Assembly (NCBI GenBank): GCA_013215275.1
Contig: JABSRF010000010.1
Location: 1 to 35,875, forward strand
Source of the DNA: Oligoflexales bacterium
Lineage (GTDB): Bacteria > Bdellovibrionota_B > Oligoflexia > Oligoflexales > Bog-1112
Direction of reading: 5' to 3'
DNA: 35,875 nucleotides
Below the pieces are notes generated by a model. It was not told the DNA's origin and did no database searches. It saw only the letters and a program-made list of their open reading frames with translations. Below are positions 1 through 35,875 of the stretch, piece after piece (within the stretch, counting starts at the first letter, position 1; every line of letters starts with the position of its first letter). Position numbers and translations under genes: made by a program.

Positions 1-1
1 A

Positions 2-190
2 TATTTTTTTCAAGTACAATTTTTCTTTGAATTTTGGACGGCAAGATTAATTTTGCATTTTCTTATTGAATTCAAGTCTCCGGGTAAACGTTTAATTAAA
101 GAGTTTTCTGACGATTACGGGGAGATTTTCAGTAAAACAAAGATCGGAGCAAGTATAGGAAAAAATATTTGGGAGGAAAATGTATTTTAA
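2..190 (+). CDS. 3' end of an unrecognised gene (open at left edge)
   Basis: An open frame runs from base 2 to a TAA at 188-190, giving the last 62 residues of a protein that starts outside the window. The tail begins with an aromatic and hydrophobic stretch rich in Phe (about residues 1-25 of the visible part, containing FEFWTARLILHFLIEF), followed by a charged segment ending in IWEENVF. The hydrophobic stretch could be a membrane helix or a buried helix. I do not recognise the family. It converges on lepA, with 45 bp between the two stops and no clear hairpin terminator there. The uninterrupted frame is the only support. Confidence 0.5.
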   Translation, partial: YFFQVQFFFEFWTARLILHFLIEFKSPGKRLIKEFSDDYGEIFSKTKIGASIGKNIWEENVF

Positions 191-235
191 GAAAGTAAAG
201 AGGAAATTTTTTCTAGCAGGAGGGAACAAGGAAAA

Positions 236-2038
236 TTAATCATCTAAACTTAGAATTGCCATAAAGGCTTTTTGTGGGATCTCCACATTGCCCACAGACT
301 TCATCCTCTTCTTACCTTCTTTTTGCTTTTCAAGGAGTTTACGTTTCCTACTGATATCACCACCATAGCATTTTGCAGTAACATCTTTTCTCAGTGCAGA
401 TAAAGTCTCTCGTGCGATGATTTTGCTTCCAATAGAGGCTTGGATAGCAATCTGAAACATATGACGGTTTAAAGACTCTTTGAGTTTTTTGCACAAAGCA
501 CGCCCACGGTGGGCTGCATAAGACTTATGCACGATGCAGGCAAGTGCATCAACAGGATTGCTGTTAACCAGGATATCGAGCTTTACGAGGTCCCCTTGTT
601 TATAACCTGAAATCTCATAGTCCATAGAAGCATATCCCCTTGACATGCTTTTTAGGCGATCATGGAAATCATAGATCATTTCGTTCATTGGAATTTCATA
701 GGTGATTACGACTCTTTTGGTGCTGTTGTAATCTAAACCTTTTTGAATACCTCGTCTTTCTTGAAGAAGCTTGAGAATAGGCCCAATGTACTCTTCTGGA
801 GTGTGGATCGTCATGATCACGTATGGTTCTTCGATCCGTTCAATTTTTGTTGGATCTGGAAGCTTAGAAGGATTTTCAACCTTGGTCATGGTGCCATCCA
901 CTTCGGACACGTGGTAGACCACTGAAGGAGCGGTGAAGATTAAATCTAGGTTGTACTCTCTTTCAAGCCTCTCTTGAATAATATCCATATGGAGCAGGCC
1001 TAAAAAGCCGACGCGAAAACCAAAGCCGAGTGCGTTAGAGCTTTCCACCTCAGCCGTGAGGCTAGCGTCGTTGAGCTGCAACTTCTCCATAGATTCTTTA
1101 AGGGTTAGGTAATCGCTGGCATCCACAGGAAATATGCCCCCGAAAACCATCTGTCTTGCCTTTGCAAAACCCGGTAGGGCTTCAGAAGCAGGTTTTTTCG
1201 GGTTCGTGATGGTATCACCCACCTGGGTATCTGCAACCTCCTTAATGGAGCCAGAAACAAAGCCCACTTCGCCGCATCTTAAAACAGGCACATCAACGGC
1301 CTTTGGGGTCAGTTTTCCTAACTTCAAAACCTCAAAAGACCTTTTAGTCGACATCATCTGCATCTGTTGGCGTAATTTGATTTCCCCCTGAACCACTCTG
1401 ATCATTGAAACAGCACCTAAATAAGCGTCAAACCAAGAATCAAAAATTAGGGCTTGCAAGGGCTTATCTGCATCATCATTGGGAGGGGGAATCCTCGTAA
1501 CGATCGCTTCGAGCAACTCGGTAATTCCTATGCCTGATTTGGCACTCACCTGAATGGCATCAGTTGCTTCGATAGCAAGCTCATCTTCAACCTCTTCCAT
1601 CACTCGCTCGGGCTCGGCGCTTGGTAAATCGATTTTATTGATGACTGGAATGAGCTTCAGGTCATTTTTCACTGCAAGGTTTACGTTTGCAATGGTCTGT
1701 GCTTCAACACCTTGGGCCGCATCAACCACCACTAAAGCCCCTTCGCATGCGCTCAGACTGCGGGAAACCTCGTAGCTAAAGTCAACATGGCCTGGAGTGT
1801 CGATCAGGTTCAGTTGGTATATTTGTCCGTCTTGGGCTTTGTATTGCATCGTCGCCGTTTGGGCTTTGATCGTAATCCCGCGCTCTCGTTCTATATCCAT
1901 GCTGTCAAGGATTTGGGCCTTCATCTCACGGTTTGTAAGTGCCCCTGTCTCTTCGATAAGGCGATCTGCGAGGGTCGATTTGCCATGATCGATATGAGCA
2001 ATAATACAGAAGTTTCTTATAAATTTAGTGTCATGCAT
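236..2038 (-). CDS. lepA: Elongation factor 4 (LepA), ribosomal back-translocation GTPase
   Basis: This is a full-length LepA/EF4 of 600 residues, the usual family size. LepA is a cytoplasmic GTPase that binds the ribosome and influences translocation and initiation. The G1 loop AHIDHGKST (residues 14-22), G3 DTPGH and G4 NKID are all present, followed by EF-G-like domains and the LepA-specific C-terminal region, Lys/Arg-rich near its end (about 560-585) and closing with an [10 protein letters not shown] tail. The ATG at 2038 has no strong Shine-Dalgarno sequence, only a purine-rich AAATAAAG. In many proteobacteria lepA precedes lepB. Here the next gene downstream is on the other strand, so it looks monocistronic. 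Identification is very secure. Confidence 0.98.
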
Positions 2039-2146
2039 CTTTATTTGCCAAAGTGTGTTAGCGAACCATAGTTGAATACTGCAACATCTTGCCGATAGAG
2101 AACGAGACTATTGAAGTAGATCAAAAATCACCATGAGGCTATACAT

Positions 2147-2533
2147 ATGCTGGATTTTACAAGAAAGGAAGAGAAACATGTCTCGTTGTTGCTCTGGCAA
2201 TATCTTATCTGCATAATGATTGTGGCGCAAGCTGGTTGCCTTCATTGGTTTGATGGGGATGAACAAGATGACGAGGTTCCCTATGAACTCATAAAAGTGG
2301 GCGATCCTGTTAGCTTTTCAATGCCTCTACCCGACTTAACAAAAGTATATCGGGAAAAATATAAGGGAGATAAGCTACTTAGCCAAAGCCTTGCCTATCG
2401 GGTCTGGGACTTTAATAAAGATGGTCGCTATGACTTGGTTGAGGTCATCAATGAGAAAGGCGATGTGGAGCTGCGAGCGTATGACTTGGATTTTGATGGA
2501 AAGGTTGATGAAGTTGAGCATTTCAACCAATAA
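2147..2533 (+). CDS. Small secreted or lipid-anchored protein with two Asp-rich calcium-loop-like motifs
   Basis: This is a 128-residue protein of unknown function. A GAGG at 2135-2138, 8 nt before the ATG, supports the start. A hydrophobic segment (about residues 13-30) ends in AQAGC, so Cys31 could be a lipidation site, although Gln at -3 is atypical for a lipobox. The C-terminal half carries two copies of a D-x-[DN]-x-D-G motif, DFNKDG at 88-93 and DLDFDG at 113-118, each followed by a Y/V-D-x-V-E segment. These resemble the calcium loops of EF-hand or dockerin-type repeats. The gene ends one base before the converging SPOR gene. The envelope location is inferred from the signal, and calcium binding only from the motif. 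Confidence 0.75.
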   Translation: MLDFTRKEEKHVSLLLWQYLICIMIVAQAGCLHWFDGDEQDDEVPYELIKVGDPVSFSMPLPDLTKVYREKYKGDKLLSQSLAYRVWDFNKDGRYDLVEVINEKGDVELRAYDLDFDGKVDEVEHFNQ

Positions 2534-2534
2534 C

Positions 2535-3008
2535 CTATCGCAGTTCTACCACTTTAGAGTCGATTCCATGCTTCGAAGCGATGCTAGCCTTAGCTGCCTT
2601 AGCTAGTTTTTTACTAGGGTAAACCCCTTTTCTGACACGATAAATAACCTTATCCCCAATATGGATCGGGGTATAGTAGGCGATCACGCCATCTTTTCTC
2701 AGGGCGTCGAGGAGCAGTTCTGCTTCTCTCTGAGTTTCCAATATATCGACCTCTAACGTAAACTGCTTGAGGAACTCCTGTTTACCGCTAGAGTGGCTGC
2801 GGCTTCTAGGTACTTCGAAAGACGGGATGTCGCCGATGACGTGATAAAAAAACTCGGATGGACTGGACATTTCATTTGCTAATTGCAATTCTTGAGGTGC
2901 ATTCTTACTGGTCAGTGTTTCTTGTGAAAAATACTCAAATGAAAAAACCACGGCTGCGATTAAAGTAAGAAAAGTGAGGATTGCAAATATAAAGCGTGGA
3001 TTAGACAT
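2535..3008 (-). CDS. SPOR-domain protein with N-terminal membrane anchor
   Basis: This is a 157-residue protein with a single N-terminal membrane segment (about residues 6-24) and a C-terminal SPOR domain (about 82-157) that begins FTLEVDILETQREAE and ends SKVVELR. SPOR domains bind glycan strands stripped of stem peptides, usually at the division septum (family knowledge from FtsN, DamX and DedD). The linker is short and hydrophilic, so the domain would sit in the periplasm close to the inner membrane. The ATG at 3008 has no good Shine-Dalgarno sequence. It is divergent from the UvrA-like gene (103 bp apart) and nearly touches the upstream gene tail to tail. The SPOR call is confident, but the specific paralogue is not. 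Confidence 0.85.
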   Translation of the reverse strand: MSNPRFIFAILTFLTLIAAVVFSFEYFSQETLTSKNAPQELQLANEMSSPSEFFYHVIGDIPSFEVPRSRSHSSGKQEFLKQFTLEVDILETQREAELLLDALRKDGVIAYYTPIHIGDKVIYRVRKGVYPSKKLAKAAKASIASKHGIDSKVVELR

Positions 3009-3111
3009 TTCGTGTTATGGAGCTTGTAAAGCTTTTCACTGAATAGGTTTATGGCTTTGCTTTATATCTTACCATAGTTTCCCTGAACTCTTTGCAAGGA
3101 CTTTCAAAGAA

Positions 3112-5841
3112 TTGAAAAATCACAACGATTACATTCACCTCAAAGATGTTAGAACCCATAATTTGAAAGGAATCGAGCTGGCGATTCCTCTGCGCAAGCT
3201 AACGGTCGTGACTGGGGTTTCAGGGTCCGGTAAAAGCAGCTTAGTTTTTGACACCCTCTATGGAGAGTCTTACCGCAGGTACCTAGAGAGCTTATCAAGC
3301 TTTGCGCGTCAATACCTCGAAGCCTTGCCAAAACCCAAAGTAGGAGAGGTCTTAAACCTGCCTCCAGCGATCGCAGTCAAACAACAGAGAAAGGGCGCAA
3401 ATAAGCGCTCAACCGTAGGAACCTTAACCGAGGCATTTGACTTTATTCAGACCCTATATAGCACGGTCGGGCAGCTTTTTTGTCCTGCCTGCAATCGATT
3501 GATTAAATCAATGCACCCTGGGGAGGTCTTTGCTTCCCTATTGGACCAGCAGCTTGGAAAGCGATTAACTTTAACTGCAAGCATTACTCACTTCGGAAAC
3601 ATTTCCAATGATGAGCTTTTGGACTTTCTCCAAAGTCAAGGCTTTACCAGGTTAATGGAAAATGGGTCAATAAGACCTATTGAGGATCTGGTTCAGGTAA
3701 AAGACTTGTCGTTAGCGGAAGTCGTAGTGGACCGCTTTAAGGTAGATGAGGGCTCAAAAGGCAGAATTTTAGAATCCTTAAACCTTGGCTTCAGAGTAGG
3801 AAAAGGTCGGGCTACCGTTTGGGATGGACAAGGGAAAATAGAGACTTTTAGTAAAAATCTTGAGTGTATTCAATGTGATAAGCAGTTCACGCCTCCTAGT
3901 CCATCAAGTTTTTCCTTTAACAATCCTTTGGGTGCCTGCTCTAAGTGTCAAGGTTATGGGGAGCAGGCTGATATTGACTGGGATAAGGTGTTTCCTGATC
4001 ACTCGATGTCCATTGGGAGTGAAGGAATTGCAGCCCTTAATTTTGGGCAGCATAAAAACTATTACCACGAGCTTGCAAGTTTTGCAGAGTCGGCAGGTAT
4101 TGCTACGGACACTCCCTTTTCAAAATATGGTAAGCCTCAATGGAATTGGCTTAAATTTGGGGACCAGAAGACGTTTCATGGAATGATGGGTTACTTTGAT
4201 TGGCTCGATACAAAAAAATACAAGCCCCATTACCGCATGCACAAAGCTAAGTTCGTAAAGTACACCACCTGCCTTACGTGTGATGGTTCGAGGTATTCGC
4301 AGCAAAGCCTAAGCTATAGGCTCCAAGGTTTGAATATTTCTCAGGTTCAAAACCTCTCGATTGGTGACCTGCTGGATTGGACCGAAAAGTCGGAGGCGTC
4401 CATTAAGTCAGCCTCGAATCAAGATGCTATTGTGATCGAAGCCGTGAGTGAGCTAAAGCTAAGACTGCGTTATCTTTGTAAAATTGGTTTATCTTACCTA
4501 AATTTAGGGCGTTCTTCTGTCACCTTGTCGGGAGGAGAGCTTCAGCGCATCCATATGGCCCGTTGTCTAGGAAGCTCGTTAACCGATGCCCTGTTTTGTT
4601 TAGATGAGCCTACCGCTGGCTTGCACGCTCGTGATAGCGAAAAACTCCTGGAGTTATTGCTTGAGCTGAGGGACAAGGGCAATACAGTCGTTGTTGTTGA
4701 GCACGACGAAATTATCATCAAAGGTGCTGAAAAGTGTATTGAGATTGGGCCTGGAGCCGGGCATGAGGGTGGAGAGTTGCTTGACTCATGTGCTCAACAA
4801 GCAGTGCTGAAGACTGAGAATACTGGCCCTTTTCGGCCAACAGGTTATTTACACCTCACAGGAGCGAAGGCCCATAATCTGAAAGGCGACTCTTTAGAGG
4901 TACCGACCTCTAGTCTTACCGTGGTTTGTGGGGTCAGCGGAAGCGGAAAATCCAGCCTTATTGAGTCTTCGCTCTACCCTGTGTTAGCAAAAGCCCTCGG
5001 ACAACCAGCACCGAATAAAACTGCGGTGGACCTCTCAAAATTGAGCTTGTCCTTTAAAGGGAAGGTGGACTTGAATGCGGTTTGCATGGTTAGCCAAGCT
5101 CCATTAGGAAGAAGCTCACGGTCCAATATTGTCACCTATCTTGGCATCTATACCCAAATTCGTAAGCTTATGGCCGAGCAGCCTCAGGCTAAAAAGCTTG
5201 GTTTGAGCGCAGGAGCTTTTAGCTTCAACGTTGCTGGTGGACGGTGCGAAGAGTGCTCAGGCATGGGAACCGTTGTTCAAGATATGTCCTTTTTAGGAGA
5301 GATGGATATTGTATGCCCAGTGTGTAATGGGAAGCGATTTAAGGATGAGGTGTTAACAGTTAGTTATAAGGGTTTAAACTTAAATGAAATTCTAAGTTTG
5401 ACCGCAAAACAAGCAAGAAGCTTCTTTTGTGATATCCCCAAGATCACAAAAGTCTTGGATGAGGTAGAAAAACTTGGCCTTGGTTACATTAGCTTAGGTC
5501 AAGCGACCAGCTCCTTTTCAGGCGGCGAAGCACAGCGGTTAAAGCTATTGAGTGTGAGCGAACTTAACACCAAATCTCAAACAGTGTGCCTCATTTTCGA
5601 TGAGCCCAGCACCGGTTTAGCAAGCTCGGATGTGGCTAATTTTATCAAATATATCAGGGACCTTACCAAGCGAGGGCATACGGTCATCATTGTGGAGCAT
5701 AACCTTGATGTGATTCGCAGTGCAGACTTTGTTGTAGAGCTCGGGCCGGGTCCCTCTCAGCAAGGTGGGCGCATTGTCTTTCAAGGTCCTAAAGAAAAAT
5801 TTTTAAAATATTCACAGTCTGTTACACTGCCTTACCTGTAA
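3112..5841 (+). CDS. uvrA: Divergent UvrA-family excinuclease ATPase
   Basis: This is a 909-residue twin-ABC ATPase of the UvrA family, the damage-recognition subunit of nucleotide excision repair. Walker A motifs GVSGSGKSS lie at 35-43 and 607-615, and ABC signatures LSGGE at 472-476 and FSGGE at 802-806. Two zinc modules of CxxC...CxxC type are visible, around ECIQC and near GGRCEEC. The STVGT segment and a UvrB-binding-sized region follow the first Walker A. It differs from standard UvrA: it is about 30 residues shorter, the usual DEPSIGLH is DEPTAGLH, DEPTTGLHFAD is DEPSTGLASSD, and the C-terminal half is divergent. It may be a second UvrA paralogue. The start is TTG at 3112, preceded by AAGGA. 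It appears monocistronic. Confidence 0.88.
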   Translation: MKNHNDYIHLKDVRTHNLKGIELAIPLRKLTVVTGVSGSGKSSLVFDTLYGESYRRYLESLSSFARQYLEALPKPKVGEVLNLPPAIAVKQQRKGANKRSTVGTLTEAFDFIQTLYSTVGQLFCPACNRLIKSMHPGEVFASLLDQQLGKRLTLTASITHFGNISNDELLDFLQSQGFTRLMENGSIRPIEDLVQVKDLSLAEVVVDRFKVDEGSKGRILESLNLGFRVGKGRATVWDGQGKIETFSKNLECIQCDKQFTPPSPSSFSFNNPLGACSKCQGYGEQADIDWDKVFPDHSMSIGSEGIAALNFGQHKNYYHELASFAESAGIATDTPFSKYGKPQWNWLKFGDQKTFHGMMGYFDWLDTKKYKPHYRMHKAKFVKYTTCLTCDGSRYSQQSLSYRLQGLNISQVQNLSIGDLLDWTEKSEASIKSASNQDAIVIEAVSELKLRLRYLCKIGLSYLNLGRSSVTLSGGELQRIHMARCLGSSLTDALFCLDEPTAGLHARDSEKLLELLLELRDKGNTVVVVEHDEIIIKGAEKCIEIGPGAGHEGGELLDSCAQQAVLKTENTGPFRPTGYLHLTGAKAHNLKGDSLEVPTSSLTVVCGVSGSGKSSLIESSLYPVLAKALGQPAPNKTAVDLSKLSLSFKGKVDLNAVCMVSQAPLGRSSRSNIVTYLGIYTQIRKLMAEQPQAKKLGLSAGAFSFNVAGGRCEECSGMGTVVQDMSFLGEMDIVCPVCNGKRFKDEVLTVSYKGLNLNEILSLTAKQARSFFCDIPKITKVLDEVEKLGLGYISLGQATSSFSGGEAQRLKLLSVSELNTKSQTVCLIFDEPSTGLASSDVANFIKYIRDLTKRGHTVIIVEHNLDVIRSADFVVELGPGPSQQGGRIVFQGPKEKFLKYSQSVTLPYL

Positions 5842-5970
5842 AATTTTAGCATTTAGCGTGATCCTGGGTGGCTTTTACAGAATCTAGACTTACATTAGGT
5901 GGGTCCGTTAATTTTGGATTTGAGAAAAAATTGCTGTTCCTAAAGTGCACGATTACATGAGGGAGAGGCT

Positions 5971-6792
5971 TTGAGTCGTCACCATGGAAAAGAGGCATCG
6001 AACTCGGTCATTACCATTCAAAAAGCTAAGCATGAGGGCAGAAAGCTATCTATGGTTACCTGCTATGATGCCAGCTTTGCTCGACTTGTGGACCGTTCGG
6101 GCATAGATATAGTCCTGGTGGGAGATAGTCTTGGCAATGTTATAATGGGGCACGAGGATACCACGCAGGTGACCATGAATGACATGCTGCATCACAGTAA
6201 GGCTGTAAGTAGAGTTTTGCGCAAACCCCTTCTTTGTGTCGATATGCCTTTTTTGAGCTATCAGATTTCTCCTGAACAGGCCTTAGACAATGCTGGTCGG
6301 TTAATACAGCAGGGGGGAGCTCAATGTGTGAAGCTGGAAGGTGGCCGAAACCTTGTTCCTCAAGTAAAAAAGCTAGTTCAGGCTGGAATTCCTGTCATGG
6401 GGCACCTTGGCTTGACCCCTCAGAAAATCAATACCCTCGGGGGCTACCGCATTCAAGGGCGTGAAGAGGAGCAGCAAAAGGAGTTGATTGCTGATGCAAA
6501 GGCCCTTGAGGATGCGGGAGTTTTTGCATTAGTTTTAGAGTTGGTCCCAAGCGAATTGGCTAAGACGGTTACGGATACCCTCAGCATTCCCACGATAGGA
6601 ATTGGTGCAGGGGGGCACTGTGATGGGCAGGTCCTCGTCCTTCAAGATTTACTTGGATTTGATGAAGGTTTTGAACCCAAGTTTTTAAAAAAATATGCGA
6701 ATCTAGGAGCATTAATCAGCGAGTCGCTGGCTAGATTTGACCAGGAAGTAAAAGATGGGGTATTCCCATCTGCAGATCATAGTTTCTTATAA
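5971..6792 (+). CDS. panB: 3-methyl-2-oxobutanoate hydroxymethyltransferase (PanB)
   Basis: PanB transfers a hydroxymethyl group from 5,10-methylene-tetrahydrofolate to 2-oxoisovalerate, giving ketopantoate, the first step toward pantothenate and CoA. The 273-residue protein has the family blocks in order: MVTCYDASFA, VGDSLGN and VDMPF with the two metal-binding Asp residues, VKLEGG, PVMGHLGLTPQ, the catalytic Glu region LVLELVP, and IGIGAG near the end. The start is a TTG at 5971 with a strong purine-rich GAGGGAGAGG just upstream. The next gene, dnaJ, follows after 22 bp and is probably cotranscribed. No panC or panD is present in the window. Confidence 0.96.
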   Translation: MSRHHGKEASNSVITIQKAKHEGRKLSMVTCYDASFARLVDRSGIDIVLVGDSLGNVIMGHEDTTQVTMNDMLHHSKAVSRVLRKPLLCVDMPFLSYQISPEQALDNAGRLIQQGGAQCVKLEGGRNLVPQVKKLVQAGIPVMGHLGLTPQKINTLGGYRIQGREEEQQKELIADAKALEDAGVFALVLELVPSELAKTVTDTLSIPTIGIGAGGHCDGQVLVLQDLLGFDEGFEPKFLKKYANLGALISESLARFDQEVKDGVFPSADHSFL

Positions 6793-6814
6793 ACTCAGAT
6801 AACAGAGATGATTA

Positions 6815-7912
6815 ATGGCTAAACAAGATTATTATGAAGTATTAAATGTGGACCGTAGCGCATCTGCTACCGATATTAAATCCGCCTATCGCAAGGCAGC
6901 CCTTAAATATCATCCCGATAGAAACCCCGGTAACACCGAGGCTGAAGAGAAGTTTAAAATTGCGAGTGAGGCTTATGAAGTCTTAAGCGACGATAAAAAA
7001 AGACAGATTTATGATCGCTTTGGCCACCAAGGGCTATCAGGACAGGGCTACTCAGGGCCGAGAGATACGTCAGATATTTTTTCTCATTTTGGTAGCATTT
7101 TTGAGGATTTTTTCGGGTTTAGCGGAGGGTCATCTCGTACTCGTGCCCGCAGGGGTGCTGACCTAAGGTACGATTTGCACCTTGATTTCAAGGAAGCCGT
7201 ATTTGGCACCGAAAAAGAAATCGAGTTTGATCGTGAGGTTCAATGCGACGCGTGCGAAGGATCTGGAGCGAAACCAGGCTCCACTCCAGTAACTTGCCAT
7301 ACTTGTGATGGCACTGGCCAGGTCAGAAGAAACCAAGGCTTCTTTACAGTGGCTGTTACTTGCCCTACTTGCCATGGTGAGGGAACGATCATTAAAGACC
7401 CTTGTCTAAAATGCAAAGGCACAGGACGGTCCTTTGAACGTAAAAAAATCTCTGTTAAAGTTCCAGCAGGGGTAGACTCAGGCTTGAAGCTGCGAGTGAG
7501 CCATGAAGGTGAAGGTGGCTCCAATGGTGGCCCAGCTGGAGACCTTTATGTGGTCCTCCATGTTAAAGAGAGCGAAGAGTACTACCGAGATGGAGTGGAT
7601 GTTGTTTACCGGCAGCCCATCACTTTTGTTCAAGCTGCATTGGGAGGTAAGGTTAAGGTTCCTACCCTCGACGGTGAGGAGACCGTAACGATCCCAGCAG
7701 GGTCACAGTTTGGTCATCGCATCACCATCCCTGGTGCTGGAGTTCCTCATATCCGAGGAGTGGGACGAGGAGATTTCTTCGTTCAGTTAGATATCCAGGT
7801 TCCTAAAAAACTAAGCAAAGAACAACGTGAACTCTTGGAAAAGTTTGCAGATATTTCGAATGAGGATGTTGCCAAAGGAAACCAGGGATTTTTTCAGAGG
7901 ATTTTTGAGTAG
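6815..7912 (+). CDS. dnaJ: Chaperone protein DnaJ (type I Hsp40)
   Basis: This is a full-length DnaJ of 365 residues, the cochaperone that delivers unfolded clients to DnaK and stimulates its ATPase. The J domain occupies about residues 4-70 with HPD at 33-35. A short Gly/Phe-rich linker (about 72-115) comes next, then the zinc-binding region with four CxxCxGxG-type repeats ([32 protein letters not shown]), then the substrate-binding and dimerisation domains. The ATG at 6815 has only a weak AGAG upstream and may rely on translation from panB, 22 bp away. It is not next to dnaK or grpE, unlike in many genomes. Ordinary and intact. Confidence 0.97.
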
Positions 7913-7935
7913 GACCCAGTCCTTCTTATTTATCT
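7911..7935. terminator. Weak candidate terminator between converging dnaJ and the orphan gene
   Basis: A small perfect hairpin, AGGAC-CCA-GTCCT at 7911-7923, overlaps the dnaJ stop codon and is followed by a T-rich stretch (TCTTATTTATCTTT). The stem is only 5 bp, so the call is tentative. Confidence 0.3.
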
Positions 7936-8615
7936 TTAAACTTCTCGTACATCTTCATCACTGAGTCGAAGTCTATAGCATCAAGATTTTTAGAGTTATA
8001 CTGATACTTTCCATACTGGGCCTCTTCCTTTGCCTCCGATAGCTTCCCTTTTATCTTGGGTTTACCAAAAGGTAGGTTTGGAAGCTGATCGTTGCTTAAG
8101 AACACCCTTGCATACCCATCCTCAAAACTATGAGACAAAGATATGATGTTGTAGAAATTTCTATCCAAGGTGCAGTCTTTAGTGTGCTTCCACTGATGCT
8201 TGGGAAGTCCTAGCTCTGTATTGGACTTTATGGCATCATCACTATACTTAGTGACTCTAAAATTTTTTGATATAAGGTATTTGAACTTTACCAGCTTCTT
8301 GTATTCGGGTGCTTTTGCTATAGAAAGAAAAAGCTCGTTCTTCTTTTCAAATAGACTGCGCTTTTCTTCAGTACTAGAGGCTTTTTTTGCATAACTTGTC
8401 AGCATTAAAGCATTCAAGAGCTTGTAACATAAAATCCTCTGTTTTTTTTCTAAGTTTGCAAGTGCTTCAAATAGAGACTCGAATCTTCTAAACAATCCTG
8501 CAAGCTCAACCTGATCACACTTTGCTAGAATTAGATCCCCAGCAAATTGTAATTTTACCGATCCCCTGGGAAGCTTTTTGAAGGTCTTGGTATTTTCCAT
8601 TTCTTCTGATGACAC
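7926..8615 (-). CDS. Hypothetical protein, no recognised family
   Basis: This is a 229-residue, Lys-rich, apparently soluble protein that I do not recognise. There is no signal peptide or membrane segment. Residues about 38-110 are strongly helical in character and may form a coiled bundle. The C-terminal third is polar and contains QLPNLPFGKPKIKGK. The GTG at 8615 is preferred because GGTGGAG lies 8 nt upstream. The ATG five codons later (8600) has a weaker AGAAGAA. It lies 99 bp downstream of the LolC/E-type permease on the same strand and could share its transcript, but nothing in the sequence links the functions. Confidence 0.7.
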   Translation of the reverse strand: MSSEEMENTKTFKKLPRGSVKLQFAGDLILAKCDQVELAGLFRRFESLFEALANLEKKQRILCYKLLNALMLTSYAKKASSTEEKRSLFEKKNELFLSIAKAPEYKKLVKFKYLISKNFRVTKYSDDAIKSNTELGLPKHQWKHTKDCTLDRNFYNIISLSHSFEDGYARVFLSNDQLPNLPFGKPKIKGKLSEAKEEAQYGKYQYNSKNLDAIDFDSVMKMYEKFKDK

Positions 8616-8714
8616 AGTTCAATCTCCACCATCCTCTGCAACGAGGAATATTTTAGGCAATGGTAAGGAGGATAACATAATAAAAATCTTCGTAAAAGAT
8701 CAAGGACCATTGAC

Positions 8715-9971
8715 CTAATGCCGCCGGCCTTCCCGTAAACCATCCGTCGGTGAAACCCTTGTTGCTGTGATTGCTGGATAGATTCCTGCAACGGTCGCAA
8801 TCCCTATTCCACTCAAGGTCACCCCTAAATACACTCGCCAGTCATAACTAACTGGAAGGTTTGATAGGAGGTAGATGTCTGGGAGCCTGATAAAAGGTAT
8901 GGTTTCCAAAACCTTTGCTAAAAATAGAGCAAGTAGTACTCCTAGAATTCCTCCTATGGTTCCGATAAAAGTACTTTGCTTTATGAATAAAACTAAAACC
9001 TGACCGTTGGTTGCTCCGAGGGCTTTCAGAACTGCAATGTCTCTTTGTTTTTGGGTTACCGATACGAACAAAGTGGTCAAGATATTGAAGCTAGCTACGA
9101 AGGCAACCAGAGCGACAATAAGTCCAATGACTGTTCTTTCATTGCGCATAGCTTCAAAAATATTCCTATTATAAGATTGCCACTCTTTGATCGAGATTTG
9201 AAACTCCTGGGACATTAATCCTGCGATTTCGGGGCTATTGTTGGGGTTTTTGAGACCGATTTCAATCCCAGTGACGATATCCCCCATATTAAATAGCTCC
9301 TGGGCTGCTGGAATGCTAAGTATTCCAAGCTTATTGTCATAGTGTTGCAGCCCAGAGTCATAGAGACCGACTACCTTGAATGGTTTCAGCTGTCCAAATG
9401 GGTTATCACTTTCCATTTTTGGTGAAATAAGCTCGATTGTATCTCCAACGTTCACCTGCATAATTGAGGCAAGCCCTTTGCCGATTATGATCGAAGGCAC
9501 TTTTGGAAGAGATAATCCGTCTTCACTTAACTGAATCTCTGCTTGTAAGGAGTTTAAAGCAGTCTTCGGCCGAATAATATTTCCGAGGTCTTGAACATGC
9601 TTGCGCTTCTCTGGAGCAACTCCTTTAATAAGCATAGCATGAATGATGTAGTCTTTTCTTCCCATGGTATCAAAATGAACGAAGGGAGCTACGCCACTTA
9701 TGTATTTGCCAAATTTTTCCTCAATTGTTTTTTGCCACAAGTCCGGATTTTTGAGGCCAGCTGGAAAGCGATATGCCAAAATGTGCGCATTTGCAGCAAG
9801 AAAGCGACTTCTTAGTTCGGACTCAAAACCATTGATGACCGACAGTACGACGATCATCGCAGCAACTCCGATTGCAATTCCTATGATGGAGAGAAAGGCT
9901 ATCCAAGAAAAAAACCTATTTTCTCGGTTTGTTTTTAAGTATCTCATTGCTACAAAAGTCGAAATTGCCAT
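8715..9971 (-). CDS. lolC: LolC/LolE-family lipoprotein-releasing ABC transporter permease
   Basis: The 418-residue protein has the MacB-like periplasmic domain and FtsX-fold architecture of LolC/LolE: one N-terminal membrane helix (about residues 22-46, with the family sequence IGIAIGVAAMIVVLSVINGFE), a periplasmic domain (about 50-270), then three C-terminal helices. The block between helices, QRDIAVLKALGAT, is the classic cytoplasmic coupling region. The Lol complex extracts lipoproteins from the inner membrane for transfer to LolA and the outer membrane. The ATG at 9971 has GGAAGAG just upstream. The ATPase LolD is not adjacent. Whether a single permease plays both LolC and LolE roles (as in LolF systems) cannot be told here. 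Confidence 0.92.
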   Translation of the reverse strand: MAISTFVAMRYLKTNRENRFFSWIAFLSIIGIAIGVAAMIVVLSVINGFESELRSRFLAANAHILAYRFPAGLKNPDLWQKTIEEKFGKYISGVAPFVHFDTMGRKDYIIHAMLIKGVAPEKRKHVQDLGNIIRPKTALNSLQAEIQLSEDGLSLPKVPSIIIGKGLASIMQVNVGDTIELISPKMESDNPFGQLKPFKVVGLYDSGLQHYDNKLGILSIPAAQELFNMGDIVTGIEIGLKNPNNSPEIAGLMSQEFQISIKEWQSYNRNIFEAMRNERTVIGLIVALVAFVASFNILTTLFVSVTQKQRDIAVLKALGATNGQVLVLFIKQSTFIGTIGGILGVLLALFLAKVLETIPFIRLPDIYLLSNLPVSYDWRVYLGVTLSGIGIATVAGIYPAITATRVSPTDGLREGRRH

Positions 9972-10076
9972 TTCACTCTTCCCAGATCAAAGGTTTGCCT
10001 TCCGCTTATCATATCATCCTGGAAAGCGGAGTGTTATGGGTTACTCAGTATGCTCCATGGGCAGCTTCCAAATTCA

Positions 10077-11135
<1,059 letters not shown>

Positions 11136-11200
11136 AGTATGGTTTTATCGAGCCATAGAATCATAAATTTGATTTTTTTTATAGTCTGTTACTGCTAGAT

Positions 11201-11716
11201 ATGGGGCGGCATTTGCGAATACTAGGTATTGATCCAGGAACTCGGCTCATCGGCTTCGGCCTCCTGGAGTGTACGAGGATGGTTTCTCTTCAATCTAAAG
11301 ATTACAAGGTACTTGATGCGGGGGTCTTGAGAACGGACCCTAAATCTTGCTCATTATCGCGAGTGGGTGCAATTCATCATGCTATGTATGAATTGGCTGT
11401 TGAACTTAAGCCCAATCTCTGCGTGATTGAATCTGCTTTTTTTGGCTGCAATCCTCAGTCAGCTTTGAAACTTGGCCAAGCTAGAGGCGCTTTGATGGCG
11501 GCGATGAGCCGTTGTGAGATTCCAGTCAAGGAAATTGCTCCCACCAAAGTAAAAAAAATTATCACTGGGCATGGGCATGGAAACAAAGAAGAGATCAGCT
11601 TGGCACTTTCTCGATTACTGCAATTCAAAAAAGGGCGCCTCCCTTTTGATGTCACTGACGCCCTAGCGATTGCATTGAGCTATGGAATTAGTGGCGAAAA
11701 CCTTCAATGCGACTAG
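11201..11716 (+). CDS. ruvC: Crossover junction endodeoxyribonuclease RuvC
   Basis: RuvC resolves Holliday junctions by paired nicks, acting with RuvAB. The 171-residue length matches the family. The four acidic catalytic positions are visible: Asp11 in GIDPGT, Glu77 in VIESAFFG, and Asp150 and Asp153 in DVTDALAIAL. The conserved block QSALKLGQARGALM and the Lys-rich segment TKVKKIITGHGHGNKEEI are in the expected places. The ATG at 11201 fits the normal N-terminus (a short MGRHLR before the first strand). ruvA and ruvB are not next to it. It is divergent from hemB, with the hemB inverted repeat in the shared intergenic region. Confidence 0.96.
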   Translation: MGRHLRILGIDPGTRLIGFGLLECTRMVSLQSKDYKVLDAGVLRTDPKSCSLSRVGAIHHAMYELAVELKPNLCVIESAFFGCNPQSALKLGQARGALMAAMSRCEIPVKEIAPTKVKKIITGHGHGNKEEISLALSRLLQFKKGRLPFDVTDALAIALSYGISGENLQCD

Positions 11717-11826
11717 CTTCCTCCATAGAAAAATTTGCTTGTTCATGAAATAATGTCATCTATAAATCTCATCAAATTTTTATGCTAACTGAGCCTTGGA
11801 ACCTAGATGAGCTATGGGAGTTTTTA

Positions 11827-12654
11827 ATGCAGAAAATTTGCTTTTCTTATCTGATCCTAGGAGCGATTGGCCTGTGGCTCTGCTCCTTGCAAAATTATGC
11901 TCTGGGTAAAGCAGCAAAGGAGTACTATGTTTTTTCAGAAAAAGGTATGAAGCTAAGGGATAGCCCTTCTTTAGAATCTGCTTCTAAGGTCTTGCCCTAC
12001 GGAGCTAAGGTAAAGGTCATTAAGTTCAAAGCTTCAGAGCCTTTCGAGGTTAACCGCTTGACAGGGTACTGGTCCAAGGTTGAGGCGATTGATCCTAAAA
12101 CATCGACTCCTGTATTAGGCTATATGTTTAGTTCTTACCTCCTTCCGTATCCTCCTCCCACCAATAGGGAAATAGAGTCGCCACTCAAAAATTATCAAAA
12201 GCTCCTGGTGAAAAGTGGGATGGACGTTCAGATTTCAGTGGAGCAGCAAAATAAGCTTGGCCATGAGGTTTCCCCTGATGCCGTGACTTTACATCTGAGC
12301 TCATTGCAAGAGGCATTCGTGATGGCAAAACGCATTTATCGAATGCCGGACTCTTTCAAATTTCCCTCTATCTACCGAAATATCTATGTGAAGGCAGATG
12401 TGCTCGATAAGAAATCTGAAGATTGGAAAATACATGAGCTAAAGGTGGAGAGGGAAGAGGATAATAAAACCATAAAGACCCTCCACTATAGCATGAAGAA
12501 CTATACAGGGACGATCCATGCTTACGTGGAGCCTTTGAAGCAAGGTGGTTTCAAATTTAGCGAGTTCTTTGCTCCCCAAGGTGCCTTTGAACAGAAAGAT
12601 AAAGTGCAAAAAGGAAGTGCAAAGCAAGCTGTGGAGGAAAAAAGACAGGGCTAA
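11827..12654 (+). CDS. Secreted protein with bacterial SH3 domain
   Basis: With the ATG at 11827 (GGGAG 6 nt upstream) the product has 275 residues. An in-frame ATG at 11782 has no such site. The N-terminus is a signal peptide (a hydrophobic stretch including LILGAIGLWLCSLQNYA). An SH3b-type domain follows at about residues 30-115 of the mature region, with KGMKLRDSPSLESASKVLPYG at its start and GYMFSSYLLP at its end. The C-terminal 150 residues are not recognised and end in a charged Lys/Gln-rich tail. SH3b domains often bind cell-wall peptides. It converges on the NlpD-like M23 gene, so both may act in the periplasm, but that link is inference. Confidence 0.82.
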   Translation: MQKICFSYLILGAIGLWLCSLQNYALGKAAKEYYVFSEKGMKLRDSPSLESASKVLPYGAKVKVIKFKASEPFEVNRLTGYWSKVEAIDPKTSTPVLGYMFSSYLLPYPPPTNREIESPLKNYQKLLVKSGMDVQISVEQQNKLGHEVSPDAVTLHLSSLQEAFVMAKRIYRMPDSFKFPSIYRNIYVKADVLDKKSEDWKIHELKVEREEDNKTIKTLHYSMKNYTGTIHAYVEPLKQGGFKFSEFFAPQGAFEQKDKVQKGSAKQAVEEKRQG

Positions 12655-12674
12655 AAAACCTTCTCTAGGGTTTT
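12655..12674. terminator. Bidirectional terminator candidate between converging SH3 and M23 genes
   Basis: The arms AAAACCTT (12655-12662) and AGGGTTTT (12667-12674) pair with one G-T wobble around a CTCT loop. Read on the minus strand, the right arm ends in a T-run (GGTTTTTT). The element sits in the 10-bp gap between the two stop codons and overlaps the end of the M23 gene. Confidence 0.45.
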
Positions 12675-13168
12675 GGTGCTCGTAGGTATTTGAGAGGGTT
12701 CAGGGCTTCTTTATTTGCATTAAGGTACTCAAAATGAAGATGCTCTGTACTTGCGTTCCCAGTGCTTCCAGTTAGTGCTATGGTTTGACCCTTTCTAACG
12801 TAGCTATTTTTTCCAACTTTTAATTCAGAGCAGTGAGCGTAAAGACTAAAATGGTCCTTATGTTTTAAAATGATGCTAAGACCATAACCTGACATGCTAC
12901 CTGCAAAAACCACCTTACCCTTATCCACAGCATAGATGGAAGATCGGTTCGTGCCTTTTATATCGATCCCATTATGCATGCGGCCACTTCTATACCCATA
13001 AGGAGAAATAACCCTTCCCTCAGTCGGCCAAGTGAGGCCTGAGTTCGTTGAAAAGAGCAGGCCTTTGGGTTTTAAGCGATTTTTTTTGGCTGTCCCACCT
13101 GCGCAGGCTCCAAGTAAGATGCAGCTGGCAAAAGTGAGCATGCTATTACTGCAGGAATTTATGGTCAA
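12665..13168 (-). CDS. NlpD-like M23 (LytM) family lipoprotein
   Basis: This is a 167-residue lipoprotein: the signal ends in a perfect lipobox LGAC with Cys22. The M23/LytM domain spans about residues 45-165. The zinc ligands of active M23 enzymes are all present: His and Asp in HNGID, the His of YAHC, and the last His of HLHF. It could therefore cleave peptidoglycan cross-links, unlike E. coli NlpD, which is degenerate. There is no LysM domain. The start is a TTG at 13168 with GGAG 5 nt upstream; a later ATG lacks a Shine-Dalgarno. It follows surE by 20 bp, matching the common surE-nlpD order. It may act in daughter-cell separation or wall remodelling. Confidence 0.9.
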   Translation of the reverse strand: MTINSCSNSMLTFASCILLGACAGGTAKKNRLKPKGLLFSTNSGLTWPTEGRVISPYGYRSGRMHNGIDIKGTNRSSIYAVDKGKVVFAGSMSGYGLSIILKHKDHFSLYAHCSELKVGKNSYVRKGQTIALTGSTGNASTEHLHFEYLNANKEALNPLKYLRAPKP

Positions 13169-13188
13169 AGAAGCTCCAGTGAAAGCAG

Positions 13189-14097
13189 TTAAAAAAGGCC
13201 TTCAAACAACTCTGGAATTTTGCGGCTAAGCTGAGAGTTCGCTTCGCGATCCAAAAGTTCGGGTTTTAAGGCGCTGATTGCAACGAATCCATCGGCAACG
13301 GCATTGCAGTCTGACCCTGGGATATCCACAAAACGATGTGAGTCGGCGCCAATCCAGTAGTAAGGAAGGCCTCGCGGATCTTCTTTTCGCCAGTAGTGGT
13401 CATCGTAGATCCGGTTTCCACAGGTTGTAGACCTTACGCCTCGAACTTGTTCAAAGGGCCTAGCAGGAATGTTGACATTCAGCATCGTCCCTTCTTGAAG
13501 GTTTAAGTCTTTGCGTTTTTCTAGCAAAATTCTCGCTACCTTAGCGCTGGTCTCATAGTACAGGTCTTTTTGTCCGGGGCCATGGGCAGAAAATGCCATG
13601 GCTTTACAGCCATTTATGGTTCCTTCCATCGCAGCTGCAACGGTTCCAGAATAAAGGACATCAGTGCCTAAATTTCCGCCACGATTTATTCCACTCAGGA
13701 CCAGGTCTGGTTTTTCTTCTAGGATCGTATCAAGTGCAATTTTAACACAGTCCACAGGGGTTCCATCGACTTCGTAGATTTCTTCGCTATAAGGCTTAGG
13801 CTCAAGCTTTTGAATCCGAAGAGGCCGAGAAATGGTAAGGCAATGGCTGTTGGCTGAGCGTTCCATATGAGGAGCGACAATGGCAACCCTAGCAATTTGA
13901 GCTATTTCTTTTGCAAGTGCATGGATGCCTGGAGCATGAATACCGTCATCGTTTGAAATTAGTACGAATGGGAGCTGTGGCACAGGGTTCCTTTCCATGA
14001 ATGAATGATTCTGGGATGTAGGCCTTAGCCAGTTCAATAGGCGCCTAAATAGGGATAGACTAATGCCAAACGGTAGGCGTGGGGCCACATCCATCAT
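13189..14097 (-). CDS. surE: 5'/3'-nucleotidase SurE
   Basis: SurE is a metal-dependent survival nucleotidase/exopolyphosphatase acting on nucleoside monophosphates. The family blocks are clear: ISNDDGIHAPG near the start with the two metal-binding Asp residues, APHMERSANSH, DGTPVDCVKIA, and SGINRGGNLGTDVLYSGTV. With the ATG at 14097 the protein has 302 residues, including about 45 residues before the first core strand, longer than usual. An in-frame ATG at 13998 would remove most of this, but neither start has a Shine-Dalgarno sequence, so the true start is open. It is followed after 20 bp by the M23 lipoprotein; pcm and rpoS, common partners, are absent. Confidence 0.95.
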   Translation of the reverse strand: MMDVAPRLPFGISLSLFRRLLNWLRPTSQNHSFMERNPVPQLPFVLISNDDGIHAPGIHALAKEIAQIARVAIVAPHMERSANSHCLTISRPLRIQKLEPKPYSEEIYEVDGTPVDCVKIALDTILEEKPDLVLSGINRGGNLGTDVLYSGTVAAAMEGTINGCKAMAFSAHGPGQKDLYYETSAKVARILLEKRKDLNLQEGTMLNVNIPARPFEQVRGVRSTTCGNRIYDDHYWRKEDPRGLPYYWIGADSHRFVDIPGSDCNAVADGFVAISALKPELLDREANSQLSRKIPELFEGLF

Positions 14098-14208
14098 AGC
14101 TTGGCTAAGATAGTCTTAGTACGGAATAAGCCCGATGTCACTCATAATTCGTAGCATGGAGTGGGAAAAGTTTAGCCTCGGTTTAACTTAACAAATTTTA
14201 TCGAATTT

Positions 14209-16176
14209 CTATAAGGGGTTAAATGAGAAGGGGTAATTCACCGTCACCGATGAGCCTCCGCGTGGTCTTGGAAAGCTCCAGCGCCTCACAACGCTGGTCA
14301 CACAACCGGTCATGGCACCATCTCTGATCGTGGAGTTTTTAACCCTAGCTGAAGAAACACGGCCGTTTGTGCCTACGATAAATTGGACATTGATTTTTCC
14401 TGAAGCATTTGGGGAGCGCTGTAAAAGCTTCTCGTAGCAGTGGCGAATTTGGTTGAGCTGAGCCCTAATGACCCCTAAAATTTCTTCTTGTGACAATCCA
14501 CCTGACACCAATGGGTCACCTGCTCTTACGTTAACAGAAACAGGCCTTTTACCAGAACCGAAGGCATTTCCTAGCCCTTTTCCTTTACCTGTCCCGACCA
14601 AAGAGCCTCTGCCTTGTCCGAAGCTATTGACAGCATTGTTTGACCCTCCAATGCCAACAGATTTTGCACCAGTTGCTGAACCGCCAAGGCCGAATGTCTT
14701 ACGGCCAGAGCCTGCGCCGCCTCCGCCACCACCCTGAGAGCTACGAAACTTGGTGTGAATGGCTCCAGGACCTGTTTTCGAGCTAATTTTACCAACGCCA
14801 ACTCCGAGTTTGCTTAGGTTTACTCCTGAGCTTTTGTTGTTTTTTACCCCAGCAACCCCTTTGAGGTTTCTTTTTTGGTTTCCTTTACGGACCCCACCGG
14901 TTTGTCTACCAGACCCAACCTTACCCCCGGCAGGTTTTTTCTGTTTTGAGGCAATTCCCTTGGGAGGGGGGGGGAGTGCTGGCTTTGGCTTTGGTTTGCT
15001 CAGGTTGTCTTGCATATTAGCCTTAGCCACCTTCTTCTCTTGGGGAGGTTTGACTTGTGGCTTTTCTTTCTCTACGACCTTGGTCGGCTCCACTGGTTTT
15101 GGAGCCGGTTTAGGTGGTTCTTTTGGGGGGGGAGGTGGTTTCTGCACCTCGGCAATTTTTACCACATCAGGCTTAGGTTTTTTTACTTTTTTTAGTTTTT
15201 CGGGAACGTGAACAATGGACCATAGGTCATCGGTATCTTCCTTTGCGTCCTTTGGATCAAGGCTCCACAGGGTCAGTGTGAATATGCTGAAGAACAGCAT
15301 GGTGATGCTTATAATGCCCATAAAAAATTGGTCTTTTGGACCTGAACGAGGCAGGTTTAATGAAGGTGGTCGCATGAACAAGAAGAAGTAACGAATGGCT
15401 CCATATTTGATATGGGCTATGTCTCTTCTGCCCATGCTATGGCTGCCACCTTCAACTTTTTCAACGCTTCCACCTCTCCTTAAGCGAGCCGTCATGGAAG
15501 GAAGTAGCTTGAGCTTATACCCATCATCCCGAAGCTTTGCCAGCACATAGCTGCTCACAGCCTCGTCGCCTGCTGCGATAAAATGGCTTTTGGTGGGGTC
15601 TCCAATCGTCACTTTCTCATAGTCTTTATAAGACGGGTGAAAATGCTCGACTTCAATGATGGTGTCTCCCCAATAAGCTACCACCTCGAGGACGTCTCCA
15701 CTGGGCTTAGCATCTTTGGGAGAAAACAGTAGGTCATCTTTTTGTTGCATTATTTGGTTTCGCTTAGCTTGGGTTCCTCCCCTTCTTTGCATAGGGGAAC
15801 TTTGTTTAGGCGACTTTCTTCCAGCGGAAGCAGCTTTTGCTTTGTGAGGACTTTCTGCAACTGGAGTCGGGCTTTCTTCCTTTCGCTGTTCAAACTTTAA
15901 TTTGACACCTGCAATGGAGATTTTGTCTCCAGGCTTAATTTTTACTTCGACTGGGATCTTCTTTCCGTTTACTTCTACCCCAATTTCGGACCCGAGATCG
16001 GTTATTTGCCAGCTACCATCTTCAATCTGCTCAAGGAGTGCGTGGATTGGTTCGACTCCCTGAGAAGGTAAGATAATTTGGTTGGACAGAAGGCTTCCAA
16101 TCATCAGGGGTGATTGGTCTAAATTGACCCTTTGTTCATCTTGACCTGGAAGTTTAAAACGAACTTCAAATGGCAT
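14209..16176 (-). CDS. GltG-like FHA/TonB-type trans-envelope motor protein (AgmX/PglI C-terminal domain)
   Basis: The 655-residue protein has an N-terminal FHA-fold domain (about residues 5-95), a cytoplasmic region containing VVAYWGDTIIEVEHF, one membrane helix (about 285-307), a Pro-rich stretch (PPPPPKEPPKPAPKP near 350), a Lys/Gly-rich linker (about 400-545), and a TonB-like AgmX/PglI C-terminal domain (about 555-655). The last has the conserved pair RHCYEKLL and GCVTSVVRRW, likely a disulfide. This order matches M. xanthus GltG, an inner-membrane protein that transmits motor work to the periplasm. The FHA core is degenerate: the binding Arg, Ser and Asn positions read Ser28, Glu42 and Ile65, and only His45 is kept. 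It is the last gene of the eight-gene motor operon. Poly-C tracts are described separately. Confidence 0.85.
   Translation of the reverse strand: MPFEVRFKLPGQDEQRVNLDQSPLMIGSLLSNQIILPSQGVEPIHALLEQIEDGSWQITDLGSEIGVEVNGKKIPVEVKIKPGDKISIAGVKLKFEQRKEESPTPVAESPHKAKAASAGRKSPKQSSPMQRRGGTQAKRNQIMQQKDDLLFSPKDAKPSGDVLEVVAYWGDTIIEVEHFHPSYKDYEKVTIGDPTKSHFIAAGDEAVSSYVLAKLRDDGYKLKLLPSMTARLRRGGSVEKVEGGSHSMGRRDIAHIKYGAIRYFFLFMRPPSLNLPRSGPKDQFFMGIISITMLFFSIFTLTLWSLDPKDAKEDTDDLWSIVHVPEKLKKVKKPKPDVVKIAEVQKPPPPPKEPPKPAPKPVEPTKVVEKEKPQVKPPQEKKVAKANMQDNLSKPKPKPALPPPPKGIASKQKKPAGGKVGSGRQTGGVRKGNQKRNLKGVAGVKNNKSSGVNLSKLGVGVGKISSKTGPGAIHTKFRSSQGGGGGGAGSGRKTFGLGGSATGAKSVGIGGSNNAVNSFGQGRGSLVGTGKGKGLGNAFGSGKRPVSVNVRAGDPLVSGGLSQEEILGVIRAQLNQIRHCYEKLLQRSPNASGKINVQFIVGTNGRVSSARVKNSTIRDGAMTGCVTSVVRRWSFPRPRGGSSVTVNYPFSFNPL
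14966..14974 (-). repeat. Poly-C(9) tract in the GltG-like gene
   Basis: Nine consecutive G on the plus strand (C on the coding strand) encode part of a short Pro run in the periplasmic linker. Slipped-strand mispairing would shift the frame before the TonB-like C-terminal domain. Confidence 0.6.
15125..15132 (-). repeat. Poly-C(8) tract in the GltG-like gene
   Basis: Eight consecutive G on the plus strand (C on the coding strand) lie in the codons for the PPPPPKEPP segment, just after the membrane helix. Confidence 0.6.
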
Positions 16177-16212
16177 AAAGAACCTTCATTACTTTAAATG
16201 GCCCACATGGTT

Positions 16213-17184
16213 TTATCGTACGGATTCCAAAACTTTGTATCCTCGATTGTCCCATGAATTTGGACCTCCTCGGGTGTTTAACGCTTTACTAATCAGTTGT
16301 TTGGCTTTGGCAATATTCTTATTAGACTGCCACTCATGAACGCCACAGTTAAATAAAGTTGGTTTGTGTTTTGGGTGGCTTTTAAGTAGTTTGTTGCAAA
16401 GCCGACTGGTTTCCTGGGTGTTGTTCATCAATCTATTTGCGACTAGGAGTCCCGACTCGGCAAACCAGTCTCCATCAACCTGGGAAAGAAATCTTTTCGT
16501 TGCTTCAAAATGCCCAAACATCAAACTGATATACCCTATATTAAGCAATGCAGGAACGTAGTTCGAATAAGCCTTAAGTGATTCCTTCCAGTGAGCAACT
16601 GCCTCTGGAATCCGTCCATCCCTCATAGCCAAAAGTGCAATAGCGTTGAATGCTCCTGCTTTCACCTTTTTGTTTTTTGCAAGCTTGAGGTCGTTGAGTA
16701 AGAAAGTTGCCATTCCATATTGGTTTTGTTGGATGGCAGCCACAGCTATCTCAAGCCTAGCTAACTCAGAAACCTTTTGATGCTTTGTTCCCTGACGAGT
16801 TATTTCAGCAAGTCGTCGCATGTGGTTCAAAAGCCGATTCAATGGAACCCGAGCAATCCTCTCTGCAGCAATCAAGCTCTCGAAGTTAGAGATGGTTTGC
16901 CCTTTAGCTCCTCGAGCCTGCTGGCTAATTTTGTTAGCATAAGCTGCTGCTTTGTTGACAGCAGCTATCCTTGAGGTAAGAGGATTGTTACTAAGGCTGT
17001 GAATGTAGGTACTTCCTGTTCTGACAGGCCCTGAGTCTCCCCCACCAAAGCTAGGTGGTGAGGCTGGCTCACTTTTCTTGACTGAGTCGAGCCTGTCACC
17101 TCGCTTTTCTGATGGGGCTGCAGACTTACAACCTCCTTCGAGTGCAATTAAGATGTAGATGGCTGCTATGAAATAGCCTCGCAT
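16213..17184 (-). CDS. GltE-like TPR lipoprotein
   Basis: This is a 323-residue, probably outer-membrane-attached TPR protein. The signal ends ALEGGC, placing a candidate lipid Cys at 19, although Glu at -3 departs from the usual lipobox. A low-complexity Ser/Pro/Gly linker follows (to about 60), then TPR-type helical repeats (about 95-300), clearest around EAVAHWKESLKAYSNYVPAL and the following ALLNIGYISLMFGHFEATK. Size, lipoprotein-like signal, TPRs and position directly before the GltG-like gene match M. xanthus AglT/GltE, an outer-membrane lipoprotein of the gliding machine. It starts 10 bp after the long TPR gene and is part of the motor operon. The specific orthology is inference. Confidence 0.75.
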   Translation of the reverse strand: MRGYFIAAIYILIALEGGCKSAAPSEKRGDRLDSVKKSEPASPPSFGGGDSGPVRTGSTYIHSLSNNPLTSRIAAVNKAAAYANKISQQARGAKGQTISNFESLIAAERIARVPLNRLLNHMRRLAEITRQGTKHQKVSELARLEIAVAAIQQNQYGMATFLLNDLKLAKNKKVKAGAFNAIALLAMRDGRIPEAVAHWKESLKAYSNYVPALLNIGYISLMFGHFEATKRFLSQVDGDWFAESGLLVANRLMNNTQETSRLCNKLLKSHPKHKPTLFNCGVHEWQSNKNIAKAKQLISKALNTRGGPNSWDNRGYKVLESVR

Positions 17185-17194
17185 GCACCTGTCC

Positions 17195-20100
17195 CTATCT
17201 CAATTGTGCCCTGACCTGTGAAGGTACTTCACTGCCAATAAAGTCTGGGCTGACCACGAGCTCTTCAAAACTGACTTTACGTTTAACAATTCGATTTAAT
17301 CCATTAAATATTTTAACAGACCAATGGTTATAGACTGTAAACCTTCGTGTTGTCTGCAAACCAGTGGTATAATATTCTTTTGCTTTTGCTTCTATCTGAT
17401 CCACTGAAGCTTGTAGCTGTTTGACAAGGTCTTCTCGCTTGACTCCATTGATATTTGGTGGTGATTTCAGCTGGCCTGCAAAGGATTCATATGATGATCC
17501 TAGCTGATAAAAAGCTGCAATGCCCCAATAAGAGTCCTGGGTAGAAAATACAGCCCCATATGCTTGTTCCAATTGAGCTAGCTTTCCTGTGATTAATTCT
17601 ATGGAAGATTGGAGCTTATCCACATTACCACCTTGGAGTCGATACCTTGAGAATTGATTTTGAAGGCCTTGAACTCCCTGAAAAGCAATCTCACCGATAT
17701 ACCTCAGAGCCTCACCGGATACCCCTCCACCACCACGGGCTGTGCGGTTGATTCCTTGAAGTGCATTTTGAGCTTGAGATCCTTTGCCATTGTAGGCTTT
17801 ATATACTTTGTAGTAGGCGATGATTCTTTGGTTCGGTGATAGCTTGAACTTGTTGATATAGTTCGAAAAAATGATCTTGGTCATGGTCGCGTACTGACGG
17901 CTTTTCCAGAGTGAATCTATAAGTTTTTCGAGTACAATAGCACCACCTGCTGGGTATCGCTTTGCGAAGTTTGTGCAGGTACTGACTGCTTTATTGCTAC
18001 CTAGAGCAATTTGCAATTCGCATGCTCTTTGCATGGCTCCTGCAGCCTCTTTTTGCTTAGGGTATTTATTGGCAAATATAAGGAAGTATGTGGAAGCTTG
18101 ACCAAAGTCCAAAATATCATCATTTAGCTTACCGAGTTGTAAGAGCGAACTGCTATACAAGCTCGATTTAGGATAAAGCTTTACGATCATTGCAAATGCA
18201 TTCATGGCTCCATTGAAGTTTCCTGCCTTAAGGTAATCCACCGCTGCATTATTCCAAAATTTGTCCGCATCAGCATCTTTAGGAAACTTTTTAGCTTGTG
18301 CTTCAAAAAGTTTTGCACGCTTGAGTTCAGACTTTTCAGCTGATATCTGTTCCAGTTGCATCCCTCTGAGTAGGTCATTTAGTTTTTTTCCGATCTTCCC
18401 TTTTTGATAAGCAGGTATGGATAAAAGCTTTCTAGCAGTTGAAGCAAGTTCTTTTGGATTATTTTGAAAAATCGGAATCAGATGCTCAACAGCAACCCTT
18501 CCTTCTTTTTGTGTGGAGTATTTTTTTGCTATGAGCCAGAGATACCTCACAGCAAGCTTCTTGTTTTGACTGCGAAAGTATATTTCACTCATGAACGTTT
18601 CGCAGTTCTTCACAGTCTTTTTGTCACCTGGATACCACTTCGTGTAGTAATTACAACCTTTAATGAAGTTGGTGGCCCTAACCGTTAAGGCTCGTGGAGG
18701 TTTGCGGAAGTCGGGTTTGAGTTTTAATAAAGCCTTTAACTCGGGAAGAAAGTCTTTATTATAAGAATCCAGCATGTTTTCAGCTGATCTTTTATGGATG
18801 TTTGCTTTAAGCTTACCCTTATCATTGAACACAAGTGTCTTATTTTTGCCCAAGAGTGCAATGCTTAGATAAGTTTGCCCAGCTTCTCGATAGTTTCCCT
18901 GGAAATAATCGATGTCTCCTAGGTACTCTTTGACTTCTGGGATTTCTCGGCTGTTAGGGTATCGTTTGATAAATAGTCGGTACCCCTTTTTCGCCTCATT
19001 AAATGCACGTTTGCTGTTAGTTTTTTGAGCGTCTTTATGAATTACCTTTGGGTAGTAAAGTAATAAACGCTTAATGTTCTCTTGTGCTTCTTTAACGATA
19101 CCGCGTTCGTTCCTTGATGCCCAAGTAGAACGTAAATTATAGTTGTTAACAAGTTTTTCAAGTTCGTTCCAAACCTGTTTGATATTACCGTCTTCGAAAT
19201 TTAAGGCCACAATTTCAGTTTGGCCATCAAATGCCTCTTGGCTGTTAGGGTATAGGCTGAGCAACCGTTTCCAGGCTCTGATGGATTGCTTAAATTTACC
19301 CTGTTCAGTAAACGTTTCAGCCAATAGCTTCAAAAGTTTAGCGATATACTGTTCGCCGCCGTTACGTTTGTAGAAGCGAATTGCTTCGTCAATTTTCTTT
19401 AGCTCGGCAAAGCTAAAGATCATATCACGCATGGCCTCTTCTTTGAGCCTGAGCCCTTTTCCACCCATCTTGTCTGAGTGAGTCACTGTTTTCTTCCAAG
19501 AGTCCAGTGATCGACTGTATTGTCCCAGGTTGTAATAACACCAACCCAATTTGAACAGGGCCCATCCGTAGCGTTTTGATCGTCTGTATTTAATTGCGGA
19601 CCGGTAATAATTAGCTGCGGTTCTAAAGTCGTTGCGGTCAAAATAGTAATCACCCAGTGAAAAATAAGAGTCACCAGCATAGCTGGATTTTGGGTACTGT
19701 TTGATGATTCTTAGGAATTCTTTTGAGGCTGCAGATTCTCTCCCTAGAAACTGGAGGGACAGAGCTCCATTGAAAGCAATGCTATCAGACTGCAGAGCTT
19801 TGGGGTATTCCTTTAAAATTGCTCGAGATAGCGAATAAACGCGACGCCAGTGGGAATTAGATTTTTTATTGTTTAGTTTAGGTTCAGCCCCTTTTCTGCC
19901 TCCCCTTGACCACTTTCTCCACTGCTGGTCGTAATACTCTTGCTCACCACTTGCAATGTAAGCAGACTGCTCAAGGGTCAGGTTTAAGATTCTTTCAAGC
20001 ATCTGTAAGCGAGCACCAGATTTCTTGGGCAGTTGTTTTACGGTTTTATTCAAATAGGATAAGGTTCTATCGATTCCTTTAATGAGGTTTTTTTCTTTCG

Positions 20101-20314
20101 TGTTGACGAGTACGGCAGCTTGATTGTACTGAGGCCTTGCAGCAGCTTTGTTTGAGCTGGGCTTTTTTCTTTTTATCCTCTTGACATTAACAGTGGCGCG
20201 ATCTGATTTTTTTCTTTTTGCTCTTAGCGCGCTGCTATCTTGGGCATAGGATGCTTCAAACCACCATGCCAAGGAAACAATCAAAAAATATGTCAGTCTG
20301 TTAACCATAGCCAC
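17195..20314 (-). CDS. GltD-like long periplasmic TPR protein
   Basis: The product has 1039 residues with a signal peptide (cleavage likely after ASYA, residue 24 or so), a basic linker rich in Lys/Arg, then many TPR-type repeats through most of its length. Clear examples contain ALFKLGWCYYNLGQYSRSL, YPKSSYAGDSYFSLGDYYF and AMNAFAMIVKLYPKSSLY. Repeats of this YPKS/LG-Y type are typical of YbgF/GltD-like periplasmic scaffolds. M. xanthus AgmU/GltD is similarly long (about 1200 residues), TPR-rich and periplasmic. It lies between the 508-residue TPR gene (11-bp gap) and the lipoprotein gene (10-bp gap). Likely role: a rod or scaffold spanning the periplasm between motor and outer-membrane parts. 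Confidence 0.8.
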   Translation of the reverse strand: MAMVNRLTYFLIVSLAWWFEASYAQDSSALRAKRKKSDRATVNVKRIKRKKPSSNKAAARPQYNQAAVLVNTKEKNLIKGIDRTLSYLNKTVKQLPKKSGARLQMLERILNLTLEQSAYIASGEQEYYDQQWRKWSRGGRKGAEPKLNNKKSNSHWRRVYSLSRAILKEYPKALQSDSIAFNGALSLQFLGRESAASKEFLRIIKQYPKSSYAGDSYFSLGDYYFDRNDFRTAANYYRSAIKYRRSKRYGWALFKLGWCYYNLGQYSRSLDSWKKTVTHSDKMGGKGLRLKEEAMRDMIFSFAELKKIDEAIRFYKRNGGEQYIAKLLKLLAETFTEQGKFKQSIRAWKRLLSLYPNSQEAFDGQTEIVALNFEDGNIKQVWNELEKLVNNYNLRSTWASRNERGIVKEAQENIKRLLLYYPKVIHKDAQKTNSKRAFNEAKKGYRLFIKRYPNSREIPEVKEYLGDIDYFQGNYREAGQTYLSIALLGKNKTLVFNDKGKLKANIHKRSAENMLDSYNKDFLPELKALLKLKPDFRKPPRALTVRATNFIKGCNYYTKWYPGDKKTVKNCETFMSEIYFRSQNKKLAVRYLWLIAKKYSTQKEGRVAVEHLIPIFQNNPKELASTARKLLSIPAYQKGKIGKKLNDLLRGMQLEQISAEKSELKRAKLFEAQAKKFPKDADADKFWNNAAVDYLKAGNFNGAMNAFAMIVKLYPKSSLYSSSLLQLGKLNDDILDFGQASTYFLIFANKYPKQKEAAGAMQRACELQIALGSNKAVSTCTNFAKRYPAGGAIVLEKLIDSLWKSRQYATMTKIIFSNYINKFKLSPNQRIIAYYKVYKAYNGKGSQAQNALQGINRTARGGGGVSGEALRYIGEIAFQGVQGLQNQFSRYRLQGGNVDKLQSSIELITGKLAQLEQAYGAVFSTQDSYWGIAAFYQLGSSYESFAGQLKSPPNINGVKREDLVKQLQASVDQIEAKAKEYYTTGLQTTRRFTVYNHWSVKIFNGLNRIVKRKVSFEELVVSPDFIGSEVPSQVRAQLR

Positions 20315-20325
20315 CTAATAGAGAC

Positions 20326-21852
20326 TTATTTCTTACACTTACTAGGGATATTGTAGACATAACCACCGAGTTCATCTTCCCAGTACTCACCTTCGAATGG
20401 CCAGTATTCCAAATCTTGACCGATTCTAAGAGACTGCATTCCCCCGATGAAATTTCCTTTCTTCGGAGCAGATTCAATATTTAATTTATCCCTTAATTTA
20501 TCAACTTTGCCCAACAAGAGCTCTGCAGTTATGAGCCTAGTTTGATTTGATAACTCAATAAGGTATTTGTAAAAACCGACCCCTTGCCTATATAGTCGCT
20601 TACCAGTGTCATTGATGGCAGCAGCTTTCTTTTTAGTTAAAAAACTCCGCAATGTTTTAAGCAGGCCGATAACTCTCCATTGGCCCGGTGAGTCGCTTAG
20701 CCTTGCTAGCTCCCTATCCGCATTTTGAATGGTGGCACCTGCTTGCTTGTAGGTATCCGTCCGGGACAGCGCATCCAAAATTGCCCAGGCATTTTGGTAT
20801 GACTTAAGGCTTCCTGTTCGATAGTAATACACATTGCGAAAGAATTTTTTGGGTTTGCGCTCGGTGCTAGCAAGTAGGGTTTTGATATCCTTCAAAACGG
20901 GCGCATAGCGCCTCTTAAACAGGCCCATGGACTCCTTAACCCTGTCATAACGACATAGTCTGAGGAAAGTGATAGCTTGAAGGATGAAGCTTTCAGGAAA
21001 AAACCTTCGCTCGAAAAAAGGTGAGTGTAAGGTGTGAATATTGCCTAAAGTATTGTTGGCCTTTTCCATCAAAAAGAAAGCCCATGATGCTTCAAAGAGT
21101 GCCTGGAGCCAGTTGTCAGACTGTCTAGGGATTTCAGCATAGTAGCGAATGGAATCTCGGTACCTACGAGTTTCATAATATATTCTAGCAATGTTAAGGT
21201 TCGATTGCTCTTGAAGCCAGGAGCCGTTTTTTACTTTATTTGATAATTCCCTGACTTTTTCAAAATAACGAATACCTTGCTTGTGCTTACCTGATAAATT
21301 GGCAATGACCCCGAGGTGAAATAGAGCTTTAATATAGTACTGGCTCGATGACTGGACCCGTTTAAAAAAGCTTTGAGCGCTCTTGTAACGGGTATTCCCA
21401 AAAGCTTCAACCCCTTTGTAGTAAAAATAGAATCCTCGGGCAGGCCCTGGAATGCTCGCTGGGTTAATCTTCGTTTTAAAAAGTTGAACCACATGAGATT
21501 GTCCAATGTTAACCCGGTTGTTGATTCTTCCAAGTGCTTCAAGCGCCTTGCGAAAAAATGGATTCGAAGACTTAGCTCCTCTTCTCACGATCTTTGAATA
21601 GTACATGGATGCTGAATAATATAACTCCATTTTTTCAAGGCTTTGACCGACGCCCCATTCCGACTTATTTTTTATTGATCTGGCTTTTTTACCGCGCGAT
21701 TTTTGCATGCTTTTGAAGAAATTTGTAGCTGCTCTAGCATAATCGTGAGATTTATAGTACTTTTTTGCAGCTTTGAAGGACGAAGCAGCCCATCCGGCAT
21801 TACTATATGCCAACAAGAGAGTGAGTCCAATTTTTACCGTTAGCGTTTTCAA
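20326..21852 (-). CDS. GltC-like periplasmic TPR protein
   Basis: This is a 508-residue protein with a signal peptide (cleavage probably after GWA, residue 22) and TPR-type repeats over the N-terminal 270 residues, beginning AKKYYKSHDYARAATNFFKS and including YKSAQSFFKRVQSSSQYYIKA. The C-terminal half is helical without obvious repeats and ends in an aromatic, acidic segment (LEYWPFEGEYWEDELGGY) followed by a basic tail. By size, repeats and place behind an outer-membrane barrel gene it resembles M. xanthus GltC, which sits with GltA/GltB. The gap to the preceding gene is 12 bp. The TPR and periplasm calls are good; the GltC assignment is tentative. Confidence 0.75.
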   Translation of the reverse strand: MKTLTVKIGLTLLLAYSNAGWAASSFKAAKKYYKSHDYARAATNFFKSMQKSRGKKARSIKNKSEWGVGQSLEKMELYYSASMYYSKIVRRGAKSSNPFFRKALEALGRINNRVNIGQSHVVQLFKTKINPASIPGPARGFYFYYKGVEAFGNTRYKSAQSFFKRVQSSSQYYIKALFHLGVIANLSGKHKQGIRYFEKVRELSNKVKNGSWLQEQSNLNIARIYYETRRYRDSIRYYAEIPRQSDNWLQALFEASWAFFLMEKANNTLGNIHTLHSPFFERRFFPESFILQAITFLRLCRYDRVKESMGLFKRRYAPVLKDIKTLLASTERKPKKFFRNVYYYRTGSLKSYQNAWAILDALSRTDTYKQAGATIQNADRELARLSDSPGQWRVIGLLKTLRSFLTKKKAAAINDTGKRLYRQGVGFYKYLIELSNQTRLITAELLLGKVDKLRDKLNIESAPKKGNFIGGMQSLRIGQDLEYWPFEGEYWEDELGGYVYNIPSKCKK

Positions 21853-21864
21853 TTTATCCTAAGC

Positions 21865-22644
21865 TTAAAAAAATCGTGAATATCCTATCTGCATTGTTAA
21901 ATTATAATGAATCGAATCAATGCTCTCAATGTCAGGGTCGTCTACACAGGTTCCATCAGCAGAACTAATTTGCAGTGAATGGTTTCTTAGGTTCCATTTA
22001 AAACTACTTTTTCTATCTAAAAAAAATCTTTGTCCAACTCCGACAGTGAAGGTAGGGTATTGGGCAATATAATCACTGCGTATTTGCAACTCTCCTTCAT
22101 TGTCATCACAGTGATCAAACTGATACTCTACACCGGTGGTTCCGACTCCACCTATCAAATAAGTATCAAAATAAATTAGCTTACCACTTGCTAATTGGTA
22201 CTTCCCATAAATGGGTGTCCACAGTAAGCTGCCAGAATAGATCGTCTTTGTTCTAATAATTTGGGTTTTGATATTAAAATCTTTCTCTAGAATCACCTTG
22301 TCTTCTTTGTTGATGGATGTGCCAAAGGTTGCACTGACCTCTAAGCCTAAAGCTTCAGTAAAGTGATAGGTGAGGATTCCAGATGCGAGGTAGGTGTATA
22401 TAAAGGTCTGATTGGTTATCACGACCCCTTCTGTCCCTAGTTCAAACTTTTTCCGTTTCGAAAAAAAACGGGGCCTGATGACTCTAATTTCAAAGTTGGT
22501 AAAGCGTTCGTCGTTGGCATATGAGGTGTCGATTGACTCAAAAGCAACAACAGAGGACAGGGTAATGATTACCAAAGCGAAGCATAGCTTTCGGATATCG
22601 AAATCAAAATAAAATGACTTTTTTCTCAATGCGGTCGCTTTCAT
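21865..22644 (-). CDS. Outer-membrane beta-barrel protein (GltA/GltB-like)
   Basis: The 259-residue protein has a signal sequence (hydrophobic core about residues 21-35, cleavage likely after TSYA) and then alternating amphipathic strands with many aromatic residues. It ends IGYSRFF, the terminal-Phe signature recognised by the BAM complex. The block VIRPRFFSKRKKFELG followed by YHFTEALGLEVSATFG resembles the small outer-membrane barrels common in myxobacteria and Bdellovibrionota. A Cys pair (around HCDDNEG and GTCVDD) may bridge loops. It is the fourth gene of the motor operon, 20 bp after the second TolR-like gene, and is the likely outer-membrane port or anchor of the complex. Confidence 0.8.
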   Translation of the reverse strand: MKATALRKKSFYFDFDIRKLCFALVIITLSSVVAFESIDTSYANDERFTNFEIRVIRPRFFSKRKKFELGTEGVVITNQTFIYTYLASGILTYHFTEALGLEVSATFGTSINKEDKVILEKDFNIKTQIIRTKTIYSGSLLWTPIYGKYQLASGKLIYFDTYLIGGVGTTGVEYQFDHCDDNEGELQIRSDYIAQYPTFTVGVGQRFFLDRKSSFKWNLRNHSLQISSADGTCVDDPDIESIDSIHYNLTMQIGYSRFF

Positions 22645-22664
22645 ACATTTGGCACAAAAAGCTG

Positions 22665-23150
22665 TTAACCTCGTAGCTTCGATACCATCAGTTTAAATTT
22701 AACAAAATCAGCCTGTTGAGCTGATAGCATGACTCGTTTTAGCAATTTGAATTTGTGCTTTTTATCAATTTCTACGGTTAAGGTGCCAGGCTTCTTTTTG
22801 TCTGTCTTGGAGAAACGTTTATTGGCTTCAGCAAGCTTTTCCAGCTCTAAAAACAGGTCATGTATAGCCCCTTGGGAACTATCTCGTTCTTGAACATCCT
22901 TGTTGATGAGGGTCACAATTTTTTTTCCATTTACCAATATTTCATTGACCCCTAAAACGATGGCAGGCACCTCGTCAAGTGAGTTGAGAGTGGCCGATTC
23001 AGGCAGCTCGGTACTTTCATTCAAGTCGTGACTCACAGGATCCGTAGAAAAGCTCATAAGGAGGAAGAGAATCAAGATACTAAAGATATCCAGCATGGGC
23101 ATAATATTTAGGGTTATCTGTTCTCCACCGTCATTGCCCACTGATGCCAT
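22665..23150 (-). CDS. ExbD/TolR family protein (AglS-like)
   Basis: This is a 161-residue ExbD/TolR-type protein with one N-terminal membrane helix (about residues 15-36) and a periplasmic domain. The proton-path Asp is Asp21 in NIMPMLDIFSIL, in the expected place. It would pair with the TolQ-like channel and the other TolR-like protein to form a proton-driven stator. M. xanthus AglR-AglQ-AglS has the same one-plus-two composition. Gaps of 20 bp on both sides place it in the operon. The periplasmic part is divergent, with a hydrophilic loop rich in Lys (KRFSKTDKKKPG). Confidence 0.9.
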   Translation of the reverse strand: MASVGNDGGEQITLNIMPMLDIFSILILFLLMSFSTDPVSHDLNESTELPESATLNSLDEVPAIVLGVNEILVNGKKIVTLINKDVQERDSSQGAIHDLFLELEKLAEANKRFSKTDKKKPGTLTVEIDKKHKFKLLKRVMLSAQQADFVKFKLMVSKLRG

Positions 23151-23170
23151 AATCTAACCCTTCCATAAAA

Positions 23171-23707
23171 TTACAGTACTACGCTACCCATGACGACCTT
23201 GGGGTATAACGAAGTCTCTATGCCTTGACCAGATTCTTGGGGGCTAAAGCCTGGGTCACCAGGAAATCTGAGTTTTATTTGATCTAAGACCTTAACAAGA
23301 TCCTCATAAAGTATCTCATCATCAACAAACAAAGTGACCTTGTCAGTTTCTTCATACTCATCTCTAAGCTCGATAAGCTTACTGTGCATCTCACCTAAAC
23401 CGTTTTCATCTCGGGAGAATTGTTGACGATTTTCATCGATGGGTGGCTTGGTGAAGGAGGTTGTTAGCTCTACCCTTTCCATCTCTACATCAATCTTCAC
23501 GTCCAAAAGTCTTTTACTTTCCAAATCTTGAGGGGGGGCAGCATTGGTTAGGAATGGTATTTGCACTTCAAGGATACCAATGGAGACGAAGACTGCTGTG
23601 AACAGGAGAAATGTGCATAGAAGAGAGAATATATCAATAAAAGGCATGACGTTTAAGTCAACTTCATCTTCCTTTATCGACACCATTTTTTTTTTGTGTC
23701 TAGCCAT
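23171..23707 (-). CDS. ExbD/TolR family protein (AglQ-like)
   Basis: This is a 178-residue TolR/ExbD-type protein: basic N-terminal tail, one membrane helix (about 19-44) and a periplasmic domain. Asp25 in NVMPFIDIFSLL is the conserved proton-path residue. The periplasmic part holds the usual TolR-like strand VTLFVDDEILYEDLVKVLD. Codons 5-8 include a run of nine A on the coding strand (AAA AAA AAA before ATG), which could slip. The start codon at 23707 lies 19 bp after the TolQ-like gene. With the second TolR-like protein it gives two non-identical partners, as in AglQ/AglS. Confidence 0.92.
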   Translation of the reverse strand: MARHKKKMVSIKEDEVDLNVMPFIDIFSLLCTFLLFTAVFVSIGILEVQIPFLTNAAPPQDLESKRLLDVKIDVEMERVELTTSFTKPPIDENRQQFSRDENGLGEMHSKLIELRDEYEETDKVTLFVDDEILYEDLVKVLDQIKLRFPGDPGFSPQESGQGIETSLYPKVVMGSVVL

Positions 23708-23726
23708 TATTTGATCCTAAATAGAC

Positions 23727-24398
23727 CTATCTTGATTTATCCTGATAGCCTTTTATCTTCATTTTTCTTGTGAAAAGTAGATCTGTGAGCCTAGCAACAT
23801 TCTGATTAATATCATTGACAATAGAGTGTTGTTTCATCATCAGAAACCCGTGAGCCAGGAGACAAACTAATGCGGTCCCTAGACCGAAGGAGGTTGCTGT
23901 CAATGCTTCTGATATACCTTCTGCTAAGATAGTTTGCTTCTGGGCTCCTGTTGCTCGAGCAGCACCTCCAAACGAGTGCATTAGCCCAAAGATTGTACCT
24001 AGAAGTCCAAGTAGTGTCGCGACATTGGCGCAAGTGCCTAAAAAACCTACCGATTTGGTTACTTTCGGGATCACAGCTAAAGTGGCGTGGTTCATCGCAT
24101 TTTCTATCTCTTCTGAAGTATCGTTTGCTCGTTTGAGACCCTCAGATAGTACATAAGGGAGTAATTTTGGCCTAGCTTTCTTACATAGCCTGATTGCATT
24201 CTCTATTGAGTTATTCATAACCATTTTTTGCACTGCAGCCATAAAACCTGAGCTGTTTGCAAGGTCATACTGCAACCAATACCGATATGATCTTTCTATT
24301 ATGACGGCAATAGAAACAAGGAGGACAAAAAGTATTCCACTCATTACTAAGGTTCCACCTTGGTGGAACAAACGAGCAAGACTGTCTATAAAATCCAT
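23727..24398 (-). CDS. MotA/TolQ/ExbB proton channel protein (AglR-like)
   Basis: The 223-residue protein has three membrane helices (about 15-34, 117-140, 165-190) with the family blocks LLGLLGTIFGLM in the second and ISEALTATSFGLGTALV in the third. It forms the proton channel of a stator with the two TolR-like proteins. The start ATG at 24398 has a strong GGAGG 6 nt upstream. It is the first gene of the eight-gene operon and follows a good promoter match at 24565-24594, leaving a leader of about 160 nt. By composition of the operon the closest functional match is AglR of the gliding motor rather than TolQ of the Tol-Pal system, since no tolA, tolB or pal follows. Confidence 0.93.
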   Translation of the reverse strand: MDFIDSLARLFHQGGTLVMSGILFVLLVSIAVIIERSYRYWLQYDLANSSGFMAAVQKMVMNNSIENAIRLCKKARPKLLPYVLSEGLKRANDTSEEIENAMNHATLAVIPKVTKSVGFLGTCANVATLLGLLGTIFGLMHSFGGAARATGAQKQTILAEGISEALTATSFGLGTALVCLLAHGFLMMKQHSIVNDINQNVARLTDLLFTRKMKIKGYQDKSR

Positions 24399-24702
24399 TT
24401 AATTCCTCCGATGAGCTGTTCTCATGCCTACTTGCGTTGTTGATTGAATGTTGAATGAAAATTCCAGGCTGTTAGTTTATTGTGTAATGAGCCCTAACTA
24501 ATACCTTTTATTCTCACTTTTTTAAATAAATTAATGCTTATAAAGAATTAGCGTTGTTATCATAATTTTACGGAGGTTTTTCAAGTAATGTCAACTGGAG
24601 GGAAATGCATACGAAAATACTAATGACCTTAATTTTACGCTATAATCTAGTTAGAACGGATTTATAGTAAATGGAAAAAACCTCTAGAAATAGTTAGTAA
24701 AC
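24399..24702. other. Divergent intergenic region of motor operon and HATPase regulator
   Basis: This 304-bp AT-rich region holds no gene. On the minus strand it carries the motor-operon promoter candidate (24565-24594) and a leader of about 160 nt. On the plus strand a perfect TATAAT at 24641-24646 lies 57 bp before the regulator start but has no good -35 at the right distance. I see no further strong dyad or repeat. Confidence 0.5.
24565..24594 (-). promoter_or_regulatory. Sigma70-type promoter of the motor operon
   Basis: On the minus strand TTGACA (24589-24594) and TAAAAT (24565-24570) are 18 bp apart, a consensus -35 and a 5/6 -10. Transcription would begin near 24558 and leave about 160 nt before the TolQ-like start. 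Confidence 0.55.
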
Positions 24703-25671
24703 ATGAAAAATAAAATATTATTCATTGAGCTTTCGACTAAAAAACCTTTTCCGAAAGAATCGACTCTCAGAATCATAACTAGTGGATATGATAATACTCT
24801 TGAAAGAGATGTAGACAAGGCCCTGGCTCGAATTAATAGTGAGTCTGATATTTCAGTAATGGTTATCAATGATGCAGTAGAGGAAGTCTTTATCTCATAT
24901 AGGAAAAAATTTCCTAATGGAACCACGATCCTTGTGACAGCCGGTACGATGGACGAGTATGCTGCATCCTTATCTTATCGTGAAGAATTATTAGTTGATC
25001 ATGTGATTGCCAACTCGGAAAATTCTGACTGGCTCATAGGCGATTTAAGGTCGACCTTACAGAAGCTGATTAGTGGGGATATATTTGGTCTTGATAAATA
25101 CCTCCTTCCTAGCACAAAAGTACACACCCGCACCGTAACAGATTCCATGTGTCGTAGTACTTTAAATAATGAAGTTGCTGAGTTTGCAGAGTTTCAAAAG
25201 CTAGGAAGCCATATATCAAAACTGGCTTACGGTATTTCTGAGGAGCTTTTGATGAACGCTATTTACGATGCGCCTGTGGATGAAGAGGGGAATAGCCTAT
25301 ATGCTGGAGTTCACCGATCAAATAAGGTTAATTTAAAACCAAATGAGTACTCTGAGTTGAGTTTTGCTTGTGATGGACAAACCCTAGCGATTGCTGTCTG
25401 TGATCCTTTTGGAAGCCTTAAAAAAGAAAAGTTCCACAACTACATCAAAAAAGTGGTGAGGCGGCATGAGGGAATTAAGATCATTGACCACAAAAAAGGG
25501 GGCGCTGGTCTTGGCCTTTTTAAAATTCTTTATAGTTGCCATGCATTAATTTGCAATAGTATGCCGAATAAGAAAACCGAAGTTATCTCACTGATTAACA
25601 TACATCAACAGATACGAGACTTTTCAAAAATGGCCAGATCTCTTCATTATTTCGTAGCCAATTCAGGCTGA
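24703..25671 (+). CDS. Pseudo-receiver protein with anti-sigma-type HATPase domain
   Basis: This is a 322-residue soluble regulator. The N-terminal 125 residues look like a response-regulator fold (strands KILFIEL, VMVIND, TILVTAG) with a reduced acidic pocket; Asn56-Asp57 end the third strand. The C-terminal domain (about 150-310) is an ATP-binding GHKL/HATPase fold: N-box EELLMN at 180-185, DPFGSL as the first G motif, and GGAGLGL at 266-271. There is no His phosphoacceptor or dimerisation domain, so it is more like RsbW/SpoIIAB-type switch kinases than a sensor kinase. It is transcribed away from the motor operon. A regulatory link to the motor is plausible from position only. Confidence 0.75.
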   Translation: MKNKILFIELSTKKPFPKESTLRIITSGYDNTLERDVDKALARINSESDISVMVINDAVEEVFISYRKKFPNGTTILVTAGTMDEYAASLSYREELLVDHVIANSENSDWLIGDLRSTLQKLISGDIFGLDKYLLPSTKVHTRTVTDSMCRSTLNNEVAEFAEFQKLGSHISKLAYGISEELLMNAIYDAPVDEEGNSLYAGVHRSNKVNLKPNEYSELSFACDGQTLAIAVCDPFGSLKKEKFHNYIKKVVRRHEGIKIIDHKKGGAGLGLFKILYSCHALICNSMPNKKTEVISLINIHQQIRDFSKMARSLHYFVANSG

Positions 25672-27114
25672 TTACTGACCTTGGCCAAGAGAATACCCTA
25701 GCTCTCCATCGAAGGTGTAAAGGTTTTCTGTCTTAATGAAATCGAATCCAGCTTTTTCGATCATTTCAAGCAGGGATACGATGTCTTTTGCTGTCGCACT
25801 GCCTTCTTGCTTGGCTTTGAAGCGGCAACGCCAGTGATCTGTGCAGAAAGTTAGCGGGTGTCCGTTGGGGTAGACCTTAACGCCGCGGTTTGTGATCATG
25901 GAAAGTTTCAGTGGGCTAGTTTCAGTCTGTGCCGTCAACTCATTTCCAAGTTTGTCAGCATTGCGATCGTTGCAATGGAGAAAAACGTCGACACCCTCTA
26001 AAACCTTCTTTTGCTGTGGACGAGGTTTAACAGTCACAGAAATTTTTCTGGATTCGGTGGGGTAGTTAGCCTCTTGGAGCTTCTGAGGTTTTTGCCCTAA
26101 CCTATCGATCACTGCCTTAGCAAAATCCGATGTTGACACCTTTTGTTTTGAGTGTTCTCCGGCGAAAATATCATAGGTATGAACGCCATCTTCTATCGTG
26201 CTTAGCCATGCATTTTCTACTTTTTCAGCAACTTCATTTAGGCCCATATAATTGAGCATTTGGATGCCGCCTAAAAGCAATCCACTCGGGTTTGCGACAT
26301 TCTGTCCAGCCCTTCTAGGAGCAGAGCCGTGAATGGCCTCGAACATGGCACACTCAGTTCCAATGTTAGCAGACCCAGCTAAGCCAACAGACCCAGCAAT
26401 TTGAGCGGAAATATCGCTCATAACATCCCCGTAAAGGTTTGGCACGACAATCGTGTCAAAGGCTTCGGGCGTATCCGCAAACTTCGCTGCCCCTATGTCG
26501 ATAATCCAATGCTCTGATTCGATATCGCTATACTCCCTAGCGACTTCATCGAAAACTTTATGAAACAAGCCATCGGTGAGCTTCATGATGTTGTCTTTAG
26601 TCATGCAGGTAATCTTTTTCCGACCTGCATTTCTTGCATATTCGAATGCAAAACGAACGATCTTTTCAGTCCCGGGGCGGCTAATAAGCTTCAAGCATTG
26701 CATAACTTCATCGGTTTGCCTATGCTCAATCCCAGCATATAAATCCTCTTCGTTTTCTCTAACAATGATCACATCCATCTTCGGATGTTTTGTCGAAACA
26801 TAGGGGTTCAATGACCGTACAGGCCTAACATTAGCGTAGAGCCCTAGAGTTTTTCTTACAGTCACGTTGAGGCTCTTGTACCCGGATCCCTGGGGTGTGG
26901 TGATGGGAGCTTTGTAAAAGATTTTATTTTCAGTAAGTTTTGCCCAATCGCTGTCTGCAATCCCAGATGTATTGCCGTCTAAATAAACTTTTTCACCAAT
27001 CTTAATTTCATCAAGTTCTAGTCCTGCACCTGCAGCGTCGAATATTTTAAGGCAGGCTTCCATGATTTCGGGGCCAATACCGTCACCATAGGCTACTGTA
27101 ATTTTTTGTGACAT
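25672..27114 (-). CDS. icd: NADP-dependent isocitrate dehydrogenase, long Thermus/Rickettsia type
   Basis: The enzyme oxidatively decarboxylates isocitrate to 2-oxoglutarate in the TCA cycle. It has 480 residues: a catalytic core with YGDGIGPEI at the N-terminus, VRENEEDLYAGIEH, NLYGDVMSD with the metal-binding Asp residues, and IHGSAPRRAGQNVANPSG in the cofactor region, then a C-terminal extension of about 140 residues ending FDGELGYSLGQGQ. This extension, with MITNRGVKVYPNG and CTDHWRCRF, is typical of the Thermus/Rickettsia type and absent from E. coli Icd. The NADP preference is taken from the family, not proven by the sequence. The ATG at 27114 has AAGGA 6 nt upstream. It appears monocistronic. 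Confidence 0.95.
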   Translation of the reverse strand: MSQKITVAYGDGIGPEIMEACLKIFDAAGAGLELDEIKIGEKVYLDGNTSGIADSDWAKLTENKIFYKAPITTPQGSGYKSLNVTVRKTLGLYANVRPVRSLNPYVSTKHPKMDVIIVRENEEDLYAGIEHRQTDEVMQCLKLISRPGTEKIVRFAFEYARNAGRKKITCMTKDNIMKLTDGLFHKVFDEVAREYSDIESEHWIIDIGAAKFADTPEAFDTIVVPNLYGDVMSDISAQIAGSVGLAGSANIGTECAMFEAIHGSAPRRAGQNVANPSGLLLGGIQMLNYMGLNEVAEKVENAWLSTIEDGVHTYDIFAGEHSKQKVSTSDFAKAVIDRLGQKPQKLQEANYPTESRKISVTVKPRPQQKKVLEGVDVFLHCNDRNADKLGNELTAQTETSPLKLSMITNRGVKVYPNGHPLTFCTDHWRCRFKAKQEGSATAKDIVSLLEMIEKAGFDFIKTENLYTFDGELGYSLGQGQ

Positions 27115-27612
27115 AAATTTTCCTTTCGATAACTGAACACTGGTTTGAAACCGTAAGAATGAAGCGGCTAGGATTCCAGGGTATTCTATCGCGCCATAAT
27201 TTGATACTACAAGAGCCTGATTATTTCCATCGAAGAATTATTTGCCGCGAGGAGCTAAGGCTTATCAAGTGTTTGAGCTTAGTATCCCTAGGCACTCATG
27301 TGGAACTCACACCCTGACTGTCATCCAGTCTATTCTCTCTATTCGTTAGCCGAAATAGGTAGAGACTGCATCTTAGTTTGACGATGTCACCATTTTTTGG
27401 CTTGCCTCACTCTTTTAACGAATCTGGTGATGGGGTAGGAATATTTACACTTTGGCCCTCGAGTGATGCTTTGGGATCCACCAATATTCGAGCTTTTTTG
27501 TACCTTTATGCCTATCAGGCCCTGCTTGTAGGTCTGTATCATGGATGGTTTGTTCGTATTGTGCAATAATATGAAGCATAAACAATCCCTAAAACGGGAG
27601 ATATTTTTTTTC
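27115..27612. other. 498-bp intergenic region with small dyads, no supported gene
   Basis: No convincing gene is present. An odd-centred palindrome GGTTT-G-AAACC lies at 27142-27152, inside the icd leader. A bulged stem (CTAAGGCT 27255-27262 with AGCTTAG 27276-27282) lies further out. A weak minus-strand promoter match for icd is TTGTAG (27207-27212) and TAGAAT (27183-27188), 18 bp apart. A 63-codon frame at 27378-27569 overlaps the next gene and lacks any other support. Confidence 0.4.
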
Positions 27613-28128
27613 ATGTTCAAGTTTTTGACTATGATCCTAGCTATTATTGTGGTCTCTGCTTGTCGCTTTGAGCAGGAAGAGCTAGAGTCGTGGGAAGAAC
27701 CTCTTTTTGAGCTTGAATGTCGACCCCAAAGAGTCACATTGCCCTTTGACGAGAAACTTAGTCGAACCCAACCATTTAAAAAGTTTGAGCCTGGTAGGCA
27801 AAAAAAGACCTTAAAAGAATACTGGAACTATAAACCCAAGGATGAATCTCGTAGCAAGGTTTGGCAAAAAGCCTTTAAGAGGAGGCTAGATGCTTACAGT
27901 AAAAGGTGGGTCCGTTATCCATTCCTTCCTCTACGAGTGTCCCCGTCCATGAAAGCAAAGGTAACTGGGCAATTGTTACAAGGTGATCTGGTTTGGGTTC
28001 AATCTATTTCGGATAACTGGGCGCGATTGAAGTCGGGAGTCTATGTCCCCATAGAAAGTTTGAGCCCTTTTCCTCCTGGCTTAGGTGGGATCGGTGATGG
28101 GTTTCTCATGGAAGAGCCCTTGAATTGA
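27613..28128 (+). CDS. SH3-domain lipoprotein
   Basis: This is a 171-residue lipoprotein from the ATG at 27613; GGGAG lies 12 nt upstream, rather far. In-frame ATGs at 27571 and 27541 would only lengthen the signal. The signal ends VVSAC, a good lipobox. The mature N-terminus is acidic, the middle is basic and unrecognised, and a bacterial SH3 domain occupies the C-terminal part, from LRVSPSMKAKVTGQL to GVYVPIESLSPF. SH3b domains commonly bind peptidoglycan or mediate protein contacts in the envelope. The gene converges on the thioredoxin-like gene and has no same-strand partner. It resembles the SH3 protein at 11827 only in the domain. Confidence 0.82.
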   Translation: MFKFLTMILAIIVVSACRFEQEELESWEEPLFELECRPQRVTLPFDEKLSRTQPFKKFEPGRQKKTLKEYWNYKPKDESRSKVWQKAFKRRLDAYSKRWVRYPFLPLRVSPSMKAKVTGQLLQGDLVWVQSISDNWARLKSGVYVPIESLSPFPPGLGGIGDGFLMEEPLN

Positions 28129-28151
28129 GAGTCTAATCGACCGGGCCGTGA

Positions 28152-28469
28152 CTACTCTGATAGCGACTCATCCACCCAGGACTGAAGTTTTTGCAAGCCT
28201 TTGAAGCCAATATGCTTTCCAGCCATTTTTTTGTCCTTGAAAATAAAGAAAACAGGTAAGACCTCAGTATCTGCGATATCCAGCATTTCCGAGTGCTCCG
28301 CCGTATCCACTTGGCCGAATAATAGCTGCTCCCCATACTTTGCTTCCAATCGCTCAGTGGCTGGTTTAGAAAGCTTGCAAGCACCGCAGCCAGGTTTCCA
28401 TAGTTTCAAGAAAACGCTTTTTCCATTATCCAAATGCTCCTGCAGTTGTTCAGGGGTCCAGTTATTCAT
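28152..28469 (-). CDS. Thioredoxin-like protein with CGAC active site
   Basis: This is a cytoplasmic thioredoxin-fold protein of 105 residues. The active site is Cys28-Gly-Ala-Cys31 within LWKPGCGACKLS, so the usual Pro of CGPC is Ala, which should shift the redox potential. The cis-Pro loop is EVLPVFFIF, and a helix follows at the C-terminus (LQKLQSWVDESL). The ATG at 28469 is preferred because AAGGA lies 6 nt upstream; in-frame upstream codons to 28511 lack a site. It is the second gene after hpf, separated by a strong hairpin. It could be a thiol-disulfide reductase or monothiol-client carrier; the substrate is unknown. Confidence 0.88.
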   Translation of the reverse strand: MNNWTPEQLQEHLDNGKSVFLKLWKPGCGACKLSKPATERLEAKYGEQLLFGQVDTAEHSEMLDIADTEVLPVFFIFKDKKMAGKHIGFKGLQKLQSWVDESLSE

Positions 28470-28554
28470 AAAAATCCTTGCATAGTTAAAAAATAGACAG
28501 ACAGAGTCCATTTTATCTCAGGCATCAAGGTTGAAATCTAGTGTTTTCTTGAGC

Positions 28555-28578
28555 TCCCCTCCTGAGCAAAGGAGGGGA
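28555..28578 (-). terminator. Strong hairpin downstream of hpf
   Basis: The arms TCCCCTCCT (28555-28563) and AGGAGGGGA (28570-28578) are exact complements around a 6-nt loop, 14 nt past the hpf stop. The stem is GC-rich, but no T-run follows on the minus strand, so it may be a factor-aided terminator or a 3'-end stabiliser that lowers readthrough into the thioredoxin gene. Confidence 0.5.
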
Positions 28579-28592
28579 AGGAGTTTTAAAAA

Positions 28593-29009
28593 CTAACTAA
28601 CTCTGGCTTTTGCTCGTTCAAATTTTATAAGGTCATCAGCATCAATAGGAATGCTGTCACAATCGTCTTTGGATACGTACTCGACTAGCTCGAGCTGTTT
28701 CAAATTGCGTGGTCTTTTGTGTTGTTTCAATTTTTCTTTTTGCTTTTTGAGCTGCACTTCAAGTTTGTTCAGTAGCAAATCCACTGAGCCATACATGTCA
28801 GCACAAGAAGAATCTACCTGAAAATTAAACCCGTCTCCACCAGTGACGCCACAATGGGCAATGTGCTCATGACCTTCCACTGAAAAGGTCACATGGGCCT
28901 CTATTGGCTTAGTGGAAAATTTTTCAATTTTTTGAGTGATTTTTGCTTCCGCATAATCGATGAGTGCTTCTGAAGTCTTCATGTGCTTGAAGGAAAACCG
29001 ACACTGCAT
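28593..29009 (-). CDS. hpf: Ribosome hibernation-promoting factor (HPF/YfiA family)
   Basis: HPF binds the decoding centre of idle 30S subunits in stationary phase or starvation. The 138-residue protein has the S30AE domain at residues 1-100 (start MQCRFSFKHMKTSEAL, then the VTFSVEGHEHIAH strand and SSCADMYGSVDLLLNKLE helix). A short tail of about 30 residues follows, longer than E. coli HPF but far shorter than long-form HPF. The tail is acidic in part (DDCDSIPIDADD). The start has an excellent AGGAGG 9 nt upstream. A perfect hairpin lies 40 nt upstream and another follows the stop, so both ends of the mRNA look structured. Rapid growth-phase control is likely from family knowledge. Confidence 0.92.
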   Translation of the reverse strand: MQCRFSFKHMKTSEALIDYAEAKITQKIEKFSTKPIEAHVTFSVEGHEHIAHCGVTGGDGFNFQVDSSCADMYGSVDLLLNKLEVQLKKQKEKLKQHKRPRNLKQLELVEYVSKDDCDSIPIDADDLIKFERAKARVS

Positions 29010-29318
29010 ATAAGTGTCCCTCCTAAATGAAAAGGGTTGCCGTGTTTTAGTTTCTTAAGGAAGAAACTATTTTGCTTTTTTCCAATCCTCCTTTAGTGTT
29101 AATCACTTAACAATCTTCATAACATCCATCGGCACAAAAATAATATTTCTTTACCTTTCACTATCCATTAATTTTGTTAGAATGTGATGAAATAAAGGCA
29201 TCTTCCCTACTTATTTGTTAATTATGTGGGAAAGATTATTAAAGTGTCCTTAAATTAGGTGCTTATGTAAAAAAACAGAACACCTTGGATCTTTTCGTTT
29301 TTCTTCTCCTACTGACCG
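29010..29318. other. Divergent hpf-recD2 intergenic region
   Basis: This 309-bp AT-rich region holds no gene. It contains the inverted repeat 29049-29068, an unused minus-strand Shine-Dalgarno-like GGAGG near 29087-29091, and a partial dyad (TTAGTG and CACTTAA) around 29093-29110. I found no convincing full promoter for either gene. Confidence 0.45.
29049..29068. promoter_or_regulatory. Perfect 8-bp inverted repeat in the hpf leader
   Basis: The arms AGTTTCTT (29049-29056) and AAGAAACT (29061-29068) are exact complements around AAGG. The element is 40 nt before the hpf start. It could be an operator or a leader hairpin. On the plus strand a T-rich stretch follows (ATTTTGCTTTTTT), like a terminator, but no plus-strand gene ends here. 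Confidence 0.5.
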
Positions 29319-31559
29319 ATGAGCATGGACAAACCAAGCCCCAACCAGCATTTTTCTTCCCTTAAGGAACTTAAAGTTGAAGTAGAGCAAGTCAACTACT
29401 TCAATGAAGATAATGGCTGGTCAGTCTTAAAAGTTACGAGTTCCGAAGAAAAACGAACTGTGAATGCAGTTGGTTACTTCCCTCGCCTTTTTGGAGGTGA
29501 GCATTTTATCCTATATGGACAATGGACAAGCCATAAGAGCTTTGGAAAGCAGTTCAAAGTAGAGCGAGCAATCAGTAGCCAGCCACAAAGCCGCGCGGGC
29601 ATATGTCGGTACTTAAGCTCAGGGTTATTTAAGGGAGTGGGAGAAAAAACTGCCCAAAAAATCGTGGGTCATTTTGGAGTGGCTACCATCAAAATTCTCG
29701 ATGAGAGCCCTGAAAAACTAAACCAGGTCCCCAAGTTAGGAAAATCTCTAGCGAAAAAGATCATTGAATCCTGGAATTCACAAAAGGCCACCAATGAAAC
29801 ACTAATGTTTTTGTACAACCATGGAATGATGGGTGCTAAAGCACAAAAACTGATTAAGCTTTATGGAAGTCAACTGATCTCACAACTCACTCAAAATCCG
29901 TTTCGGCTGATTAAAGATGTGAGGGGAATCGGATTTTTAACTGCGGATCGTATCGCCCAGTCTATGGGGATTGCGCTTGATCATCCTCAGAGGATTCAAG
30001 AAGGCGTTCTGTATGTGTTGTCAGACGGTGAGGAAAGTGGCCATTGTTATCTGACTACATCACAGCTTGAATCCAAGCTAGCAAGTGTGCTTGGGGTTGA
30101 CCGAACAGATGTAGGGAAGAGCCTGTTTCCTAACCTAAAAGTGATCCAAGACGAGCTCAGGGTTGTTTCGGTTCCAAGCGAAGGGCTGCAAAAAAAGCCG
30201 GCGTACTTTCATTATTTGGCAGACCTATATCAGTGTGAGCAGAGTGTTTGGAAAACGGTTCGGCATCTTTTAGCTACATCTTTTGCGGGAGCCGATCCAA
30301 AAGGGAAAGCAACTCAGCTAAGAGTTGCAAATTGGATTGAACAATACTGTGAAAAAACATCAACCCAGTTGAGTGCCTCACAAAGAGAGGCAGTGACTCA
30401 GGCTGTCTCAAATAAGTTCTTTATCCTCACAGGCGGTCCTGGTGTTGGCAAAACCACCACTGCAAATACGATTATTAGGCTCTTTAAAGCTATGGGAAAG
30501 CAAGTTGCTCTCGCAGCTCCAACTGGGCGGGCAGCGCAGCGACTTAGTGAAATTTCAGGCGAAGTAGCAAAGACAATTCATAGGCTTTTAGAATGGTCGG
30601 CAATGGACTTCAGCTTCAAAAAAAACGAGGACAATAAGCTTACTGTTGGAGTAGTTATTATTGATGAAGCGTCCATGTTGGATGTAAGGTTAGCATCAAA
30701 ACTACTAGAGGCAATCAACAGTTCCTGTCAAGTGGTTTTCATAGGAGATGTGGACCAGCTTCCTCCTGTGGGTGCTGGAAATGTACTGCGTGACTTGATT
30801 GACTCAAATGCGGTTCCTTATAAACGCCTTGAAGAAGTCTTTAGGCAGGCAAGTGCATCTCATATTATTCAGGTTGCTCATGCAATCAACAAAGGTAGCC
30901 TTCCAAGGTTTTCCCATGACCATAGCAGTGACTGTCGCTTCATAGAAATCAATAAGCCTGAGAAAATAGTTAGCTTCCTTCGCGACTTGCTTACGAAGCA
31001 CCTTCCTGATGCGGGGTATGACCCGGTAAAAGATGTTCAGATTTTAAGCCCTATGAATAAAGGGGAACTTGGAAGTGTTCATCTAAATCAGCAAATTCAA
31101 GAGTGGGTAAACCCTAAGCATGAGCAGAAAGAATGGTCTAAAACCAAAACCCAGAAACTTAGAGAAAAAGATAAAGTCATCCAACATGCAAACAACTATG
31201 AGCTTGGAGTATTTAACGGTGATATTGGCTTTGTAGAGCTTGCTGATGTGGATGGAGGAAAAATGTTCGTTCAATTTGGAGGACGAACCATTACCTATGA
31301 GAGTGAGCATACAGACGACCTTAGCCTCGCTTATGCAATCACCGTGCATAAGTCCCAAGGAAGCGAGTTCCCCGTTGTGATCATACCCCTGTCTATGGCT
31401 CACTATGTGATGCTGCAGAAAAATTTAGTTTATACTGCCCTGACACGTGCAAAAAAGTTAGCAATTTTTGTTGGGGAGATAAAAGCGCTGGGGCATGCAC
31501 TTGGGCAAGAAACCAGTAGCCTTAGACAGACTCGCTTAGCCAATTTGCTATCTGAATAG
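29319..31559 (+). CDS. recD2: RecD2-type SF1B DNA helicase
   Basis: This is a 746-residue 5'-3' DNA helicase of the RecD2 (stand-alone RecD-like) class, which works without RecBC in genome maintenance. The N-terminal region carries helix-hairpin-helix elements (GVGEKTAQKIVGHFG, VPKLGKSLAKKII). Then come motif I GGPGVGKT (about 372-379), the TGRAAQR block, Walker B IIDEASMLD (about 447-455), GDVDQLPPVGAGNVL, EVFRQA, the SH3-like insertion, and AYAITVHKSQGSEFP with LVYTALTRAKK at the end. These are complete, so an active enzyme is expected. The ATG at 29319 has no clear Shine-Dalgarno. The glycosyltransferase gene follows after 14 bp. Confidence 0.96.
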   Translation: MSMDKPSPNQHFSSLKELKVEVEQVNYFNEDNGWSVLKVTSSEEKRTVNAVGYFPRLFGGEHFILYGQWTSHKSFGKQFKVERAISSQPQSRAGICRYLSSGLFKGVGEKTAQKIVGHFGVATIKILDESPEKLNQVPKLGKSLAKKIIESWNSQKATNETLMFLYNHGMMGAKAQKLIKLYGSQLISQLTQNPFRLIKDVRGIGFLTADRIAQSMGIALDHPQRIQEGVLYVLSDGEESGHCYLTTSQLESKLASVLGVDRTDVGKSLFPNLKVIQDELRVVSVPSEGLQKKPAYFHYLADLYQCEQSVWKTVRHLLATSFAGADPKGKATQLRVANWIEQYCEKTSTQLSASQREAVTQAVSNKFFILTGGPGVGKTTTANTIIRLFKAMGKQVALAAPTGRAAQRLSEISGEVAKTIHRLLEWSAMDFSFKKNEDNKLTVGVVIIDEASMLDVRLASKLLEAINSSCQVVFIGDVDQLPPVGAGNVLRDLIDSNAVPYKRLEEVFRQASASHIIQVAHAINKGSLPRFSHDHSSDCRFIEINKPEKIVSFLRDLLTKHLPDAGYDPVKDVQILSPMNKGELGSVHLNQQIQEWVNPKHEQKEWSKTKTQKLREKDKVIQHANNYELGVFNGDIGFVELADVDGGKMFVQFGGRTITYESEHTDDLSLAYAITVHKSQGSEFPVVIIPLSMAHYVMLQKNLVYTALTRAKKLAIFVGEIKALGHALGQETSSLRQTRLANLLSE

Positions 31560-31573
31560 AAAGGGGTCTTAGA

Positions 31574-33274
31574 TTGGACCATAAAATTGACACGAAATTC
31601 CATGAGGGAATAAATACCGTTAAATTCCCAGGCAGATTACTATTGGGCTTTGCCTTATTTTATGGGCTAGCTGCCAATTTTTTCCCTATTGTCCAGGACG
31701 AAGCATACTACTACAACTGGGGAAAACACTTAGCTTTAGGGTACTTTGATCACCCGCCTGCGGTTGCTTGGGTAAGCTGGTTTTCTCAGTTGTTTGGCCC
31801 CCATTTCTTACATGGCCGATTTGCTACCATTTTGATGGGGGTCATTAGCCTTGGGTTTATGTTCAGGCTTTACCGGCTGTGCAGTTTTCCTAAAAAAGAA
31901 CAGTTTTATACAGCCTGCATCTTAGGTGCTGGCAATGCTGGAGCCTTGGTCTGTGGCTTCTTGACCACTCCTGACGCAATTATCATGTTTGCTTGGACTC
32001 TTGCTTTACATGAGGCAGCCGTAGCAATGCTTGGCGCTCCGAAGCGTTGGCTGAGTGCTGGTGCTGCGGTAGGGCTTGGCCTTTTAGGTAAGTATACGAT
32101 GCTTCTAATTGGACCTGTTTTTTTAAGCTCCTTGGTTTTCGCGGGTAAAAGGCAGCTAGGCACCAGGTGGCCTTACCTTGGTGGTTTGATCGCTCTTCTA
32201 GTATTTAGCCCTAATTTACTGTGGAATCATCAAAATGATTGGCTAACCTGGAGGTTTCAATTAAAGCACGGACTAGCCCAGCAGCGAGCTCAACTGGTTG
32301 CTGGCCAGCTTCCAAGCGCACAGAAAGCCACAGAAGGCAGTCCAGAGATGGAGCTTGCAAGTCTATTTGCGTCTGTGCAGTCCGAAGATAAAGACTCAAA
32401 GCCTGCAGATGAGCAAAAAAAATTGGGCCCATTTGACAAGCTGCTTGCAAAAGTAAAGCTGCTGTCAAAGGGAGACTCAGTTTTTAAGCGGTTTTCGGAA
32501 TTTATATCGGGTCAGCTTGTTTTTTGGGGAGCCTTGCTATTTGTTTTTATCGGGTCTGCTCTTTTACGCCTTAGAGTAAGAACAAGGAATTTGAGTGATT
32601 CGATACCAAGGCCTTTAAAGGGCTTGCTCATTTCGGCTTGCCTATGGCCTCTTGGAGTCTTCGGTTTGTTTTCTCTTAATGGAAAGGTTGAAGCTAATTG
32701 GGCGGCCATGTACCTAATTGGCACAGCTCCCCTTATTGCCCATTATCTTAGGCCAAATCTAAGGCTTTGTGTGGCTGCAGCTTGTGGGAATTTGCTGCTC
32801 ATAGGGGGCGTAATCACGTATTCCAATAAGCCCTTTGTCAAAGTGAACCCAGGATTTGACCGGCTTTTAATGGAGACCCACGGGTTTCGTGCCCTATCCT
32901 ATTTACCCGAGCTGCAGTCTGGAAAACCCTTATACGCTGACAAGTTTCAGTTGGTTTCTATGCTACGCTACCATAATCAAGGCCTTCAAGTTGGACAATG
33001 GCCTGGTATAACAAGAGCTTCTGAGTATGTTCACAATGAAACCTTGTGGAATCCTTTTGGACTAGAAGAGTTGAAGCACAAGGATTCTTTCTACCTTCTC
33101 ACCTCAGATAAAATCCCTCCTGTGCTTCCTGGCTTTGAGGCGTTTGGAATAAAACAAATCCAGGACTGTCGAGAGGGCTACCTTCACGTGCGCAGCTCTC
33201 AGCTTGAGCCAACTGAAAGAGCCTGTGAGGCTTTACGCCATTGGTATCTGCTAGAATACCAAAAAGCCGAGTAA
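31574..33274 (+). CDS. GT39/ArnT-type membrane glycosyltransferase (GT-C fold)
   Basis: The 566-residue multi-spanning protein belongs to the PMT/ArnT group of GT-C enzymes that use polyprenyl-phosphate sugars on the periplasmic side. The first periplasmic loop has the key block VQDEAYYYNWGKHLALGYFDHPP with the catalytic-type Asp, given here in two parts for clarity: QDEAYYY and GYFDHPP. Many hydrophobic helices follow. A hydrophilic insertion of about 65 residues (about 235-300, rich in Gln, Ser, Lys) sits between WRFQLKHGL and GQLVFWG, where relatives have a short loop. The TTG at 31574 has AAAGGGG upstream and lies 14 bp after recD2. Acceptor unknown: lipid A, glycan or protein are all possible. 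Confidence 0.88.
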   Translation: MDHKIDTKFHEGINTVKFPGRLLLGFALFYGLAANFFPIVQDEAYYYNWGKHLALGYFDHPPAVAWVSWFSQLFGPHFLHGRFATILMGVISLGFMFRLYRLCSFPKKEQFYTACILGAGNAGALVCGFLTTPDAIIMFAWTLALHEAAVAMLGAPKRWLSAGAAVGLGLLGKYTMLLIGPVFLSSLVFAGKRQLGTRWPYLGGLIALLVFSPNLLWNHQNDWLTWRFQLKHGLAQQRAQLVAGQLPSAQKATEGSPEMELASLFASVQSEDKDSKPADEQKKLGPFDKLLAKVKLLSKGDSVFKRFSEFISGQLVFWGALLFVFIGSALLRLRVRTRNLSDSIPRPLKGLLISACLWPLGVFGLFSLNGKVEANWAAMYLIGTAPLIAHYLRPNLRLCVAAACGNLLLIGGVITYSNKPFVKVNPGFDRLLMETHGFRALSYLPELQSGKPLYADKFQLVSMLRYHNQGLQVGQWPGITRASEYVHNETLWNPFGLEELKHKDSFYLLTSDKIPPVLPGFEAFGIKQIQDCREGYLHVRSSQLEPTERACEALRHWYLLEYQKAE

Positions 33275-33349
33275 AAGGTGCGAGCAGCGCCCACTAAGTG
33301 ATACAATGTTAGGGTGTGCATTAATTTAAGAAACCCTTCCTAAGAGGCC

Positions 33350-34786
33350 ATGCTCTTGTCTGTGCTCGTACTCATCGATCCTGGTAAGGATCATGCAACA
33401 AAAGTTAAAGAAGCAACAGAGAAGTATGCAGGCATTTTTTCAGTAAAAATGGATTTCATGCATTGTAAGAGTGCCAATGAAATGGGCGGCTTCATTAGCA
33501 TGGGAAAAAAAATAAAAGTGGTCGTGATCAATAAAGTATTCGAAACTCCCGAGCTAAATGCCTTTCATGCAAGTTTTATGAGAACAAAAGGACCTCCCCC
33601 CTTACTGATCGTAGCGGGTGAGCAACAAGGAATTATCTCGCCTAAGTTTCCTAAATCGCGCATTATATTTAATGGAATTGCAGACAAAGAATTTATTTAT
33701 GATTGCCTTCGTCTTCATCTAGCTGATGAAAATCGTAAGATTGACGTCAGGATATTTAGGGAGATTTTAAACAGTGTCTGCGATGTGCTTTATAAAAACA
33801 CCAAGGAAAAGCTTAGCCCTCAAAGTGTGATTGAATCAAAAGCGAGTGCTGAAAATCAGGATGTCTCAGGTATCCTTGCTTTTTTTGGAGAAGGTATCAA
33901 AGGAACCTTGTCCATTGGGACTTCACTTCGGCTCCTAAAGCATTTTGCGGCAAAAATCCTCTTCTGTGAGCCTCATCACCTGACCGATGAAATGCTAAAC
34001 GATGTCATGGGGGAGCTTTCAAATCAAGTTTTGGGGATTGTAAGGAATGCTCTTGGTGATTATGGTTATGAGCTTAACTCATCTATGCAGCTAGTGGTCA
34101 CAGGCCTCCAGCACTCATTTCATCCTAGCTCCTCAGGCAACTACTACATCCTTCCCTTTGCTTTTCAAGATATGATCTTTAAAGTAACGTTTTGTTACGA
34201 TACCTATCCGATCAAACTAGACCGGACGAAAGTATTCTCAGATAAAAATCAGAGTAGAATCCTAGATATTCGTTTGCTAAACAATATTTTAGATGCTATC
34301 CCAAAAACCATTGCATTAAACACTAAAATAAAGGTCAAGCGGGCAAAAATTGAGCCGCTTAGAGCAGACACCTATTTAACTCAGGCGCTTCATGTGATTC
34401 ACGGGCGTAGTGAACAAGGTGGATACCTGTTAGCGATAGATATTCCAGAAATGACTGCTCGTGAATTTGCTAAGAAAATGCTTTTTTGTGGAGATGATGA
34501 GCTAACGCAAGCCATGCTAATTGATGCTGTGGGAGAGCTTGTCAATCAGATACAAGGGAGCCAGAAGAAAGTCTCTGAAGAAAAGGGGTACTTCTTTCAA
34601 AACATATTTCATTGTAGTTTCTCCAGTGGTTCAAATCTTAACTATCTTATGAAAAATCCGGGCCACTATTGTCGCATTGTATTTGAAACGGAGGCAGGCG
34701 AGCCCTTTACCTGCTGTTTTGGTCTAGATAGCACTTATGCAAATAAAATATTTGATGCTTCTGACTTAGTTAAAAGTATCAGTTAA
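33350..34786 (+). CDS. Pseudo-receiver protein with two tandem CheX-type phosphatase domains
   Basis: This is a 478-residue soluble protein. Residues 1-125 look like a receiver domain lacking the phosphoacceptor (VVVINK at 57-62, no Asp). Two CheX/CheC-like domains follow (about 130-300 and 310-475). Each keeps the catalytic pattern D-x3-E-x2-N: Asp218, Glu222, Asn225 and Asp392, Glu396, Asn399. The proline that usually trails this motif is missing in both. CheX proteins dephosphorylate CheY-type regulators; usually a single domain dimerises, so this may be an internal dimer. The ATG at 33350 has AGAGG only 2 nt away; a TTG two codons later (33356) is better spaced. Target regulator unknown. 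Confidence 0.82.
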   Translation: MLLSVLVLIDPGKDHATKVKEATEKYAGIFSVKMDFMHCKSANEMGGFISMGKKIKVVVINKVFETPELNAFHASFMRTKGPPPLLIVAGEQQGIISPKFPKSRIIFNGIADKEFIYDCLRLHLADENRKIDVRIFREILNSVCDVLYKNTKEKLSPQSVIESKASAENQDVSGILAFFGEGIKGTLSIGTSLRLLKHFAAKILFCEPHHLTDEMLNDVMGELSNQVLGIVRNALGDYGYELNSSMQLVVTGLQHSFHPSSSGNYYILPFAFQDMIFKVTFCYDTYPIKLDRTKVFSDKNQSRILDIRLLNNILDAIPKTIALNTKIKVKRAKIEPLRADTYLTQALHVIHGRSEQGGYLLAIDIPEMTAREFAKKMLFCGDDELTQAMLIDAVGELVNQIQGSQKKVSEEKGYFFQNIFHCSFSSGSNLNYLMKNPGHYCRIVFETEAGEPFTCCFGLDSTYANKIFDASDLVKSIS

Positions 34787-34828
34787 TCATTTTGTGGGTG
34801 CGAATTTTGCGTGGAAAATGGATGGTAA

Positions 34829-35740
34829 CTAGCTGGCTTTTAATGAGTCAATTTGCTCATCGAAACGAGTGTATCCGGGAGGGTATTTTTTTTTGCCTAT
34901 TTCGAAAAACTCTTTAGCTCTTGCGTAATTCTTTGCTTTCTTCATGCATAGTCCGAGGTTCATCCAGAGCTTGTATTCGATTCTCTTGTCAGGAAGAATT
35001 CTAATGGTGTTTTGATACAGAGTCTCTGCTAAATCGAATTGCTTTGCTTTAACAAGTGCAATCGCTTTCGAGTTGCATACTTTTGCAAGCTCAATGGATT
35101 TTTTGGTTTTATCTTTTTCATTACTCTTTACCGAGGTGATGCTGCCATCTATGATCCCAACTAGAAACTTACCTTTTTTTGCCGCTGCTGATCTGGGGTC
35201 TATGGTGATGGCCTTATGGTAAGATTTCTTTGATGCCATAATGTCTCCTGCTTCGAGGTTAAGGTCGGCAAGTAGTAAGGTGCATTCTAGTCTATGACTA
35301 ATGAGTTTTTGATTCTTATTGAGGGTCTCTATAGCCTCACTGTACTCTCCTTTTAAGGCTCTTGCTTTTGCCAAAATTTCATAGGCCTCAATGTTATCTT
35401 GGTCAAATCCGCAGGCTTTAAGAGCCTCTTCTTCAGCTTGATCTGCTTTTTCACCCAATAAATAGCACCTTGCCAAAAGCGTGTGTTTTTTACTCGATGA
35501 GATGAGGGATGCAATCTCTTCTACCAGCTTTTTTGCTTGAACTGGCTTGCCTTCTTCTAAAAGGCTATAGATTTTATCTAGCTTTGCCCCAGCTGACTTT
35601 GACCCTTCATAAGTTCCTTTGGCAGCTAGGAGCTGATCAATAAAGTCTTTGCTATTAAATGGCCATTTACAAAAAAAAACAGGCTTGTGCTTGAAGCATG
35701 CATTCTCAAGCTCATCGGAATAATTTGGGCTTATGACCAC
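34829..35740 (-). CDS. TPR protein with C-terminal part of a receiver domain (N-terminus disrupted)
   Basis: The frame from a GTG at 35740 gives 303 residues. The first 35 or so are the end of a receiver-like domain (VVISPNYSDELEN, then KPVFFCKWPFNSKDFIDQLL, in which Lys25-Trp-Pro matches the conserved Lys-Pro of receivers). The rest is TPR-type helical repeats (about 50-300), for example AYEILAKARALKGEYSEAI and LWMNLGLCMKKAKNYARA. The GTG has no Shine-Dalgarno and lies inside the receiver fold, so it is probably not the natural start. The open frame continues upstream to a TAG at 35831-35833 without any ATG, GTG or TTG. Receiver-TPR fusions are common regulators in deltaproteobacteria-like groups. 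The gene converges on the CheX gene. Confidence 0.6.
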   Translation of the reverse strand: MVISPNYSDELENACFKHKPVFFCKWPFNSKDFIDQLLAAKGTYEGSKSAGAKLDKIYSLLEEGKPVQAKKLVEEIASLISSSKKHTLLARCYLLGEKADQAEEEALKACGFDQDNIEAYEILAKARALKGEYSEAIETLNKNQKLISHRLECTLLLADLNLEAGDIMASKKSYHKAITIDPRSAAAKKGKFLVGIIDGSITSVKSNEKDKTKKSIELAKVCNSKAIALVKAKQFDLAETLYQNTIRILPDKRIEYKLWMNLGLCMKKAKNYARAKEFFEIGKKKYPPGYTRFDEQIDSLKAS

Positions 35741-35830
35741 GATTGGCTTAAAGGGGTTATTCCTTCTTATGCGTTCTAAAACCTGCTCGATATTGAGGTC
35801 TAAGGTAACTCCAAATAAATATTCTACCCA

Positions 35831-35875
35831 CTATTCATGTGTGATCAGAACGCTATATTTTGGTAGAAACGGATG
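35831..35875 (-). pseudogene. In-frame stop and preceding receiver fragment of the receiver-TPR gene
   Basis: In the same frame as the TPR gene, codons upstream of the TAG (35831-35833) read HRFLPKYSVLITHE, which fits the third strand of a receiver domain. After the TAG the frame continues with receiver-like sequence (VLERIRRNNPFKPIVVIS) without a start codon. The simplest reading is one gene broken by a nonsense change or a sequencing error; the true start lies outside the window. Confidence 0.45.

Follow-up and report, generated by a model that had tools for sequence, protein, structure and literature searches.

A conserved eight-gene operon of Oligoflexia that probably encodes an Agl-Glt core machine

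The locus described here probably encodes the Oligoflexia-type core of the Agl-Glt machine, a trans-envelope conveyor driven by protons, and it adds another member to this known family. In the window, that is, the whole analysed stretch of 35,875 nucleotides, eight minus-strand genes span positions 14209–24398 (Table 1) and are separated by seven gaps of only 36, 10, 11, 12, 20, 20, and 19 bp. The operon opens with the motor genes, a TolQ-like channel and two TolR-like proteins, followed by an eight-stranded barrel, GltC, GltD-like and GltE-like proteins, and a GltG-like FHA/TonB arm, so that all parts of the core complex sit within one genomic region. This compact arrangement, proposed in the first-pass annotation, was confirmed at the level of open reading frames, gaps, and domains. 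The identical order of the eight genes, without interruption, was found in 24 complete loci of relatives from the class, and therefore the gene set is conserved far beyond chance. Homologues of GltC were identified in 78 related loci, with no plasmid-borne homologue found, and many relatives carry a second glt cluster devoid of motor genes. The unbroken gene order of these loci, the motor-less second cluster, and a conserved, divergently oriented gene for a pseudo-receiver/SpoIIAB-like protein are the new observations of this study.

Table 1. Features of the operon and its flanks (positions in the window; E-values after family names).
Coordinates	Strand	Feature	Family match
12665..13168	-	M23 peptidase (NlpD/ActS-like), downstream, same orientation	PF01551 2e-26
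13189..14097	-	SurE, downstream neighbour	PF01975 4e-61
14209..16176	-	GltG-like arm, 655 aa	FHA 2e-11, TonB_C 2e-5, GltG 9e-43
16213..17184	-	GltE-like TPR protein, likely lipoprotein, 323 aa	NF033758 5e-4
17195..20314	-	GltD-like long periplasmic TPR protein, 1039 aa, GTG start	generic TPR matches
20326..21852	-	GltC homologue, periplasmic TPR protein, 508 aa, TTG start	NF033756 8e-58
21865..22644	-	Predicted 8-stranded outer-membrane barrel, 259 aa, GltA-like position upstream of gltC	OMP_myx_plus
22665..23150	-	TolR/AglQ-AglS-like stator 2, 161 aa	ExbD 2e-13
23171..23707	-	TolR/AglQ-AglS-like stator 1, 178 aa	ExbD 4e-14
23727..24398	-	TolQ/AglR-like proton-channel subunit, 223 aa	MotA_ExbB 2e-24; clade with Glt-linked TolQ
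24399..24702	.	Intergenic region between divergent gene and tolQ	
24703..25671	+	Divergent conserved gene, pseudo-receiver and SpoIIAB/RsbW-like GHKL kinase domain, 322 aa, candidate regulator	

The motor has the composition of the AglR/Q/S type, namely one MotA_ExbB protein and two ExbD proteins. In the alignment Thr135 and Thr169 of the channel line up with T145 and T178 of E. coli TolQ, and both Asp25 of stator 1 and Asp21 of stator 2 with Asp23 of E. coli TolR. In the tree the operon channel clusters with channels of other Glt clusters (support 100/99) and is split from TolQ and ExbB, a grouping with which was disfavoured by the AU test (p=0.002). Thus the Agl-Glt-like kinship suggested at first reading was borne out by the channel, which does not fall with Tol-Pal or ExbBD, and by the barrel, GltC, and the FHA protein GltG, which match Glt families. 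Elsewhere in the genome a MotA_ExbB gene paired with a GltG-type tail was also noticed (C612), the channel of which forms a long branch in the tree.

The barrel scored 92.7 bits against the NCBIfam OMP_myx_plus family (cut-off 60), its AF2 model (pLDDT 87.5) is predicted to contain 8 strands, and in a tree it clusters with the gltC-adjacent barrel of Bdellovibrionia (SH-aLRT 88). The match of GltC to its profile covers residues 155–507 but does not reach the 450 bits at which the M. xanthus equivalog cut-off is set; the scores of both GltC and GltG are far under the NCBI equivalog cut-offs. The GltG-like protein is composed of a cytoplasmic FHA domain, a single membrane span as read from the sequence, a Pro/Gly-rich stretch, and an AgmX/PglI-TonB-like C-terminus, which reached 105.6 bits against NCBIfam AgmX/PglI (myxo_SS_tail; cut-off 40); the genome has further members of the GltG/GltJ tail family on C612, C199, and C342. 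The two remaining TPR proteins are assigned mainly by position. For the GltD-like protein, which gave only generic TPR matches in public profile libraries, the label also draws on length and on one purpose-built HMM, which together with the position after gltC fits Bdellovibrionia and Myxococcota loci too, and for the GltE-like protein the profile match is marginal. The latter is likely a lipoprotein, as suggested by canonical lipoboxes of its orthologues (LSAC, LSSC, LASC, and similar), its own LEGGC being a weak guide.

By analogy with M. xanthus, where AglR binds GltG/NfsG and the aglQ D28N substitution abolishes movement, the TolQ-TolR-TolR trio would act as an inner-membrane motor powered by protons. 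Its force would be received by GltG, with FHA in the cytoplasm and the TonB-like end in the periplasm, and would travel across the periplasm through GltD, GltE, and GltC, all TPR proteins, until it reaches the outer-membrane barrel; a surface component may then be dragged or rotated along the cell. The machine is probably assisted by unlinked parts, namely a GltF/CglF-like protein, MglA, and perhaps a second barrel. Among the class genomes the GltF/CglF-like gene was present in 42 of 44 with GltC and in none of 10 without. This count ignores kinship, and two or three losses may suffice to account for the ten GltC-less genomes.

The divergent gene adjoins tolQ in 18 of the 32 class loci. Its product had no match in Pfam and NCBIfam, and the AF2 model (pLDDT 88) matched SpoIIAB (1l0o) in Foldseek with E=2e-5; Asn56, placed at the end of strand 3, is invariant. 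Upstream of tolQ a promoter-like TTGACA-18-TAAAAT sequence (24594–24565, minus strand, 11/12 matches) is only a suggestive promoter candidate, such sites being no commoner across the region than in shuffled sequence. On the other side of the operon, the M23 peptidase is linked in 22 of the 32 class loci and may be functionally tied to the machine, and SurE, linked in 10 of the 32, is probably housekeeping.

The known outputs of the Agl-Glt family are surface polymer transport and gliding. It is plausible, and comes near to an even bet, that the Oligoflexia machine acts on a surface polymer or protein, moving or compacting it while the cell itself stays in place, in the manner of Nfs, with the SpoIIAB-like kinase coupling it to the state of the cell. 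The Nfs precedent, the published view of the core as a basal transport machine, the motor-less second glt cluster in many relatives, and the conserved candidate regulator are all consistent with this reading; however, the flanks are mostly housekeeping, no exo-like polysaccharide genes adjoin the operon, and its neighbourhood likewise lacks a conserved cargo gene.

A true gliding motor that operates together with MglA, as it does in M. xanthus and perhaps Bdellovibrio, is also possible and is entertained here more tentatively. The M. xanthus gliding machine requires GltH-K, and none of GltH, I, J, and K was found in the operon; yet Bdellovibrio glides without them. Other partners, the absence of which had been taken in the first-pass annotation as a possible sign of a minimal machine, turned out to be missing partly by an artefact of the window. 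Genome searches located an MglA homologue (C30), the identity of which was borne out by comparison with solved MglA chains (E=7e-51), a GltF/CglF-like gene unlinked to the operon (C667; E=1.5e-6, with 28 bits where the cut-off is 90), and a second, unlinked OMP_myx_plus barrel (C53) besides the one in the operon. With these searches the argument from absent partners falls for MglA and loses weight for GltF and the second barrel, and these findings favour gliding. Against it, the MglA of this genome has PAK where the PGQ motif is expected, MglA serves type IV pili too, and some bacteria with core complexes are not known to glide. Furthermore, among the class genomes MglA was present in 37 of 44 with GltC and 7 of 10 without (p=0.37), a count likewise uncorrected for kinship. 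An obligate partnership with MglA was rejected, since its presence does not track GltC.

A more elaborate proposal separates the machine from gliding altogether: throughout the class it would serve as a surface transporter, would power the second, motor-less glt cluster in trans, and would be under the control of the divergent pseudo-receiver/SpoIIAB-like kinase as a dedicated switch. This proposal should be regarded as speculative and rather unlikely. That the locus encodes a Tol-Pal or Ton/ExbBD system to which uncommon accessory proteins have been added is highly improbable, for despite the TolQ/TolR and TonB_C domain matches it is ruled out, barring a long-branch artefact, by the tree and the AU test, profile search and tree gave no ExbB orthology, TolB, Pal, and TolA are all missing from the operon, at which neither TolQ orthology nor tolA-tolB-pal linkage was found, and a separate TolQ-like gene (210 bits to TolQ) lies elsewhere in the same genome (C698).

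What the Agl-Glt core does on its own is a question standing since 2011, and literature searches turned up no paper on Oligoflexia Glt systems, nor functional data for any member of the class. A fixed eight-gene operon in a class with cultured genera (Oligoflexus, Pseudobacteriovorax) makes this question testable, and the conserved divergent candidate regulator and the unlinked GltF-like gene provide new concrete handles on it.

Among the known systems, the aglRQS-gltC-D-E-G "core complex" encoded in single operons was described as a basal transport machine (Luciano 2011, PMC3169522; Wartel 2013, PMC3858216). Of the earlier suggestion of a one-operon machine with another cargo, the operon form thus stands and the originality does not, the compact form being known since 2011. 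The same seven families, a motor and a simplified Glt apparatus, are found here in one locus, GltD and GltE being assigned mainly by position; unlike the published core complex, the operon also includes a GltA-like barrel (OMP_myx_plus). In non-Deltaproteobacteria and Geobacter, the core as published contains an extra gene without homologues in Myxococcales/Bdellovibrionales. The M. xanthus Agl-Glt system is distributed over three loci (clusters G1, G2, and M1), whereas here one operon without GltF holds homologues of AglR, Q, S, GltC, GltG, and GltA/B, with GltC and GltG under the equivalog cut-offs, and GltD and GltE equivalents by position, the homologues of MglA and the GltF-like gene lying on other contigs. 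In the Bdellovibrio clusters (Bd0828-0838 and three others) Glt and motor genes share one locus, as here (Bdellovibrionia loci L038, L041, and L047), but two barrels precede gltC and the motor follows gltG, while the present operon has one barrel and the motor first. Finally, the M. xanthus Nfs spore-coat machine is a paralogous Glt apparatus driven by AglRQS and acting on a surface polymer, which borrows its motor in trans, whereas in the present operon the motor genes come first.

The eight open reading frames that the first-pass annotation had placed at 14209–24398 and described as an Agl-Glt-like motor operon were confirmed in coordinates and strand, with intergenic gaps of 36, 10, 11, 12, 20, 20, and 19 bp. 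In profile searches of the operon proteins against Glt families GltC, GltG, the AgmX/PglI tail, and OMP_myx_plus were matched, and GltE was matched weakly. Since the GltC and GltG scores lie below the NCBI equivalog cut-offs, these proteins are termed homologues and not equivalogs.

Features of the operon and its divergent neighbour, with family matches or model
Feature	Position	Strand	Match or model
TolQ-like channel		minus	MotA_ExbB (Pfam/NCBIfam)
Two stator-position (TolR-like) proteins		minus	ExbD each (Pfam/NCBIfam)
Outer-membrane barrel		minus	OMP_myx_plus, 92.7 bits (cut-off 60)
GltC		minus	GltC family, 8e-58
Long TPR protein (GltD-like)		minus	TPR (Pfam/NCBIfam)
Second TPR protein (GltE-like)		minus	GltE, weak, 5e-4
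FHA/TonB protein (GltG-like)		minus	GltG, 9e-43; AgmX/PglI tail, 105.6 bits (cut-off 40)
Divergent conserved gene	24703–25671	+	receiver-like and GHKL kinase domains (model)

The origin of the motor was addressed by a tree of 50 TolQ-type proteins, where a branch with 100/99* support parts 35 Glt-linked proteins (27 of this operon type, 2 from Bdellovibrionia, and 6 from Myxococcota) from 15 TolQ/ExbB-type proteins, including E. coli TolQ, E. coli ExbB, and the TolQ-like gene on contig C698 of the same genome; a wider tree agrees. The operon channel thus falls with the Glt-linked proteins, as the earlier reading had supposed, and the topology constrained to group it with TolQ/ExbB was rejected (p-AU 0.002). 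Asp25 of one TolR-like protein and Asp21 of the other align to TolR Asp23, and channel Thr135/Thr169 align to TolQ T145/T178, so that by these retained positions the motor seems to be energised. The aglQ D28N substitution in M. xanthus abolishes proton conductance, and AglR of that species binds both GltG and NfsG (PMC3858216). Judging from the conserved residues, proton flow via the TolQ-TolR complex would make the motor turn or stroke; by homology with M. xanthus, GltG would link it to GltD/E/C, stacked in the periplasm, and to the barrel, and the barrel-coupled machine would then move some surface component. Contig C612 of the same genome (L104:10573-14067) carries a small cluster that encodes a MotA_ExbB channel alongside an AgmX/PglI-tail protein and two short membrane proteins, and in which no Glt TPR genes were recognised.

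The AlphaFold2 model of the operon barrel has eight strands (pLDDT 87.5), and in the barrel tree it clusters weakly (SH-aLRT 88) with the barrel immediately before gltC in Bdellovibrionia and Anaeromyxobacter. In M. xanthus, GltC is bound by a pair of barrel paralogues, GltA and GltB (PMC4488436).

A GltC-based scan gave 78 loci, the closest being in MAGs of Oligoflexales, Pseudobacteriovorax, and Silvanigrellales, by which the genome would belong to the Oligoflexia; gene order was compared with HMMs made from the eight operon proteins. The order TolQ-TolR-TolR-barrel-GltC-GltD-GltE-GltG is shared by 24 complete Oligoflexia loci (L014–L019, L022–L026, L028–L032, L035, L036, L167, L170, L171, L174, L175, and L177; L036 and L171 are apparently one contig), and in class loci truncated by contig ends these HMMs never showed it broken. 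In Bdellovibrionia (L038, L041, and L047, the last without a GltE call) the order is barrel-barrel-GltC-GltD-GltE-GltG-TolQ-TolR-TolR. Myxococcota loci mostly carry glt genes without a motor, which is present in some Anaeromyxobacter-type and Lujinxingia loci (L182, L183, L202, and L204–L206). GltC was matched in 48 of 58 class genomes. In genus g30 (G056–G063) and in genomes G014 and G015 neither GltC nor a GltF-like gene was detected, MglA being mostly retained in g30; the whole machine has apparently been lost in these genomes.

Many class genomes possess a second, weaker GltC match, none being found in the genome under study. Each of the five second sites read (L168, L169, L172, L173, and L176) is a barrel-GltC-GltD-GltE cluster with no recognised motor or GltG adjoining; in the two examined closely (L168 and L173) a CglF-like gene comes next. 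Just as Nfs borrows AglRQS, this cluster may be powered in trans by the operon motor.

The suggestion that the machine is minimal, GltF, GltH-K, and MglA being absent, had been read from the window alone. The assembly (710 contigs, 94% complete) contains an MglA homologue on contig C30 (E=7e-51 against solved MglA; PAK at the position of M. xanthus PGQ), a second OMP_myx_plus barrel on C53, and a small CglF/GltF-like protein on C667 (L208:8370-8741; E=1.5e-6, under the cut-off), and a minimal machine is therefore not established. Within the class, 42 of the 44 genomes that have GltC also encode the GltF-like protein, versus 0 of the 10 that lack GltC, in raw counts that ignore kinship and include some matches from the second cluster where a genome has two; this co-occurrence may rest on only two or three losses. 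MglA and GltC showed no co-occurrence across class genomes (p=0.37). The GltF-like gene lies off-operon in a common neighbourhood in at least L208, L209, L213, L214, and L216, and its neighbours on C667 encode a weakly TolB-like, a thioredoxin-like, and a TIGR04552 protein.

The divergent gene stands at the same place beside the tolQ-like gene in 18 of the 32 class loci; searches against Pfam and NCBIfam gave no match for it. In the model of its product (pLDDT 88) a receiver-like domain is followed by a GHKL domain nearest to SpoIIAB/RsbW (1l0o, E=2e-5). Strand 3 ends with an invariant Asn56 at the site expected for the receiver phospho-Asp, so the domain is probably not phosphorylated. The gene represents an uncatalogued conserved family of pseudo-receiver and SpoIIAB-like kinase, and the simplest guess is that it regulates the operon by partner switching. 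On the downstream side, linkage was seen for an M23 peptidase in 22/32 loci and for SurE in 10/32; since SurE and NlpD-type peptidases commonly stand side by side as housekeeping genes, both were left out of the machine.

Contig C64 encodes a Sar1-type Arf-family GTPase (L117:7432-8055; 2.7e-61 against yeast SAR1), unmatched in 53 further genomes of the class, together with bacterial genes for an S49 protease, a reductase, and a transporter; either the gene is a recent eukaryote-derived transfer or the contig is chimeric.

In the literature search no description was found of a layout fixed across the class, of the GltF-like gene away from the operon, or of the SpoIIAB-like neighbour, which, as far as that literature shows, are new here. 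The core complex itself was already published: Luciano et al. 2011 (PMC3169522) described seven core genes gathered in one region each in Geobacter and in non-Deltaproteobacteria, four expanded sets in Bdellovibrio, and an ancestral core to which gliding parts were added later, and Wartel et al. 2013 (PMC3858216) suggested that the core serves as a basal transport machine whose cargo varies. The operon is thus a further example of this described machine type.
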